Position numbers and translations under genes: made by a program. Under the pieces are notes generated by a model that was not told where the DNA came from, made no database searches, and saw nothing but the letters and a program-made list of their open reading frames with translations. A stretch of DNA of 64,000 nt, from positions 62,001 through 126,000 of the forward strand of contig NZ_FONY01000009.1 in NCBI RefSeq assembly GCF_900113045.1, read 5' to 3'. This DNA comes from Thermoflexibacter ruber. GTDB lineage: Bacteria; Bacteroidota; Bacteroidia; Cytophagales; Thermoflexibacteraceae. Below, in pieces: positions 1 through 64,000 of the stretch (positions are counted from its first letter, which is position 1; each line of letters begins with the position of its first letter).

Positions 1-1
1 A

Positions 2-1816
2 CAAACAGGGCGTATTATGGATGGCAGACGTTATTCTGACGGCTTGCATCAGGCTTTGGAAGCAAAAGAAAATGTAAAAGTAGAGGAAGCTACTCAGACT
101 TATGCTACTATTACCTTGCAAAACTATTTCAGAATGTATCACAAACTGGCAGGTATGACGGGTACAGCAGAAACAGAAGCAGGCGAGTTCATGGATATTT
201 ATAAACTTGATGTAGTTGTTATCCCAACTAATAGACCTATTTCCCGTAAAGACCACGAGGATAAAGTGTATAAAACAGTTCGTGAAAAATACAATGCCGT
301 AGTAGAGGAAATTCAAGATTTAGTTGCCAAAGGCAGACCTGTTTTAGTGGGGACTACTTCGGTGGAAAATTCTGAAATCCTCAGTAGAATGTTGAAAATC
401 AGAAAAATAAACCATCAAGTTTTGAATGCAAAGTACCATGCCAAAGAAGCAGACATAGTCGCAGAAGCAGGAAAGCCCGGAACAGTAACAATTGCAACAA
501 ACATGGCTGGTCGCGGGACTGACATCAAACTTACTCCAGAATCCAGAGCAGCAGGCGGTTTAGCTATTATTGGTACAGAAAGGCACGAAGCAAGACGCGT
601 AGATAGGCAGTTGCGAGGTCGCTCAGGTCGTCAAGGCGACCCCGGAACTTCTCAATTTTTTGTTAGTTTGGAAGACAACCTCATGCGTCTGTTTGGTTCA
701 GGCAAAATTGCCAGCATCATGGACAAATTAGGCTTACAAGAAGGCGAAGTTATCCAACACTCTATGATTACTTCCTCTATCGAGAGGGCGCAACGCAAAG
801 TTGAGGAAAATAACTTTGCCATTAGAAAACGTCTTTTAGAGTATGACGAAGTGATGAACTTGCAAAGAAAAGTCATTTATTCTCGCCGTAGAAATGCACT
901 TTTTGGCGATAAATTGGAATTGGACATCATGACCATGTTCTATGAAAATGCAAGGCAAGCCGTTGAAAATAACAAGGGTGATTATGACAATTTCCGCTTG
1001 CAAGTATTACATTTCTTTGGCTACTCTACGCATATAGACAAGCATCACTTTGATACAGCAAAGTCTGAAGATTTGATTGATGAACTTTATCATGAGGCAT
1101 ACAGTCATTACCAAGAGAAAAATGCCAAGATTGCAGAAACAGCTTTTCCTATTCTAAGCGATATTTACAAAACTCACGGAGCAACAGTCAAAGAAATCGG
1201 AGTTACTTTTACTGATGGCAAAAAAATGATAGGAGTAGTAACAGACCTTGCCAAATCTGTAGAAACCAAAGGGAAGGAATTGATAAAAAGCATGGAGCAG
1301 GGGTTAGTATTGGCACTCATAGACCAGTATTGGAAGGAGCATTTAAGGGAAATGGACGATTTGCGTCAGCAAGTACAGTTTGCAGTTTTAGAGCAAAAAG
1401 ACCCACTGATGGTATATAAATTTAGTGCCTTAGACTTATTCCAAGCCTTTATCGGGGAATTGAACGAAAACACCACTGCTTTCCTGTCCAGAGCGCATAT
1501 CAGAGAAGAAAAGCAGCAGGAAGTAGCAGTGCAAGATGCGGACACTATCCGCCGCCGAAACCAAAGCAGGCAAAGGTTACAAACACGCAAAGATGAAAGT
1601 GGCTCTATTCTTGGGAATCAGGACAATAGCGAGGTAATAAAAAATATTGCAAGGGAAAAAATAGAAGTTACTAAACCTATTATTGCCCAAAAAGAACCTG
1701 ACCGCAATGCCAAAGTTACTGTTCAGTATGCTGATGGTACGGTGAAAAAAGATGTAAAGTACAAAAATGTGATAGATGATGTCAAAAATGGAAAGTGTGT
1801 AGTGATAGAGGCTTAA
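2..1816 (+). CDS. secA: Protein translocase subunit SecA, C-terminal part (truncated by window start)
   Basis: This is the C-terminal part of SecA, the ATPase motor that pushes preproteins through SecYEG. The reading frame is open to the first bases of the window (QTGRIM before the first ATG at 17), so the 5' part lies outside. Visible elements are the TGRIMDGRRYSDGLHQA segment, the second nucleotide-binding fold with TNMAGRGTDIKL and the arginine-finger region RQLRGRSGRQGDPG, and the helical scaffold/wing region. The C-terminus ends in VKNGKCVVIEA and lacks the CxCxSGxxxxxCH zinc tail of proteobacterial SecA; from memory this is usual in Bacteroidota. It lies 80 bp upstream of the isochorismate synthase gene, same strand. 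Confidence 0.97.
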   Translation, partial: QTGRIMDGRRYSDGLHQALEAKENVKVEEATQTYATITLQNYFRMYHKLAGMTGTAETEAGEFMDIYKLDVVVIPTNRPISRKDHEDKVYKTVREKYNAVVEEIQDLVAKGRPVLVGTTSVENSEILSRMLKIRKINHQVLNAKYHAKEADIVAEAGKPGTVTIATNMAGRGTDIKLTPESRAAGGLAIIGTERHEARRVDRQLRGRSGRQGDPGTSQFFVSLEDNLMRLFGSGKIASIMDKLGLQEGEVIQHSMITSSIERAQRKVEENNFAIRKRLLEYDEVMNLQRKVIYSRRRNALFGDKLELDIMTMFYENARQAVENNKGDYDNFRLQVLHFFGYSTHIDKHHFDTAKSEDLIDELYHEAYSHYQEKNAKIAETAFPILSDIYKTHGATVKEIGVTFTDGKKMIGVVTDLAKSVETKGKELIKSMEQGLVLALIDQYWKEHLREMDDLRQQVQFAVLEQKDPLMVYKFSALDLFQAFIGELNENTTAFLSRAHIREEKQQEVAVQDADTIRRRNQSRQRLQTRKDESGSILGNQDNSEVIKNIAREKIEVTKPIIAQKEPDRNAKVTVQYADGTVKKDVKYKNVIDDVKNGKCVVIEA

Positions 1817-1897
1817 AAGTACAAAATTTTAGTAACTATTTTCTTAAATACATCGTTTATTTAGCATAGATGTTCTAAACTAAAATTTCAGAAAATA

Positions 1898-3145
1898 TTG
1901 AAAGAAATAGAGTCTTTACTAAGTCGAGCAATGACAGGTATAACGGCAGAAAAATTGCTTTCTGCCGTATTTCATGTAGCATATCAGCAATATCTACCTA
2001 TTGCCGTGTGGAAACTACCCGAAAGTAAGCATATCCGTTTAGCAATAGATTTTTCCTCTGTTTTGCAGCCAGTTAAAGCTGATTTAGAAGAACTTGGTAG
2101 CGGCTTCTTGATAAGTCCATTTATCAACAGAGGGGCAGAAGCGTGGTTTATCCAAGCAGATTTGTACTGGCAGGGAAATTGGGAAAGCGATATGACGAAA
2201 AATTTTAGTTTTAGTCATCGTGCAGAGCAGTATTTTTCAGAGGAGTTCCAAAAGAAGGCTATTTTTATCCAATCTTTAGAAAAACTACTTGCTCAGTCTA
2301 TTAGCCTTCCCAAATTATCATTCAAATCTATACCTCATTCCTTCTTTATGAGCGAGATAGATTTTGAAAATACTGTCAATGAAGCTGTAATAGCCATCCA
2401 ACAGGGACAGTTTAGAAAAGTAGTCTTATCAAGGAGTAAAGAAGTCGCACTACCTACTGATTTTGATTTGATAGCGACATTCAAAAAGATATGTCATACG
2501 TATCCTCATGCTTTAGTTTCGTTGGTCAGTACTCCCCAAACAGGAACTTGGGTAGGGGCTACGCCAGAAACATTGGTAAGTGTGGATAAACATAAGATTT
2601 TCAGAACGATAGCCTTAGCAGGGACACAAGCCAGAGGCAATTTGACCAACCTAAGTGAAGCCCTGTGGACACAAAAAGAAATAGAAGAACAAGCCTTAGT
2701 AAGTCGTTATATCATCAACTGTTTGAAAAAAATTAGGGTTAGAGAGTTCGAAGAGGTAGGACCTAAAACGGTAGCTTCGGGGAATTTACTCCACCTTCGC
2801 ACTGACTTTGAAATCAATATAAACGAAATTAATTTCCCCCAATTAGGCTCTGTAATGTTAGAGCTTTTGCACCCTACCTCAGCAGTTTGTGGTATGCCCA
2901 AAGATGCGGCTCTGGACTTTATCTTAGAAAAAGAAAAATACAATAGAGAATTGTACAGTGGATATTTAGGGCAGGTAAATATAGAGGAAGAAAGTGCTAT
3001 CTTTGTGAATCTGAGGTGTATGCAACTTTTTGATAAAAAAGCTCGCTTGTATGCAGGTGCAGGCATTACCCAAGATTCGCATGCAGAAAAAGAATGGAAG
3101 GAAACAGAAATGAAAATGGAAGCAATGCTAAAAATGCTCTATTAA
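1898..3145 (+). CDS. menF: Isochorismate synthase (chorismate-binding family)
   Basis: The protein belongs to the chorismate-binding fold that converts chorismate to isochorismate, normally the first step of menaquinone synthesis in Bacteroidota. Diagnostic segments are FRKVVLSRSKEV, GATPETLV, ALAGTQARG, LHPTSAVCGMPK and YSGYLGQVN. The length (about 415 residues) fits MenF/EntC. The frame can start at TTG 1898 or at ATG 1931; a TAA sits seven codons upstream of the TTG, and neither start has a clear Shine-Dalgarno sequence, so the start is uncertain. No menD, menB or siderophore genes lie beside it, so MenF is inferred from the family and phylum. It converges on ruvA with a 17-bp gap. Confidence 0.88.
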   Translation: MKEIESLLSRAMTGITAEKLLSAVFHVAYQQYLPIAVWKLPESKHIRLAIDFSSVLQPVKADLEELGSGFLISPFINRGAEAWFIQADLYWQGNWESDMTKNFSFSHRAEQYFSEEFQKKAIFIQSLEKLLAQSISLPKLSFKSIPHSFFMSEIDFENTVNEAVIAIQQGQFRKVVLSRSKEVALPTDFDLIATFKKICHTYPHALVSLVSTPQTGTWVGATPETLVSVDKHKIFRTIALAGTQARGNLTNLSEALWTQKEIEEQALVSRYIINCLKKIRVREFEEVGPKTVASGNLLHLRTDFEININEINFPQLGSVMLELLHPTSAVCGMPKDAALDFILEKEKYNRELYSGYLGQVNIEEESAIFVNLRCMQLFDKKARLYAGAGITQDSHAEKEWKETEMKMEAMLKMLY

Positions 3146-3162
3146 AACTTTCTCTTTCTTGA

Positions 3163-3768
3163 TTATCCTGCTTTTAGGGCATACTTCACAATTTGTTCTA
3201 CTGTTAAGTTATTTCCATGTTTTTTTACTACCGCTTGCACAGTTTTCTCTGCCGCAGGTTTAGCTATTCCTAAGGCTATCAAGGCATTGATTGCCTCTTG
3301 CAAAGTAGCAGAACTGATATACTCACCTAAGATACTGGCTTCTTTGCCATCAGCTAACTGCAAGTTTTCTTTTCTAATCTTGTCTTTCAGTTCTACAATA
3401 ATCATTTGAGCAGTTTTTGCCCCTATTCCTTTGACACTCTGAATAGTACGCACATCTTCTCTGGCTATGGCTTCTCGGATTTCATTAGCAGAAAGAGAAG
3501 AAAGCGTCATCAAAGCAGTGCTTGGACCTACATTGGAAACACTGATAAGATGCAAAAAAAGTTTCTTTTCTTCTGGGTCTAAAAAACCATACAAGGTATG
3601 AGCATCTTCTTTGATACTCAAATAGGTATAAAGTTTACAAGACTGATTCACCTGCAAGTGAGCGGTTACATTAAGCGGGGTGCGGATTTCATAGGCTATT
3701 CCCGCTATCTCTATTACTGCCAAAGTAGCTTCCTTATGCACCAAAGTTCCTTGAATATACGCATACAT
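3163..3768 (-). CDS. ruvA: Holliday junction branch migration protein RuvA
   Basis: RuvA binds four-way DNA junctions and loads the RuvB motor during recombinational repair. The 201-residue protein has the standard layout: an N-terminal OB fold (MYAYIQGTLVHKEATLAVIE), a central pair of helix-hairpin-helix motifs (LISVSNVGPSTALMTL and IQSVKGIGAKTAQMIIVELKDK), and a C-terminal three-helix RuvB-interaction domain ending in VEQIVKYALKAG. It is not next to ruvB or ruvC. It is transcribed divergently from the propeller histidine kinase at 3835. Confidence 0.97.
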   Translation of the reverse strand: MYAYIQGTLVHKEATLAVIEIAGIAYEIRTPLNVTAHLQVNQSCKLYTYLSIKEDAHTLYGFLDPEEKKLFLHLISVSNVGPSTALMTLSSLSANEIREAIAREDVRTIQSVKGIGAKTAQMIIVELKDKIRKENLQLADGKEASILGEYISSATLQEAINALIALGIAKPAAEKTVQAVVKKHGNNLTVEQIVKYALKAG

Positions 3769-3816
3769 TTGGTATATTTTTTTTTATTTCAGCAAAAATA
3801 CATTAATTTTCAAAGC

Positions 3817-3824
3817 CAAATGTA
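3817..3824 (-). promoter_or_regulatory. Putative -7 box for ruvA
   Basis: On the minus strand this reads TACATTTG, matching the Bacteroidota consensus TAnnTTTG about 50 bp upstream of the ruvA ATG. A second match (TATTTTTG, 3793-3800) lies closer to the gene. No good -33 TTTG is present, so this is a weak call. Confidence 0.3.
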
Positions 3825-3834
3825 AGCAATCTTT

Positions 3835-6800
3835 ATGTCTTTGAAATACATTAGAATCATTTTATTATTAATTAGTTGTTTTTCAATATACAATACGCTT
3901 CTTGCCCAAGAGAAACTTTTGCGTTTTGCCCAAGTTTATATGGAACAGAAAGCGGCAAATAGCAATATATTGTGCATTTTTCAAGATAGTAAAGGCTTTA
4001 TGTGGTTTGGCACTACCGATGGACTTAGCAAATACGATGGTTATAAGTTTACTATTTATAAGCACATTGCCAATGACAGCACATCTATTATTAACAATCA
4101 AATTCATGCTATTGCAGAAGACAGCCAAGGGGATTTATGGATTGGAACGAAAAGTGGTCTGAGCAAATATAGATATGCAGAGGAAAAATTTACAAATATT
4201 ATCCTTGATTCTCAGAATCAAAATATCAATAGAATCCAAACTTTAGCCATAGATAACTACGGATTTATTTGGTTAGGAACAGACGGCGGTGGATTGATGC
4301 GGTTTAATCCCATAGATAACAAACTTAGTAGTTTTCTCTATAAGCTCAATGACCCCCGAGAAAATGCTCAGTTGAAAATTAGGAAAATAAGCGTTGATAA
4401 ATTGGGGAATCTCTGGTTGGCTACGGGCTATGGGCTTTTTCACTTAGATGTAAAAAAACAAAATCAAGGTACGAATGCCGCTTTTACCCACTACGTTCAC
4501 AACCCAAGCAACAATAATTCATTGATTAGCAATGACTTAGTTTCAGTATTAGCAGACCAAGCAGGCGATATTTGGGTGAGTACTTCCAATGGAGAGTTAA
4601 ACAAATTAATATTTAGTGAAAAAAAGTTTTTGCGACAGCCGTATCAAGTAGAAGGAAAAAACAGCCAATTATTTACTAACATTACTTCCTTATGTCAGTC
4701 TAAAGACGGAATCATTTGGTTTGGTGGTTATGGTGAAGGATTAAATAGCATCAGTTTGACTAACGGTAAGCTCAAAAGGTATCTGGCAAACAAGAACGAG
4801 CTTTTTAGCATTAGTAGCAATGATATTACAGCGATTTACGAAGATAATGCAGGAATTTTGTGGATAGCAACTTCAGGTGGGGGCTTGCACAAATTAGACC
4901 GCAAAGCAAGTAAATTTGAAGTATATATCCGAGATGAAGGCACCTCCAATACACTTAGCCAAAATAATGTCAAAGCAGTCTGGGAAGATAAGCAAGGCAA
5001 TATTTGGATAGGGACAGCCAATAATGGATTAAATCGCTACAATCCTACCACAAAGCAATACACGCTTTTTGAAAATGAACCTAACAATCCTAATTCCTTA
5101 TCAGATAATAAAATCAATGTACTGTACGAAGATACGTTTGGAACGCTATGGGTAGGGACTAATGGAGGAGGATTGAATAGGCTGACTTTCCAAGACAACC
5201 AAGTGAAGATTGTGCGCTATCGCTACCAAGAAGGTAGCACGAACTGTATTCCTAATGATGTAATTACAGACTTAACCTCCGATGCAGATGGTAATCTGTG
5301 GATTGCTACCGCAGACGGATTAGCAAAGTTCAAACAGCGAGAAAATATTTTTACTATTTATAAGCGAGATATTAAGTTTCCTAATACGCTTAGCAGCAAC
5401 AGTTTGCGGTGTATTCGCTTTGCCTCTACGGGAGATTTATGGATAGGGACTGACGGAGGAGGACTCAATCAAATGAAAGTACAAAATGCTTTTTTCGAGG
5501 AGTTTAGAAACAACTATTTAAAGCAAGGAAGTTTGCCAGATGACCGTATTGCCTCTTTGTATATTGATAGATTTGGTAAAATTTGGGTAGGCACTTTTGA
5601 CGGGGACCTGAACCTGCTCGAGCCTTCTAAAAAAGAATTTAAAAATTATGCCTCCCAGCATGGTATTCAAAGCATAGTACATGGTATCATAGAAGACGAA
5701 AACAACCAATTTTGGCTTAGCGGCTACAATGGACTTTTCATATTTGATGTCATAGAACAAAAAGTAACTCGCCATTACGACATCAATGATGGCTTACCCT
5801 CCAATGAGTTTAACTTAGGAGCTTATCACAAAGGTAGAAGTGGAAAGTTTTATTTTGGCAGTTTAAATGGTATGATTGCCTTTCATCCTAACTATTTAGA
5901 AGAAAGCAAATCTGCCCCTCCTATTGTTATCACAGATTTTAAAATTGCAAACGAATCTGTAAAACTGGGTAAAGAAAACTCCTTTTTCAAAAAAAATATC
6001 AACATAGCTGATGAGATTACGCTATTAGATGATAACTTTTCATTTTCATTAGAGTTTGCTGCCTTAGACTACACCGCTCCCCAAAGAATCAAATACAAAT
6101 ACAAATTGGAAGCGGAGGGGGAGGAGAATAGTCAGTGGGTACTTACTGATGCTTCTAATCGCATCGCTACTTATACAAATCTTCCTCATGGGGATTATAT
6201 ATTTACTGTCATAGCAACCAATAGTGATGGTGTATGGAGTACCAAAGGGAAAAGCATCAAGATTTACGTCAAGCTACCTTTTTGGAAAACTTGGTGGGCA
6301 AAAATACTACTTGTCCTGTTTATATTAACCATCGTATTAGTATTTTATCAGTATAGAATCTATACTATCAAAAAAGATAAACAAAAATTAGAGCAGCAAG
6401 TAGCTGAGAGAACTGAAAAAGTTTCACAACAAAAAGCAGAAATAGAAAGTCAAAAGCACTTATTGGAAGAGCAGAATCATAGCTTGCAACAAGTCAATGA
6501 AAAACTGCGACTTTCTGAGCAGGAACTTAGCGAATTAAACATTACTAAAAATCGCTTTTTCTCCATTTTAGCCCACGACCTGCGCGCTCCTATCAATTCC
6601 ATGAAAGGTTTTTCTAATCTATTAGCTAACTTTGCAGACCAACTTTCCGCAGAAGAAATCAAAAGTATAGCAAAAAATTTAGATGAAACTATTATTATTT
6701 CAAGTCGTTACTTGGAAAATTTGCTCACGTGGGCAAGGTCACAGATGAATAGCATAGAGTTTAAGCCACAGCCTATCTTACTCAAAGAGGCGGTTTATAG

Positions 6801-7230
6801 TACTACAGAAGTCTTAAAAAATAATGCTCAAAGTAAAAAGATTACACTTGAAATTGAAGGTGATTTAGAAATCAAACTTTTCGTTGATGCCAATCAACTC
6901 AATGTAATCTTAACCAATTTGGTTTCTAATGCTATCAAATTTACTTATAACGGTGGGAAAATAATTATAGGAGCGAGCATGCATGAGCAAGATATGGCAG
7001 AAATATATGTTGGCGATACAGGTACAGGAATGCCCAAAGAAGTAGTAGAAAAGATTTTTAGAATAGACTCAAAGCACACTATGAAAGGTACGCAGGGAGA
7101 AACAGGTACAGGTTTGGGTTTGTTGCTTTGTAGAGAGTTTGTAGAAAAAAATGGTGGTAAAATCTGGGTAGAAAGCACCGAAGGGGTAGGCTCTACATTC
7201 AGATTTACTTTGCCTATCGTGCATACATAA
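3835..7230 (+). CDS. Periplasmic two-component propeller sensor histidine kinase (Reg_prop - Y_Y_Y - HisKA - HATPase)
   Basis: This is a membrane sensor kinase with a very large periplasmic sensor. A signal peptide ends near ALLAQ (residue 25). About a dozen Reg_prop repeats follow (GxMWFGTTDGLSKYDG-like, IWIGT, LWVGTNGGGL), filling residues about 30-690, then a Y_Y_Y domain (YKYKLEAEGEENSQW, YTNLPHGDYIFTVIATN). One transmembrane segment at about 815-840 and a coiled coil lead to HisKA, where the phosphoacceptor is the His of LAHDLRAPIN (about residue 914), and to a HATPase with NLVSNAIKF, VGDTGTGMP and GTGLGLLLC. There is no receiver or AraC output domain, unlike the classic hybrid two-component systems of Bacteroides, so a partner response regulator must be encoded elsewhere. 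The ligand is unknown; no substrate locus is directly adjacent. Confidence 0.93.
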   Translation: MSLKYIRIILLLISCFSIYNTLLAQEKLLRFAQVYMEQKAANSNILCIFQDSKGFMWFGTTDGLSKYDGYKFTIYKHIANDSTSIINNQIHAIAEDSQGDLWIGTKSGLSKYRYAEEKFTNIILDSQNQNINRIQTLAIDNYGFIWLGTDGGGLMRFNPIDNKLSSFLYKLNDPRENAQLKIRKISVDKLGNLWLATGYGLFHLDVKKQNQGTNAAFTHYVHNPSNNNSLISNDLVSVLADQAGDIWVSTSNGELNKLIFSEKKFLRQPYQVEGKNSQLFTNITSLCQSKDGIIWFGGYGEGLNSISLTNGKLKRYLANKNELFSISSNDITAIYEDNAGILWIATSGGGLHKLDRKASKFEVYIRDEGTSNTLSQNNVKAVWEDKQGNIWIGTANNGLNRYNPTTKQYTLFENEPNNPNSLSDNKINVLYEDTFGTLWVGTNGGGLNRLTFQDNQVKIVRYRYQEGSTNCIPNDVITDLTSDADGNLWIATADGLAKFKQRENIFTIYKRDIKFPNTLSSNSLRCIRFASTGDLWIGTDGGGLNQMKVQNAFFEEFRNNYLKQGSLPDDRIASLYIDRFGKIWVGTFDGDLNLLEPSKKEFKNYASQHGIQSIVHGIIEDENNQFWLSGYNGLFIFDVIEQKVTRHYDINDGLPSNEFNLGAYHKGRSGKFYFGSLNGMIAFHPNYLEESKSAPPIVITDFKIANESVKLGKENSFFKKNINIADEITLLDDNFSFSLEFAALDYTAPQRIKYKYKLEAEGEENSQWVLTDASNRIATYTNLPHGDYIFTVIATNSDGVWSTKGKSIKIYVKLPFWKTWWAKILLVLFILTIVLVFYQYRIYTIKKDKQKLEQQVAERTEKVSQQKAEIESQKHLLEEQNHSLQQVNEKLRLSEQELSELNITKNRFFSILAHDLRAPINSMKGFSNLLANFADQLSAEEIKSIAKNLDETIIISSRYLENLLTWARSQMNSIEFKPQPILLKEAVYSTTEVLKNNAQSKKITLEIEGDLEIKLFVDANQLNVILTNLVSNAIKFTYNGGKIIIGASMHEQDMAEIYVGDTGTGMPKEVVEKIFRIDSKHTMKGTQGETGTGLGLLLCREFVEKNGGKIWVESTEGVGSTFRFTLPIVHT

Positions 7231-7304
7231 GAAAAATGTGAGTAAAAATTTTTCAAAATTATTAGGATATGATTTTACAATGTGTTAAATATGTGTTATA
7301 TTTG

Positions 7305-7420
7305 TAACTAAGATTTAACTTTTGGCACAATTATTTGTTATTGTAAGATAAAAGTTTAAGTTTTTATATAAATTAATTTGACGATGAAAAAAGCCACACT
7401 CCTTGAGTATGGCTTTTTTA
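7305..7420 (+). ncRNA. Candidate small RNA (or kinase 3' UTR) ending at a strong terminator
   Basis: A TATATTTG box (7297-7304) fits the Bacteroidota -7 consensus TAnnTTTG. About 110 bp downstream lies a strong intrinsic terminator, with no credible ORF between. A transcript of about 100-110 nt is therefore possible. The -33 element is poor (TTTTA instead of TTTG). The same terminator would also end the kinase mRNA, so this may simply be its 3' UTR. Confidence 0.25.
7387..7419. terminator. Intrinsic terminator, probably bidirectional
   Basis: The stem is AAAAAAGCCA / TGGCTTTTTT, continued by ACTC/GAGT around a CTT loop with one internal mismatch. A-tract and T-tract lie on both sides, so it can work in both directions for the kinase gene and for the convergent cvpA-like gene. 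Confidence 0.8.
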
Positions 7421-7574
7421 GTTTTAAGATAAAATGAATAAATTAAAACAGTTTTCTGCACTTATCTAAATCTTTTAGATGTATTGCGTCCACGAGGAGA
7501 GGCTTATGATTATCAATAGCTTAACTTACAGTTCAGAGGAAAAAATAAGGGAATAATTCATTTTATCGGACTAC

Positions 7575-8126
7575 TTATCTACTCAATAGCCTTTGCACTC
7601 CGCTTACCAAATCACCAATAAATGGAGAAATAGTATTCCCAATTTGGAACATAAAGTCAAACAAGCGAATAAGCATTGGGTAAAAGAGGGTTTTATTCAT
7701 CTCTACAGGTTTGAAAATACCAACAGCAGTGAGCATCTCTGCCAAAATACTAAGGGCAAAAGCATATTTGAATGCACCTAAAACCAGCCCAACAAAATTG
7801 TCTAATCCTTCAAACACATCAAAGTTGCCTTTGTCTTGCATTTTTCTGTCTATCAAGCTAATAATAATCACTATCAGCCCATAAATTACTAAAAAAGAGA
7901 TAAAATGTGTAGCCTTAGAAAAACTGCCTACACTCGTTTTGGCAACAGCTACATAACCTTCTTTGACCAGCCAAAAACCTAAAATAGTAAAGACAATAAA
8001 AAAAACGATGGATAGTAACTCAGTCAAAAAGCCTTTTTGATAGCCTTTGTATGCTCCAAAACAAATAAGCACAAAAATAACAATATCTATGAGCGTAAAA
8101 GAAACAGAAGAAAAGCCCGTATCCAT
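7575..8126 (-). CDS. CvpA family membrane protein
   Basis: A 183-residue integral membrane protein with four hydrophobic helices, starting at IDIVIFVLICFGAYKGYQKGFLTE, the CvpA-family signature (colicin V production family, function in most bacteria unclear). The central FISFLVIYGLIVIIISLIDRK and GLVLGAFKYAFALSIL fit the second and third helix pair. It is the last gene of the minus-strand block, 88 bp downstream of lepB. The family assignment is solid; a specific role cannot be given. Confidence 0.85.
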   Translation of the reverse strand: MDTGFSSVSFTLIDIVIFVLICFGAYKGYQKGFLTELLSIVFFIVFTILGFWLVKEGYVAVAKTSVGSFSKATHFISFLVIYGLIVIIISLIDRKMQDKGNFDVFEGLDNFVGLVLGAFKYAFALSILAEMLTAVGIFKPVEMNKTLFYPMLIRLFDFMFQIGNTISPFIGDLVSGVQRLLSR

Positions 8127-8214
8127 GATGATTATTTTTTTGCAATTCTAAAAATTAATCACCAAATTATCAAATTTTTAAGCCTATATTTTTAAAGTAA
8201 TACTTTAACTTTAT

Positions 8215-9300
8215 CTAATCTATCCACTTCCAAAGCCTCTCCCAACGAATAGCAAAAATCCCTTTGTTAGGGTTATAGGAATAAGCTATCATAATAGGTT
8301 TACCTACGATATGGTCTTCAGGAAGCAAGCCCCAGTAGCGCGAGTCATAGGAGTTGTGGCGATTGTCGCCTAAGGTGAAGTAATAGTTTTGTTTAAAAGT
8401 ATATTGAAAAAGCTCTTTTCCATTGATAAAAAGTCGGTCATTTTCTATTTTTACTTTTTTTAGACCTTCATAATTCAGGATAATATGCTGATACAAAGCC
8501 AAGTTCTCAGCAGTGGCTTTGATAGTCATGCCTTTGAATGGAATGACAAGTTTACCAAAATTGTCCCTATTCCAGTTAAACTGAGCAGCAGGAGGCAAGA
8601 TAAAAGTGCCTTTCATGCCCTTAGGTAAGGTATTTGGCATCACCATAGTAATAGAGCGAATAGAGGAGAGTTTCTTTGCGTTCTGCTCTGTAGCATATAT
8701 GAGATAGCCGTATTCCTTTTTGTAAAACTCTTGAATACCAAACTGTTGAAATACTTTTTCATCTATCTCGGCTTGAGTTTTTACCAAAAAACTAAACTGA
8801 GGCTCATAGACTTCTTCTAAAAGTAAATCATTGATATACACCTTTCTATCTCTAATTTCAAAAGTATCCCCGGGCAAAGCAATGCAACGTTTGATGTAGT
8901 GTTGTTTATTTTCTATGTCCTTTTCTAAATCCGCAGGAAAGTTAAACACCAACATATCATTCCTTTGAATCTTTCTCAATCCAAAAAACCGCCAATAAGA
9001 AGGGAAAATTTGATGATAAAGATTGTTCTTGTCCTGATAGAATAGAGGAAGGTCAAAAGGGAGCAGAATACGCTTTCCGTAGTGGATATTACTGCAAATT
9101 ACCTGGTCGCCCTTAGTCAAAGTCCCCTCCATAGAGGCACCGGGTATAGAAAAATTTTCTGCCACAAAAATCCTAAATAAGCATAGCAAAATAGTTGTAT
9201 AGATTGCTAAACAAGAGGCTTTTGAAACTTTGAACGGCGGAAGTTTTTGGGCATGGGCAACTTCTCTGATAGTATGTTTTTGCAGTAATTTCCCCTTCAT
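8215..9300 (-). CDS. lepB: Signal peptidase I
   Basis: Type I signal peptidase, which cleaves signal peptides at the outer face of the inner membrane. A single N-terminal membrane helix (about residues 30-50, AIYTTILLCLFRIFVAENF) precedes the catalytic Ser of SIPGASMEGTL. The general-base Lys lies in HYIKRCIALPGD, and the box-E motif is FTLGDNRHNSYDSRYWG. At 361 residues it is longer than the minimal Gram-positive form because of an insertion between the IALPGD box and GDNR box, as seen in many Bacteroidota. It lies 73 bp downstream of the YdcF-family gene on the same strand. Its clients here would include the many signal-peptide proteins of this window, but not the lipoproteins. Confidence 0.95.
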   Translation of the reverse strand: MKGKLLQKHTIREVAHAQKLPPFKVSKASCLAIYTTILLCLFRIFVAENFSIPGASMEGTLTKGDQVICSNIHYGKRILLPFDLPLFYQDKNNLYHQIFPSYWRFFGLRKIQRNDMLVFNFPADLEKDIENKQHYIKRCIALPGDTFEIRDRKVYINDLLLEEVYEPQFSFLVKTQAEIDEKVFQQFGIQEFYKKEYGYLIYATEQNAKKLSSIRSITMVMPNTLPKGMKGTFILPPAAQFNWNRDNFGKLVIPFKGMTIKATAENLALYQHIILNYEGLKKVKIENDRLFINGKELFQYTFKQNYYFTLGDNRHNSYDSRYWGLLPEDHIVGKPIMIAYSYNPNKGIFAIRWERLWKWID

Positions 9301-9373
9301 GCACGTCTTTTTGTTAAATTTTAGTTCATTTATGGTTAATTATACAATATCCATACCACACATAGAAAACTTT

Positions 9374-10171
9374 TTAGGCATATCCCATCAACTTATAAAC
9401 GATATAGCCTAAGACTTCTTTAATCAATATATTCCATTTGAGCCAAGCATCTAAAGAAGGCATAAAAATCTCTACTAAACTTACTATACCTATTTCATCT
9501 AAGCCTCCGTCCCCTGCATAAAAATCTGTGCTAAAAACATCAACCTTTACCCCCGCTTTTTTGAAACATGCCTCTGCGCGCCTCAAATGAAAAGCAGAGC
9601 TAACTAAGAGCAAATTTTGCTTATTGGGTAAGTATTCTTTTATCATTTTTGCAGAGAAAATCGCATTCTCATAGGTGTTGCGAGATTGATTTTCTACCCA
9701 AATCGCTGAGTCTGGCACACCACATTGCAAAAAAACCTGCTTCAAACTTCTTTCAGTGCTGGACAGTTCTCCATCTCTTGAAAACTCAGCCCCGCTAACT
9801 AAAATTTTTTTTACCTTGCCCTCTTGGAAAAGTCTGACAGTGTGCAGCACCCTATCCGCTCCACGATGAAAATAAATGCGGTCTTTGGGCGATTTGTAGT
9901 CAGAGGTTACTCCTGTGAGTACTATAGCAACCTCGTACTGACCTTGCTTGATGTCAGCAAAAGGAGTAGGCGGAAGTTCCCAAAGCAAAAATACTTCATT
10001 GATAATAAAGGCATTAGAAAAAAAGAGGATAAATAAAACCACTACCCATCGTAATTTTTTTTTCCATTTTTCATTCTTGGAAAAAAGAAAGTAAATAAAA
10101 CTTATAAAAAGCCAAGTAGAGGGTAAAACTAAGAAATACAGGGTTTTAGATAAAATAAAAAACATAGTCAT
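9374..10171 (-). CDS. YdcF/ElyC-family (DUF218) membrane protein
   Basis: A 265-residue protein with two N-terminal membrane helices (LVLPSTWLFISFIYFLF and WVVVLFILFFSNAFIINEVF) followed by a DUF218 domain. Typical elements are VAIVLTGVTSDY, DRIYFHRGADRVLHTVRLFQEGKVKKILVSGA, ESRNTYENA-like ENQSRNTYENAIFSAKMI and LLLVSSAFHLRRAEACFKKAGV. Relatives (SanA, ElyC, YdcF) have been linked to envelope integrity and peptidoglycan or carrier-lipid metabolism, but the reaction is not settled. The start is 5 bp after the comEC stop, so the two are probably co-transcribed. Confidence 0.85.
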   Translation of the reverse strand: MTMFFILSKTLYFLVLPSTWLFISFIYFLFSKNEKWKKKLRWVVVLFILFFSNAFIINEVFLLWELPPTPFADIKQGQYEVAIVLTGVTSDYKSPKDRIYFHRGADRVLHTVRLFQEGKVKKILVSGAEFSRDGELSSTERSLKQVFLQCGVPDSAIWVENQSRNTYENAIFSAKMIKEYLPNKQNLLLVSSAFHLRRAEACFKKAGVKVDVFSTDFYAGDGGLDEIGIVSLVEIFMPSLDAWLKWNILIKEVLGYIVYKLMGYA

Positions 10172-10176
10172 CTGGT

Positions 10177-12336
10177 TTAGTTGTCATTAGCTAATTCTTT
10201 TATAAATGCTCCTTGCTCACGGATTATATATAGGCTCATTCCCAATTTTTTTGCTTGTGAGGAAAGTTTTTTACTGTTGTAATAGGAATTACTTGCATCT
10301 AAAATAATAGTCTTAAACTTAGAAAAATCTAATTTTTCTACATCGCGAACTGCGTTTTTAGAAATCAGCAAGAAGTCCGCAGAAGGCAAGTCTATTTCCG
10401 TTTTTTCCAAAAGCCAAAGGATTTTTTTTTGATGATAAGAGAACAAAACAAGTTCTTTTTCCCTATAAAAGGGGATAGGGAAACCATTTTCTAAGCTGCT
10501 AATGTTGAAATATTTAACTTTTTCAGGGGAAACTCCCTTATATGACCAATAATTGTAAAAAAGATTACGCACTTGATAATCGTCATAAATCAGGGAAGAA
10601 TCTGCAAGCATAATATTCTGATTGCCTTCTAAAAAGTTCATGTTCAGAACCTTTCCTGAATGAAATATGTAAAAAATAGCTTGATTTTTTTGCTCAAAAA
10701 ATTCTTGCATTTGAGAGATGAAAAATAAAACCGTACACGCCACTGCATAATATAGATAGCTAATTTTTTGAAAGGCAAATAGCATAGCTAGCAGGAGTAT
10801 GGTGGTGTAAATCAGTAGAGTTTCACCTAAGCTAATATGTATGCCTTCTATGACAGCATAGGGCAAATGCTCCATGAAAAATAATGCCTCATTTTGTAGC
10901 CATACTACTTTTTCTACCAAAAAACCAATACCTACTGCGAGGAAAGGAACCCACGAAAAGAGCAAAGTAAGTAAACTTCCTGAAAATATGACAGTCGCCA
11001 AAGGAATGACAACTAAATTTGAAAAGAGGAAATATACAGGGAACTGATGAAAGTAAAACAATCCTATGGGGAAAGTACCAAGCTGTGCTGCCAATGAAAC
11101 ACAAGTGATTGACCAAAAAAACTTTATTGTTTGGAAAAGCCACTTATTCATGTGGGGGAAGCTATCCTCTATATGCCAACAGTGAAAAATCTTGGGTTGG
11201 AAATAGATAATCGCAAGCAAGGCAGTATAGGACAACTGAAAACTTACTGAAAACAACAAATAAGGGTCATAGCAAAGTATGAGAAAAGCAGAAATAGCAA
11301 TCGTATTGTAAATACTTGAATTTCTTTGGATTGTATTGGCTAAAGCTACTAAGGAAAACATAATTACTGCTCTCAATACAGAGGGAGAAAGACCTGTAAG
11401 CAAAGCATAAAACCACAGACAAAGCAAGACTATACTTAGAAAAATCCAATTACCATATTTTTTACTTTTCTTTATCCAAGCTAACAACCAAGTCAAAATC
11501 TGAAATAAAATTCCTACGTGCAATCCTGAAACTGCCAACACGTGCATCGCTCCTGTATGCGAATAGGTACTGCGAATGGCATTGTCCAGATGGTCTTTGA
11601 TGCCCAAGACCAAAGCACTGACTACGGCGTATTCCTCTTGCTCATGTATAGCATTTTGCAAAGCAAGACTGGCTTTCTGCCTAAGTTGAATAGCAAGTTC
11701 AACAATTCTGTTGGGCGGAGCATGACCGAGTATTCTGAATTTGTCTGCCTCTATAAACTGTTGATGATAAATTTGTTGGTTGGCTAAATACCTTTGAAAA
11801 TCAAACTGCTGGGGATTAGGTGGAGGAGAGGTAGCTTGTGGAGAGCCTACTATCAACAATCTATCTCCATATTGTAAACTTTTCAGTGAAGCGGTTTTAG
11901 CTTCTGACTTTTTGATATAAAGCAAGATGTTTCCTTTTGCTTCTTTCCAAATATTTTGGCAAAATACCTTTTTTACAGTTAGTTCTATTTTGAAATGATT
12001 AGTTTTCTCTTGGGGTTCTTCTGAAACGATAGCTTCGTAGTAACTAATTGAATCACAAAGATTAGAAAAGTGCTGTTCCCAATGAATTTCTTTTTTTTGG
12101 TGTGTTATGCTGATTCCAAACAGCGTAGTGGCAAGTAAGGCTAACAAGCCGAAAGCAAAGTTCCACTTCCTTTTTTGGACTGGGGTAGTAAAGTACAATA
12201 CAAAAACATAACTAACAGAAAATAAAACACATAGGACTGTCCAAAATGGAGAAGAAAGGTCAAAGTAGGCATAAAGCAAAATGCCAACTATAAGAGCTAA
12301 TACGATACGCACAAAGGGAGTCGCAGACCATTTCAT
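10177..12336 (-). CDS. comEC: ComEC/Rec2 family competence protein (DNA channel)
   Basis: A 719-residue polytopic membrane protein of the ComEC/Rec2 family, the inner-membrane channel for single-stranded DNA in natural transformation. It has an N-terminal DUF4131-like part with two membrane helices and an OB-like region (residues about 1-210), then the Competence domain starting with HVLAVSGLHVGILFQIL and GLSPSVLRAVIMFSL. The C-terminal 200 residues sit where other ComEC proteins carry a metallo-beta-lactamase-like domain, but no HxHxDH motif is present here. No other competence genes are adjacent. It may only retain transport, or use a separate nuclease. Confidence 0.9.
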   Translation of the reverse strand: MKWSATPFVRIVLALIVGILLYAYFDLSSPFWTVLCVLFSVSYVFVLYFTTPVQKRKWNFAFGLLALLATTLFGISITHQKKEIHWEQHFSNLCDSISYYEAIVSEEPQEKTNHFKIELTVKKVFCQNIWKEAKGNILLYIKKSEAKTASLKSLQYGDRLLIVGSPQATSPPPNPQQFDFQRYLANQQIYHQQFIEADKFRILGHAPPNRIVELAIQLRQKASLALQNAIHEQEEYAVVSALVLGIKDHLDNAIRSTYSHTGAMHVLAVSGLHVGILFQILTWLLAWIKKSKKYGNWIFLSIVLLCLWFYALLTGLSPSVLRAVIMFSLVALANTIQRNSSIYNTIAISAFLILCYDPYLLFSVSFQLSYTALLAIIYFQPKIFHCWHIEDSFPHMNKWLFQTIKFFWSITCVSLAAQLGTFPIGLFYFHQFPVYFLFSNLVVIPLATVIFSGSLLTLLFSWVPFLAVGIGFLVEKVVWLQNEALFFMEHLPYAVIEGIHISLGETLLIYTTILLLAMLFAFQKISYLYYAVACTVLFFISQMQEFFEQKNQAIFYIFHSGKVLNMNFLEGNQNIMLADSSLIYDDYQVRNLFYNYWSYKGVSPEKVKYFNISSLENGFPIPFYREKELVLFSYHQKKILWLLEKTEIDLPSADFLLISKNAVRDVEKLDFSKFKTIILDASNSYYNSKKLSSQAKKLGMSLYIIREQGAFIKELANDN

Positions 12337-12437
12337 TGCTAAGAAAAATGATTTTGAATAAAGATAACAACTTGTGAGTAAAATATTATGCTTAGCTTAA
12401 TTTTTTTGAAATGGAGAAGCTATAAAAAGCATATTCT

Positions 12438-13568
12438 TTAAAGTCTTTGCATGACTTGCTTTACCATATAGTCCTTCCATGTACGATAATCACCCGCCAA
12501 AATATGCTCTCTTGCTTGTCTAACCAACCACAAGTAAAAAGTCAGATTTTGAATACTTGCGATTTGACCTCCCAAAAGTTCTCCACTAACGATTAAATGC
12601 CTAAGATAAGCCTTTGAATAAAAAGTACTTACGTATCCGCCAATCGTGGGGTCAAGCGGTGAAAGGTCATCTTTCCACTTTTCATTTTTCATGTTCAGAA
12701 TTCCTTGTGAGGTAAAAATCATACCATTGCGAGCGTTGCGCGTAGGCATCACGCAGTCAAACATATCTACTCCTAAAGTTATGGCTTCCAAAATATTAGC
12801 AGGAGTTCCTACGCCCATGAGGTAGCGAGGCTTATCTTTGGGCAAGATGTCGCATACCAGTTCGGTCATGGCATACATTTCCTCTACAGGCTCACCTACG
12901 GACAGTCCGCCAATAGCATTCCCTTCGCGTTCAAAGGAGGCAATCGTTTCTGCGGACTGCACACGTAGGTCTTTAAATGTACTCCCTTGTATAATGGGGA
13001 AAAGTGTTTGACTATACCCGTACTTTCCTTCTGTGCTATCAAAACGCTCACAGCATCGCCTTAGCCAGCGATGCGTCAATTCCATAGAGTTTTTAGCATA
13101 TTGATACTCACAAGGATAAGGAGGACACTCATCAAAAGCCATAATGATGTCAGCCCCGATAGTTCGCTGGATGTCCATGACATTTTCAGGGGTAAAAAGA
13201 TGCTTTGAGCCATCAATATGCGATTGGAAAATGACTCCCTCTTCTTTGATTTTTCGATTAGCGGCAAGCGAATAGACCTGATAACCACCACTATCGGTAA
13301 GGATTGACCTACTCCACCCATTAAACTTGTGCAAACCTCCTGCCTTTTCTATAATGTCTAATTTAGGTCGCAAGTACAGGTGATAAGTATTGCCTAAGAT
13401 AATCTGTGCCTTGATGTCTTGCTCTAATTCGCGTTGGTGAACAGCCTTGACTGTACCAACAGTTCCTACAGGCATAAAAATAGGCGTTTGGATAGTGCCG
13501 TGGTCAGTAGTGATGATGCCCGCACGAGCTTTGGATTGTATATCAGTAGCTTGAAGTTCAAATTTCAA
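12438..13568 (-). CDS. tgt: tRNA-guanine(34) transglycosylase (queuine tRNA-ribosyltransferase)
   Basis: Tgt exchanges guanine 34 for preQ1 in the anticodon loop of Asp, Asn, His and Tyr tRNAs. The 376-residue protein shows TPIFMPVGTVGTVKAV, LTDSGGYQVYSL, AFDECPPYP, GGLSVGEP, the catalytic region MFDCVMPTRNARNG, and SKAYLRHL. The usual zinc ligands CxCxxC before the SxAYLRHL motif are missing: the region reads DPTIGGYVSTFYSKAYL. The rest of the fold is intact and full length, so the loss looks lineage-typical rather than a decay. It sits 24 bp downstream of the small membrane-protein gene and may share its transcript. Confidence 0.95.
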   Translation of the reverse strand: MKFELQATDIQSKARAGIITTDHGTIQTPIFMPVGTVGTVKAVHQRELEQDIKAQIILGNTYHLYLRPKLDIIEKAGGLHKFNGWSRSILTDSGGYQVYSLAANRKIKEEGVIFQSHIDGSKHLFTPENVMDIQRTIGADIIMAFDECPPYPCEYQYAKNSMELTHRWLRRCCERFDSTEGKYGYSQTLFPIIQGSTFKDLRVQSAETIASFEREGNAIGGLSVGEPVEEMYAMTELVCDILPKDKPRYLMGVGTPANILEAITLGVDMFDCVMPTRNARNGMIFTSQGILNMKNEKWKDDLSPLDPTIGGYVSTFYSKAYLRHLIVSGELLGGQIASIQNLTFYLWLVRQAREHILAGDYRTWKDYMVKQVMQRL

Positions 13569-13592
13569 TGTATTATCTTGTTTATGAATTAC

Positions 13593-14069
13593 TTACCTAT
13601 TTTCCCTAATAAAATCTTCTAATCCTTTGGCTAAAGCTAATCTATCTTTTTTACTCAACAAAGAAATGCTGATAAATGAATAAGTAACTATCTGCCCTTG
13701 CTGACGAGCCGTAATAGCTAACTCTTTGGTAAGCCCATAATTATGACTAAAAAATTGATAGTCCTTGATTTCATCTTTGTAAATTTCTATGATGCCTTCT
13801 GTATTTTTCCAATACCTAAAAAATTTGAAATATTTGATAGTGAGTTTTCTATTGGTAATTTCGCAGTAAAAATAAGCAGGATTGATGATGTAAGCTAAGC
13901 CCATAGCAAACAAAATGGTAGAAGAAAAGCCCACACGCATCATAAAAGTAGGGCGACCTAAAAGCTCATGAATATCTCGCCAAAAAAAAGCAAAAACCGA
14001 TAAACATAGAAAAAAAATAGCCCCAGAAATATGAAAGCGTTTTACATTATTGACATTGTTGATTTCCAT
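13593..14069 (-). CDS. Two-helix membrane protein, PH-domain-like, function unknown
   Basis: A 158-residue protein I do not recognise with certainty. Two hydrophobic helices near the N-terminus (ISGAIFFLCLSVFAFFW and FSSTILFAMGLAYIINPAYF) are followed by a soluble beta-rich part (ITNRKLTIKYFKFFRYWKN, IIEIYKDEIKDYQFF) and a C-terminal helix (SKKDRLALAKGLEDFIRE). This layout resembles small bacterial membrane proteins with a PH-like domain. It is followed after 24 bp by tgt, so a shared transcript is likely, although a functional link is not implied. Confidence 0.7.
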   Translation of the reverse strand: MEINNVNNVKRFHISGAIFFLCLSVFAFFWRDIHELLGRPTFMMRVGFSSTILFAMGLAYIINPAYFYCEITNRKLTIKYFKFFRYWKNTEGIIEIYKDEIKDYQFFSHNYGLTKELAITARQQGQIVTYSFISISLLSKKDRLALAKGLEDFIRENR

Positions 14070-14136
14070 TTGATTTTTTTAACCTCTCATTATAAATCAA
14101 ATTTAGTCATATCCTTGCAATAAAGCATACAATCAT

Positions 14137-14859
14137 TCATAGATTATTTCGCAATTGCTTTAATAAAGCATTCATGTCTTTGGGATAAGGAGCTGTGGCA
14201 GAGATAATCTCATCATTTAAGTCTTTAAAAGCCAAACTATACGCATGTAAAGCTACCCTACTAATTAAGGGCTGTTCCTCTGTATCTTTCTTTAAGTTAA
14301 ACCCTCTTTTGATTTCAGATAAAAATAACATTTTTCCGCCGTACTGTACATCAGAAACGATAGATGCCCCTAAGCATGAAATATGGATACGAATTTGGTG
14401 CATACGTCCCGTCAAAGGCATACACTCTACTAAGGTATGTTTTTTAAATACTTCTTTAGTATTAAAAATGGTAGTGGCTTCTTTACCTTTGCTTCTGTCT
14501 ATTTTTACAATACCAATAGGCAAAGGTAAAATAGGCAAATCTACCATAATCCCTTGAAAATCATGTATCCCCGTACTTACTGCATGATAAATCTTTTCTA
14601 CTTGGCGTTTTTCAAACTGTATAGCCAGGTGCCTATATGCCTCTGGATTTTTAGCTACAGCCAATGCGCCTGATGTTTCTTTGTCTAAGCGGTGAGCTAT
14701 TTGAGCATCAGGGTAGTGTTTTTTGACCATGCGAATAATACTTATTCCTTTGGCATCTAAGGTTCTTTCGTCAAGGGTAGAAATATGAGGAGGTTTATTG
14801 ATAATCAAATAATTATCATTTTCAAAAATAATAGCCTCCTTGAAGTCAAATGATTTCAT
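14137..14859 (-). CDS. RluA-family 23S rRNA/tRNA pseudouridine synthase
   Basis: The protein converts specific uridines in structured RNA to pseudouridine. The catalytic Asp lies in AHRLDKETSGALAVAKN; other family motifs are NYLIINKPPHISTLDER, EKIYHAVSTG and PLTGRMHQIRIHISCLG. The open frame extends to a TTG at 14877, but that start lies directly behind a terminator hairpin and T-run. I prefer the ATG at 14859 (MKSFDFKEAIIFEND). There is no N-terminal S4 domain. The exact target (RluC/D-like or other) cannot be read from the sequence. Confidence 0.9.
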   Translation of the reverse strand: MKSFDFKEAIIFENDNYLIINKPPHISTLDERTLDAKGISIIRMVKKHYPDAQIAHRLDKETSGALAVAKNPEAYRHLAIQFEKRQVEKIYHAVSTGIHDFQGIMVDLPILPLPIGIVKIDRSKGKEATTIFNTKEVFKKHTLVECMPLTGRMHQIRIHISCLGASIVSDVQYGGKMLFLSEIKRGFNLKKDTEEQPLISRVALHAYSLAFKDLNDEIISATAPYPKDMNALLKQLRNNL

Positions 14860-14881
14860 CTTGGGTGCGTTAGTCAAAAAG

Positions 14882-14932
14882 AAAAAGTCTAACCTTCACA
14901 GGATTAAATTTTTTTGAAAGTTAGACTTTTTT
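14882..14932. terminator. Intrinsic terminator between the S41 protease gene and the RluA-type gene
   Basis: Arms AAAAAGTCTAAC (14882-14893) and GTTAGACTTTTT form a 12-bp stem extended by TTC/GAA. On the minus strand the stem is followed by T-rich sequence, so it would end the protease transcript just before the RluA-type gene. The symmetry also allows function on the plus strand. Confidence 0.7.
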
Positions 14933-15060
14933 CTAAAAAAATGGAAATGTTATACTTAAATAAATTTAGTTTGTTAAGGTATCAGCTTGCAACTTATTTA
15001 TAATCTGCACTTACAAAAAATTCAATTCTTTTAAAATCTTTTCGGGTTTGCGTGCATGAA

Positions 15061-17160
15061 TTACATTAAGTCTTTCACTACATTTATCGCTTCGTTCAGA
15101 TGAATGTCCTTCTTAATGGACTTATACCAATTATCGATGCGTGCCTTAGTTGTAGAATCAATGTTATCCCTTTCAAAGTCTGCTTTCAATGGTGTTATAG
15201 TGATACCTGATTCATACTCGTTGATTACTTTGTATTTTTTAGCTTCCTCAACATATTTTTTCTGCATCTCTCTAAACTTGTCCAAGTTCAATGAAACTTG
15301 TGAAGTTTTGTTTTGCTGTTTAATTCTTTGGGCGTTTTCAGAAATTAGTTGGAAGACATTGTCTTTGCTTACTCGCTTTTGGCTATTTGCTTTGGCTTTG
15401 GCAATTTTATTTTCGTTTTTTGTCCAAATATTGTATTTCAATGGTTCTATTTGGTCTGCTTCCAGAGGGAAATCTTCTTTCTTTTCTCCTATTTCCTCTT
15501 CGTAGGCACTGTAAATATCTGGAAGTATAATATCTGGAATCACCCCTGTCAGTTGGTTAGTAGTTCCGTTGATACGATAAAACTTTTGCACGGTAAGTGC
15601 CAAAGCCCCAAGTGGTTTGATATTATCCAAAGAAACAGGCAAATAACGGTCTAAGTCAAGCATGTTTTGTACTGTCCCTTTTCCATAAGTAGATTTGCTC
15701 CCTATGATGATGCCTCTCTTGTAATCTTGAATAGCCCCTGCTAAGATTTCAGAAGCGGAGGCACTCATAGAGTTTACCATAACTGCCAAGGGACCGTCAT
15801 AGTGAATTTGAGGATCTTCATCTTCACCTACATTAGGTTTACCTCTTCTGCCTTTGACCTGTACTATTGGACCTTTTTCTATGAACAAACCTGTCATTTG
15901 TATTACTTCTGTGAGAGAACCACCGCCGTTGCTTCTTAGGTCAAGAATAATTCCATCTACTTTCTCTTTTTTAAGTTTAGCTATCTCATTTTTAATATCC
16001 TCACCGCAGTTTCTCCCACCGCTATTGCTAAAGTCTGCATAAAAACCGGGTAAGTTAATATAGCCTATTTTTTTCTTATCTCCATTTTCCAAAATTACTG
16101 ATTTGGCATAGGTTTCCTCAATCAGTACCACATCTCTTATGATAGGCACTACGGAAAGCGAACCATCTAACTTTTTGATAGTAAGTCGTACTTCTGTGCC
16201 TTTTTTTCCCTTAATTAGTTTTACTACCTCGTCTAAGAGCATATTGGTTACTTCTACAGGCTCACCATCTCCCTGAGCAACTTTGAGAATGACATCTTCT
16301 GCTTTCAATATGCCTTGCCTCCAAGCAGGACCGCCGGGCATGACTTCGCTTATTTTCACTGTGCCGTCTTCTTTGGTCATCAATCTTGCCCCTATGCCTT
16401 CATACTTTCCTGAAAAGTCCATGTCGAAGTTTTCTTTGGCGCGAGGAGCATAATAGGTGGTATGAGGGTCATAGCAAGCTGTAATGGCATTAATGTAAGT
16501 GGCTCTTTTAGCGGCAATGTCTTCCTTTTCCATGCGCAAGAACCAGTCATTCATGATTTTTAGGACTGCCTTGCGAGCTTCTTCTTCTATTTGTGCGAAG
16601 GTTTTTGCATTCTCCTTTTTATCTTTTTTATCCTCTGCTTCCAAGGTATTATATACTCTTTTTAGCACTTCAAATTTCAAATACTTTCTCCAACGCTCTT
16701 TTAGTTCTGCTTCATTTTTAGCGAAACCTATTTTCTTTATGTCCGTCTCGTAGGTTTCATCTGTGGAAAAGTCAAAAGGTGAAGCCAAAATTTCTTGGTA
16801 GTATTGTTTTGCCTCTGCCCATCGCTTAGTGCGAATCTGCATAGACAAATCAAATAACTGGAAAGTTTCTGCTTTGATTTCATCATCAATCTTAATCTCA
16901 AAAGTACTTAGCTCAGCTACATCTTCGGCAGTTAAAAATTGCTTTCTATAATCAAAACCTTCTAAATACTCTTTAAAAACTTTTTTTGAAAAGGCATCAT
17001 CTATATTATTTTCTAAATAGTGTCTGCTTTCCAAATTTTGTCTTACCAAACGCATCAATAACTGCTCTTTGCTTATTTCTCTTGTGGAGGTAGGCGAGTA
17101 AGAAGTGAGCAATAAAAGCCCAACAAAAATAAATACATATCTTACTGATATTATTTTCAT
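15061..17160 (-). CDS. prc: Tail-specific / C-terminal processing protease (S41, Prc-like)
   Basis: A periplasmic serine protease of the Tsp/Prc group, degrading proteins from unstructured C-termini. Of its 699 residues, the first about 25 form a signal anchor (YVFIFVGLLLLTSYS). A long N-terminal helical region precedes a PDZ domain (about 240-330, GIGARLMTKEDGTVKISEVMPGGPA). The S41 domain holds the catalytic Ser in VNSMSASASEILAGA and the Lys about 25 residues further on in STYGKGTVQ. A C-terminal DUF3340-like region (about 570-690) follows, as in E. coli Prc. It stands alone, with a terminator downstream. I use prc for the group; E. coli-like partners (NlpI) are not visible here. Confidence 0.93.
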   Translation of the reverse strand: MKIISVRYVFIFVGLLLLTSYSPTSTREISKEQLLMRLVRQNLESRHYLENNIDDAFSKKVFKEYLEGFDYRKQFLTAEDVAELSTFEIKIDDEIKAETFQLFDLSMQIRTKRWAEAKQYYQEILASPFDFSTDETYETDIKKIGFAKNEAELKERWRKYLKFEVLKRVYNTLEAEDKKDKKENAKTFAQIEEEARKAVLKIMNDWFLRMEKEDIAAKRATYINAITACYDPHTTYYAPRAKENFDMDFSGKYEGIGARLMTKEDGTVKISEVMPGGPAWRQGILKAEDVILKVAQGDGEPVEVTNMLLDEVVKLIKGKKGTEVRLTIKKLDGSLSVVPIIRDVVLIEETYAKSVILENGDKKKIGYINLPGFYADFSNSGGRNCGEDIKNEIAKLKKEKVDGIILDLRSNGGGSLTEVIQMTGLFIEKGPIVQVKGRRGKPNVGEDEDPQIHYDGPLAVMVNSMSASASEILAGAIQDYKRGIIIGSKSTYGKGTVQNMLDLDRYLPVSLDNIKPLGALALTVQKFYRINGTTNQLTGVIPDIILPDIYSAYEEEIGEKKEDFPLEADQIEPLKYNIWTKNENKIAKAKANSQKRVSKDNVFQLISENAQRIKQQNKTSQVSLNLDKFREMQKKYVEEAKKYKVINEYESGITITPLKADFERDNIDSTTKARIDNWYKSIKKDIHLNEAINVVKDLM

Positions 17161-17302
17161 AGTCCAAGTATTTTTATATTTTGTACCGTGCTTACTGAAA
17201 GTTTAAACCAAGTTGCTAATGTCTTGACTTGCAATATAACAAAATAAAACGAATAAAGATTGTTTAAGATTCAAATTTTACACATATTAGCAAATGATTT
17301 GC

Positions 17303-18154
17303 CTAACTATTTGACAGATTTAATAACTTTATTACTTCTATAGCTTCTTTGACATCATGCACGCGCAAAATAGATGCTCCATTTTTAACAGCTAAGGCAT
17401 GAAGAGCGGTAGTGCCATTAAGAGCCTCTTGAGAGCCAATGCCTAATTTTTTAAATATCATGGATTTACGAGAAACACCTACTAAAATAGGGCAATTCAA
17501 AACTTTAAAGTAAGGCAAATGATGAAGCAAAAAGTGGTTTTGCTCTATAGTTTTAGCAAAACCAAAACCTAAATCCACTATGATGTCCTTGCAGGATAAC
17601 TGTTTAAGGGTATGCAATCTATCTTGGAAATAAAAAATCAAGTCTTCTAAAATATGATTATAAGAAGTCATCTGACTCATCGTTTGTGGAGTACCCCTGC
17701 TGTGCATCAAAATATAAGGAACTTGAAGTTGGCTTACGGTGGCAAACATTTTCTCGTCTAACTGCCCCCCAGAAATATCATTGATTATACAAGCACCTTC
17801 TTGTACTGCGGCTTTAGCTACTTCTGCCCGAAAGGTATCTATGGAAATATAGCTTTGAGGAAAAAGTCTGTTTATTTCTTTAATGACAGGAAGAACCCTG
17901 CTAAGTTCTTCCTTTACAGATATGTCCTCTGCATTGGGGCGAGTAGAGTACCCCCCAATGTCCAAAAAAGTAGCCCCTTCTATGAGCATTTTTTCCGCCC
18001 TCTCACTTATTGACTTCAAATTATTGTACTTTCCGCCGTCATAAAAAGAATCTGGTGTATTATTAAGTATGCCCATGACCAAGGGGGTAGAGAGGTCAAG
18101 TAAATCTCCTTTTACTTGTAAGGTTTTTCTTGTATAACAAACGGCATCTCTCAT
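17303..18154 (-). CDS. folP: Dihydropteroate synthase
   Basis: FolP joins 6-hydroxymethyl-7,8-dihydropterin diphosphate with p-aminobenzoate in folate synthesis. The 283-residue TIM barrel shows MGILNNTPDSFYDGGKY, FLDIGGYSTRPNA, ISIDTFRAEVAKAA, INDISGG, the loop YILMHSRGTPQTM, DLGFGFAKTIEQN and GVSRKSMI (target loops for sulfonamides). The gene lies downstream of gdhA on the same strand, separated by the gdhA terminator, so it should have its own promoter in 18155-18199, which I could not identify. Confidence 0.96.
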   Translation of the reverse strand: MRDAVCYTRKTLQVKGDLLDLSTPLVMGILNNTPDSFYDGGKYNNLKSISERAEKMLIEGATFLDIGGYSTRPNAEDISVKEELSRVLPVIKEINRLFPQSYISIDTFRAEVAKAAVQEGACIINDISGGQLDEKMFATVSQLQVPYILMHSRGTPQTMSQMTSYNHILEDLIFYFQDRLHTLKQLSCKDIIVDLGFGFAKTIEQNHFLLHHLPYFKVLNCPILVGVSRKSMIFKKLGIGSQEALNGTTALHALAVKNGASILRVHDVKEAIEVIKLLNLSNS

Positions 18155-18199
18155 AGCAAAAAATCGTTGGACTAACTACAAAAATTTTTTAAAGGAAAA

Positions 18200-18220
18200 G
18201 GCTATCCCTTTTGGACAGCC
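18200..18220 (-). terminator. Intrinsic terminator of the glutamate dehydrogenase gene
   Basis: On the minus strand GGCTGTCC and GGATAGCC pair over 8 bp with one G-T wobble around an AAAAG loop. TTTTCCTTT follows. The hairpin starts about 40 bp after the stop codon. Confidence 0.75.
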
Positions 18221-18260
18221 TATCTTTACTATTTCAAATCAAATCATAGCAAAAGAACAA

Positions 18261-19559
18261 TTAATACCCGCCTCTATACTTCAAAGTTTCAGCTACTTTG
18301 GAAATAGAAACAATGTAAGCAGCCAAGCGCATGGACACATTGTAGTCCTTTGCCGCTTTGTAAACGCGTTCAAAAGAATCTTGCATAATGCGGTCTAAAC
18401 GACGGTTTACTCTATCTACTGTCCATTTGTAACCTAAGCGATTTTGTACCCATTCAAAATAAGATACTGTAACCCCGCCTGCATTAGCCAAAATATCAGG
18501 AACTACGCTGATTCCTTTTTCGTAGATGATGCTATCCGCTTTGGCACTTGTAGGACCGTTTGCCCCTTCTACTATCAACTTGGCTTGGATTTTATGGGCG
18601 TTGGCTTGGGTGATTACGTCCTCTTTTGCTGCGGGAATAAGTATATCTACAGGACTTTCTAATAACTCTTCGTTGGTAATTCGGTCTGCTTCTTTAAAGC
18701 CTTCCAATACGCCTCCATTACCATTTCTATAGCCAATCGCTTTGGTAATGTCTATGCCTTTGTCGTTCCAATAAGCTCCTGTGTGGTCGCTGATACCACA
18801 AATCTTGATACCCCTATCTTCTATTAGCGCAGCTGCATGAGAACCTACGTTGCCAAAGCCTTGCACTGCACAAGTGGCGCGTCCGGGATTCAGGCGAAGT
18901 TTTGCCATTGCGGCTAAGGTGCTTACCATAACTCCTCGCCCTGTTGCCTCTGTACGCCCCAAAGAGCCTCCCATGACCAAAGGTTTGCCGGTAACTACGG
19001 CGTGAACGGTTCTGCCTTGTGAGCGAGAGTACTCGTCCATCAACCAAGCCATTTCTCTGGGACCTGTCCCCATGTCTGGCGCAGGAATGTCTTGGTCAGG
19101 TCCGAATACATCTACCAAAGCAGAAGTATAAGCTCTTGTCAATCGCTCTAATTCACCTACCGACATACTGCGTGGGTCGCAGATAATGCCCCCTTTACCA
19201 CCACCATAAGGAATATCTACTACTGCACATTTCCAAGTCATCCAAGCTGCCAATGCCTTTACCTCGTCTAAGGTTACGCCTAAGTCGTAGCGAATACCCC
19301 CTTTAGCAGGTCCTAAAATATTGGAGTGGATAACTCTATACCCCTCAAATACTTTTTTCTTTCCATTGTCCATAGTAACAGGAAGAGAAACAATGACTTG
19401 CTTAGTAGGGGTTTTTAATACTTCGTAAGTTTCTTCATCTAACCCTATCAACTGAGCTGCATCGTGGAAGCGCGACATCATCGATTCAAAGGGATTCTCT
19501 TTGTCCTTAATCGGCGCAGGCTCTATATATGATGAAATACCTGTTGTTGTTGTTGCCAT
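18261..19559 (-). CDS. gdhA: Glutamate dehydrogenase (Glu/Leu/Phe/Val family)
   Basis: The enzyme interconverts glutamate with 2-oxoglutarate and ammonia. Of 432 residues, the N-terminal substrate domain has GPAKGGIRYDLGVTLDEVKALAAWMTWKCAVVDIPYGGGKGGI, which contains the substrate and catalytic lysines, and PAPDMGTG with the catalytic Asp. The Rossmann domain carries VQGFGNVGSHAA. The layout fits the hexameric GDH subgroup found in archaea, Bacillus and many Bacteroidota. Substrate preference for glutamate over branched amino acids is inferred from length and motifs. A terminator lies downstream and a good promoter candidate upstream, so it is probably monocistronic. Confidence 0.92.
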   Translation of the reverse strand: MATTTTGISSYIEPAPIKDKENPFESMMSRFHDAAQLIGLDEETYEVLKTPTKQVIVSLPVTMDNGKKKVFEGYRVIHSNILGPAKGGIRYDLGVTLDEVKALAAWMTWKCAVVDIPYGGGKGGIICDPRSMSVGELERLTRAYTSALVDVFGPDQDIPAPDMGTGPREMAWLMDEYSRSQGRTVHAVVTGKPLVMGGSLGRTEATGRGVMVSTLAAMAKLRLNPGRATCAVQGFGNVGSHAAALIEDRGIKICGISDHTGAYWNDKGIDITKAIGYRNGNGGVLEGFKEADRITNEELLESPVDILIPAAKEDVITQANAHKIQAKLIVEGANGPTSAKADSIIYEKGISVVPDILANAGGVTVSYFEWVQNRLGYKWTVDRVNRRLDRIMQDSFERVYKAAKDYNVSMRLAAYIVSISKVAETLKYRGGY

Positions 19560-19671
19560 TTGCTATTGCGTTGTTAATGATTACTTTGTAATTAGAAAAA
19601 TTATTAAAAAAAAATAACGTAGAATGTTCCAAAATGTTAGGTGGAAAAAACAAAATTTCCGCAAAATTAAT

Positions 19672-19700
19672 GATTTGCTGATTGCAATATGAGTTTTCAA
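19672..19700 (-). promoter_or_regulatory. Putative gdhA promoter
   Basis: On the minus strand the -7 box is TAATTTTG (19672-19679), matching TAnnTTTG, and a TTG lies 18 bp upstream (19698-19700). The predicted 5' UTR is about 105 nt. Assigned by consensus only. Confidence 0.4.
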
Positions 19701-19800
19701 CAAAATTTTTCTTTCTCTATGCAACCTCTTGACTTTTGTTTGCATCTCTGTCCTAAGAAAACTTAAACTTTAAAATACACCCATTTTAATTATTTGGAAT

Positions 19801-20742
19801 ATGAAAACAGCAAAAAAATACCTGCTTATCGCATTGTCCTGCATATTGGCTGTAAATATAGCTTCTGCCCAAAATACCATAGACCAAGTCGATACCTCTT
19901 ACGAAGGTGTGAGTAAACTTATCGTAAGGGGAAGTTTCTGTGATGTAACTGTCTTCGGTGGCAATAGCGGTAACACAGTAGCGTTTACAGGTAAAATTAC
20001 AGGAACCGAGAACAACAGAGATTTTAGGATTATGCACAGGCTATCTGGCGGGGTCTTAGAAGTTTGGATAGACAGACCTGAAAGCAGATGGAACATGGGT
20101 TGGAACAATCTGAACGGAAAGTTAGACTTCAAAGTTCCGTCCAAGATTGAGTTAGCAGTTTCCAATAGTTCTGGGGACGTATTTGCTCAAGACTTATCAG
20201 GAAGTATTTGTGAAGTAGGGGCAACCTCAGGAAACGTAAAAGTAAAAAATATTCAAACTAACCTGAGAATTACAGCCACCTCTGGGGATTTGAGAGCAGA
20301 AATTGTTACAGGACAAGTAAGAGCAAAAACAACCTCTGGGAATCAGCAACTTCATGAAATAGTGGGCAATGTAGAAGCTGATGCTACCTCTGGCGACATT
20401 AGAATAAAAAAGGCAGAAGGCGATATAGAGGCTACAAGCACTTCTGGGGAAATTAACTTAGAAGATACTAAAGGCATCTTGAACCTTAGGAGTACCTCTG
20501 GTGATATTGAGGGCAGAGAAGTTTTCCTTACAGGTAATGCCAACTTCAAATCTACCTCTGGGGCTATCGATATTCGCTTAAAAAATAAAATCCAAGATTT
20601 GACTTTTGACTTAGAAGCGAGTTCAGGAAACTTGAGAGCAGGCGGAGTCAGAGGCGATAAAAGATTATATGTAAAAAATGGAGAAGGTAATATCAAAATC
20701 AGAGGGGTGAGTAGTTCAGGAAACCAAAACTATTCAGAGTAA
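19801..20742 (+). CDS. DUF4097-type exported beta-helix protein
   Basis: A 313-residue exported protein (signal peptide ending IASAQ, residue about 24) of the DUF4097 (formerly adhesin-type) group. The central part is a ladder of near-identical steps, each of about 18-22 residues, with the motif TSG(D/N/E)x(R/K/N)(cf. ATSGNVKVK, ATSGDLRAEI, TTSGNQQLH, ATSGDIRIKK, STSGEINLED, STSGDIEGR, STSGAIDIR, ASSGNLRAGG). This pattern makes a right-handed parallel beta-helix likely. No sorting tail, lipobox or anchor is visible, so it should be periplasmic or secreted. The function is unknown. It stands alone and converges on ilvA. Confidence 0.8.
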   Translation: MKTAKKYLLIALSCILAVNIASAQNTIDQVDTSYEGVSKLIVRGSFCDVTVFGGNSGNTVAFTGKITGTENNRDFRIMHRLSGGVLEVWIDRPESRWNMGWNNLNGKLDFKVPSKIELAVSNSSGDVFAQDLSGSICEVGATSGNVKVKNIQTNLRITATSGDLRAEIVTGQVRAKTTSGNQQLHEIVGNVEADATSGDIRIKKAEGDIEATSTSGEINLEDTKGILNLRSTSGDIEGREVFLTGNANFKSTSGAIDIRLKNKIQDLTFDLEASSGNLRAGGVRGDKRLYVKNGEGNIKIRGVSSSGNQNYSE

Positions 20743-20770
20743 GAAACTCACAAAGCATCAAAATCTTAGA

Positions 20771-20824
20771 AGCAGGGTATTCAAAATAGTATATGGGGAA
20801 ACATCTTATTTTACATACCCTGCT
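20771..20824. terminator. Hairpin between convergent genes, probable bidirectional terminator
   Basis: AGCAGGGTAT (20771-20780) pairs perfectly with ATACCCTGCT (20815-20824), and inner AAAATA pairs with TATTTT. It lies exactly between the DUF4097 gene and convergent ilvA. The T-run is short (TTTC), so termination efficiency is uncertain. Confidence 0.55.
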
Positions 20825-20831
20825 TTCTCCT

Positions 20832-22136
20832 CTATATCAACAAGCTAAACAAGTCAGGACGCTCATTAATATGTTGGAAGACAATCTTACGCTCGTTCAT
20901 GCGAGCAAGCAATCCTTCATAGTCTTCCTTAGTATTTACTTCTATGCCTATCAGAGCGGGACCTCTTTCTCTATTATTTTTCTTAGTATATTCAAAATGA
21001 GTAATGTCATCATTAGGACCCAATACATCGTTCAAAAACTCTCTCAAAGCCCCTGAGCGTTGTGGGAAATTAATAATAAAATAATGCTTTAATCCTTCAT
21101 AAAGCATAGACCTCTCTTTGATTTCTTCCATTCTGGTAATGTCGTTGTTACTGCCACTTACTATACAAACTACGGTTTTCCCCTTGATTTCTTCTTTGTG
21201 AAAATCCAATGCCGCAATGGAAAGCGCACCTGCTGGTTCTACTACGATAGCATCTTCATTGTATAGTTGTAAAATTGTAGTACAAACCTTACCTTCAGGG
21301 ACGAGTGTAATCCCTGAAAGAATTTGCCTACAAATCTCAAAAGTGCGATTTCCTACTCTCTTTACTGCCGCACCGTCCACAAACTTATTGATTTTGTCTA
21401 AGGTTATTACCTCTCCCAATTCTAAGGCTCTCAACATAGCAGGTGCCCCTTCTGGCTCTACTCCAATAATCTTGGTTTCTGGACTAAGTTGCTTAAAATA
21501 AGCTCCCACGCCTGCACTCAACCCACCACCACCCACGGGAATAAACATGTAATCTATTTGCTCTCTGGCATCTTCTAAGATTTCCACCCCCACGGTACCT
21601 TGTCCTTCTATGACTTTTTCATCATCAAAGGGATGGACAAAAACACTATTATTCGCTTCGCAAAACTTAATTGCCTCATTATACGCATCATCAAAGGTAT
21701 CCCCTGTCAGTACCACATTGACAAAACTTTTCCCAAACATCTTTACTTGCTTGATTTTTTGCTGTGGTGTAGGATTAGGCATAAAAATCGTACCTTTGAT
21801 TTTCAATAAATTACAACAAAAAGCCAAACCTTGCGCATGATTTCCCGCACTCGCACATACCACCCCTCTTTCTAACTCCTCTTTTTTCAAGCCAGTAATT
21901 TTATTATAAGCCCCGCGTAGTTTGTACGACCTTACTACTTGCAAGTCTTCGCGCTTCAGCCAAATTTCTGCTTGATATTTTTCTGAAAGATTGTGATTAA
22001 ATTGGAGAAGAGTACGCACTACTACATTTTTCAAATCCTTATGAGCATTGATAATGTTAGCAGCAGAGGGAAGTTTTGCGGTTGTCAATGTTGCTACGTC
22101 CATATTAAATTCAGACAAATTAAGTTGGGAAACCAT
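20832..22136 (-). CDS. ilvA: Threonine ammonia-lyase (threonine deaminase)
   Basis: IlvA deaminates threonine to 2-oxobutyrate, the first step to isoleucine. The PLP lysine is in VVRSYKLRGAYNK (about residue 70), with the family SAGNHAQG loop (CASAGNHAQGLAF), VGGGGLSAG and the SGSNND segment near residue 325. A single C-terminal ACT-like regulatory domain (about 345-434, YFIINFPQRSGALREFL) marks the shorter 420-residue biosynthetic form, which has one regulatory domain instead of two. No other ilv or leu genes are near. Confidence 0.94.
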   Translation of the reverse strand: MVSQLNLSEFNMDVATLTTAKLPSAANIINAHKDLKNVVVRTLLQFNHNLSEKYQAEIWLKREDLQVVRSYKLRGAYNKITGLKKEELERGVVCASAGNHAQGLAFCCNLLKIKGTIFMPNPTPQQKIKQVKMFGKSFVNVVLTGDTFDDAYNEAIKFCEANNSVFVHPFDDEKVIEGQGTVGVEILEDAREQIDYMFIPVGGGGLSAGVGAYFKQLSPETKIIGVEPEGAPAMLRALELGEVITLDKINKFVDGAAVKRVGNRTFEICRQILSGITLVPEGKVCTTILQLYNEDAIVVEPAGALSIAALDFHKEEIKGKTVVCIVSGSNNDITRMEEIKERSMLYEGLKHYFIINFPQRSGALREFLNDVLGPNDDITHFEYTKKNNRERGPALIGIEVNTKEDYEGLLARMNERKIVFQHINERPDLFSLLI

Positions 22137-22174
22137 GATACAGGCATTTGTTAGTTAGTTGCTAATAAATCTTA

Positions 22175-22182
22175 CAAAGATA
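22175..22182 (-). promoter_or_regulatory. Putative -7 box for ilvA
   Basis: Minus-strand TATCTTTG is a perfect TAnnTTTG match about 40 bp upstream of the ilvA start. A -33 TTG at the right distance was not found. Confidence 0.35.
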
Positions 22183-22237
22183 ATGTTTATTCCTCAATAT
22201 TTAATATCTTAAAATCCAATTTTCTTTTTTATATGCC

Positions 22238-22245
22238 TAACTTTG
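22238..22245 (+). promoter_or_regulatory. Putative -7 box for the N-carbamoylputrescine amidase gene
   Basis: TAACTTTG matches TAnnTTTG and is followed by the GCGGCG often seen after such boxes. It lies 58 bp upstream of the ATG. The -33 region is only T-rich. Confidence 0.45.
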
Positions 22246-22302
22246 CGGCGTTTTTAAAACACTTAGGATGTATTATTTGTAAATTGACCTAACTTATTTA
22301 AA

Positions 22303-23166
22303 ATGAAAAAAGTAAATGTTGGTTTAGTCCAAATGTCTTGTGTCAAAGACAAGGCAACAAACATAGATAAAGCAATCCAAAAAGTCAAAGAAGCCGCCAC
22401 CAAAGGTGCGCAAATTGTCTGCCTCCAAGAATTATTTGCCTCTTTGTACTTCTGCGATGTAGAGGACTACGAAAATTTTAAACTTGCAGAAAGTATCCCA
22501 GGTGAAACTACAGAAAGATTTAGTGCACTCGCCAACGAATTAGGAGTAGTTATTATTGCCTCTCTCTTTGAAAAAAGAGCGCAAGGCATTTATCACAATA
22601 CCACTGCCGTTTTAGATGCCGACGGTACTTATCTTGGGAAATACCGCAAAATGCACATACCTGATGACCCAGGGTATTATGAAAAATTTTATTTTACTCC
22701 AGGCGACATGGGCTATAAAGTCTTTGACACCAAATTTGGCAGGTTAGGAATCCTGATTTGCTGGGACCAGTGGTATCCCGAAGCGGCAAGAATTACTACC
22801 CTTATGGGAGCAGAAATGCTATTCTATCCAACAGCCATTGGCTGGTCTATTCATCAAACAGCAGAGGTAAACCAAGACCAATACAATGCTTGGCAGACCA
22901 TCCAACGCAGTCATGCCGTAGCTAATGGTGTTCCCGTGATTTCTGTCAATAGGGTAGGGACAGAAGGACAAATGCTATTCTGGGGAGGCTCATTTGTAGC
23001 TAATTCCTTTGGCAAAGTCATTTATCAAGCCTCACATGACAAAGAGGAAATCCACGTGCAAGAGGTTGATTTAGAACAAGCTGATTTTTACAGAACGCAT
23101 TGGCCCTTCTTGCGCGACAGACGCATAGACTCCTATCAACCTATTACAAGTAGATATATTGACTAA
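22303..23166 (+). CDS. aguB: N-carbamoylputrescine amidase (nitrilase family)
   Basis: A carbon-nitrogen hydrolase with the Glu-Lys-Cys triad: Glu in CLQELFASLYF, Lys in GKYRKMHIPDDPGYYEKFYF, Cys in LICWDQWYPEAAR. These flanking residues and the length of 287 match AguB, which releases putrescine, CO2 and ammonia from N-carbamoylputrescine in the agmatine route to polyamines. No agmatine deiminase (aguA) is in the window, so the pathway step is inferred from the family. A hairpin terminator follows the stop codon. Confidence 0.92.
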   Translation: MKKVNVGLVQMSCVKDKATNIDKAIQKVKEAATKGAQIVCLQELFASLYFCDVEDYENFKLAESIPGETTERFSALANELGVVIIASLFEKRAQGIYHNTTAVLDADGTYLGKYRKMHIPDDPGYYEKFYFTPGDMGYKVFDTKFGRLGILICWDQWYPEAARITTLMGAEMLFYPTAIGWSIHQTAEVNQDQYNAWQTIQRSHAVANGVPVISVNRVGTEGQMLFWGGSFVANSFGKVIYQASHDKEEIHVQEVDLEQADFYRTHWPFLRDRRIDSYQPITSRYID

Positions 23167-23177
23167 AATTCATACTC

Positions 23178-23209
23178 TCTCCCTATTGAAAATTTTTTCA
23201 GTAGGGAGA
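23178..23209 (+). terminator. Intrinsic terminator after aguB
   Basis: TCTCCCTA and TAGGGAGA form the outer stem, with GAAAA/TTTTC pairing inside. It begins 12 bp after the stop codon. The T-rich tail is interrupted (TATTCATTTCT). Confidence 0.6.
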
Positions 23210-23247
23210 TATTCATTTCTCCATTTTTAGTTTTAACACTATTTTTT

Positions 23248-23255
23248 TAACTTTG
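23248..23255 (+). promoter_or_regulatory. Putative -7 box for the helicase gene
   Basis: TAACTTTG matches TAnnTTTG, 84 bp upstream of the GTG start at 23339. The upstream region is T-rich without a clear TTTG. Confidence 0.35.
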
Positions 23256-23284
23256 TTGAAAAGAAAAATAATACTATGCAAGCC

Positions 23285-23343
23285 AATTCGTGTAATTCGT
23301 GGCTAAAAACTATTCATTCGTGCAAATTCGTGTAATTCGTGGC
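23285..23343 (+). repeat. Tandem copies of AATTCGTGTAATTCGTGGC
   Basis: Two identical 19-bp copies (23285-23303 and 23325-23343) flank a related ATTCGTGCA. Each copy is itself a doublet of AATTCGTG. The second copy runs into the coding sequence and provides the GTG start codon of the helicase. Similar ATTCGTG strings occur in the palindrome at 28587-28614. Confidence 0.85.
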
Positions 23344-26300
23344 AGACATACTCAAAACATACCAAAAACGCTTAACCAACCTCACCCACCGCAACAAATC
23401 CTTGTTGTTACTTTCCCTTTCCCAAAGAAATTTTTTAGACTTGCATCAGCTTGATTTTCTGAATAATAAGCCTTCTTTTACCATTATTGAAAACCTCATC
23501 AAAGGCATGAGTAAAACCCTGCTCTGCCCACAAGTCGACAGTAGGGATAAGTTTGCTAACCAAGTCAGCCCTATTTTAAAAAACATACAGCGCACTGACC
23601 GCTTTATTCAAGAGGAAAATGGGGCAAAAAACCTCTTTGTTGGCTACCCAATTGTGGAGGGGAAGTTACTAAACGACACCTTAATCCGTTGCCCCTTGCT
23701 TTTTTTCCCTGTTGAAATCACTTTGGAAAATAACCATTGGTATCTGAAACTGCGAGAAAATGAAAGCATGAGTTTTAACAAAACCTTCCTATTAGCTTAT
23801 AACTTTTTCAATAAAATTCAATTCAGCGAAGACTTTTTAGACCAAGATTTTGAAGACGAGCAGTGGACAAAAATCCGCAAAGACAGCCGACTCTTCCGAA
23901 CAGAACTTTACAAATACTTAGAAACAAACAACTTAGAAGTTCATTTTAATACCGAAAATTTTACAGATTCTCTGCACTATTTCACCAAGCAAAGCAAAAG
24001 CGAGTTTGACCTTTTCCACCAAACAGGCAAGCTAAAACTCCAACCCCAAGCTGTCTTGGGCATTTTCCCCCAAGCGGACTCTTACCTCGCTCCTGACTAT
24101 GATTTTTTGCTAAATACTCCAGAGGATTCTAAGTTTCTAACTCGGATTTTACCATTTTCTGCCCCACCCCTTAATCCCCTCCTCTATAGGGAAGGGGCAG
24201 GGGGGGGGCAGGGACAAGTTTACCCTTACCCCTTAGACGCTTCCCAAGAAAAAGCCTTGCAAGCGATTAAAAATGGGCAGTCTATTGTTGTTCAAGGTCC
24301 TCCCGGTACAGGCAAGTCGCAGTTAATCTGTAACTTAATCGCTGACAGCATCGCCAATGGGAAAACGGTTCTGGTCGTGTGCCAAAAAAAAGCTGCCTTA
24401 GACGTGGTTTATCAAAGACTTAGTGAAAAGCAAGTACAAAACTTTGCAGCCTTAGTACATGATTTTCAATACGATAGAAAAAATATTTATACCCAACTTA
24501 ACCAGCAAATAGAAAAAGTACATGAAAAAGCAGAGCAAAAAATCAGCTTAGAAGCACTGCACTACGAGGAGAAATTTATCCAACTTAATCGCCAAATAGA
24601 ACAGCATATCAGGCAGTTAGAGGGGTTTAAAACCGCTCTTTTTGATACTTCTGAATGTGGGCTTTCAGTTAAAGAATTGTATTTGACTTCTGATAAAAAT
24701 GCGCCACATATTTCCCTGACTAAAGTCGAGGACTTGGGTAAGGGGTTTAGATTTGATGACACTTACTATGATTTTATTCAAAAATTAGACCTCTATGAAA
24801 AATATACAGAAAAATTAGAAAAGCCTGATTATCAGTGGCTAAATAGACTTTCCTTTGCCAACCTCGAGGGAAAAGACTTAATGAAAATAAAGCAGGTAAT
24901 CAAAGAAATTGAAATTAGCATTCCCCCTCTCTCCTCTGGGGAGGGGAAAGGAGTGGCGCAAACTCCTCTATCGTTATCTGTATCTTCATTATCCCCCCCC
25001 AATCATGCTGAAATTTTTTGCAAGCAATGGAAAAACCTTTCCAAAGTGATAGAGCAATTAAAAAATCCCAATATTTTCAAGCTTTTCCAAGTCTGTTTAA
25101 AATATGACAAAAACAATTTGACTTGGCTCAATGAAATGGAAAAGAAAATGAGTCAAATGCTAAAAAAAAACACCTTAGAAATACATTTAGCTAATTCAGA
25201 GTTAAGCTTTTACAAAAAAGAATTAGAAAAATACCAGCAACTACAATCGTCTTTTTTCAAAAAATTGAAATATGTTTTTTCTAAGGAATACAAACTGTTA
25301 AAAACCTTAGCAAAAAAGAACAAACTAAAACTCAAAGGCAAGGGAACAGACACATTACTGCAAAAAATCAATAATCGTATTCATTTTGAGGAACTTAGAA
25401 ACGAGCTGATTGCTGGGGAAAGCACAATAGACGGCTCTTTGGAAGAATTAGAAAGCAGGGTATTGCTCAACGATTGGGTATTAGATATTCCTCAAAGCCT
25501 TGAAAAAGAGGATTTTAAACTGTGGTTTTCTAATTATAAAAAAGGAATTAAACTTTATGAACAAGCAAAAAAGATTTTGGATACGCTAAAAGTAAATCCA
25601 AATCATCAAAATACTCCATCAGAAAATGTTAATATTTTTGATATGTCATCTTTCATCAAAAATCTACTGCTTTCCGACGCGCAAACGCTTAATACAGAAA
25701 TCAAAAAATTTGCAGAAAGTTGTTTAGTCCTCTTTGAAAAATACAAATATTGGCAAAAATATTTGACAAAAAAACAAATTACTACTTTATGGGAAAAACC
25801 ATATTTGGCAGAAGAATGGGTGGCAGTTTTACAAGAAGATTTTGAATTGCTTTGCGAATTTGACCAGCTAAAAGCCTCAATGACGGAGCAACAGTTGAAG
25901 GTAATTGGAAAATTGAAAAAAATTATTGATGAAAATACTAAAAATAGTGAATCAAACCAACAAGCCCTCTCCTTGGGGGGGGGGCTATCAAAAATTCTCG
26001 ACAACAGTCTGCGCATCGCATGGATAGAACATATTGAAAAACAGCACCCTATCCTCAAATCTGTCAGTACTCCAAAATTTGGACAGATAGAAAAAAACTT
26101 GCAAAAGGCTATTGCAGAAAAAGAAAAAATCAGCGAACAAATCTTATTGGTCAGGGTTCATGAATCAGCTTGTAAAGAATTGGAATACAATCGTTTGAGA
26201 AACCTAACTTCGTATCGAGAACTCAAACACCAAGTCAGCAAGAAACGCCATGTTTGGGCTTTGAGGAAACTCATTGCTCATTTCAAAGAGGAAATTTTTA

Positions 26301-27538
26301 AGCTGATTCCTTGCTGGCTTTGCTCACCCGAAACCGTTTCTGCTATTTTCTCTATGGATGCCCAACTCTTTGATTTAGTTATATTTGATGAGGCTTCTCA
26401 GTGTTTTGCTGAGAAAGGAATCCCTGCCATGTATCGGGGAAAGCAAGTGGTGATAGTGGGAGATGATAAGCAGTTAGCCCCTAATGACCTCTACCAAATC
26501 CGTTGGGAAGAAGACCCTGACTCAGACGATAATAATGTGGCTTTGGAAACTGAATCTCTCTTAGATTTAGGCAAGCAATACTTCCCAATTACCTCGCTTA
26601 TAGGACATTACCGAAGCAAATCTTTGGATTTGATAGATTTTTCTAATCAGTATTTTTACAATAACAAGTTAAAATTATTACCAGATTACCATGAATTTAT
26701 CAAAGGTGAACCCTCCATTACTTACCTCAAAGTGGAGGGGCTTTGGGAGAAAAATACCAATTTGATAGAAGCCCAAGAGGTGGTGAAAATCATTAAACAA
26801 TTCTTGGAAAAAGACAAAAATGACATTGGGGTTATTACTTTTAACTACAAGCAACAACTTCTAATTCAAGACCTATTAGAAGAAGAAAAAATCGCTTTGC
26901 CTCCTTCTCTTTTTATCAAAAACATTGAAAATGTGCAAGGTGATGAAAGGGACATCATTATTTTCTCCACGACTTATGCTCCCAATAGTAGAGGTCAGTT
27001 GCGAATGCAGTTTGGTAGTCTGAACTTAGTAGGTGGAGAAAACCGCATGAACGTAGCAGTTACAAGAGCAAGGGAGAAAATAGTAGTAGTAAGTAGCATT
27101 TTTCCGCACCAGCTCAACGTAGAAGACCTTACAAACGAAGGGGCAAAAGTGCTGAAAAAATATTTAGAATATGCCTTAGAGGTATCACAGGGCAAGTACA
27201 AACCCACTTTACCGACCAAACCCAAGCAAAATTTAGATTGGTTTTTAAAGGAAAAAATCAAGTTATTTGTGAGTACACAAACAACAACAGTGAGGTCAAG
27301 CCAAACTTTGGAGATTTCTGAGCAAATTCCTTTTGCAGATTTGGCAATAAAAACTTTGCCTAAGCTAAAACTTATCTTAACCGATGACAACTTGTACTAC
27401 GAAGCACTTTCCATCAAAGAAAGTCATGTTTATCTGCCAAGATTATTTCAAAAAAAAGGCTGGGATTTTGAGCAGGTGTATAGCAGAAATTGGTGGAATA
27501 ATCGTGAGTCTATTTTGCAAGAGTTCCTACTGTTATAA
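23339..27538 (+). CDS. Large SF1 helicase with DUF4011-type N-terminus and nuclease-like C-terminus
   Basis: A 1399-residue helicase of the DNA2/UPF1-like SF1 branch. The N-terminal 250 residues (ILKTYQKRLTNLTHRNKSLLLLSL, LIRCPLLFFPVEI) match the DUF4011 type. Motif I is VVQGPPGTGKSQ (about residue 320), motif II FDEASQCF (about 1017), motif III VGDDKQLAP, and motifs V/VI VQGDERDIIIFSTTYAP and NRMNVAVTRARE. Motifs I and II are split by a long coiled-coil-rich insert (about 390-960). The last 60 residues (LTDDNLYYEA, GWDFEQVYSRNWW) resemble the end of the MTES_1575/Vsr-like endonuclease domain. The start is GTG inside a repeat; an in-frame TAA lies two codons upstream, so no upstream start exists. 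Three GC-rich insertions with G9, C8 and G10 tracts interrupt the frame-neutral coding sequence. The role is unknown; relatives occur in defence and repair contexts. Confidence 0.88.
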   Translation: MADILKTYQKRLTNLTHRNKSLLLLSLSQRNFLDLHQLDFLNNKPSFTIIENLIKGMSKTLLCPQVDSRDKFANQVSPILKNIQRTDRFIQEENGAKNLFVGYPIVEGKLLNDTLIRCPLLFFPVEITLENNHWYLKLRENESMSFNKTFLLAYNFFNKIQFSEDFLDQDFEDEQWTKIRKDSRLFRTELYKYLETNNLEVHFNTENFTDSLHYFTKQSKSEFDLFHQTGKLKLQPQAVLGIFPQADSYLAPDYDFLLNTPEDSKFLTRILPFSAPPLNPLLYREGAGGGQGQVYPYPLDASQEKALQAIKNGQSIVVQGPPGTGKSQLICNLIADSIANGKTVLVVCQKKAALDVVYQRLSEKQVQNFAALVHDFQYDRKNIYTQLNQQIEKVHEKAEQKISLEALHYEEKFIQLNRQIEQHIRQLEGFKTALFDTSECGLSVKELYLTSDKNAPHISLTKVEDLGKGFRFDDTYYDFIQKLDLYEKYTEKLEKPDYQWLNRLSFANLEGKDLMKIKQVIKEIEISIPPLSSGEGKGVAQTPLSLSVSSLSPPNHAEIFCKQWKNLSKVIEQLKNPNIFKLFQVCLKYDKNNLTWLNEMEKKMSQMLKKNTLEIHLANSELSFYKKELEKYQQLQSSFFKKLKYVFSKEYKLLKTLAKKNKLKLKGKGTDTLLQKINNRIHFEELRNELIAGESTIDGSLEELESRVLLNDWVLDIPQSLEKEDFKLWFSNYKKGIKLYEQAKKILDTLKVNPNHQNTPSENVNIFDMSSFIKNLLLSDAQTLNTEIKKFAESCLVLFEKYKYWQKYLTKKQITTLWEKPYLAEEWVAVLQEDFELLCEFDQLKASMTEQQLKVIGKLKKIIDENTKNSESNQQALSLGGGLSKILDNSLRIAWIEHIEKQHPILKSVSTPKFGQIEKNLQKAIAEKEKISEQILLVRVHESACKELEYNRLRNLTSYRELKHQVSKKRHVWALRKLIAHFKEEIFKLIPCWLCSPETVSAIFSMDAQLFDLVIFDEASQCFAEKGIPAMYRGKQVVIVGDDKQLAPNDLYQIRWEEDPDSDDNNVALETESLLDLGKQYFPITSLIGHYRSKSLDLIDFSNQYFYNNKLKLLPDYHEFIKGEPSITYLKVEGLWEKNTNLIEAQEVVKIIKQFLEKDKNDIGVITFNYKQQLLIQDLLEEEKIALPPSLFIKNIENVQGDERDIIIFSTTYAPNSRGQLRMQFGSLNLVGGENRMNVAVTRAREKIVVVSSIFPHQLNVEDLTNEGAKVLKKYLEYALEVSQGKYKPTLPTKPKQNLDWFLKEKIKLFVSTQTTTVRSSQTLEISEQIPFADLAIKTLPKLKLILTDDNLYYEALSIKESHVYLPRLFQKKGWDFEQVYSRNWWNNRESILQEFLLL
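24161..24213 (+). repeat. GC-rich insertion 1 in the helicase gene, with G9 tract
   Basis: A GC-rich palindrome-like segment (CCCCACCCC, CCCCTCCTC, then AAGGGGCAG and a run of nine G) lies in frame in an AT-rich gene and encodes the odd peptide APPLNPLLYREGAGGGQG. It sits just before the motif I region (QVYPYPLDASQ). Confidence 0.75.
24921..25000 (+). repeat. GC-rich insertion 2 in the helicase gene, with C8 tract
   Basis: CCCCCTCTCTCC and GGGGAGGGGAAAGG form a stem-like palindrome (24922-24957). A run of eight C follows at 24993-25000. The encoded peptide includes IPPLSSGEGKGVAQ and SPPN. The frame stays open. Confidence 0.65.
25964..25985 (+). repeat. GC-rich insertion 3 in the helicase gene, with G10 tract
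   Basis: CCCTCTCCTT is followed by ten consecutive G (25975-25984). It encodes ALSLGGGL within a coiled-coil-rich segment. The CCCTCTCC opening resembles that of insertion 2. Confidence 0.65.
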
Positions 27539-27553
27539 AGAGTGATAGCATAC

Positions 27554-28570
27554 TCATTTTGATACGTTCCACTTTCCATCAAAAGTCCAGCTCGCATTGA
27601 TTTTCTTAGGGTTTATGTGTTGTAAATTATTTTTATGCCAGCTAAAATCACCTCCCTTCCTGTGGCAGTTGTAATAATAAACTCTTTCTCCCCATGAAAC
27701 AGGGCTGGGGGCAGTCGTAACCCAATAAATCGCCGCATCTGCCATATTTTCTGCAAAAGTGCAATTGAGCAGGTAAAATTGGGCTTCTCTGTGATACCTT
27801 CCTAACTTAAATCCGTCATCTCCCTCAAAAGTACAATTTTTAAGTACGGTTTTGCACGCCTGAGATTGTGAACCATCATGCCAAATCGCCGCATTTTTGT
27901 TATGACAAATAAATTTGCAATTCTCCGCATACGCCCAACCTCTTGGACAGTAGAAATCTACGCCACCTTCCATGGTACAGTCTTTAAAATAGTACATTCC
28001 ATTGGCGGTATCCCAAGGGCTGACCGTATCACCGCCTAATGACCGAAAAGTACAATTTTTTACTATCAAGCGAGTCGTAGGGGGCATAGCTCGCAAAGCA
28101 AACTGATGTCCGTCTGTTTTAATGACTTTTTGTTTGGTCGTATCATTGCTACATTTTACCAAAGAATCTCCTTTGGCTGAAAAGCCATATTCATTGATAA
28201 CTGTCAGATTTTCAAGCGTAATGTCGTTGGCTTTCAAATTCAAAACCGCCGCTCCCCAGTCGTCAGGGTGTTCGCAACGCCAAATATCCCTTGCTTCTGA
28301 AATAATGATTTTTACCTCATTTTCCTTTTCCCCTTTTAAAGTAACTTTTTCTTTTTCTATGAAAACCTTTTCTTGGTAAATTCCTTTTTTGATAAAAATA
28401 ACTCTCTGTTTATCTGCCGTTTGTGGCAAAGAATTAACTGCTTCTTGGATACTTTTAAAATTCCCTGAACCGTCTTTGGCAACAACAATCTCTCCCTTGT
28501 TTTGAGCAAGGGTTTGTCCAAAAAAAGTAAACAATAAAAGAAGAAATAATATAAATATTTTGGTTTTCAA
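27554..28570 (-). CDS. Pectinesterase (CE8 family)
   Basis: A 338-residue exported carbohydrate esterase of family 8, which removes methyl esters from homogalacturonan. A signal peptide (FILFLLLLFTFFGQTLAQ) precedes the CE8 start VVAKDGSGNFKSIQEAVNSLP. The beta-helix carries the substrate motif TDGHQFALRAM (in place of the plant-type GxxAVALR) and the second Asp region GGVDFYCPRGWAYAENC, where plant enzymes have GTVDFIFG. The change at this position is seen in the Bacteroidota subgroup found beside GH105 genes. It is the last gene of the pectin locus; a palindrome lies in the 55-bp gap upstream. Confidence 0.87.
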   Translation of the reverse strand: MKTKIFILFLLLLFTFFGQTLAQNKGEIVVAKDGSGNFKSIQEAVNSLPQTADKQRVIFIKKGIYQEKVFIEKEKVTLKGEKENEVKIIISEARDIWRCEHPDDWGAAVLNLKANDITLENLTVINEYGFSAKGDSLVKCSNDTTKQKVIKTDGHQFALRAMPPTTRLIVKNCTFRSLGGDTVSPWDTANGMYYFKDCTMEGGVDFYCPRGWAYAENCKFICHNKNAAIWHDGSQSQACKTVLKNCTFEGDDGFKLGRYHREAQFYLLNCTFAENMADAAIYWVTTAPSPVSWGERVYYYNCHRKGGDFSWHKNNLQHINPKKINASWTFDGKWNVSK

Positions 28571-28586
28571 TGGTTTTATGTTTTTA

Positions 28587-28614
28587 GTGATTCGTGTGTT
28601 ATCACACGAATCAC
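28587..28614. promoter_or_regulatory. Perfect 12-bp palindrome upstream of the pectinesterase gene (site A)
   Basis: GTGATTCGTGTG and CACACGAATCAC are perfect inverted repeats around TTAT. It fills the short GH105-pectinesterase gap, 17 bp before the pectinesterase start. The core TGTG-TTAT-CACA is the reverse complement of the core at 33008 and 39035. It may be an operator or an mRNA hairpin. Confidence 0.6.
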
Positions 28615-28625
28615 GGTGCGAATTA

Positions 28626-30551
28626 TTATTTCTTCTGCTGTAAAAGCCACACTGTCAGTTCTTTCATTGCCTCAAAGTTTTTATATTCTGCAGGCAATTT
28701 TTTCCCATTCACGTATTCGTTATACAACCAAGGGTCGACTACTGCAAAAACTTTCCCTTTTCCATAGTCCGATACCGCCATGATGATGTCGCCATTGTCC
28801 TTCACCACTGCGTAAGCAGGTTCTCTGACTTCTAAGGTTACTATCTCTTTGAGATACAAGGTCTTTCCTGTTTTAAAAATTGGATTACTTTCCGTAACTT
28901 CAATTTTCCCTTGCTCAAACTGATTATTTTTTACCATATTCCTATTCTTTTCTATGAATCGCAATCCAAACACTTCTACCAAGCGGTTAAAATTTCTTAG
29001 TTCCACATTTCCTGTATCATTTGCCATAACTACCAAAATTCCTCCTCCTTGTACCCAAGTTCCTATGGTTTTAATATGGTGACTTTCAATGAAATTTGGT
29101 TTTTCTGTTTCCTTTTTGGTATCAGGGTCGACTATGATGTAAATGTCTGTTTTTTTCAAATTGGCGGCAGTTGGTGCTACACTTAGAGAGGAAACCTCTG
29201 CCCCATAATTCCTAAAAATTTCTCCCCAATGCCAAAAACCTGAGTTGGTTTTGTCCTCCCAAACGTAGTGGTAGCGTTCTGTTTTTCCTTCTTTGTTTTT
29301 TCTATATTCGTTATTAAAAAAATAATCTAATACCACTTTTTTCCCCTTGCCAACTACCTGTTCCTCTGCAATTTCCATTTCTATACTTGCCTTGATGAAG
29401 GGTCCTATGCCTTTCAAATCGTCTTTGCGGATAGGCTCGCTGAGGTAGTATTCGTAACTACCATCCCTGTACGGATTGCCTCCTAAACCACCCACGCTTA
29501 CAGTTTTATTCAAATGAGGAAAGCCATTTTCATCTATTTCTATAAAGTTTTTCAAAATGCCTTCATATCCTTTTTTTACTACTTGGCTCATGTTTGCGGG
29601 TAAGTAACCCATTCTCACTCCTTTCGCAATAGCATATACGTACATACACGTTGCAGAGGCTTCTAAATAATTGCCTTTTTCACCACCTTTATCCGTAATT
29701 TGATACCAACAACCACTTTCTTTATCCTGATACCTCACCAAAGCACTAATTAAGCGATTGAGGTATTGGATTAAATTTTTATACTTAGGGTGATTTTGTG
29801 GAAAATTGTCCAAGACATCTACCAAAGCCATGGCGTACCAGCCCATCGCTCTACCCCAAAAGTTAGGAGAAGTACCTGTTTGTGGGTTTGCCCATTTTTG
29901 TTGTTTACTCTCATCGTATCCATGATAAAGCAAGCCTGTTTTTTTATCAATCAAATGACTTTCAATGAGTTCAAACTGTTTGGCAATGTCATCAAAATTT
30001 TGAGGCTCGTCAAAAGTTACACTAAATTCGGTGTAAAACGGTTGCGCCATATACAAGCCATCTAACCACATTTGGTTAGGATAAATCTTTTTGTGCCAAA
30101 AACCATTTTCCTTAGTGCGGGGGTGTTCAGCTAACTGCTTGCGAATGAGGTAAGCCGCTTTTTTGTACTTTTCCTTGCCTGTTTCTTGGTAAGCAAAAAG
30201 CAATGCCCTGCCCGTAGTGATGTTGTCAATGTTAAAATTGTCCAACTCGTAGGTGCGAATCGTGCCATCTTCACGCACAAAAAGGTCTAAGTCATTGATA
30301 ATGTAGCTATAATATTTTCTTTCCCCTGTGCGAATCCAAACTCTTTTCAGGGCTTCGAGCATCAAACCCTGCTCGTAATCCCAGCGAGTAGTTTTCCTTT
30401 CCCCAATCAAAATGGAGTCCTTGTGCCAAGTCATAAAGGCATCAGCCATGCGAACTGACCATGCCTTTTCTTGGGCAAAAAGTGCATTGGGTTTGGAAAT
30501 AGCCCCAAACAAAACGAAGAAAAATATAAAAATGAGAATGTGCTTTTTCAT
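28626..30551 (-). CDS. GH105 unsaturated rhamnogalacturonyl hydrolase-type protein with DUF4350-like C-terminus
   Basis: A 641-residue exported protein (signal peptide ending ALFAQ). Residues about 30-400 form the (alpha/alpha)6 barrel of GH88/GH105 (ADAFMTWHKDSI, RTKENGFWHKKIYPNQMWLDGLYMAQPF, WGRAMGWYAMALVDVLDNFP, LEASATCMYVYAIAKGVRMG). MWLDGLYM holds the catalytic Asp. Known members remove a terminal unsaturated galacturonate from lyase products. The last about 220 residues (VVLDYFFNNEY, WHWGEIFRNYGAEVSSL, GGGILVVMAND, GKGKVFAVVDPWLYNEY) form a Rossmann/GATase1-like DUF4350-type domain, a known pairing in this phylum. It is the second-to-last gene of the locus. Confidence 0.9.
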   Translation of the reverse strand: MKKHILIFIFFFVLFGAISKPNALFAQEKAWSVRMADAFMTWHKDSILIGERKTTRWDYEQGLMLEALKRVWIRTGERKYYSYIINDLDLFVREDGTIRTYELDNFNIDNITTGRALLFAYQETGKEKYKKAAYLIRKQLAEHPRTKENGFWHKKIYPNQMWLDGLYMAQPFYTEFSVTFDEPQNFDDIAKQFELIESHLIDKKTGLLYHGYDESKQQKWANPQTGTSPNFWGRAMGWYAMALVDVLDNFPQNHPKYKNLIQYLNRLISALVRYQDKESGCWYQITDKGGEKGNYLEASATCMYVYAIAKGVRMGYLPANMSQVVKKGYEGILKNFIEIDENGFPHLNKTVSVGGLGGNPYRDGSYEYYLSEPIRKDDLKGIGPFIKASIEMEIAEEQVVGKGKKVVLDYFFNNEYRKNKEGKTERYHYVWEDKTNSGFWHWGEIFRNYGAEVSSLSVAPTAANLKKTDIYIIVDPDTKKETEKPNFIESHHIKTIGTWVQGGGILVVMANDTGNVELRNFNRLVEVFGLRFIEKNRNMVKNNQFEQGKIEVTESNPIFKTGKTLYLKEIVTLEVREPAYAVVKDNGDIIMAVSDYGKGKVFAVVDPWLYNEYVNGKKLPAEYKNFEAMKELTVWLLQQKK

Positions 30552-30575
30552 GGTTTAAATTTCATAAAATGATTT

Positions 30576-30643
30576 GGAGTACGAGTTTCTAACTCGTATT
30601 TGTATTGTCCAACTCTACTGTCCAACTTGGAAAGTCGGACTCC
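30576..30643. repeat. BIME-like hairpin doublet 1
   Basis: Two hairpins (TACGAGTT-TCT-AACTCGTA and a GTCCAACTT/AAGTCGGAC-type stem) are enclosed by outer arms GGAGT...ACTCC. The element directly abuts the stop codon of the CE12-GH28 gene. Its twin lies at 35100-35158 with the same placement. Confidence 0.75.
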
Positions 30644-32980
30644 TTAATTTTTTACAAAAACCGATTTACTTACTTTACTACCCAAGTCGATTTCCTTTTT
30701 TGCCTTGCTGGAATCGGTATTGAGCAAGCGAATGTTCTTTGAGCGTTCTCCATTGATTTTCAGGAGCAAATCTGCATTTTCCCTGTAAGTAATGTTGTCT
30801 AAGGTAATATTTTTGCTGTCTTGCATCTGCATAATAGTATTTTCTTCGGGGAAAAGGCTTACGTTTTTAAGGGTAATGTTTTCCCCTTCCAAACACACAA
30901 AACCTTGTTTTGCTTTCAATACAGAATTTTCTATTAAAATATTTTTCACATTCATTTCGGGCAAGCCACGCACAAAAATTCCCTTTTCTGCCCCACGACA
31001 GACTACATTTTGAATGTAAAAATCTCTGAATTGAGGAGTTCCTTCATTCAAAGGCTGAAATTCCATGCTTGGTGTTTCAGCTTGGTCGCCAAATAACGCC
31101 ACAGGGTCTTTGCCCATGTAATACATATCAAATAGAATCGCCTCGCCACGAATATCAGTCATATTTATATCGGCAATGTAAATTTTTTCCACGATTCCGC
31201 CTCGTCCTCGTGCAGTTTTGAAACGAAGCCCAACATCAGTTCCTAAGAAATTACAGTTGGAAACGAATAAGTTATGCACACCACCTGACATTTCGCTACC
31301 GATTACGAAGCCTCCATGCCCATGATAAACGGTGTTATTTTTTATAATTCCATAAGCAGTTGGTATTGCCCTTTTGCGTCCTTCTTCGTCTCTACCCGAT
31401 TTGATACAAATTCCGTCATCTCCTACGTCAAAAATACAATTTTCTACGCTAAAATATTGGCAGGATTCCAAATCAACACCATCACCATTTTGGGCATACC
31501 AAGGATTTCTAACAGTAATATTACGCAAGGTAATATGCTCGCTCATAAGTAGGTGCAAACACCATGCAGGAGAATTTTGGAAGGTAACTCCCTCTAAGAG
31601 AATATTTTTGCACTTAGTAAAATTCAACATATTAGGACGCAAAAAGTCTTTGATTTCGTTTGTGTTTTGCATAGTATAGCCTGCGCTCATCACCCCAGGT
31701 TTGTTTGCTTTTGAGCCTTTGAAAGATTTTTCCGAAGGATACCAAGTGTCTTTGTTTTCGTTCAACACGCCTCCCGAAGCCAAAAGTTTTTTCCATTGGG
31801 GTTCGCTCAATTTGGATTTTTTAACGGGTCGCCAAGCATCACCTGCACCGTCAATAATTCCCTGTCCTGTAATCGCAATATTTTCTAAATTAATCCCATA
31901 AATAGGTGAATGGCAACGAATAGCCTCTAATCCTTCCCAGTTGGTTTGCAGTAAAGGAAAATCGTCAAAATTGTCGCTGAATTGTAGGATTGCGCCCTTT
32001 TGTAGATGCAAGTTGATATTGCTTTTGAAAGAAACTGCTCCTGTCAGCCATAAACCCGCAGGAATCAATACCGTACCGCCTCCATTTTTCGCACATTCGT
32101 CAATGGTGTTTTGAATTGCTTTGGTATTCAAGGTCATGCCATCAGGTTTTGCACCAAACTTGACAATATTAAATGTATCTTTTTTAAAATCAGACACATA
32201 GATTTTAGGCAGTTCATATTCATATTTTCCTGCAAAAGCGGTTTTCTTTAAGTTTTTGGCAAAGTCTAATTTTAATTCTGCAATTCCTTCGGCTACCAAA
32301 CTTGCCATCAGTTTTGCACCATAAGGCGAAAAATGCGTGTTATCTTCTTTATTTTCAGGAAATTTGGGATAAATTCCTCCTGCAAAGTTCATAAAAATTT
32401 TTTTAGACCCCTCTACACCATGCTGTTCTATCACTTTTTGGCTTTTTTTGTGCAAATCCAACACAGGAATATTGAACTGCTTTGCCACTTCTTTGACTAC
32501 ATTGGGATACTGTCCGTGTTGGTCGACAAATTGTCCTTTTTCGTCAAATTTTCTTCGCATCACGGGCGTAATAAGTAGAGCCTTTGCACCTTTTGCCTGA
32601 ATCTCTTGCACATAGCGAATGAGGTTTTGTTTGTAATCGGTGCGAGCATCTGCATAACGAGTGGTGTCGTCTTTTTTGGAGTCATTATGCCCAAATTGGA
32701 TAAAAACCCAATCGTCTTTTTCCAACTGATTGACTACCTTTTCCCAATGTCCCAAAGTGCGGAAACTTTTGGAGCTTCTGCCATTGACCGCATAGTTTTG
32801 AATCGCTACTTTTTCATCAAAATAGTGTGGAAAAACCTGTCCCCAACCTGTTTCTGGTGCATCTTGGGGCAGTTTGTTTGCCATAGTAGAATCGCCAATG
32901 AGGAAAAGGCGAACTTCGGTTTCTTTGTTTTTTGACGCACAAAAAACAAGAATGAGTAATATAAGTAAGGTGTTTTTCAT
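30644..32980 (-). CDS. Fusion lipoprotein: CE12 rhamnogalacturonan acetylesterase + GH28 polygalacturonase
   Basis: A 778-residue lipoprotein (lipobox VFCAS, Cys about residue 14). Residues about 25-235 are an SGNH esterase of the CE12 type: FLIGDSTMANK (Ser), GWGQVFPHYF, NYAVNGRSSKSF (Gly/Asn oxyanion), FIQFGHNDSKKDD, and HFSPYGAKLMA (His). Residues about 270-775 are a GH28 beta-helix: FNIVKFGAKPDG, GGGTVLIPAGLWLTG, NGDGVDLESC and VGDDGICIKSGRDEEG (catalytic Asp residues) and HGHGGFVIGSEMSGG. The join makes one surface enzyme that can remove acetyl groups and cut the galacturonan backbone. It follows susD; its own upstream gap is 424 bp with many palindromes. Confidence 0.92.
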   Translation of the reverse strand: MKNTLLILLILVFCASKNKETEVRLFLIGDSTMANKLPQDAPETGWGQVFPHYFDEKVAIQNYAVNGRSSKSFRTLGHWEKVVNQLEKDDWVFIQFGHNDSKKDDTTRYADARTDYKQNLIRYVQEIQAKGAKALLITPVMRRKFDEKGQFVDQHGQYPNVVKEVAKQFNIPVLDLHKKSQKVIEQHGVEGSKKIFMNFAGGIYPKFPENKEDNTHFSPYGAKLMASLVAEGIAELKLDFAKNLKKTAFAGKYEYELPKIYVSDFKKDTFNIVKFGAKPDGMTLNTKAIQNTIDECAKNGGGTVLIPAGLWLTGAVSFKSNINLHLQKGAILQFSDNFDDFPLLQTNWEGLEAIRCHSPIYGINLENIAITGQGIIDGAGDAWRPVKKSKLSEPQWKKLLASGGVLNENKDTWYPSEKSFKGSKANKPGVMSAGYTMQNTNEIKDFLRPNMLNFTKCKNILLEGVTFQNSPAWCLHLLMSEHITLRNITVRNPWYAQNGDGVDLESCQYFSVENCIFDVGDDGICIKSGRDEEGRKRAIPTAYGIIKNNTVYHGHGGFVIGSEMSGGVHNLFVSNCNFLGTDVGLRFKTARGRGGIVEKIYIADINMTDIRGEAILFDMYYMGKDPVALFGDQAETPSMEFQPLNEGTPQFRDFYIQNVVCRGAEKGIFVRGLPEMNVKNILIENSVLKAKQGFVCLEGENITLKNVSLFPEENTIMQMQDSKNITLDNITYRENADLLLKINGERSKNIRLLNTDSSKAKKEIDLGSKVSKSVFVKN

Positions 32981-33007
32981 TCAAAATAGCTTTACAGTTT
33001 AACTCTG

Positions 33008-33033
33008 TTTTTCATGTGATAACAGATGAAAAA
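33008..33033. promoter_or_regulatory. Palindrome upstream of the CE12-GH28 gene (site B)
   Basis: TTTTTCATGTG-ATAA-CAGATGAAAAA is an 11-bp inverted repeat with one mismatch. With its flank CTG it shares 20 identical bases with site C in front of kduI. It lies 28 bp upstream of the start codon on the minus strand. Confidence 0.65.
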
Positions 33034-33136
33034 TTGACTTTTAATGTGGTGTGAGTTCCTTAAACTAACACATTGGTTTCTCAAAATCAATCTATTAAAT
33101 GCCGTAGGCATGACCGCTTTGTATTAGAAAATAGCA

Positions 33137-33216
33137 TTAAATTTTACAAAGTCGTCTCTAACGGGACTTCGTTATTGTTTACTTAGATTGCTACAAAGCT
33201 GTCGTCCCTATGGGAC
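33137..33216. repeat. Two copies of a GTCGTCxCTAxxGGGACTT unit
   Basis: GTCGTCTCTAACGGGACTTCG (copy from about 33143) and GTCGTCCCTATGGGACTTAA (from about 33201) are direct copies of one small imperfect palindrome. Both are preceded by ACAAAG. The unit looks like a dispersed intergenic repeat; copy number outside the window cannot be known. Confidence 0.6.
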
Positions 33217-33236
33217 TTAAAATACAGAAAATTATT

Positions 33237-33297
33237 ACCGTCAGACCGAAGGTCTGCACCGTTTAAACGACCCCGTACAAACCTTCGGTCTGACGGT
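33237..33297. repeat. 17-bp perfect inverted repeat with nested hairpin
   Basis: ACCGTCAGACCGAAGGT (33237-33253) and ACCTTCGGTCTGACGGT (33281-33297) are perfect inverted repeats. The left arm has its own hairpin CAGACC-GAA-GGTCTG. The 27-bp loop contains the palindrome CGTTTAAACG. Confidence 0.8.
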
Positions 33298-33319
33298 GCG
33301 GTAAATTTTTTAACCACCT

Positions 33320-33343
33320 CTGACAGTTTATGAAACTGCCAGC
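33320..33343. repeat. Small hairpin after the 17-bp inverted repeat
   Basis: CTGACAGTTT-AT-GAAACTGCCAG-type pairing gives an almost perfect stem with one mismatch. It is the last of the palindromes in this gap. Confidence 0.5.
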
Positions 33344-33404
33344 ACGGTAAGTATGAAATGAGAACAATCATAAAACTGGTTGAAAGTTGGGTTGAGAGAA
33401 TAGA

Positions 33405-35060
33405 TTAATTATATCCACTGTTTTGCGTAAATTCAGTTTTATTTAAAATTGCATCTAATTGCGTTTGCGGAATAGGACGTAAGTTGTGAAAGTTTTGCAC
33501 GTTAGGTGCGCCTTCAGGGTTGTATTTTCTCACCCTCTCGACCAGTTTTCCTGTGCGTTTCAAGTCAAACCAACGCAGCTGCTCGCCAGCCAACTCTCTT
33601 GCTCTCTCGTCTAAGATAAAATCAATATTGATTTGGCTCGCAGTTACCTGCATCTCATTTTGTCTGCCTGCTTTAGTGGCTCTGGTTCTAACAACATTGA
33701 TGAACTCTGCTGCTTTGGAGGTATTACCTAAGTTCATTTCTGCCTCAGCCGCAATCAAATACATCTCTGCCAAGCGGAAGATGAAGGCATCTCTGGCACT
33801 CTGTTCCTCTGCTACTGTGGCACGAGTTGGGTCATCAAATTTACGCAAAGGAGGGAAGTGTTGGTTGTCCCTTGATGCTCCTGTAAGAGGATTGTAAATC
33901 ACTTCTCTGTCGTAAATCCTATATTTTCGGGTAGCTTTGATTGCTGGAGGAATGACTTTTTTGGTGGCAACGATAGCGGTATCACCAATGGCTATTCCTG
34001 CCGTCGGTGCATTCACATTAGCGAACCAAACCGTTTTAAAAGAAGCATCGTAGCGAGAGTCTATTTCATCATTAAATAAATCCAACAAGAACAAAGTAGG
34101 CATATAGCGCACAAAAGGACGACCATTGGCAATGTCTCTGACCATGCCAGGGGTAGAAACATCGTAGCGCATGCCAAACATCAAATGTCCGTTGTGTCCA
34201 CCTCTGGGATGCCCATCAGGAAATAAGATATTATCTCTACGGTCATTAAGTAGCAAGTTAGAAGAATAATTTACTGCCCAAATCACTTCGCTGTTTACTA
34301 AATTATTCATTCTCCACAAGTCTGCATAGTTAGGAAGCAAGCGGAAACCGTAGCTACTAATTACTTTCTGTGCCAGAGCCGAAGCCTCTGCATTATTGCC
34401 TCTGGTGAGATATATTCGTGCTAAAAATGCCTCTGCTGCAGGTTTAGTGGCTCTGCCATAGTTAGTTGTAGTTACAGGCAGGTTATTTACTGCAAAGGTC
34501 AAATCGTCAATAATTTGTTTGTAAAAGGTTTCTACAGGAGTTCTGTTAGCAGTTGTTTGGGGTTTTTTAGATTCTTCTAAGGTAAAATGTACCCCTCCCC
34601 ACATTTCTACGATGTGCCAATAATAAAAAGCTCTTAAAAAACGTAATTCGCCTTCTCTGGTTCTTCTTAGGGTTTCATTAAAACCTGCCTTGTCGATGCG
34701 AGAGATACCCGCATTGCATACATTGATAGCTTGGTAAGTTTTTCTCCAAAGGGTGTCGACAAAGGCTTGGTTGGACTGCAAGTTCAAATAATTGAGCATT
34801 TCAGGCTGTCTGTTGTCCGAACCATTAATCCATAAGTCAGTTCCCATCTCGGTGAGTCCATAGCCTTCTTCTTTGCCATACCAAAAGCGAGTATAGGCAT
34901 AAGCGGCATTGACTAAGGTCTCGAAACCCGCAGGTGTAGAAAATACGGCATCTGCCGTTAAACCTGTGGGATTATATTCCTCTAATTGTTTTTTGCAAGC
35001 GGTAAATAAGCCCAAACTTACTACCAAAGCAAGGATTAATTTTAAAAAACTTATTTTCAT
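33405..35060 (-). CDS. SusD/RagB-family surface glycan-binding lipoprotein
   Basis: A 551-residue lipoprotein (signal peptide with lipobox GLFTAC) that caps the SusC-type transporter and binds the glycan at the cell surface. SusD marks are the N-terminal TPR-like region ([38 protein letters not shown]), [17 protein letters not shown] and the C-terminal [27 protein letters not shown]. It follows susC after a BIME-like doublet, so the two are co-transcribed. Pectin-derived oligosaccharide as ligand is inferred from the neighbours. Confidence 0.93.
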
Positions 35061-35099
35061 ATCTTTATCAAAATTAATTCGTGAAAAAAATTTTATATA

Positions 35100-35158
35100 G
35101 GAGTACGAGTTTCTAACCCGTACATTTAGTTTTTACTCGACTTAGAAAGTCGGACTCC
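35100..35158. repeat. BIME-like hairpin doublet 2
   Basis: Outer arms GGAGTACGAGTT and AAGTCGGACTCC enclose the hairpins TACGAGTT/AACCCGTA and TCGACTT/AAGTCGG. It directly abuts the susC stop codon and sits in the susC-susD gap. It is the twin of the element at 30576-30643. Confidence 0.75.
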
Positions 35159-38113
35159 TTAAAAATCAATATTAACACCTGCTACCCACAAGCGAGGGAT
35201 AGGATTGCTCATAGAACCACCTCTTTCAGGGTCGTAGTTAGGTGTTTTAGCAAACGTTAGTACGTTTCTTCCTGTAACATAGATTCTTGCTCTTGAAACG
35301 CCTATTTTACCTACCATTTCACTTGGCAGGCTGTAACCTAAAGTCAAGCCTCTGAGCTTAATAAAAGAAGCATCTACATACTGCAAAGTGCTAAAATACA
35401 AGGTTGCACTTTGGGACTTGCTTGCGTCTGGTCTTGGGTAGTCATTGCTTGGATTTTCAGGAGTCCAATAGTTTTGGAAAGACCCATTCTCGATGCCTTG
35501 TGGGTCATGGATAGTATTGTAAGCATAAGACATCATTTGACCTATACGAGCAAAAACCTGTATGGAGAAATCAAAACCTTTGTAGCGAATATCGTTATTG
35601 AGGTTAGCACTCCAAGAGGGACGCGGCGAACCTAAGACAATACGGTCATTGGTTGGGTCTATTTTTCCATCGTTATTTTGGTCTTTTACCTTGATGTCCC
35701 CCGGTTTTTGGTTAAACTTGGCGGCTTGGTCAGCTTCTGAGGTTTGCCAAATTCCTAATTTTTCGTAGTCATAATAAGCAACTGTAGGATAGCCCACAAA
35801 CCAGCCATTCACTAAGTCATTGGCTCCTGTGGCTAACTCTACAATTTCTTCTCTATTCCTAAACCAATTTACGCCTACATTCCACTGAAAGCCGTTTTTG
35901 TCTATGGCTCTTGCGTTCAGGCTCAATTCTACTCCCCTGTTTCTTGTTTTTCCTATATTTTCAGTGATGATACCTGCTCCAGAAGTAGGTGGGAGAGTTC
36001 TATTGAGGAGTAAATCTTTGGTTCTGGTATCGTACACATCAATAGAGCCTGTCAATCTATTTCTGAACAGACCAAAGTCAAAACCTCCATTATAAGTAGT
36101 AGAAAGTTCCCAACGCAACTCCTCGTTGCCTATGCGAAGGTCGAAGCGATTGCCTGTGGCTGGGGTCTCTCCAAAGGAAAAAGGAATCCTTCTAAGCAAA
36201 CTTTGAGAAGAATAAGGAGCAACTGCATCGTTCCCCGCAATCCCATAACTACCTCTCACCTTCAACTCACTGAATACGTTTTGATTTTTCATAAAAGGCT
36301 CGTCTATGATATGCCAAGCACCCGCTATCGAAGGGAAGAACGCCCACTTGTTTTTATCTACCAGTTTAGATGAACCATCGCTCCTGCCCGTGAAAGAGAG
36401 AATGTACTTGCCTTTCAAGCTATACTGTACCCTACCTGTAAAAGAAACAAGGTTACTCCCAGCGTAAGCACTTGCAATAGAAACTTGCTCAGTCGCATTG
36501 CCAATGGCATAAAAAAGCTGAGAATTAAGCAATTGATTTGCACCTGTGGCAGATTGAGCTTCCTCTCTGTTGGTCAAAAGCGTAGTGATGCCCGTAGCGG
36601 TGATGTCATGCTCTCCAAATTTCTTTTGGTAAGTCAAGATATTTTCCCAAGTGAGGCGAATGTCTTGCGAAGTATTATAAACTGCCTGAGAAACAGAACC
36701 AACCCTATCTACAGTTTCTGAACCTCTGAAAATCCCTGTGCGTCTGTAGTCAAAAGTTGCCCCGAAGTTAGACCTAAAATTCAAATCAGAGGTAAGTTGG
36801 GCATCTAAATACACAGAGGAGAAAATGCGAGTAGTACGTATATTGTTCATGTAGTTATTAGGTTGCTCGTCCACCAGCGGATTGACTGTTCGTCCGTCAG
36901 GTTGGAATATGACCTTGCCCTCGCTGTCATAAGGCAACAAAAGTGGATTTAGCTTTGCGGCATTGTTGAGAGGGTCGCGACGTATATTTTGGTTGTAATG
37001 TGTGAGTTGCATTTGCGTACCCAATTTGATTTTTTCAGTAACAGAAAAATCTAAATTCACACGACCATTGTAGCGAGAAAGGTTATCCATCTTGAAAACT
37101 CCGTCTTCGCGAAAGTAGTTTAGAGAGGCATAATATCTGGTTTTTGCGTTTCCTCCTCTGACACCTACTTGGTAGTCTTGCTGCACACCATTTTTAAGGA
37201 ATTGATTTATCCAATCGGTATTGGCATTGGTTTGTATTTGCTGGCGTTCAAACTCTGAAAAAATCTTAGGGTCATCTGCCTCGCTTGCCCACCTACCCGC
37301 CGCCCTATTTGCCTCTCTTTTCATCGCTACGTATTCTTGGGCATTTTTCATTCTTGGATATTCTATTTGCGAAACCCCGATGTATGAGTTCAAAGACACT
37401 GTTACCCTGTCAGATGCTCCTTTCTTTGTGGTGATAATGACTACCCCATTTGCCCCTCTTGAACCATAAATCGCTGTGGTAGAAGCATCTTTTAAGATTT
37501 CCATAGATTCTATGTCATTGGGGTTCAAGTCTTGGATAGTACTGTATTGGATACCATCTACTATGTAAAGCGGATTGTTGCTTGCAGTAATGGAGCGATT
37601 CCCTCTTACCGTAACGCTGATGCCTGCTCCTGCCTGACCGCTGTTACGTGTAATATCCACCCCCGCTACTCTGCCTTGCAAAGATTCCATGACGTTGGTC
37701 GTAGGGATTTTGGTCAAGTCTTCTGTTTTCATAGAAACGATTGCCCCTGTAACATCTCTTTTCTTGATTTGCCCATAGCCAATGATGACTACTTCATTAA
37801 GTTGGGTAACATCTGACTGGAGGCGGACATTGATTTCAGATTGACTACCTATAGCAATAGATTGTGTAGCATAGCCAATAAAGCTAAAAACCAATTCCTG
37901 TTCGCTTGCATCGGGAATATTGATGGAATATTTGCCATCAGTATCCGTAGTAGTACCTATATTTGTACCTTTAATGACGATAGACACCCCAGGAATAGGA
38001 AGCGATGTTTCCGCCTCAACTACTTTCCCTGTGATTTGACGAGTTTTTTGGGTTTGTGCAAAGGCATTTATTCCCAGTAGGAATAATACGATAAGTAAAA
38101 GTTGTTTTTTCAT
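35159..38113 (-). CDS. SusC/RagA-family TonB-linked outer membrane transporter
   Basis: A 984-residue TonB-dependent importer. A signal peptide ends INAFAQ. A carboxypeptidase-regulatory-like domain follows (ITGKVVEAETSLPIPGVSIVIKGTNIGTTTDTDGKYSINIP), then the plug with the SusC marker (VVIIGYGQIKKRDVTGAIVSM, NPNDIESMEILKDASTTAIYGSRGANGVVIITTKKG) and a long barrel ending in WVAGVNIDF, with a terminal Phe as in outer-membrane barrels. There is no extra STN signalling domain, so it probably does not control an anti-sigma factor. It imports oligogalacturonides by inference from the locus. Confidence 0.95.
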   Translation of the reverse strand: MKKQLLLIVLFLLGINAFAQTQKTRQITGKVVEAETSLPIPGVSIVIKGTNIGTTTDTDGKYSINIPDASEQELVFSFIGYATQSIAIGSQSEINVRLQSDVTQLNEVVIIGYGQIKKRDVTGAIVSMKTEDLTKIPTTNVMESLQGRVAGVDITRNSGQAGAGISVTVRGNRSITASNNPLYIVDGIQYSTIQDLNPNDIESMEILKDASTTAIYGSRGANGVVIITTKKGASDRVTVSLNSYIGVSQIEYPRMKNAQEYVAMKREANRAAGRWASEADDPKIFSEFERQQIQTNANTDWINQFLKNGVQQDYQVGVRGGNAKTRYYASLNYFREDGVFKMDNLSRYNGRVNLDFSVTEKIKLGTQMQLTHYNQNIRRDPLNNAAKLNPLLLPYDSEGKVIFQPDGRTVNPLVDEQPNNYMNNIRTTRIFSSVYLDAQLTSDLNFRSNFGATFDYRRTGIFRGSETVDRVGSVSQAVYNTSQDIRLTWENILTYQKKFGEHDITATGITTLLTNREEAQSATGANQLLNSQLFYAIGNATEQVSIASAYAGSNLVSFTGRVQYSLKGKYILSFTGRSDGSSKLVDKNKWAFFPSIAGAWHIIDEPFMKNQNVFSELKVRGSYGIAGNDAVAPYSSQSLLRRIPFSFGETPATGNRFDLRIGNEELRWELSTTYNGGFDFGLFRNRLTGSIDVYDTRTKDLLLNRTLPPTSGAGIITENIGKTRNRGVELSLNARAIDKNGFQWNVGVNWFRNREEIVELATGANDLVNGWFVGYPTVAYYDYEKLGIWQTSEADQAAKFNQKPGDIKVKDQNNDGKIDPTNDRIVLGSPRPSWSANLNNDIRYKGFDFSIQVFARIGQMMSYAYNTIHDPQGIENGSFQNYWTPENPSNDYPRPDASKSQSATLYFSTLQYVDASFIKLRGLTLGYSLPSEMVGKIGVSRARIYVTGRNVLTFAKTPNYDPERGGSMSNPIPRLWVAGVNIDF

Positions 38114-38161
38114 TTTTCACATCTACTTTTATTGTTTTCAAAAGATTCTTTACTAATAATG

Positions 38162-38206
38162 ACAAAACATACTATGTTTTTGTGCTTACCTCACTTCAAG
38201 TGAGTT
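38162..38206. repeat. Two small hairpins around the kduI stop codon
   Basis: ACAAAACATA / TATGTTTTTGT (one bulge) at 38162-38183 lies in the kduI-susC gap. CTCACTT-C-AAGTGAG at about 38190-38204 overlaps the kduI stop codon. They may slow ribosomes or RNases at the cistron border; no T-run follows. Confidence 0.4.
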
Positions 38207-39012
38207 ACCGATACAAAATCCATATCTGCAAATGATTGGTTCTCACCTGCCATTCCCCAAATGAATCCATAGCTCGAGGTTCCGCAACCTGAGTGAATAG
38301 ACCAAGGCGGCGAAATAATTGCTTGATGGTTGTTTACCCATAAATGTCGGGTCTCTTGTGGCTCTCCCATAAGATGCAAAACACCTTGATTTTCAGGAAT
38401 ATCAAAATAAAAATAGGCTTCCATACGCCTATCGTGTGTATGTGGGGACATCGTATTCCAAACATTACCCGTTTTGAGCAAGGTAAGTCCCATGACCAAC
38501 TGACAACTTTGAATACCGTCTAAGTGAATATACTTATAAATAGTTCTTTGGTTAGCCGTTTCTACTGCACCCATTTGTGCAGGACTTGCTTCGGTTTGTC
38601 GCATCAAACAAGTAGGATAAGTTTGATGAGCAGGACTTGACATAAGGAAAAACAAGGGATTGGCTACATTGGCAAAATTTATGTTTTTTGCTCCTTTGCC
38701 TACATACAAGCAATCCAACTTATCCATTTCATAAGCTACTTCATCTACGATTACTTTCCCTTTCCCGCCTACATTGATGATGCCCAACTCTCTCCTTTCC
38801 AAGAAATAGTTAGCTTTTAAACTGTCATAATTAGGAAGCTCGACAAGAGATTTTCGAGGCATGACCCCACCAATAATTACTCTATCGTAATGAGAATACA
38901 CTAACTTTATTTGGTCTTCCTCAAAAACATTTTCCATCAGAAAACTTGCTCTGAGGGCTTTTGAATCCATCTTTGCCACTTCTTGTGGACTGTGCTGATG
39001 CCTAATTTCCAT
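38191..39012 (-). CDS. kduI: 5-dehydro-4-deoxy-D-glucuronate isomerase
   Basis: KduI isomerises 5-keto-4-deoxyuronate, the monomer made from unsaturated uronates, to 2,5-diketo-3-deoxygluconate. The 273-residue cupin has the family segments GGVMPRKSLVELPNYDSLKANYFLERRELGIINVGGKG, MSPHTHDRRMEAYFYFDIP with metal-binding His and Glu, and WSIHSGCGTSSYGFIWGMAGEN. The length matches KduI. It sits between kduD and susC; site C is 23 bp upstream of its start, and the 248-bp gap to kduD makes a separate promoter likely. Confidence 0.96.
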   Translation of the reverse strand: MEIRHQHSPQEVAKMDSKALRASFLMENVFEEDQIKLVYSHYDRVIIGGVMPRKSLVELPNYDSLKANYFLERRELGIINVGGKGKVIVDEVAYEMDKLDCLYVGKGAKNINFANVANPLFFLMSSPAHQTYPTCLMRQTEASPAQMGAVETANQRTIYKYIHLDGIQSCQLVMGLTLLKTGNVWNTMSPHTHDRRMEAYFYFDIPENQGVLHLMGEPQETRHLWVNNHQAIISPPWSIHSGCGTSSYGFIWGMAGENQSFADMDFVSVTHLK

Positions 39013-39034
39013 TTTCTATATTGCCTTTTGTCTG

Positions 39035-39060
39035 TTTTTCATGTGATAACACATGAAAAA
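39035..39060. promoter_or_regulatory. Perfect 11-bp palindrome upstream of kduI (site C)
   Basis: TTTTTCATGTG-ATAA-CACATGAAAAA is a perfect inverted repeat. The block CTGTTTTTCATGTGATAACA is identical to site B in front of the CE12-GH28 gene. Candidate operator for the pectin genes, or a 5'-UTR hairpin. Confidence 0.7.
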
Positions 39061-39260
39061 GTGAATAATTATCTTTTAAGTGTTGAAAATACATTTGTTT
39101 CAATATATATAAAATAAGTATCTTTGTGAATTAGTGTTGATAATAAGGAGGTTACAAAATTAATTAATCTGAAATTTGAAAATCTGAAACAACTAACAAC
39201 CAACAATTGCAAACCACCTCAAACTATATTCAAACATTTTCAAATTGTATTTTAATATTT

Positions 39261-40031
39261 TTATCTCCCCATCCAGCCGCCATCTACTGTCAGGATAGTT
39301 CCGTTTACATAATCCGAAGCCACAGAAGCTAAGAAAACAGTTGCTCCTTTTAAGTCTTCAGCCTGTCCCCATCTGCCCGCAGGAATCCTGCTCAAAATTG
39401 CCTGACTGCGTTCAGGGTCATTTCTTAGGGCTTCGGTATTGTCCGTAGCGATATATCCTGGGGCTATCCCATTGACATTAATGCCTTTACTTGCCCATTC
39501 ATTTGCTAAAGCCTTAATTAGGCTGCTTACGGCTCCTTTGCTTGCTGCATAGCTTGGCACATTGATTCCCCCTTGGAAAGAAAGCAAAGAAGCCGTAAAA
39601 ATGATTTTGCCTTTTCCTTGTGCTATCATCTGCTTCCCTATTTCTCTACTCAAAATAAAAGGTGCATCTAAATTGATTCCCAATACGTTATCCCAATATT
39701 CGTCAGGGTGTTCAGCTGCGGGTTTTCTTAAAATCGTTCCTGCATTGTTTACTAAAATATCTATTTGGGAAAAATCATTTTGTACTTGTTTGATAAAACC
39801 GTAAAGTGCTACCCTATCACTAAAATCAGCTTGGTAAGCACTGAATTTGCGACCTAAATTGGTAACTTCCTTTTCTACTTCACTTCCGTTTAGCTCTAAA
39901 GAGGCAGAAACTCCTATGATGTCTGCCCCAGCCTCAGCCAAAGCAATCGCCATAGCTTTTCCGATTCCTCGCTTGCACCCCGTTACCAAGGCAGTTTTTC
40001 CTGTTAAGTCAAATAGTTTCAAATCCGTCAT
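39261..40031 (-). CDS. kduD: 2-dehydro-3-deoxy-D-gluconate 5-dehydrogenase
   Basis: KduD reduces 2,5-diketo-3-deoxygluconate to 2-keto-3-deoxygluconate. The 256-residue SDR has TGCKRGIGKAMA (cofactor), NNAGTILRKPAAEHPDEYWDNVLGINL, the catalytic Ser in FTASLLSFQGG, YAASKGAVSSLIKALA (Tyr, Lys) and the C-terminal ASDYVNGTILTVDGGWMGR typical of KduD. It is the first gene of the minus-strand pectin locus. KDG kinase and KDPG aldolase, needed to complete the route, are not in the window. Confidence 0.94.
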   Translation of the reverse strand: MTDLKLFDLTGKTALVTGCKRGIGKAMAIALAEAGADIIGVSASLELNGSEVEKEVTNLGRKFSAYQADFSDRVALYGFIKQVQNDFSQIDILVNNAGTILRKPAAEHPDEYWDNVLGINLDAPFILSREIGKQMIAQGKGKIIFTASLLSFQGGINVPSYAASKGAVSSLIKALANEWASKGINVNGIAPGYIATDNTEALRNDPERSQAILSRIPAGRWGQAEDLKGATVFLASVASDYVNGTILTVDGGWMGR

Positions 40032-40167
40032 TTATTAAAAAAGTACAATTTTTACTTGTCTAAAGATTTCTTCTCACCAAAACCTGCTTTGTGATACTTT
40101 CTTTTAAGTTAGGAGTTGATAGGAAATAGGCAAATAATAAAGGTAAAATTTTTGCAATTTTTTTATG

Positions 40168-40189
40168 CAAGCGTTTCCGCAACCGCTTG
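40168..40189. promoter_or_regulatory. Putative LacI-family operator in front of kduD
   Basis: CAAGCGTTTCCGCAACCGCTTG has half-sites CAAGCG/CGCTTG in dyad symmetry, as in LacI/CcpA-type operators (xAAxCG core). It is about 140 bp upstream of the kduD start and 300 bp from the regulator's ATG. Confidence 0.55.
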
Positions 40190-40330
40190 TATTTTAGTTC
40201 TTTGTATGATTTTTCTTAGATTTTGTGATTTTTTACATTAAAAAGAGAGTAGGAAGAATAGATGAAAGTTTTTAGATTTTAAGAGATAAATTCTTGGAAA
40301 AGTTCTATTTTTTTAGAAATGATTTTATCA

Positions 40331-40360
40331 TTGCTATTCTTAAATTTTTTTGTATATTTG
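40331..40360 (+). promoter_or_regulatory. Putative promoter of the LacI-family regulator
   Basis: TTG at 40331 and TATATTTG at 40353-40360 are separated by 19 bp, a good fit to the Bacteroidota -33/-7 pattern. The predicted 5' UTR is about 120 nt. Confidence 0.45.
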
Positions 40361-40488
40361 TAAAAATGGCAAGGTGTAGCACATGGCAAAGAAGAAAAAA
40401 ATTAAGTAACGCTATTATTTGTAAAATTTACCTTATTTATGAGGAGCATTACAAACAATTATGGATTTTTATGAGAAGTAGATAAACG

Positions 40489-41517
40489 ATGAGAACAGGT
40501 CAAGTAACTATTAAAGACATTGCCAAAAGGCTGAACATCTCTGTTTCTACAGTATCCAGAGCATTGAGGGATATGCCTGAGATACACCCTGATACTAAAA
40601 AAGCCATTCTAAAATTGGCAGAGGAACTTGATTATCAGCCTAATCAATTAGCTAAAAACTTAGCCAAAAGTTCTACTAAGACTATCGGAGTTATTGTTCC
40701 TAATCTAAGTTATTATTTTTTTTCTGCTGTACTCAATAGCATAGAGGAGGCAGCAATGCAAGCAGGCTATAGCGTATTGGTTTGCCAGACCAATGAGTCC
40801 CATGCCAAAGAAGTTACTAATATTCAGAACCTGATGCGTGGGCAGGTCGAGGGTTTGCTGATTTCTCTTTCAAGAGATACCGATAATTGCGAGCATATCC
40901 ATCGCTTATTGCAAAAAAACGTTCCCTTAGTGCTTTTTGACCGATACATGAATGATTTAGATGCCTCTAAGGTAATTGTGGATAACCATTCCGCTGCTTT
41001 TAAAGCTACGGAACATTTGATTGAAAACCACTGTACTAAAATTGGTTTCTTGGCAGGTCCCCCCCACTTGCTCATTAGCAATCAACGTTTGTCTGGTTAT
41101 AGGGCAGCATTAGAAAAACATGGATTAGAGTTTGATAGTCGTTATGTATTTCACTGTGACTATACCAAAGAAAATGCCATTGCTCAGACTTTAGCCATGA
41201 TGCAACTTGCCCCTCCTCCTAATGGTATTTTTGCGGTAAGCGACAGAGTTGCCTTTGCTACTATTTTTGCTTTAAGAAGCAAAGGATACCAGATTCCGCA
41301 AGATGTAGCTATAGTAAGTTTTAATAATGAGCCTGTTTGCGAGTTTTTAACCCCTTCCTTGAGTAGCATTAGCCAGCCTATAGACCAAATAGGCAGGGAG
41401 AGTGTACGCCTCCTGTTACAACAAATAGAAGCCAAAGAAGATATTGTACCTAAGCAGGTGAGTGTTTTAGATACCACACTGGTAGTAAGAGAATCTTCTG
41501 TAAGAACCTTTAAATAA
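40489..41517 (+). CDS. LacI-family transcriptional regulator of the pectin locus (inferred)
   Basis: A 342-residue regulator. The N-terminal LacI helix-turn-helix is complete (VTIKDIAKRLNISVSTVSRAL, hinge NQLAKNLAKS). The periplasmic-binding-protein-like effector domain follows (TIGVIVPNLSYYFFSAVLNSIEEAA, VPLVLFDRYM, HLIENHCTKIGFLAGPP, DVAIVSFNNEP, SSISQPIDQIG). Divergent placement next to kduD suggests it controls the locus. Effector and operator are not proven. The gene contains a C7 tract near 41059-41065, which is in frame. It ends 5 bp before the convergent purE stop. Confidence 0.92.
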   Translation: MRTGQVTIKDIAKRLNISVSTVSRALRDMPEIHPDTKKAILKLAEELDYQPNQLAKNLAKSSTKTIGVIVPNLSYYFFSAVLNSIEEAAMQAGYSVLVCQTNESHAKEVTNIQNLMRGQVEGLLISLSRDTDNCEHIHRLLQKNVPLVLFDRYMNDLDASKVIVDNHSAAFKATEHLIENHCTKIGFLAGPPHLLISNQRLSGYRAALEKHGLEFDSRYVFHCDYTKENAIAQTLAMMQLAPPPNGIFAVSDRVAFATIFALRSKGYQIPQDVAIVSFNNEPVCEFLTPSLSSISQPIDQIGRESVRLLLQQIEAKEDIVPKQVSVLDTTLVVRESSVRTFK

Positions 41518-41522
41518 AAATA

Positions 41523-42032
41523 TCAAAATCCTATTTTTTCTCCCTGCCAGCCGTTTTCCTCTATTTCTTGCACCGATTCCAATACCTTGTCTCTAAGTAT
41601 TTCTTTGAATTTTTGAAGCTTTTGAGCAACAGTCGTATCGAAAGTGCCGAGAATCTGTGCCGCTAATATACCTGCATTGCGGCCTCCATTCAGAGCAACA
41701 GTAGCTACAGGCACGCCTGCGGGCATTTGTAAAATAGAAAGTACAGAATCCCAACCATCTATGGAGTTTGAAGATTTGATAGGTACACCTATGACAGGTA
41801 GAGTAGTGATAGATGCCACCATACCCGGTAGGTGTGCCGCTCCGCCTGCACCTGCTATGATGACTTTGATGCCTCTTGGTCTTGCATTTTCAGCATATTC
41901 TATCATTCTATGAGGGGTGCGATGGGCAGAAACTACTGTAAGTTCGAACTGAACGCCTAATTCTTCTAAGACTTTGGCAGCCTCTGACATAATCGGTAAG
42001 TCAGACTTGCTCCCCATAATAATTCCAATCAT
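41523..42032 (-). CDS. purE: N5-carboxyaminoimidazole ribonucleotide mutase
   Basis: PurE class I converts N5-CAIR to CAIR in purine synthesis. The 169-residue protein has [42 protein letters not shown] and [40 protein letters not shown], all class I marks. A purK partner should exist elsewhere. It starts 24 bp after the porW-like stop on the same strand, so it is probably co-transcribed with it. Confidence 0.96.
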
Positions 42033-42056
42033 TTGATTTTGATGTGTTTAGTTTGG

Positions 42057-44264
42057 TTACTCTCCTCCTCGCTTTTTCTTGATATTGTCTAAAAGCGACT
42101 GAGCCAAAGGGACTAATTCACTATTTTTATTTTCTGATAAAAATTGTCCTAACATCTGCTCTACTTCTTCCAAATCATCAGAAGTTTTCACCATAAGCAT
42201 AGCTGAAAGCAACTTAATTTTATCCGCAAGGTGGCTTTCAGGGTAATTTTTTTCTATATTTTTAAGTGCATTGAACGCCTGTGTGTATTGCTCTGTTTGG
42301 TAAAGTGCATAGGCTTCCTCGTACAAGCGATTTACTACCGAATCTTGGGCTTTGACCTCTCTGAAGAAGTTTTTATTGTCTAAGGATTTCGCATAAGAAG
42401 AACTTGCATAGTTTTCTTTGAGCATCTTCTCGTATTGGCTTACATCACAATCTTTGGTATCTTTGCAAATGCGAATGAGCGTAAAAACTGCTTCTGGCGC
42501 AAGCGGATTGTTGGGAAATTCTTTGACAAAACGCATTAATGTTTCTTGGGCTTTTTCGTTTTCCTTGAGTAAATAGTACATTTTGCCCAATTCCAAGAGC
42601 CCTTTTTGTAAGTCTTCTTTGGTTTTAATAATTGCTTCTGAGGTAGTAGGAATTTTGGCTAATCGCTCTTTTTTACTTTTTATTTCTACTCCATTAATTT
42701 TTTCTGTACTATTATCTACTTGATTGTCAGGTCTATTTGTATTTAAATTCTGTACGAGGGTATTATCAGTCTGATTATTTGTAGGAACGGAAATTGAGGT
42801 TTTTTGAGAACGCCTCCAGTGGTCTTCCAAAGGACGGTTGCCCCAAACTCTGAAAAAGTTGAGTTCACCTGTTTCCTTAGCCACAGGATTGTAGAAATAC
42901 CATTTTTTTTCATTCGGATTGTTGGCAATCAGCGAAGGAGTAAGGTTAGAAGTAGCTTGTTTGTTGGCTATTCTTTTTTTACTACTTAGATAGAAAAGAC
43001 GTTCCTGCTCTAACGCCTCTCTTTCTGCTTGCATCTCTTTTTCTATGAAAGCCTCTCTGTCACTTTCGCTCATAGCGGAGAGTTTTAACAACCTATCTGC
43101 TTCACTTACCATCGTGTAATATTCTGCAAAAGACCTCAATACCTCTAATTGTCGTTTGACTTTCTGATAGTTAGAGGAGTTTTCACTCATCAAGCTAAAA
43201 GCACTGTCGTAGTAATTGACCGATTTGGGATAGTCTTTTTTTAACTCGTAATACACTTGCCCTAATTTGAGGTAGCTGGCTATTTTTTGCCCGCTATTGC
43301 CTGAATTGGCAATGAGGGATTCTTTCAAATATTCTATGGCTCTTTGAGCATTGTTGCGTCTTGCTTCAAAACTGCCCAATTCATAATAGACCTTGTCTAA
43401 ATATTCCTTATTTTTTTCATCAGTCAATAGATTTTTCAGGTATTTTTCTCCTTTGGCTACTGCATCGGCATTGTCCATAGATAAGGCGCGCGAGGAGTTA
43501 ATTTGGGCATTGAAAGTCATTTCATAAGGTGGGTTGCGTTTTAGTACTTCGTTGTAATATTCATAAGCCTTAGCATCGTTGCCTAACTGCTGTTGGATTT
43601 GTGCCGCAATAAAATAAAACTTGGTTTTCATGCGACGATTATTTACGTAGGGCAGGGCTTTTTCTATGTATTCTACGGTTTTGGGCAAGTTGTTTTGCTG
43701 GCGATAGTAGTGTGCCATCATGGTATAAAAATCTCTTGCGTTCTCATCGCTTACTTTTTCCTCTTTTGCCAAGTAATTAGCTGTAAATAACACACTTTTC
43801 TTGTCATTATTGGCTATGAAAATGCGCATAAGCAGAATCAGTGCTTGATGGCGAGCATTGTCATCATCGCTTTCAGTATTGACGTACTTAAAAGTAGTCA
43901 AGGCATTAGCAAAATCACCTTGGTACATTCTTGCCTTACCCACAATGATATAGCAGTCATCAGTCCACTTGCTTTGGGAGTGAAATTGGATAGGGATAGA
44001 AGCTGTTTTAATGCAATAGTCAAAGTCTGCTTTGTAGGCGGCAGTGGCATTAGTGTCCAAAGGTGGAAGCACCTGCAAAATTTCATTATAATTGTCTTGG
44101 TAAGCATTAAATATCTTCTCCTCCACTTCTTTCATGCGTTCATCTGCCAAGAAGTGAGCGTTGTAATGAGCCGTAGTATCATGATAAAATTGGCAGGAAG
44201 ATGCCATTCCCCCAAAAAAAAGAAAGCTAAAAAATAATTTAGCCCAAGAGGTGTTTAGTTTCAT
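42057..44264 (-). CDS. porW: TPR lipoprotein of the PorW/SprE type (T9SS accessory)
   Basis: A 735-residue lipoprotein (lipobox MASSC). It has tetratricopeptide repeats throughout and the segment KWYFYNPVAKETGELNFFRVWGNRPLEDHWRRS, which I recognise from PorW/SprE, a periplasmic lipoprotein needed for type IX secretion and gliding. The N-terminal SKWTDDCYIIVGKARMYQGDFANALTTFKYV also fits. Identification is from memory of the family and is not a database hit. The protein fits a genome that also exports a T9SS substrate (gene at 45957-51659). A polar linker rich in Asn/Thr/Gln lies near residues 485-540. The gene is 16 bp downstream of the Uma2-family gene. Confidence 0.7.
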   Translation of the reverse strand: MKLNTSWAKLFFSFLFFGGMASSCQFYHDTTAHYNAHFLADERMKEVEEKIFNAYQDNYNEILQVLPPLDTNATAAYKADFDYCIKTASIPIQFHSQSKWTDDCYIIVGKARMYQGDFANALTTFKYVNTESDDDNARHQALILLMRIFIANNDKKSVLFTANYLAKEEKVSDENARDFYTMMAHYYRQQNNLPKTVEYIEKALPYVNNRRMKTKFYFIAAQIQQQLGNDAKAYEYYNEVLKRNPPYEMTFNAQINSSRALSMDNADAVAKGEKYLKNLLTDEKNKEYLDKVYYELGSFEARRNNAQRAIEYLKESLIANSGNSGQKIASYLKLGQVYYELKKDYPKSVNYYDSAFSLMSENSSNYQKVKRQLEVLRSFAEYYTMVSEADRLLKLSAMSESDREAFIEKEMQAEREALEQERLFYLSSKKRIANKQATSNLTPSLIANNPNEKKWYFYNPVAKETGELNFFRVWGNRPLEDHWRRSQKTSISVPTNNQTDNTLVQNLNTNRPDNQVDNSTEKINGVEIKSKKERLAKIPTTSEAIIKTKEDLQKGLLELGKMYYLLKENEKAQETLMRFVKEFPNNPLAPEAVFTLIRICKDTKDCDVSQYEKMLKENYASSSYAKSLDNKNFFREVKAQDSVVNRLYEEAYALYQTEQYTQAFNALKNIEKNYPESHLADKIKLLSAMLMVKTSDDLEEVEQMLGQFLSENKNSELVPLAQSLLDNIKKKRGGE

Positions 44265-44280
44265 GCAAATTTGTCAGTTT

Positions 44281-44991
44281 TTAAAATTTTATTCCTGAGT
44301 TTTTGAGTAGTGCTTGCAAGCGTTCTATTTCTTTTTCTGCTTCTATTCTTTTTTTTTCTTCTTCTATCCTTTTTTTCTCCTCCTCTCGCCTTAGTTGGTA
44401 TTCGTTCATGAATTGTTGGATATTTTCAATAAAAGAAAGAAAGGGCTTGCCGTCAGGGTGATACACCTTTAACTCCTTGCCTTCCAACTCAAAAGTAATA
44501 CCTAAGAGAGGGCTTTTAAAGCCTTGCATATTTTCCTCTATGATGCCCAAGCCGCTACCGTTTCTTAAGAAGCCGTAAAAATCTCCATGGTCAGGGTCGT
44601 AAATGTAGTATTCTTTTACGCCATAACGATTGTAAAAAGCCAATTTTTTGTTCATCTCCGAAGGCGTATTGCTTGGTGAAAGAATTTCAAAAACTACCTG
44701 CGGAGGAATATTATCTTCTTTCCATTGGAGGTAAGAGCCTCTGTCGCCTTTGGGTCTGCCAAAAACTACCATGACATCAGGAGCGGTAACAATGTTAGGT
44801 TTCCCCTCTTCAGGATACCAAAGGAGGTCGCCTGCTACAAAAACATCTTCTCTCTCAGCGAATAAAGCATCTAAGCCACCTTGGATAGTAGTAAGGTAGC
44901 GATACTGTTTGGTATTGTCTGCCATACGTTTCCCATCAGAAGTAGGATAAATAATTTCGTTGGTGATAGGGTCGGTTTTTATTTCTATCAT
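44281..44991 (-). CDS. Uma2-family (DUF820) PD-(D/E)XK protein
   Basis: A 236-residue protein of the Uma2 family, abundant in cyanobacteria and some Bacteroidota, with a restriction-endonuclease-like fold but unknown function. Signature elements are GDLLWYPEEGKPNIVTAPDVMVVFGRP, PPQVVFEILSPSNTPSEMNKKLAFYNRYGVKEYYIYDPDHG. The active-site Asp lies in APDVMVV and the Glu in VFEILSPS. The C-terminal 35 residues form a charged coiled coil (REEEKKRIEEEKKR and similar), encoded by simple A/G-rich sequence that may vary in repeat number. Lies at the head of the Uma2-porW-purE cluster. Confidence 0.85.
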   Translation of the reverse strand: MIEIKTDPITNEIIYPTSDGKRMADNTKQYRYLTTIQGGLDALFAEREDVFVAGDLLWYPEEGKPNIVTAPDVMVVFGRPKGDRGSYLQWKEDNIPPQVVFEILSPSNTPSEMNKKLAFYNRYGVKEYYIYDPDHGDFYGFLRNGSGLGIIEENMQGFKSPLLGITFELEGKELKVYHPDGKPFLSFIENIQQFMNEYQLRREEEKKRIEEEKKRIEAEKEIERLQALLKNSGIKF

Positions 44992-45118
44992 GGTTTGTAT
45001 TTTGATTTGCCCTGATGCACTTCTATTCTAAGCAAAGATACAAAATGAATCCTAAATAATTTTAAAAATCAAAGTTTTAACGCAAATTTGCCTTTTCGTT
45101 TTGCACCCGTCATTTCTA

Positions 45119-45811
45119 ATGGACAAAGAACAAAAAAATAGCCAACTTTACATCGTTCCTACTCCCATAGGCAACTTGGAAGACATTACCTTGCGTGCTA
45201 TTAAGGTGTTAAAAATGGTGGACATCATTATTGCTGAAGACACCCGTACCTCTGGGGTACTGCTCAAACACTTGGAGATTCAGAAGCCTTTGCAAAGTTA
45301 TCACGTTTTCAATGAGCATCAGACCGTACACAGCATCATAAAAAAAATAAAGGAAGGAAAAACTTTTGCCCTGATTTCAGATGCAGGAACACCCTCTATC
45401 TCCGACCCTGGTTTTTTGCTTATCCGAGAGTGTTTGAAAGAAGGTATAGCTATAGACTGCCTACCTGGGGCTACTGCCTTTGTACCTGCCTTAGTGAAAT
45501 CAGGTTTACCTTCGGAAAGGTTTGTTTTTGAGGGCTTTCTTCCGCATAAGAAAGGACGCAAAACGCGCTTAGAAGCCTTAGCCAAAGAAGAAAGAACCAT
45601 TATTTTGTATGAATCGCCTCACCGCATCGTCAAATGCTTGGAGCAGTTGGCAGAGCATTTGGGCAAAGAGCGAAAAGCCTCTGTGTCCAGAGAACTCACC
45701 AAACTGCACGAGGAAACTGTCAATGGGACTTTGGAAGAACTTGTTCAGATTTTCTCAGCAAAAACTCCCAAAGGAGAATTTGTCGTGGTAGTAGAGGGAA
45801 GGGCAGAGTAA
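45119..45811 (+). CDS. rsmI: 16S rRNA (cytidine(1402)-2'-O)-methyltransferase RsmI
   Basis: RsmI methylates the ribose of C1402 in the ribosomal P site. The tetrapyrrole-methylase fold shows YIVPTPIGNLEDITLRAI, IIAEDTRTSGVLLKH, ALISDAGTPSISDPGFLLIREC, CLPGATAFVPALVKSGLPSERFVFEGFLPHKKGRK, TIILYESPHRIVKCLEQL and SRELTKLHEE. The frame can start at TTG 45101, but ATG 45119 (MDKEQKNSQLYIVPTP) fits the family start and is chosen. It converges on the large secreted protein gene. Confidence 0.95.
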   Translation: MDKEQKNSQLYIVPTPIGNLEDITLRAIKVLKMVDIIIAEDTRTSGVLLKHLEIQKPLQSYHVFNEHQTVHSIIKKIKEGKTFALISDAGTPSISDPGFLLIRECLKEGIAIDCLPGATAFVPALVKSGLPSERFVFEGFLPHKKGRKTRLEALAKEERTIILYESPHRIVKCLEQLAEHLGKERKASVSRELTKLHEETVNGTLEELVQIFSAKTPKGEFVVVVEGRAE

Positions 45812-45877
45812 GTTTAGTACTAATTTGCAAAAATAGCATATTGTAAAAGACTTATCTACAAAACTTTACTAAAAACA

Positions 45878-45921
45878 ATACAGTTCTATTAAAAGAAAAA
45901 TCCTTTTAAATAGAACTGTAT
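45878..45921. repeat. 13-bp perfect inverted repeat between convergent genes
   Basis: ATACAGTTCTATT and AATAGAACTGTAT pair perfectly, with AAAAG/CTTTT inside. It separates rsmI and the convergent secreted-protein gene. A T-run is missing after it, so a classic intrinsic terminator is uncertain. Confidence 0.6.
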
Positions 45922-45956
45922 ATAGTCATTGATACTTAGGTTATTGCTTGCACTTC

Positions 45957-48900
45957 CTACATCTTCACTATTCTTTTTGTTTCTCTATTTCCTTTGCTAT
46001 CAAGTACTTCTATCATATACATTCCACTTTCTAACCCTTGCAAATCAAGGCGAGTTTCGTAGAGGTTACTATTCTTTTCTATGCTGTGTGTTCTACGAAC
46101 TTTTCCAGTCATATCGTATAGTTGAATAGCTATATCACCTTTATATTCTGTAAAAATACTCAGGTTTATTTCCCCGCTACTTGGGTTAGGAAATACTGCC
46201 AAAGTTTCCAAGCTATTATCTGCGGTTACTTTGTTAGTAAATCGCAAAACAAAGCGGTCTTTCACAAAACCAGCAACGGCAATATCAAATTCATATTCAG
46301 GCTCTTGGCGAATATTATGCACTTTTCCTGTCAATTTATCTTCTATGAAAACCTGCACATTATTCTTAAAGAATCGCAAATCGTTGAGTTTAAACATATA
46401 CTTGCCATTGGTATAAGTATAAATAGTCAATGGAATCTGGTAATCGTCCCTGAATGAAGGCAAGCCATTGATTGCTAAGTTCTTGTCATCTTTGGAAAGT
46501 GTGAATAAAGAAGGTATCTGCCCAGAGTTGTACTGGGTACGTTCTGCATCATAGCGGAAGTCAAAACTTTCCGTTGCCCCACTTTCAAAGTAAATGGCAG
46601 TTTCGTCTTTCAATTTGCCTTGACTGACTTCTAATTTGATAAGCCCTTCTTTCTTAGCGCTCTCTGTTTCTTCTGTTCTGAAGAAGGTAGGGTTTTCGTA
46701 GGTAGTCAATCTTACGCCATTGTCCATAATAAAATCAATGTTGTTAGCGTTTGCCCTGATGAAAAAGCCTTGCCCCAATGGAATTTCGTCTGTGCCACCA
46801 TTTTGTCCCACGCCATTTACGAAACTTGCCCAAGTGCCTGCATATTGTCCTGTAGGAACTCTCCTAAGCACCGCTCCGTCTATTTGAGGGTTTTTAATGA
46901 CTACACTTGTCCAAGAGATAGGAGCGGGATAAGGATTTCCCGCCAATTGCCAACCTGAATGAGGTGATAAGCCTCTGCTTAACTTAGCCTTGATTTCTCC
47001 ATTGTTTAGTTCGCCTATAAAATCTACTGTTGTCCCGTTTTGAATATTGGCAATATAGCCTCTCATGGGTATCAATGCTTCATTTTGATTTGCAGGGCTT
47101 TCCCAACCTTTCTCAAAGATGTGGTTAGGGGCAGTTGCCTGAACTTTACTCTCATTGTAGCGGAAAAAGTTAGGGAAAGCACCATTATAAGGCGTAACAA
47201 AGTCATAATTTGGGTTCAAAACCAAAGGCATATCATCTGCAAATTCGCTGATTTTTCCATCTTTCAAAGGAGAAGAAAAGTAGTGATAACCAATGCCTTG
47301 GAAGCCGTTAGGGTGTCCTGTTACGTGGCGTTGGACGGTGGCATTGCCTACTACTTGGTTGCTTGCGTCTGCTTTCTGAATAATCATAGCGGTTTGGTTG
47401 GCATTGGAAAGCAAAGTTAGCTTGCCGTTGGAAATCAGATTGCCGTTTTTTAACTCAATCAAACGTTTTACACTCAAAGGATTAGTAAGTGTAACATTTT
47501 GATTATTATTCACTTCTAAGTTAAGGATTTCATTGGGTAAAGCGTTTCCTGTTGCTTGTGCTACTGTTCCTTTGTAAATATAAGTAGCGTCTATGGCAAA
47601 GGTTTTAGTACCTGAAACTTGAACATCACCAACATTTGTAACATTAATTCCTTCTGCTTTGAAAATTTCTATTGTGCCACCATCTTCAAGAACGAAGTTT
47701 CCTGTGCCTGTCAAAATGAAATTGTTGAAAATGAGTTTCCCACCGTTTTTAACTCTGAGTGTACCATTGATACAAATATTCCCAGAAAGAGTAAGTACCC
47801 CACCATTCTCAATCGAGATATTATTGAAATTGCCTTGCTGTGTTTGAGCATTATTGACTATCAAATCAGTAACTCCACCGCAACCAACGACAACATTCAA
47901 AGTTTTCACATCAATTTTCACTGGATTTCCCAAACAAGTTCCTGCATTATTTTCTGTTACCACATACACATCATACTCTGTATCAGCTGTTAAACCTGCA
48001 ATATTTGCCGTAAAATTGGTATTGGCTGTGGGTACATTGATAGTTCCGTTTTTCAGTGCAGCTGTTCCACCTGCATTCTGTCCCGCTTTGATTTGGGTAG
48101 CAGTAGGCGCTGCTGCCCCGTCTGCCACTACTTCATAATAGACTTTACCAATTGCATTCAGCTGTGTTCCTAAAACAAAATCAGTACTTGTTATTCCGCT
48201 TGCCGTAGGAAAACCATTGTTGAAAAGAGGTAGATTAGGCACTACATTTTGGAAAAGACTTAACGCATTGCCACCCGCATTGTCTTCTGAAGCAGTAACA
48301 TAAACATCATTGCCTACCAAAGCAATCGCAGAGGGGAAATCTAAACCATTATTCCCATTGTTGTTAAGAATAGCACTAACCGTTAAGCGACCATTGGTGG
48401 TATTTCTATCAAATTCTATCAAACTACTGCTACCATAGCCTGTCGCATAGACTTTTTTTCCGTCTGCGCTTACTTTTATGCCCATTGCAATATTCAGCAA
48501 ACCGTTCAGTCCGCTCGCGGGGTCAGCATTATCCAAATAGCTATTGTCCGAAAGTTCGCCTGTTGCCAAGTTTCTATTCAAAACAAGCAACAATTCAAAA
48601 CCACCGTAAGAAGTAAGATAAGCGTGCTTCCCATCTGGACTAATCGCCATTTGGATAGGATTAGAAATACCAAACAAGTCGCCTCCATCATAATATCTTT
48701 TGTAAGTTAAGTTGCCCGTAGTAGTATTTCTTTCAAACAAAAGGACTGTTTGGCTTTCTAAACCAGCCACATACAAAAATTTGTTATCGGGTGAAACTAC
48801 CAAACCGTTGCCATAAGCAAATACATTGGCAGGTAATCCATTATTATTTCTGAAAACCTGCGACTGGGTAAGTGCGCCTGTGGTTGCGTTGCGTGAGTAA

Positions 48901-51659
48901 ACAATTAAACCACTGTTGTCTGAACCACCATTGTTGATAGTTTCCGCAGTTACCAAGTAAACGCTATTGCCATCAGGACTTGCCAAAACTTCCCAAGCAA
49001 ATCGCAAACTATTGACATTGCCGATGGGAACGGCATTGACAAATTTTTCTTTGAAAGTCAATGCACCCGTAGTTGTATTTCTATCAAAAACTATCAAAGC
49101 ATTGTCCAAGGTGGCTACCACATAGACATTTTTTCCGTCAGGACTGATGGACAAACTTCTTGGCTGCCGCATAGAGGTAATGCCGTTAGTATTGTTTTTT
49201 ACATTCCCAACATAAGTTAATTGACCATTTGCAGTATTTCTACTAAAAATAGACACAGCATTGTCATCAATCGCTGCAACATAAGCAAATTTTCCATCAG
49301 GGCTAATTTTTACATCAAAAGCACCATTTAGCCCATCTACGCCAGTTGCACCATCTGTGAGCGTTTGTATGTGTGTCAAAGTCCCCACACAAGCACCCGC
49401 AGGCATTCCTATCATAAAGCTACCTACTGCACTGTAACTTGTCCCTGCTGAATTGGTTGCGAAAGCGCAATAGTAAATGGTAACACCTGTAGGCAAGCCA
49501 TTTACATTGACGTTAAAATCACCAGAAATGCCCACAGCTAAGGGATAGCTCCCAATCATCAAAGCCTGATTATCTGCAAGCGTAGGTGTCGTATTTGCAG
49601 TCGACCAAACAATACCTACTGAGGTGAGCGCAAGGTTGCCGTCGGAAACAATATTTCCGCCAAAAGTAGCTGAATTTGCACCGCTAACAGAGTGATTTTG
49701 CCCATTGATAGTAGGTGCAGAAGGCAAAGTGAAAGAAAAATTATCTGTATAACTTGTTCCTAATGCGTTAGTTGCATAGCCCCTTACGTGCACTGTACCA
49801 GATAAGCCGTTCAAAGTAGCAGTGTAAATCCCTTTTGTACCCGCTACCACTACTTTGTTATTGGCAAGGGTAGGGTTTGCAGTATTTGCCCATACAAAAC
49901 CTCTTTCAGTAATTGGTGAACCGCCATCAGAAAGCACTCTTGCACTTACGTCTGCGCTGTTGGCGGTATTGCTCACCAATTTTCCATCTATCAAAGTAGG
50001 TATATTAATAGGATTATTTGTAAGATTAACTGTATAATCTTCTGTTTCTCCATAGGTTAGCTGAGAGCAAGGGTCATTGACTAAGCTCATGCTTGCCTCT
50101 GTTAAAATCCTCACGCGCATACGTGTAGCCCCTGCGCTCGTACCTGCGGGGACGTTAAGCAAATCCTGGTGTGTTGTTTTTCTTGTCGTACTTTGATACA
50201 CCCTTTCATCTGCGTCTGCAAAATCTCCATCTCTGTTCAAGTCTATCCAAATTGCTACTTGGCAAGCATTTCCTGCAAAAGTACTTGGCGTTTTCAAAGT
50301 AAAGCGATAAGCGTTGCTTGGCACTAAGGTAGTAGAAAGATTGGTAAAATCGCTGTAAGAATTTGTACCACAAGAAGTTGCCAAGTTATTGATACTGTTG
50401 TTCTCACCTAACAAAGTGAAGTCATTAATCGCAGTTCTTGGGGTAAGCCCATCACAAGCAAATTGATACGTTGGGATACAATATACTAAATCAGTCGTAA
50501 TGCTCCTCACATTGCTGAACTGACCTGCTGCATTGACAGGTTTGATTCTGTAATGGTAAGTTTGATTTGAGGTAACATTGTTGTCTATAAAATTGGTAAT
50601 GTTTTGGTTAGTTATCCCAATCGTGGTGTATTCGTTGCCACCGTCTATAGAACGTTCTATGAAATAGCCCACCTCAAAATTGGAATCTGTCCAAGAAAGC
50701 GAAATGGTACTCCCTGCTTGCACAGGCACTGCCAAAGTAGAGGCATTAGGCGCAACTGCCGCACAAGTTGCATTGCCATAATTTCGCAAAGTATTGGAAA
50801 TGTTGCTCATAAAAGCATACTGCTGTGCAGTAAAAACTGCTCCGCAAAAATCTGCATAGTAGCTCATGATATTGTCCATGGCGGGAGAAAACAACTCATT
50901 GTTTGCGTCCCTCACTGTCCCCGTGTAAGTACAACCCATGTTGTTTGCATTAGGCAAGCCGTAGGGGTCAGCAGGGGTATCGCAAAAGCTGTCGCCCTTA
51001 GTATCACAATTTTTGCCTACACCTCTGGTAACTAATTCTCTATCAGTGATATTTGGAGCATTGTTAAAATCAAAAGTATGCAATAAACCAAAAAAATGTC
51101 CCAATTCGTGAGCCACAGTTCGGCTATTGGCACTCACCCCAACAATAAAAACACGCTCAATGCCTGTGGTAGGATACCAAGTATAACCACTTACAGGTTT
51201 ATTGGGATTGATTGTTAGTGTTTTGGGGTAGTAAATGTTAATTACGCCTGCCTCAAAGTTCCCTGCCCCTGCCGCCATTGCAGTTTCATTCATTTGGTGG
51301 AAATCATAATACGTGTCATTATCAATGTAATGAAATTCACTACATAAATAAAATTGAATATCTATTTGCCTAAAAATGCGATTCGCCTCTGCCAAACCTT
51401 GCATAATTGCCAATTCGCTTGCCCCTCCCGTTCCATCACTTTTCCGAATGATATGAACTTTTACAGGAAAATACCTTGCTACGCCTTCTGTACGTAAATG
51501 ACTTTGCTGAGGCTTTATTTTTCCCGACCTGATGAGCAACTCTCTTTCTTTTGAAGTGGGGACAGGAGTACCACAGTTTTCTTGTGCAAATACGTGAAAA
51601 TGAGTAAATAAAATAGAAAATAATACGCTTAGTAAGATTTTCTGAAAGTTAGTTTTCAT
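45957..51659 (-). CDS. Secreted M43-like metalloprotease with FN3/GEVED/beta-propeller domains and T9SS sorting domain
   Basis: A 1900-residue exported mosaic (signal peptide ending FAQ). Residues about 60-300 are a pappalysin-like zinc metalloprotease: AHELGHFFGLLHTFD (HExxHxxGxxH, about residue 182) and the Met-turn DNIMSYYADFC. FN3-like strands follow (TLAVPVQAGSTISLSWTD), a GEVED domain (LNRDGDFADADERVYQS, YGETEDYTV; about 470-540), two Ig/FN3-like repeats, and a seven-bladed-type propeller (about 760-1140) with SPDGKFAYVAAI / SPDGKNVYVVA repeats. Next come beta-rich modules and a type A T9SS C-terminal domain (ETLAVFPNPSSGEINLSIF, LQGLESGMYMIEV, KRIVKM). It is probably surface-bound or released. 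Its substrate is unknown. Confidence 0.9.
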   Translation of the reverse strand: MKTNFQKILLSVLFSILFTHFHVFAQENCGTPVPTSKERELLIRSGKIKPQQSHLRTEGVARYFPVKVHIIRKSDGTGGASELAIMQGLAEANRIFRQIDIQFYLCSEFHYIDNDTYYDFHQMNETAMAAGAGNFEAGVINIYYPKTLTINPNKPVSGYTWYPTTGIERVFIVGVSANSRTVAHELGHFFGLLHTFDFNNAPNITDRELVTRGVGKNCDTKGDSFCDTPADPYGLPNANNMGCTYTGTVRDANNELFSPAMDNIMSYYADFCGAVFTAQQYAFMSNISNTLRNYGNATCAAVAPNASTLAVPVQAGSTISLSWTDSNFEVGYFIERSIDGGNEYTTIGITNQNITNFIDNNVTSNQTYHYRIKPVNAAGQFSNVRSITTDLVYCIPTYQFACDGLTPRTAINDFTLLGENNSINNLATSCGTNSYSDFTNLSTTLVPSNAYRFTLKTPSTFAGNACQVAIWIDLNRDGDFADADERVYQSTTRKTTHQDLLNVPAGTSAGATRMRVRILTEASMSLVNDPCSQLTYGETEDYTVNLTNNPINIPTLIDGKLVSNTANSADVSARVLSDGGSPITERGFVWANTANPTLANNKVVVAGTKGIYTATLNGLSGTVHVRGYATNALGTSYTDNFSFTLPSAPTINGQNHSVSGANSATFGGNIVSDGNLALTSVGIVWSTANTTPTLADNQALMIGSYPLAVGISGDFNVNVNGLPTGVTIYYCAFATNSAGTSYSAVGSFMIGMPAGACVGTLTHIQTLTDGATGVDGLNGAFDVKISPDGKFAYVAAIDDNAVSIFSRNTANGQLTYVGNVKNNTNGITSMRQPRSLSISPDGKNVYVVATLDNALIVFDRNTTTGALTFKEKFVNAVPIGNVNSLRFAWEVLASPDGNSVYLVTAETINNGGSDNSGLIVYSRNATTGALTQSQVFRNNNGLPANVFAYGNGLVVSPDNKFLYVAGLESQTVLLFERNTTTGNLTYKRYYDGGDLFGISNPIQMAISPDGKHAYLTSYGGFELLLVLNRNLATGELSDNSYLDNADPASGLNGLLNIAMGIKVSADGKKVYATGYGSSSLIEFDRNTTNGRLTVSAILNNNGNNGLDFPSAIALVGNDVYVTASEDNAGGNALSLFQNVVPNLPLFNNGFPTASGITSTDFVLGTQLNAIGKVYYEVVADGAAAPTATQIKAGQNAGGTAALKNGTINVPTANTNFTANIAGLTADTEYDVYVVTENNAGTCLGNPVKIDVKTLNVVVGCGGVTDLIVNNAQTQQGNFNNISIENGGVLTLSGNICINGTLRVKNGGKLIFNNFILTGTGNFVLEDGGTIEIFKAEGINVTNVGDVQVSGTKTFAIDATYIYKGTVAQATGNALPNEILNLEVNNNQNVTLTNPLSVKRLIELKNGNLISNGKLTLLSNANQTAMIIQKADASNQVVGNATVQRHVTGHPNGFQGIGYHYFSSPLKDGKISEFADDMPLVLNPNYDFVTPYNGAFPNFFRYNESKVQATAPNHIFEKGWESPANQNEALIPMRGYIANIQNGTTVDFIGELNNGEIKAKLSRGLSPHSGWQLAGNPYPAPISWTSVVIKNPQIDGAVLRRVPTGQYAGTWASFVNGVGQNGGTDEIPLGQGFFIRANANNIDFIMDNGVRLTTYENPTFFRTEETESAKKEGLIKLEVSQGKLKDETAIYFESGATESFDFRYDAERTQYNSGQIPSLFTLSKDDKNLAINGLPSFRDDYQIPLTIYTYTNGKYMFKLNDLRFFKNNVQVFIEDKLTGKVHNIRQEPEYEFDIAVAGFVKDRFVLRFTNKVTADNSLETLAVFPNPSSGEINLSIFTEYKGDIAIQLYDMTGKVRRTHSIEKNSNLYETRLDLQGLESGMYMIEVLDSKGNRETKRIVKM

Positions 51660-51706
51660 ATAAATTAATTGATATAAGTAAATTTTTTAGTATTAATTCT
51701 TTGCAG

Positions 51707-51739
51707 AGAGCATCAAACTTGACGAAAGTTTAATGCTCT
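51707..51739. terminator. Hairpin between the 67-residue protein gene and the secreted protease gene
   Basis: Arms AGAGCATCAAACTT and AAGTTTAATGCTCT pair with one mismatch around GACGA. T-rich sequence follows only on the plus-strand side. It may be a processing signal or a weak terminator. Confidence 0.4.
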
Positions 51740-51752
51740 TATTATTAGATTT

Positions 51753-51956
51753 TTAAGTATTACTTTTTCTTTTTTCGTTTAACTTCTTTGCACCGTAAAG
51801 TGCGCCTGCTGCCAAAAGTCCAAGTACGCCGCCGTCTATCGGAACAGCACCTGAATTGGGTGGCATAGGGTCGACTCCTGCTTGAGCAAAACTTGGATAA
51901 TCAAGAAATAAAAGGCATAGCAAAGCAAGCCATGAAAGCAAAAATGGTTTCATCAA
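51753..51956 (-). CDS. 67-residue exported protein made of a PID-CTERM-like sorting tail
   Basis: A signal peptide (MMKPFLLSWLALLCLLFLDYPSFAQ) is followed by a 20-residue spacer (AGVDPMPPNSGAV) and then PIDGG, a hydrophobic helix (VLGLLAAGALYGA) and a basic end (KKLNEKRKSNT). The order short motif - membrane helix - basic tail is the tripartite design of exosortase-type sorting signals; PID before the helix fits the PID-CTERM type I recall from Bacteroidota. The whole mature protein is little more than the tail. No exosortase gene is in the window. It lies 93 bp upstream of the secreted protease gene on the same strand. Confidence 0.6.
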   Translation of the reverse strand: MMKPFLLSWLALLCLLFLDYPSFAQAGVDPMPPNSGAVPIDGGVLGLLAAGALYGAKKLNEKRKSNT

Positions 51957-51989
51957 TTTTTGATTTTTAGATAAATGTTGATTGTAAAG

Positions 51990-52046
51990 TTTTCAAATAA
52001 CCCTGTTAGTAGTTGCAGACTTTAACTAACAGGGGGAATTTGAAAA
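51990..52046. terminator. Long inverted repeat downstream of the YD-repeat lipoprotein gene
   Basis: CCCTGTTAGT (52001-52010) pairs perfectly with ACTAACAGGG (52025-52034). The outer TTTTCAAAT and ATTTGAAAA pair too. The stem is AT-rich at the base as in a bidirectional terminator, 20 bp after the lipoprotein stop codon. Confidence 0.6.
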
Positions 52047-52065
52047 GTTTAAAAGGTTGAGTTTT

Positions 52066-52905
52066 TTAATAAGCATACTCAAACCTGATAGAGATAACAT
52101 CAGGTCTATTGGCTATCGATTGTGCTTTTGAGATAGGGAATCCTTTATCATTATACTGATAATCAAATAAATAAACTTTTTCATCTATCGCCCCATTAGG
52201 ATACACCGTTTTCATGCGGCGGTAGTTGTTCTCGTAGAACCTTGTATCAGGCAAATAAGGATACATAAATAACAGATTGTCAATGCTTTTTTTGTCATCA
52301 TAATCCTCATAAAAGACCGTATAACTCAGTTCAAATTCGTTGTTCTTGTTCAAAAATAAGTAAGCTTGTTGCGTCATGTTTCCTTTTGCATCATACTGAT
52401 AAGTACGCTTGATTTGCGAAGGAGTGTCTTCTATCGGTTTAGCAATCACCTCTACGGTTTCTACAAGTTGTTTTTTCTGATTAAAAGTATAAAAACTCGT
52501 ACTAAGCAGTTGGTTATTAGAAGTATAATAATTTTCTATTTTTTCTAATACCCTATCCTTGTAGAAATATTTACTATATCCATACGCCGATACAACCTTG
52601 CTAAGCCTATTTTCGCTGTCATACTCAAATAATTGAGTAAGCACTTGTATCGCGCCGTCAGGTCTATAAGTGTTTTGGGCAGTATATTTGATGATATTGC
52701 CTTTTTCATCATAGTCAAATACTTGAAAATCAGTAGGAGAGTTACTAATTTTTTTCAGTAATACCTTAGGGGCTACTGGGTCAGAAGGATTTTCTTCAGT
52801 TGGATTAGGTGAGTCAGCACCTTTTGGCTGACAAGATGACAAAGCTAACAATGCAATTAGAATTACAACAAGAGGTTGTAAATACAATTTTTTTAAAAGT
52901 TTCAT
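52066..52905 (-). CDS. YD/RHS-like repeat lipoprotein, function unknown
   Basis: A 279-residue lipoprotein (lipobox ALSSC) with a proline/asparagine-rich linker (residues about 25-45) and then a row of short YD-like repeats: FDYDEKGNIIKYTA, FEYDSENRLSKVV, YFYKDRVLEKIENYY, YTFNQKKQLVETVEV, YQYDAKGNMTQQAY, FDYQYNDKGFPISKAQ. These are the short beta-repeats of RHS-like and DUF4595-like proteins. No toxin domain is attached. It is likely anchored in the outer membrane. Its role is unknown. Terminator-like repeat lies downstream. Confidence 0.75.
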   Translation of the reverse strand: MKLLKKLYLQPLVVILIALLALSSCQPKGADSPNPTEENPSDPVAPKVLLKKISNSPTDFQVFDYDEKGNIIKYTAQNTYRPDGAIQVLTQLFEYDSENRLSKVVSAYGYSKYFYKDRVLEKIENYYTSNNQLLSTSFYTFNQKKQLVETVEVIAKPIEDTPSQIKRTYQYDAKGNMTQQAYLFLNKNNEFELSYTVFYEDYDDKKSIDNLLFMYPYLPDTRFYENNYRRMKTVYPNGAIDEKVYLFDYQYNDKGFPISKAQSIANRPDVISIRFEYAY

Positions 52906-53299
52906 AAATAAATTTTAAATTTTGACGATGAAAAGTATTTAGGTGATGAATAATAAGTTGAGCAAGAAAAGTTTTTATGATATAGTAATACTTATGCTCA
53001 TAGCTCTCCTAATTTGCAAGATAAATGCCATTATTATAGTGTGCTAATAATCAATAATTTAACTCAGAAACTATTGTTCATGACTGAACACTTATGTACG
53101 AAAGTAGAACAGCAACTTAGTTTTAATATATACTTTTCACTTGCCTCAGCCCAATACTATCACTCACATTTTAAGAACACATGACGGCAAAAAAGTCCTA
53201 TGAGTTGCATGCTTGGGAAGATTTGTAGGTGAAATATAAAAGTTTGGTGAGTGAAATGCTAAAAAACCAACTTGGCTTGCTGATGATAAAATCCTAAAA
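52906..53299. other. Intergenic region without a recognised feature
   Basis: This 394-bp AT-rich gap between the lipoprotein gene and the glycosylase gene shows no credible ORF, RNA gene or clear hairpin. Promoter signals for the minus-strand lipoprotein gene should lie in its left part, but no TAnnTTTG match was found at a fitting distance. Confidence 0.6.
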
Positions 53300-53938
53300 T
53301 TAATCCTTTGCTTTTCCCTTTTTATCTCGCCATGCCCACAAATAGCGGCACGCCCACGTCCGATAAGGCTGCCAAACTTTGGCTATTTCATGTAGTTGTT
53401 TTCTTTTCTCTTTTACATTCGGTTCTCCCACTTCATAGAGTTCTATCATGCTTTGATAAATGCCTAAGTCATCTATCGGAAAAACATCTGGACGTTGTAA
53501 AGAGAAAATTAAAATCATTTCCACTGTCCACCTCCCTACTCCTTTGATTTGAGTAAGTAATTCTATGATTTCCTCGTCTTGGTATTGTTCTATTTGGGCT
53601 AACTCCGCATGACGCTGAATCGCAAACTCTGCTAAGTTCTTCACATACTTGACTTTTTGTTTGGAAAGTCCGACCTTTTGTAGTGTCTGCTCCTCCAAGT
53701 CTAAGATTTGTTGGGGTTCAGGTTTACGACTTTCAAATAATTCTAAAAATCGCTTGTAGATGGTATCTGCCACTTTCACAGATAGTTGCTGAGAGATGAT
53801 AGAGCCTACCAAATCTGTAAAGAGGTGAGTTTGCATAGGTTTGACATAAGGCATATAATCTGTTTGAGCTATGACTTTTGCCATAATCCTATCCTTGCTC
53901 AGATGCAGAAGGATTTTTTCTTGGGTTTCTATATCCAT
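53300..53938 (-). CDS. DNA-3-methyladenine glycosylase II (AlkA-like, HhH-GPD)
   Basis: A 212-residue HhH-GPD base-excision enzyme. The helix-hairpin-helix is LTQIKGVGRWTVEMILIF, followed by the catalytic Asp in DVFPIDDLGI. There is no C-terminal iron-sulfur cluster Cys motif, which excludes EndoIII/MutY. The N-terminal QTHLFTDLVGSIISQQLSVKVADTIYKRF fits the AlkA-like single-domain group, which removes alkylated bases. It is transcribed away from rpmH, with a shared 151-bp gap. Confidence 0.9.
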   Translation of the reverse strand: MDIETQEKILLHLSKDRIMAKVIAQTDYMPYVKPMQTHLFTDLVGSIISQQLSVKVADTIYKRFLELFESRKPEPQQILDLEEQTLQKVGLSKQKVKYVKNLAEFAIQRHAELAQIEQYQDEEIIELLTQIKGVGRWTVEMILIFSLQRPDVFPIDDLGIYQSMIELYEVGEPNVKEKRKQLHEIAKVWQPYRTWACRYLWAWRDKKGKAKD

Positions 53939-54000
53939 GACGCTATTGAGGTATATTTTTCTTGCAAAGTATCTTTTCTTGAATAAAAAATTGCATAAAT

Positions 54001-54032
54001 TTTGGTAAAAAGCAAAATAATGTCTAATTTTG
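54001..54032 (+). promoter_or_regulatory. Putative rpmH promoter
   Basis: TTTG at 54001-54004 and TAATTTTG at 54025-54032 are spaced by 20 bp, close to the Bacteroidota -33/-7 consensus. Predicted 5' UTR about 50 nt, leading to rpmH, the small ORF and rnpA. Confidence 0.55.
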
Positions 54033-54089
54033 CACTCCCAAAACGATAGAGGTAGAAAAAGACAAAGAACTTTTTAAACAGATATAACC

Positions 54090-54248
54090 ATGAAAAGAAC
54101 TTACCAACCTTCCAATAGGAAGCGTAGAAATAAGCACGGGTTCAGAGAAAGAATGTCCACACACAATGGAAGACGTGTATTGGCAAGCCGTAGAGCAAAA
54201 GGTAGAAAGAAATTAACGGTTTCTGATGAGAAAAAACACAAAGGATAG
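54090..54248 (+). CDS. rpmH: 50S ribosomal protein L34
   Basis: The 52-residue protein starts [20 protein letters not shown] and continues [22 protein letters not shown], the L34 signature. An extension VSDEKKHKG is usual for this phylum. The usual partner rnpA follows 235 bp downstream with one small ORF between. dnaA is not adjacent, so the oriC-type rpmH context is not seen here. Confidence 0.97.
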
Positions 54249-54296
54249 TTACATCTCTAAAACCATATTATTAGGAAACTTTAAAAATTACTTGTT

Positions 54297-54425
54297 ATGA
54301 ACTTAAGAGTAGCAAAAAAAATTTTAAAAAGCCAAGACGCATTAAACTACAATAAAGCTCAAATCAAAAAAGCGGAAGTAGTAATGAAGCGTGCTGAGAG
54401 AAACGCCGCAAAAAATAGCAAGTAA
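54297..54425 (+). CDS. Small basic protein of 42 residues between rpmH and rnpA
   Basis: ATG at 54297 opens a frame of 42 codons reading MNLRVAKKILKSQDALNYNK and then AQIKKAEVVMKRAERNAAKN. It is lysine-rich, wholly helical in prediction by eye and has an MxxRxAKKIL start I associate with small conserved ORFs of Cytophagales. Spacing (48 bp after rpmH, 58 bp before rnpA) and strand fit a three-gene unit. The function is unknown. Confidence 0.6.
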   Translation: MNLRVAKKILKSQDALNYNKAQIKKAEVVMKRAERNAAKNSK

Positions 54426-54483
54426 TTGCTTCTTGGTTATCAAATAAAATGATGCTTGTCATTAATTTTACAATATTAGCACA

Positions 54484-54885
54484 TTGAAACTGCATCGTTT
54501 TCCAAAATCAGAAAGATTACGCAGTAAAAAAGTTATTGAATCTCTTTTTAGTCCCGCCGATAAGTCTTTGGGCGGGAATGTTTTTTTATACCCTTTTAAA
54601 ATTTTTTGGCTGAATCCACAAGCAGAGGGAAGTCCTCTTTTCCCACAAGTTATTATTTCTATACCCAAAAAACATTTTAAAAAAGCTGTTGTCCGAAATC
54701 GCCTTCGCCGCCAAATCAAGGAAGTTTATCGCACTCATAAATTCAATTTATTTCAACACAAAAAAACACCCTTTGCTTTGGGCATAATCTATATTGCCAA
54801 AGAAAAGCACGATTTCAGTTTTATAAAGAAGAAGCTAATATACGCGTTGGAGAAAATGTTAAAAACAATAAAAGATACCCCATGA
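54484..54885 (+). CDS. rnpA: Ribonuclease P protein component
   Basis: RnpA assists the RNA subunit in maturing tRNA 5' ends. The 133-residue protein has LHRFPKSERLRSKKVIESLF, the RNR-type motif FKKAVVRNRLRRQIKEVYR and the strand FALGIIYIAKE. The start is TTG at 54484; no ATG exists upstream in frame, and MKLHRFPKSERL begins as expected for the family. The stop codon lies within the terminator stem at 54870-54902. Confidence 0.95.
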   Translation: MKLHRFPKSERLRSKKVIESLFSPADKSLGGNVFLYPFKIFWLNPQAEGSPLFPQVIISIPKKHFKKAVVRNRLRRQIKEVYRTHKFNLFQHKKTPFALGIIYIAKEKHDFSFIKKKLIYALEKMLKTIKDTP

Positions 54886-54902
54886 TTGGGAGTATCTTTT
54901 TT
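54870..54902 (+). terminator. Intrinsic terminator of the rpmH-rnpA unit
   Basis: AAAAGATAC-CCC pairs with GGG-A-GTATCTTTT (one bulge), loop ATGATT, followed by further T. It overlaps the rnpA stop codon. Confidence 0.75.
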
Positions 54903-54924
54903 GAAGTATCTTTGGTAGTTTGAA

Positions 54925-55158
54925 TTATTGTTTAGGATACATTTTTTCTTTAATCTTTAAGATGCGTTCAGCAGTCTTTCCTGTTTCATCATCAGGATAG
55001 ACATTTTTAGTCTGCCTTGCAGGTCCTCCAATATCGCCATAGATACGTTCATCATCTGCATTCACAGGTCTTAACTCAGCCCTGTTATGTCCTTTGATAC
55101 CACAAGAAAATAAGCCTAAGCAAGACAAGATGACAACGAATGTGAGTAGTTTTTTCAT
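54925..55158 (-). CDS. Small lipoprotein of 77 residues, function unknown
   Basis: The lipobox is LFSCG (Cys about residue 19) after the signal MKKLLTFVVILSCLGLF. The mature part is about 59 residues, polar and without membrane segments (ELRPVNADDERIYGDIGGPARQTKN, then YPDDETGKTAERILKIKEKMYPKQ). It has its own strong promoter candidate at 55229-55260. I do not recognise the family. Confidence 0.75.
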   Translation of the reverse strand: MKKLLTFVVILSCLGLFSCGIKGHNRAELRPVNADDERIYGDIGGPARQTKNVYPDDETGKTAERILKIKEKMYPKQ

Positions 55159-55228
55159 AGTACAATATAATCTATGTGAATTAATGCTATTGAAAATCGT
55201 AATTTAAGGTTAGAGTTTTATTTCGGTT

Positions 55229-55260
55229 CAAAGTTAAAAAGGAATGGTTGATAAGTCAAA
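55229..55260 (-). promoter_or_regulatory. Putative promoter of the 77-residue lipoprotein gene
   Basis: On the minus strand TTTG (55257-55260) and TAACTTTG (55229-55236) are separated by 20 bp. Both boxes match the Bacteroidota consensus. The 5' UTR would be about 65 nt. Confidence 0.55.
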
Positions 55261-55330
55261 AAATCCATGCAAAACTTTCAAATTATATGACTTTTCCTTA
55301 ATAAATCTAACTTTCTTTTTACAAAAAATC

Positions 55331-55338
55331 TAAATTTG
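55331..55338 (+). promoter_or_regulatory. Putative -7 box of the DUF6913-type gene and dapA
   Basis: TAAATTTG matches TAnnTTTG, 33 bp upstream of the ATG at 55371. The -33 box is weak (TTTC). Confidence 0.4.
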
Positions 55339-55370
55339 CGTTTCCGTTACGTAACTACCATGAATGAAGC

Positions 55371-55910
55371 ATGAATTTTCTTAAAAAATTTTTTTTAGAG
55401 TGGAAAATAAAGCAAGCACTGAAGGAACATCAAACCTCAGTAAACAGGCGTACTCCAAACTATGAAGAAGCAAAAAGTATAGGTATTTTACTTTACACTA
55501 CCAATCCTGCTGATTTTGTGGGGGTAAAGAAGTTGATTGAAGCCTTTGCCAAAGACAAGAAAAAAGTAATTTCCTTAGTTTATTTTCCTAAGGAAGAGAA
55601 TCTACCTACTTTGGATTTTCAACATTATGTACTGACCGACAAAGAGATAGATACATGGGGTAATGTCAAACTGGAAATAGTACAAAACTTTATAGAACAG
55701 CCTTTTGATTATTTGTACTGCATCAGCCGAGAAGAAGTATTAGTTTTTCAGTATATTCTGGCAAAATCTAAGGCAAAATGTAGGATAGGGGAATATAGTG
55801 AGAAAAATGCAGTTTTTTTTGAGATGATGATTCATTTGAAAGCTGAGCAAGAGATGAAAATTTTGATAGAACAAGCATTGCATTACACACAATCAATTAT
55901 TTATAACTAA
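55371..55910 (+). CDS. DUF6913-like protein coupled to dapA
   Basis: A 179-residue soluble protein I assign by memory to the Bacteroidota-specific DUF6913 type. Features are a basic helix at the N-terminus (FFLEWKIKQALKEHQ), IGILLYTTNPADFVGVKKLI, and FDYLYCISREEVLVFQYILAKSKAKCRIGEYSEKNAVFFEMMI. Its TAA stop overlaps the dapA ATG by one base (TAATG), so translation is coupled. The function is unknown; conserved linkage to dapA suggests a link to lysine or cell-wall precursor supply. Confidence 0.75.
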   Translation: MNFLKKFFLEWKIKQALKEHQTSVNRRTPNYEEAKSIGILLYTTNPADFVGVKKLIEAFAKDKKKVISLVYFPKEENLPTLDFQHYVLTDKEIDTWGNVKLEIVQNFIEQPFDYLYCISREEVLVFQYILAKSKAKCRIGEYSEKNAVFFEMMIHLKAEQEMKILIEQALHYTQSIIYN

Positions 55911-56791
55911 TGACAAATTTTAATTGGGAAGGAGTAGGAGTAGCTTTGGTTACGCCCTTCCATGCTGACGAGTCTATAGATTACAAAGGACTTTTAAGGC
56001 TTTTGAAACATACTGAAAACTATGTAGATTATTGGGTAGTACATGGCACCACAGGAGAAGCCGTAACTACTACAGCCCAAGAGAAAGCAGAGATTTTACA
56101 ATTTATCAAAGCCAATAATCCTAAGCAAGTCCCTATCATGTACGGCTTAGGTGGAAATAATACCAGGTATATTTTAGAGGAGCTAAAAAAAATTGACTTT
56201 GAGGGAGTTGGGGCTATACTCTCCGTTTCTCCTTACTACAATAAGCCTTCGCAAAGTGGCATCATTAAACACTATCAAGCTATTGCTGACCACTCTCCTG
56301 TACCTGTCATGCTTTACAATGTACCCGGGAGGACTTCTTCTAATCTGAGTGTAGAAACGACTTTGGCTCTTGCCAAGCACCCAAACATCTTAGGAATTAA
56401 AGAAGCCTCTGGCAACATTACCCAATGTATGCAACTTGCCAAAGACAAGCCTAAGGATTTTTTGTTGCTGTCTGGCGATGATATACTGACTGTACCTTCG
56501 GTAAGTTTTGGGGCAGTGGGGGTAATTTCTGTCTTAGCTAATGCCCTGCCCAAAGAGTTCTGCCAAATGGTAAAATTTGCTTTAAACGGCGATTATGTCA
56601 ATGCTTCTATATTACTGTATCGTTTTTTAGCTTTGAATGATTTGATGTATGCAGAAGGCAATCCTGTGGGAGTCAAAGCTTTATTAGAGGTTATGGGGAT
56701 ATGTGGAAGTTACGTAAGACCTCCTATGGATAGAGCATCTGATGGTTTGTTAGAAAAAATAAAACAAGAGTTGAAAAACTTTAAGTTTTAA
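55910..56791 (+). CDS. dapA: 4-hydroxy-tetrahydrodipicolinate synthase
   Basis: DapA condenses pyruvate and aspartate semialdehyde in lysine and diaminopimelate synthesis. The 293-residue TIM barrel has VALVTPFHADESIDYKGLLRLL, VVHGTTGEAVT, AILSVSPYYNKPSQSGIIKHYQAIA, VMLYNVPGRTSSN (catalytic Tyr) and ILGIKEASGNITQ (Schiff-base Lys). It starts on the last base of the upstream DUF6913-like gene. Confidence 0.97.
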   Translation: MTNFNWEGVGVALVTPFHADESIDYKGLLRLLKHTENYVDYWVVHGTTGEAVTTTAQEKAEILQFIKANNPKQVPIMYGLGGNNTRYILEELKKIDFEGVGAILSVSPYYNKPSQSGIIKHYQAIADHSPVPVMLYNVPGRTSSNLSVETTLALAKHPNILGIKEASGNITQCMQLAKDKPKDFLLLSGDDILTVPSVSFGAVGVISVLANALPKEFCQMVKFALNGDYVNASILLYRFLALNDLMYAEGNPVGVKALLEVMGICGSYVRPPMDRASDGLLEKIKQELKNFKF

Positions 56792-56925
56792 ACCTAAAAA
56801 GGGTTGAGTTGATATTCAAGAAAAAACCATTCTTTGACTGTAGTACCGATTTTCCAAACCACAGTGGAACTGTAGGTGAGTGTCTTTTTATAAACCTTAT
56901 GAGATTTAGATAGATTCATGAGGTT

Positions 56926-59900
56926 TTAGATTCTGATGCCTAAAAAAGTAATATCATCTCGCTGTTCTGTGCCAGTAAGTTGTGCTTCTAACTCTTTTTC
57001 TAAAATTTCTTTCTGGCTAAAAAGTGGAAGAGTATAGATATGTTTTAATTTTTCCTGAAGTTTGCTTGAGCCGTATTTGATACGATGAAGGTCGTTTTGG
57101 TCGGTAAATCCATCAGTGAGTAGGTAAATCATTTCTCCCTTTTGCAAATCTTCTATCACAGTATTCGTAAAAATGTGTTTCTCTCTCTGCTTGCCCCCAA
57201 TAGAGCGATTTTCTCCTCTATATTTAACAACGTCAAGACTATTCACGCGATAAAGTGGGAACTGCGCCCCTGAGAAGGTAAGTTTTTTTCCATGACTCAC
57301 ATTCTCCAGCAGACAAAGTCCCATGTCCATACCATCGTCATTGTATTTGTCCTCCTGACGTAAGATGCTTCTTACCTGCTCGTGCATTTCTTCCAAAATC
57401 TCCGCAGGTAAAAGGTAGGGCTTTTGGCTGGTAATTTCATTGAGTAAAATACTTCCAATCATACTCATAAAAGCACCCGGCACTCCATGCCCCGTGCAAT
57501 CTACCACAGCAAAAAATATTCTGTTACCTATTTTTTTACACCAATAGAAATCCCCAGAAACTAAGTCTTTAGCTTTGTAGATTACAAAATGATTTTGAAA
57601 GCCAAAACAAGAGTCGAGCATCTCTTCTGTGGGTAAAATACTATGTTGAATAGTTTGGGCATAGCGAATACTGTCTGTAGTATATCTGTTTTTTTCTTCT
57701 ATAGTGCGTTTAGCTATTTCTAATTGCCGGTAATTGTTGGCATTATCTATGGCAATAGCGATGTAAGAAGCCAAGTTTTTGAGTAAGTCTAAGTGTTGGG
57801 CATGATAGGAGTTTTTTTCTAAACTTTGCACAGTAAGCACTCCAATTATCTTATTTTCAATAAATAAAGGTACGTAAATCATAGATTGCGCCGCCTTGCC
57901 CATGATAGGCGATTGGCGTGCAGTGATATACTTTTTGTATTCGCTTTCTACATCATTTAAAAATACTTCTCTTTGATTCAAAAAGCACCAAACGGAGAAA
58001 CGCCTTTCATCATCAAGCGCATGGGTAAACTTTGTTAAAGTTTTACCATTTTCTATAAAGCCTTCAAAAACTATCTGTCTATTTTCTTTGTCATACAAGC
58101 CTATACCCAAGCCATTTGCTGCCATGAGTTGATTGACATTTTCATACACTTTGCTGATAATCGTCTGTAAATCAAGCGCATTGGTAATTTCTTGACCTAT
58201 CAAAGTAAGCGTTTTAATGTCATTCAATAGCTTTTCCAATTCATTTTTTTGAATATTGATTTCCTCCTTTTGGCGGCTAATCTCATTGGTGCGAAGCGTT
58301 ACTAAGTTTTCTAATTTTTTCTTTTGCATCTCTACCTGCCTAACCCTTTGTTGATAAAAATAAAATAGAAATCCTAACAACAGGATAACCGTCAGCACTC
58401 TGAAAACAGTAGTTTTCCAAAAAGGAGGCTCTATAGTAATTTTTAAGTTTACTTCATTTTTGCTCCATAGACCATCGCTATTAGTTGCTCGTACTTTGAA
58501 AAAGTAAGTTCCCTCGGGTAGGTTAGTATAAGTATCTGTTCTACGCTTATAGTTGGTTTCTCGCCAGTCTTTGTCAAATCCTTCCATTTTGTACTGGTAT
58601 TTGATTTTAGTAGGATTTTTAAAATCTAAACTGACAAAATCAAGCGAAAAAACATTGTCCTCATAGGAAATTGTTAGCTCCTTAGTCAATGAAATATGGG
58701 CTTTTAAGGGAGAATTATCATAATCTCTGACTGATTTATTGGCTATCTTAAAGTCCGTAAGTACTACATTAGGTGAAAAAGAGTTAGACTCCATAGCACT
58801 GGGCAAAAATGTGTTAAAGCCATTAATCCCGCCAAAAAACATTTCTCCCTTTTTATTTTTGTGGAAAGCATACAAGTTAAACTCATTGCTCTGTAAGCCG
58901 TCTTCCTCAAAATAGTTATATACTTCTAAGGTTTTAGGGTTGAACTTAGCTAAGCCACGATTGGTGCTTAGCCATAAGTTACTTTTTTCATCTTCTAAAA
59001 TCCCATAAATTACATTGTTAGGAAGTCCATTTTTTTCAGTATAGTAAGTGAATGTTTCTGTTTTTTTGTCAAAATAATTGAGTCCCCCTCCTACAGTACC
59101 TACCCAGAGGTTGCCTTGTTTAGTAACGAGCAGACAGTTCAGGATATTATTAGATAAACTTTTAGGATTGCTTACATCACTGACATATCTCTTAAATTTC
59201 TTTTTTGCTTTGTCATATTTGTTTAAACCTCCTTCTGTGGCTATCCAAAGTATATTTTCATCAGTATCTTGTACGATGTACTTGACAGTAGCATGGCTTA
59301 GAGAGTCGGGGTGGTTAGAAGCATAATGATTTTCAAAGCTACCTGTTTGTAGGTCAAGTTTAGAAAGTCCACCGGTTGTACCTATCCATAATACATCTTC
59401 TTTTGAATCGTAATATAGCCCTCTTGTTCCGTTATTTATCAAAGAATTAGGATTATTGGCTATATATTGGATATTAGTAACCTTTGGCAAATTAGTTTTG
59501 CTATCAAAAGTGATTTTGTCCAGTCCCTTGTTGAGCGTACTCACCCAAATATTTCCATACTTATCCTCGACAATCATGTTGATACGGTCTTCGCTAATAG
59601 GGGGAAGTGATTTGGTAGAAAATAAAGTAAATTTTCCTGTCTGTCTATCTATCATATTTAGTCCCCCTAAGGTTGTCCCTACCCAAAGCCTGCCTTTGGA
59701 ATCTTCAAATATACCTCGCATACTATTGGCACTAAGCGAGTTGGGATTGTTAGCTTCTTTCTGATAGTGTTTGAAGCGAGCTTTATCAGGGTCATATTTA
59801 TTGAGTCCCCCATTATATGTCCCAATCCAAAACAAGCCTGCTTTGTCCTGAAAAATGGAATTAATATCATTATTACTTAAACTCATTGGATTGGTTGCAT

Positions 59901-60810
59901 CAAATTGGTAAGGAATGAATATGTTTTTAGACTTATTATATTTTATCAATCCATTCCCTTGTGAAGCTATCCACATATCTCCATTGGGTAAGTGGAAAAG
60001 TTGTCTTATACTATATCCTTTTAGCAAAGAATTTTCGGAGTAGAAAGGTAAAAATTCTTTTTTTCTATCATTGAATAGGAAAATTCCATTAGTAGCAGTA
60101 CCTATCCAAATTTCTCCTTTTTCATCAGCACTAATATGCAACAAGGCATCTGCATCTTTGGAAAATGTAGGATAGGAATAAGTTTGAAATTGCTCTTTTT
60201 CTGTATCAAAGCTAATTAACTGAGGTGTTTCTGCCCCAATCCACAAGAGGTTTTTATGGTAAAAAAGAGCATAGACACCGTTATTAGGCAGACTATTCGC
60301 ATAATTGGGAATATGCACATAACTTTGTAGTTTTTTTTCGCTGGCTTTTAAATCTAACTTAGCGATGCCATTCCCTTCGTAGCTAATCCACAGTTGTTTG
60401 TTTTTATCTTCTACTATACTCGTAACCCTATTCCCGTTAGGATTGAGCGTACTATCTACTATCAAAGTAAACTCTTCGCGAGCTTTATTGAAATAGTGTA
60501 AGCCTCTGCGCGTTCCTACCCAAAGCGAACCTTCGCTATCTTCAAAAAGTGCAGAAATTAGATTGCTTTGTAAGGAGCGTGGATTGTCTATTTCATTTTT
60601 ATATACTTCAAAATCAAGTCCATTGTATTTGTTCAAGCCATCTAAAGTCCCAATCCACAAATAGCCCATGCGGTCTTGTAATATACAAGTAACTGTGTTT
60701 TGGGAAAGTCCATCTTTGATAGTAATTCGCTCAAAACGAATGCTCTCTTGTGCATTGATTTCCAATACATTAAAAAATAATAGGATAAGTAAACCTATTC
60801 TGTAAAGCAT
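56926..60810 (-). CDS. Periplasmic propeller sensor with GAF and SpoIIE/PP2C phosphatase output
   Basis: A 1294-residue membrane sensor. Signal peptide (ends INAQ), Reg_prop propeller about 30-690 (MGYLWIGTLDGLNKYNG, LWVGTRRGLHYF, GGLNKYDP, LWVGTVGGGLNYF), Y_Y_Y domain (IKYQYKMEGFDKDWRETNYKRRTDTYTNLPEG), one membrane helix (about 797-820) and a coiled coil. Inside the cell a GAF domain (about 880-1030, FEGFIENGKTLTKF, IYVPLFIENKIIGVLTVQSLE) and a PP2C-type SpoIIE phosphatase (about 1065-1294) with VSGDFYWCKK, VVDCTGHGVPGAFMS, YLLTDGFTDQND and RDDITFLGI. All metal-binding Asp positions look intact. It is therefore a phosphatase that probably acts on an anti-sigma-antagonist-like partner. The partner is not adjacent. 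Confidence 0.92.
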   Translation of the reverse strand: MLYRIGLLILLFFNVLEINAQESIRFERITIKDGLSQNTVTCILQDRMGYLWIGTLDGLNKYNGLDFEVYKNEIDNPRSLQSNLISALFEDSEGSLWVGTRRGLHYFNKAREEFTLIVDSTLNPNGNRVTSIVEDKNKQLWISYEGNGIAKLDLKASEKKLQSYVHIPNYANSLPNNGVYALFYHKNLLWIGAETPQLISFDTEKEQFQTYSYPTFSKDADALLHISADEKGEIWIGTATNGIFLFNDRKKEFLPFYSENSLLKGYSIRQLFHLPNGDMWIASQGNGLIKYNKSKNIFIPYQFDATNPMSLSNNDINSIFQDKAGLFWIGTYNGGLNKYDPDKARFKHYQKEANNPNSLSANSMRGIFEDSKGRLWVGTTLGGLNMIDRQTGKFTLFSTKSLPPISEDRINMIVEDKYGNIWVSTLNKGLDKITFDSKTNLPKVTNIQYIANNPNSLINNGTRGLYYDSKEDVLWIGTTGGLSKLDLQTGSFENHYASNHPDSLSHATVKYIVQDTDENILWIATEGGLNKYDKAKKKFKRYVSDVSNPKSLSNNILNCLLVTKQGNLWVGTVGGGLNYFDKKTETFTYYTEKNGLPNNVIYGILEDEKSNLWLSTNRGLAKFNPKTLEVYNYFEEDGLQSNEFNLYAFHKNKKGEMFFGGINGFNTFLPSAMESNSFSPNVVLTDFKIANKSVRDYDNSPLKAHISLTKELTISYEDNVFSLDFVSLDFKNPTKIKYQYKMEGFDKDWRETNYKRRTDTYTNLPEGTYFFKVRATNSDGLWSKNEVNLKITIEPPFWKTTVFRVLTVILLLGFLFYFYQQRVRQVEMQKKKLENLVTLRTNEISRQKEEINIQKNELEKLLNDIKTLTLIGQEITNALDLQTIISKVYENVNQLMAANGLGIGLYDKENRQIVFEGFIENGKTLTKFTHALDDERRFSVWCFLNQREVFLNDVESEYKKYITARQSPIMGKAAQSMIYVPLFIENKIIGVLTVQSLEKNSYHAQHLDLLKNLASYIAIAIDNANNYRQLEIAKRTIEEKNRYTTDSIRYAQTIQHSILPTEEMLDSCFGFQNHFVIYKAKDLVSGDFYWCKKIGNRIFFAVVDCTGHGVPGAFMSMIGSILLNEITSQKPYLLPAEILEEMHEQVRSILRQEDKYNDDGMDMGLCLLENVSHGKKLTFSGAQFPLYRVNSLDVVKYRGENRSIGGKQREKHIFTNTVIEDLQKGEMIYLLTDGFTDQNDLHRIKYGSSKLQEKLKHIYTLPLFSQKEILEKELEAQLTGTEQRDDITFLGIRI

Positions 60811-61030
60811 TTTAAAAATTTATTAATGGTTGAACATCACGTACTTACAGTAGGTAAATATAAAGTCTTGCTAAATTATGCTATGTTTACTCATATAAGA
60901 TTTAATACTATAGGGGATTGTAATCTTTAAAACAGCGAATGTTAATTTTATTGGTTAAATATAGCTAATAAATTAAATTTTGCAAATCAAATTCCTTTTT
61001 CTATTCCTTTCTAAATTATATTTTTTAACC

Positions 61031-61038
61031 TATTTTCG
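61031..61038 (+). promoter_or_regulatory. Weak -7 box of the HAD phosphatase gene
   Basis: TATTTTCG differs from TAnnTTTG in one base, 30 bp upstream of the ATG. No clear -33 box. Confidence 0.3.
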
Positions 61039-61068
61039 TATCGCAAAAATTATAACACTCAAAACAAG

Positions 61069-61695
61069 ATGCTTACTAAATACACCACTATCATCTTTGA
61101 CTTAGGTGGAGTCATTATCAACTTAGAAGAGAAGCGAACAGTGGAGGCTTTTCGCAGACTCAGTAAATTAGCTGAAGATGATTTTTATGCCATGTATAAA
61201 CCTACCTCTTATAGTTTTTCTATGTTGGAAAACTACGAAACAGGGAAGGTTTCCAATCAAGATTTTAGAAATGCGATGCGAAAAATCCTGCACATAGAAG
61301 CCGAAGACCACGCCATTGACCATGCTTGGAATCAGATTTTGGGCGACATTCCCCAAGAAAGAATTGACTTGCTCAAAAAACTGGTCAATTCGCATCAAAC
61401 AATGCTTCTAAGCAATACCAATGATATTCACAGGCTCGCTTTTGATGACATCTTGCACCAACAAGCAAAAATAAAATTTACAGACCTGTTCCATAAAGTT
61501 TATTACTCTTACGAGATGCAAGACCGAAAACCCAATTTGAGTATTTATAGGAGAATATTAGAGGAAAACAAACTTAAACCTTCGGAAACCCTTTTTATCG
61601 ATGACAATATGAAAAATGTGGTAGCGGCAAGGCGTTTGGGTATTCATGCGGTTCACTTAGTTCCTCCTGTTACCATCAATCAGTTATTAGGATAG
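61069..61695 (+). CDS. HAD superfamily hydrolase, subfamily IA (YihX-like)
   Basis: A 208-residue phosphatase of the HAD class. The nucleophile Asp is in TIIFDLGGVIINLE, the motif II Ser/Thr in MLLSNTNDIH, the Lys in QDRKPNLSIYRRIL, and the acidic pair in LFIDDNMKNVVAARRLG. The second Asp of the usual DxD is Gly (DLG), a change also found in the YihX-like sugar phosphatase group (DLGN), so it is not a sign of decay. A four-helix cap lies at about 15-90. The substrate is unknown. It converges on the aminotransferase gene with one base between the stops. Confidence 0.88.
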   Translation: MLTKYTTIIFDLGGVIINLEEKRTVEAFRRLSKLAEDDFYAMYKPTSYSFSMLENYETGKVSNQDFRNAMRKILHIEAEDHAIDHAWNQILGDIPQERIDLLKKLVNSHQTMLLSNTNDIHRLAFDDILHQQAKIKFTDLFHKVYYSYEMQDRKPNLSIYRRILEENKLKPSETLFIDDNMKNVVAARRLGIHAVHLVPPVTINQLLG

Positions 61696-61696
61696 T

Positions 61697-62929
61697 TTAT
61701 TTTTTGCTCATAGCTTTTAACAAGATACCACATACATCGCGAATCTGATTTTTGTTGATAGTAAGCGGTGGAGCTATTCGCAAAGCACTATCACAATACA
61801 AAAACCAGTCTGTAATTACTCCGTAGCTAATCGCTTTGTCGATAATAGATTTGACTTCGCTAAAGTTCTCAAATTGCAGTGCCATCATCAGTCCCAGACT
61901 CCTAATTTCTTTGATGCGTGGGTGAATGAGCATTTCGCGGAAGAGTTGCTCTTTTTCAGCGACTTTTTCGTGTAGCTTTTGCCTCAAAATAATACGAATC
62001 GTGGCTAAAGATGCTGCACAACTTACAGGGTGTCCACCAAAAGTAGTAATATGCCCAAGCACAGGATTATGCGTAAGTACAGACATGATTTTTTTTGAAG
62101 AAATAAAAGCCCCGATAGGCATACCACCACCCATGCCTTTGGCACATACCAAAATATCAGGAACAATGCCAAAATGTTCAAAAGCCCAAAATTTGCCTGT
62201 ACGACCAAATCCTGCTTGAATCTCGTCTAAAATTAGTAAAGTTCCTGTTTCGGTACATTTCTGACGAAGTTTTTGCAAATATTCTTTTGTAGGTACTCTT
62301 ACGCCTGCTTCCCCCTGTACGGTTTCTATCAGTACACAAGCTGTTTTTTGTGTAATATTTTCTAAGTCATTAATTTCATTAAAGCGAATGTGCTTAATGT
62401 CAGGTAAGAGTGGGCGATAAGCATTTTTAAAATATTCGCTCCCATTCATGCTCAACGCTCCATGCGTAGAACCATGATAAGCATTAAAACAAGAAATCAT
62501 CTCTGTTCTGCCTGTAAAACGTTTCGCAAGTTTGAGGGCACCCTCGATAGCCTCTGTTCCTGAGTTTACTAAATATACATTATCAAGACTTTCTGGAAGT
62601 GTTGCTACTAATCTTTTTGCCAAATTGACTTGTGGGGATTGTACATATTCACCATAAACCATCACGTGCAGGTAACTTTTAAGTTGTTTTCGAATTGCCC
62701 TGAGTACGTGAGGGTGTCTATGCCCTACGTTGCTTACTCCAATGCCAGAAATCAAATCTATGTACTTTTTTCCGTCCCTCCCTTTTAGGTAAATGCCCTC
62801 TGCTGACTTAATCTCGAGCATGAGCGGAGCATCGCTCGTTTGTGCGAGATAGTCCAAAAAAAGAGCGCGTTGGGAAATACTTGTACTTTCAGCTAATTCT
62901 GGAACAATTTGATTTTCAAATGAGAGCAT
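61697..62929 (-). CDS. Class III aminotransferase (acetylornithine/ornithine type)
   Basis: A 410-residue PLP enzyme. Motifs are GIYLKGRDGKKYIDLISGIGVSNVGHRHPHVLRAI, VNSGTEAIEGALKLAKRFTGR, LLILDEIQAGFGRTGKFWAFEHFGIVPDIL and the PLP Lys of VCAKGMGGGMPIGAFISS. The family contains acetylornithine, ornithine and 4-aminobutyrate aminotransferases. The length and the ISGIGVSN start fit the arginine-biosynthesis or ornithine type. No arg genes are adjacent, so the substrate remains open. Confidence 0.9.
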   Translation of the reverse strand: MLSFENQIVPELAESTSISQRALFLDYLAQTSDAPLMLEIKSAEGIYLKGRDGKKYIDLISGIGVSNVGHRHPHVLRAIRKQLKSYLHVMVYGEYVQSPQVNLAKRLVATLPESLDNVYLVNSGTEAIEGALKLAKRFTGRTEMISCFNAYHGSTHGALSMNGSEYFKNAYRPLLPDIKHIRFNEINDLENITQKTACVLIETVQGEAGVRVPTKEYLQKLRQKCTETGTLLILDEIQAGFGRTGKFWAFEHFGIVPDILVCAKGMGGGMPIGAFISSKKIMSVLTHNPVLGHITTFGGHPVSCAASLATIRIILRQKLHEKVAEKEQLFREMLIHPRIKEIRSLGLMMALQFENFSEVKSIIDKAISYGVITDWFLYCDSALRIAPPLTINKNQIRDVCGILLKAMSKK

Positions 62930-63129
62930 ACAATTAAAGCAATATTAATCTAATAAAAAGAAAACCAAGTCCCTACAAAAAATGGAAGTTAGGAGATGAA
63001 AAAGCATAAGGGTTTTATTCAAAACTTTGGCTCACTATTTAGAAAATACCTATAAACGATTTAACACAAAATTAATGAATTAAGTTAATAGTCCTAAAAA
63101 CTTCATATAAAATTTTGCGATTTTTAATT

Positions 63130-63813
63130 TTATGGTGTACTAAGGGCTACGGGTAGGATTTTCCCTTGATAAAAGCGGTGTCCATTTTCAGCAAACCAAA
63201 CGAGATGCTCTGCCATTTGTCGGTCTTTCAGAGGTGCTAAGGCGGAAGGGAAAGCCTCTCTGAACATTTCGCTTTCTACTGCACCCAAAGCCAAGCAGTT
63301 GATAGCTATGTTTTTATCTTTGAGTTCTACTGCCAAGCATTCTGTCAGGTTTGCCAAAGCTGCTTTTGAGGTGCTATACGCCGACAAACCTGTAAACTTT
63401 ACCGAACCTTGAAAACCTCCCATGCTTCCAATATTGACGATGTGTGCCTTCTTACTTTTGCCCATGTAAGGAAGTAAGTGATTGATTAATTTGACTGCAC
63501 CAAAAAAGTTTACTTGAAAAATCTCTAACCATGCTTTTTCAGAAAGTTCTATAAAAGATTGATTCAGTAATAAGCCCGCATTATTTATTAAGACATGAAT
63601 TTCTCCAAAGCGATTACTTATCATAGTGATTAAGTCCTCATCAAAATTTGCCAAGTCAAAAGTAAAAGCATGGATATTGGGTAAACTCAATTTTTTCAAC
63701 GGTTCTGGATTTCTTGACAAAGCAATTACGTGATTTTGAGGATTTTTACTTAATAATAATGCTGTTTCGTAGCCAATGCCTCTGCTTGCCCCTGTAATGA
63801 CGATATTGTTCAT
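63130..63813 (-). CDS. Short-chain dehydrogenase/reductase
   Basis: A 227-residue SDR. Cofactor loop TGASRGIGYETALLL, NNAGLLLNQSF, Ser in NIGSMGGFQGSVKFTG and YSTSKAAL (Tyr and Lys). The short C-terminus is cut compared with classic 250-residue members. The ATG overlaps the rpe stop by four bases (ATGA), so it is translationally coupled to rpe. The substrate is unknown; the overlap shows co-expression, not a shared pathway. Confidence 0.9.
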   Translation of the reverse strand: MNNIVITGASRGIGYETALLLSKNPQNHVIALSRNPEPLKKLSLPNIHAFTFDLANFDEDLITMISNRFGEIHVLINNAGLLLNQSFIELSEKAWLEIFQVNFFGAVKLINHLLPYMGKSKKAHIVNIGSMGGFQGSVKFTGLSAYSTSKAALANLTECLAVELKDKNIAINCLALGAVESEMFREAFPSALAPLKDRQMAEHLVWFAENGHRFYQGKILPVALSTP

Positions 63814-64000
63814 GCCTTCACCGTTAATTTTTTCAAATCGCTAATAGTTTGCAAAGGGTTGGGCGAGGAGAAAACAAAACTGCCTGCTACCAAGACATTC
63901 GCCCCCGCTTCTAACAACAGAGGAGCATTGGCAAGGTTTACTCCTCCATCTATTTCTATAAGTAGGTTTGGATTATGCTTGGCAGCTAATTCTCTCAATT
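63810..64000 (-). CDS. rpe: Ribulose-phosphate 3-epimerase, C-terminal part (cut by window end)
   Basis: The last 62 or so residues of Rpe, a TIM-barrel enzyme of the pentose phosphate pathway. LLIEIDGGVNLANAP holds the catalytic Asp region and GANVLVAGSFVFSSPNP is the phosphate-binding segment. The rest lies beyond position 64000. The frame is open at the edge. Confidence 0.93.
   Translation of the reverse strand, partial: LRELAAKHNPNLLIEIDGGVNLANAPLLLEAGANVLVAGSFVFSSPNPLQTISDLKKLTVKA

Follow-up and report, generated by a model that had tools for sequence, protein, structure and literature searches.

The PIT/TM_ECO intrastrand triplex motifs consist of a C-rich arm, a loop, a G-rich arm, a short spacer and a second G-rich arm, are dispersed, differ widely in copy number among close relatives, form inverted pairs and are reported to be always intergenic in E. 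coli MG1655; the sections of their description that were consulted name no mobilising enzyme (PMC4666352, 2015). In Enterobacter sp. 638, about one hundred copies of the repeat CCCTCTCCCXX(X)GGGAGAGGG, often in twos or threes, lie at gene 3' ends, where they are presumed to act as terminators (PMC2869309). Rickettsia palindromic elements (RPE), which are 105-146 bp long and have terminal inverted repeats, are present in frame in conserved protein genes (PMC2229807, PMC3733652). GTAG/CGTC REPs, which go with RAYT transposases, are small hairpins that occur as singles and inverted doublets; some of them lie in frame in repair genes, and some uvrA and uvrB genes have two insertions (PMC3733652). 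ShiLan-type elements bear an endonuclease and leave the host frame open with no recognisable intein or intron, their HNH nuclease being out of frame in phage methylases (PMC11855218). DUF559 is a Vsr-like family (PMC12907096).

The window, which is the whole stretch of DNA that was analysed (64 kb), is part of contig 97 in a 5.5-Mb draft genome of 123 contigs and contains a helicase gene with three palindromic inserts (Table 1). All three belong, in decayed form, to a palindrome family that is dispersed in the genome and has copies in frame in the linkers of many conserved proteins. DUF559 genes in the order are flanked by inverted palindromes, and many of these genes lie in frame inside LeuRS, MetH, MutS and methylases. 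From these sequence comparisons, the three inserts are probably (at roughly 0.7) non-autonomous remnants of a mobile element that encodes a DUF559 endonuclease.

Table 1. Positions of the helicase gene, its inserts and tracts (window coordinates) and of intergenic elements elsewhere in the genome (contig coordinates).
Feature	Position	Strand	Details
Host gene, superfamily 1 helicase with DUF4011 region	23339..27538	+	1399 aa; AAA_11 at residues 299-428, AAA_12 at 1083-1253
Insert 1	24162..24209	+	model match G000:C97:86173-86207
Insert 1, outer C-rich arm	24162-24170		
Insert 1, inner C-rich arm	24176-24184		
Insert 1, loop	24185-24188		
Insert 1, G-rich arm	24189-24197		
Insert 1, spacer			CA
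Insert 1, third arm	24200-24208		G9 tract
Insert 2	24923..24956	+	model match C97:86922-86956
Insert 2, hairpin	24923-24946		CCCCCTCTCTCCTCTGGGGAGGGG
Insert 2, third arm	24950-24956		GGAGTGG, decayed
C8 tract	24993..25000	+	outside insert 2 palindrome
Insert 3	25964..25985	+	GCCCTCTCC, TT, G10 (25975-25984), C; model match C97:87960-87987
Intergenic element, L132	C47:16923		
Intergenic element, L134	C28:8002		
Intergenic element, L139	C67:52792		
Intergenic element, L143	C67:12333		

The helicase frame is open over its full length and matches AAA_11, AAA_12 and DUF4011, and the inserts are in frame, as the earlier note had read them. Two copies of AATTCGTGTAATTCGTGG are located directly 5' of the gene (window 23286-23342), and the second provides the listed GTG start codon of the frame. 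The best named relative of the helicase is encoded in a Cytophagales metagenome bin (L092) and has 65% identity in the best segment, so that the window probably comes from a Cytophagales bacterium. The genes next to the helicase in the window look metabolic, as read from their sequences, and none of three flanking genes tested adjoins the helicase in the loci of 13 relatives. Most of these loci reach only about 1.5 kb per side, so that gene context says little; a defence-island setting was rejected on these two observations, within that reach.

The tracts of nine G, eight C and ten G lie exactly where they had been reported and are the sole G or C runs of at least eight bases in the window, in which the next longest is C7 at 41059. 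The whole draft genome has 41 distinct tracts of this length, and three of them would fall within 1.8 kb by chance with a probability of about 4e-7, for a span that was picked after being seen. None of 16 other tracts checked by eye is within a palindrome of the insert family. The claim that the inserts end in the tracts fails for C8, which begins 46 nt past the end of palindrome 2 (24946) and is no part of it. That no similar insert is present elsewhere in the window was borne out, as the palindrome model matches only the three helicase places there, with 150 of 1363 candidates scored. The longest G tracts of the genome, G14 and G13, are found in short open frames at G000:C50:42456-42469 and C50:44574-44586 (L012, L019), on near-identical sequences 2.1 kb apart, and are better slippage candidates than the helicase tracts.

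The fullest form of the family is CCCCTCTCC-TTT-GGGGAGGGG-CA-GGGGTGGGG, in which a short loop joins a C-rich to a G-rich arm and another G-rich arm comes after them, frequently with a C-rich outer arm, and the element measures about 23-50 bp. Insert 3 is a single, decayed hairpin. A genome-wide search, which the earlier note had proposed for a dispersed element, recovered such a family, with in-frame copies in other conserved genes. The pattern CCCTCTCC followed by GGGG within 20 bases has 48 matches on both strands, against 8 for the reversed control. The palindrome model has 35 positions and was built from 19 copies, of which 15 are from the same genome and match it by construction. It has at least 72 matches at E<=10 in this genome, a lower bound because only 150 of the 1363 first-look candidates were scored. 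With the strands merged these correspond to 49 places, of which 45 were examined and four weak ones (E 7.9-8.5) left out. Among the 35 places listed at E<=1, 15 are in frame within 12 open frames longer than 450 aa, 12 are copies of an intergenic form that has terminal repeats of its own and 8 are outside long frames. The intergenic element is about 75 bp long and has TTCTTGCGAAAG / CTTTCGCAAGAA terminal repeats that enclose the same C-rich hairpin.

MetH and SMC are among the in-frame hosts of the palindrome. Others, identified from their sequences alone, are an FAD-linked oxidase, a UvrD-type helicase, an RND transporter and DNA methylases; CysN and Cas1 have copies that are weaker or were found by pattern. 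In the alignment of MetH with PDB 4ccz, both sides of the element match, and the element itself forms an extra loop of 26 residues. CysN has about 10 extra residues relative to 1zun_B where its element sits, and the alignment of Cas1 to a structure stops at its element. The hinge region of SMC (L213, L214, L215) has palindromic inserts in the window's genome (G000), G002 and G005 and none in G008 and G009.

The family has the arm order, dispersal, uneven copy number among close relatives and inverted pairs of PIT/TM_ECO, and differs from these motifs, intergenic in MG1655, in having 15 of its 35 copies at E<=1 within genes and in frame (PMC4666352). When one mismatch at most is allowed, the class II triplet rule gives 13 matches in 11 of 25 own-genome loci for stems of at least 7 and 9 matches in 8 of 25 for stems of at least 8, in loci that had been chosen for the palindrome, and zero matches in six Markov controls with either stem. 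The three window copies fail the rule with one mismatch because they are decayed. The Enterobacter repeat has a near-identical core hairpin, and its position at the 3' ends of genes differs from that of the in-frame copies described here (PMC2869309). RPE resemble the family, by description, in being in-frame palindromes, and are longer. The REP/RAYT system shares small hairpins, singles and inverted doublets with the family (PMC3733652). Unlike its members, the 19 aligned copies have no conserved GTAG or CGTC tag on inspection, and the gene that neighbours the hairpins is DUF559 and not Y1.

Matches to the helicase at E<=1e-30 are found in 42 of 59 genomes, its own included. The alignment comprises 29 frames, also with its own, several of them partial, and loci L078 and L083 were left out. 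Relatives either have no inserts at the window's sites or have their own in the same linkers, in agreement with the insertion reading of the earlier note. The helicase of G002 carries an element at site 1 in the reading frame of the window gene; its third arm is GGGGTGGGG, which differs in one base from the G9 of the window gene. The shared insert is inherited, and the G9 tract arose by change of the interrupting base in the G-rich element arm. The G10 tract of insert 3, which stands where the family has TTTGGGGAGGGG, looks the same in origin, and the same element arm in the SMC gene has likewise turned into a run of nine bases. The helicases of G001 and L092 are insert-free and do not differ from each other over the stretches compared. 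In G009, sites 1 and 3 are both occupied, site 1 by a doublet; these are its own insertions, as their reading frames differ from those of the window gene. G003 has one element close to site 2, and in G005 (L084) the linker of site 3 contains a different palindrome, ACTTTCCAAGTCTAAAAGACTTGGAAAGT, in three tandem in-frame copies. No insert is present in the aligned parts of the remaining 22 of the 29 helicases. The relatives have filled the same linkers independently.

DUF559 (PF04480) has 36 matches in 22 of the 59 genomes, and none is detectable in the window's own genome. The flanks of 30 of the 36 loci were surveyed for a hairpin with a C-rich pyrimidine arm and a stem of at least 7 within 200 bp, which 13 loci have on both sides and 21 on one side or both. 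Among 2200 random windows in 55 other loci, none has it on both sides and 26 on at least one side; the counts are 9 and 93 for 1553 overlapping windows taken from other parts of these 30 loci. The two flanks of single DUF559 genes have exact inverted matches of up to 42 nt. The strict hairpin is absent at 9 of the 30 loci, including the in-frame ones of G030 (L252) and G015 (L258). An open frame longer than 250 aa is present at 16 of the 30, with DUF559 at one end in two (L231, L252), and at least three of these 16 have no strict hairpin (L252, L257, L258). The match of L258 is a diverged DUF559 in an apparent LeuRS frame and is perhaps an old, settled insertion. In ten genes scanned with Pfam, DUF559 is placed amid the host domains of LeuRS (four), MetH (two), MutS (one) and restriction-type methylases (three), and no intein domain is among their Pfam matches. 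The DUF559 unit resembles ShiLan-type elements in bearing an endonuclease in an open host frame, and differs from them in being in the frame of its host, bounded by palindromes and in bacterial housekeeping genes (PMC11855218). The open literature searched, in which work under other names could be missed, contains no report that links DUF559 with such palindromes.

Two genes present the same site in several states. The MetH loop has two palindromes in the window's genome and in G001, a doublet in G009, an unrelated repeat in G002 and, in G005, some 600 bases inserted in frame, in which a nuclease-like domain, DUF559 according to Pfam, lies between inverted palindromes; in G003 and G007 the parts that flank the loop are contiguous. 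In LeuRS, the site in the editing region directly before LTVFTTRIDT is empty in the window's genome. It is occupied by a palindrome with a shorter hairpin alongside in G009, by two palindromes around a short spacer in G005 and, in G035, where LeuRS continues on either side, by DUF559 between palindromes. G002, which is of the same genus as the window's genome and 92% identical over the matched part, has DUF559 with a palindrome at the right junction, and its contig ends inside the element on the left. G031 and G046 have DUF559 at another LeuRS site. The LeuRS series is the best argument for regarding palindromes and DUF559 units as states of one element; it is compatible with either of them having come first. 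Neither movement nor a target duplication was seen; for the latter, the helicase linkers are too diverged, and the LeuRS site of G002 offers the right junction only.

The strict palindrome is present in 18 of the 59 genomes, with 1 to 151 copies each, and the reversed control has one match in all 59. In G009, 39 of the 151 copies were examined, and 9 are inside open frames of at least 250 aa. DUF559 is found in 12 of the 18 palindrome-bearing genomes and in 10 of the 41 others (p=0.003, by counts that ignore phylogeny), a moderate co-occurrence. Y1 transposases are found in 16 of the 18 and 22 of the 41 (p=0.016, also ignoring phylogeny). RAYT/Y1 was rejected as the driver: it co-occurs by genome, yet no such hairpins lie beside the six Y1 genes that were inspected in genomes with the element, two of them from the window's own genome. 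Among the ten best Y1 loci, one has a hairpin on one side.

Beyond the order, 12 of 48 named plasmid-collection records, which were picked for taxonomic spread, were examined with a stem of at least 6 within 250 bp. DUF559 has a C-rich hairpin on one side or both in 8 of the 12 and on both in 5, these being two from Pseudanabaena, two from Deinococcus and one from Sphingomonas. The DUF559 flanks of Deinococcus psychrotolerans have exact inverted matches of up to 45 nt. By the same rule, Picosynechococcus, Azospirillum, Geobacillus and E. coli KE47 have no hairpin. In E. coli MG1655, DUF559 is represented by ycjD (167 bits), and TM_ECO copy no. 9 of the published set is located 167 bp after this gene, a nearness with an estimated chance of about 0.4% for 23 copies in 4.6 Mb. 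The E. coli control genome has no PF04480 match, and some E. coli do not have ycjD at the MG1655 locus. In two regions of the latter kind (L272, L273), an efflux cluster adjoins sapF directly, where MG1655 has ycjD and fabI, so neither of them provides a clean empty ycjD site.

The palindromes would be the ends of the DUF559 mobile element, whose nuclease would cut or nick a target into which the unit is copied. Palindromes that stand singly or in pairs would be forms that are non-autonomous or have undergone deletion, much like REPINs or MITEs, and copies in frame in linkers would survive selection because most frames through the element ends are free of stop codons. The helicase inserts would be remnants of this kind and have no regulatory role. 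It is also possible, and rather unlikely, that the palindromes were dispersed in some other way, for instance by recombination or by a transposase since lost, and that DUF559 is a homing-type passenger that invades palindrome pairs. Such a passenger is consistent with the presence of palindromes and the absence of DUF559 in the window's genome and in six of the 18 palindrome-bearing genomes, as well as with doublets that have no DUF559. The inverted ends of single genes, which match over as much as 42 nt, and 45 nt in Deinococcus, argue against it, since matching flanks of one gene are expected for the ends of one unit.

The other reading of the earlier note takes the tracts for a slippage switch in a gene of possible defence function; such a switch would turn the helicase on and off. 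In its favour are three tracts of 8-10 bases in one gene, any of which can break the frame by a one-base change, and a distant similarity to the defence helicases PDC-S37, Hhe and ProA. The helicase is a distant relative of defence helicases; its scores are 461 bits with PDC-S37, 221 with Hhe and 120 with MkoA in PADLOC, and 518 with ProA and 332 with Hhe in NCBIfam; these last two are far below the curated cut-offs for the anti-phage families, 1500 and 2000 bits. None of the 28 other helicase frames has a G or C run of at least eight bases. The tracts need no switch, since G9 is an inherited arm with one base changed and the arm of SMC, a housekeeping gene, changed likewise, and we consider the switch, which found no support, highly improbable. 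Slightly less probable still is that the inserts were retained as peptides with a function in the helicase, for example as a regulatory or binding loop. Their position in frame in linkers, and the filling of the same linkers in several lineages, are in its favour; against it, the copies of the family are translated in several frames and in both orientations, so that no encoded peptide is conserved, and the helicases of G001, L092 and the 22 others mentioned above do without inserts in the aligned parts.

Remnants of a DUF559 element are the preferred reading of the three inserts. With about even odds, DUF559 elements with inverted triplex-type ends form a widespread mobile class that is present in frame and without splicing in essential genes (LeuRS, MetH, MutS), the GC-rich palindromes of these Bacteroidota are its non-autonomous copies, and the same system includes the PIT/TM_ECO repeats of E. 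coli, where ycjD is the DUF559 relative, and similar cyanobacterial, Deinococcus and Sphingomonas repeats. Hundreds of genomes are known to contain GC-rich palindromes of this type from published catalogues, and the literature found gives no means by which they spread. A concrete candidate for that role is an enzyme whose gene lies, in several phyla, between matched inverted copies, and the question is testable in laboratory E. coli. If true, an endonuclease element would enter essential genes in frame with neither an intein nor an intron. In the window, what was suspected to be a switch becomes the decay of an old insertion, and G-tracts in such genes should not be taken for phase variation.
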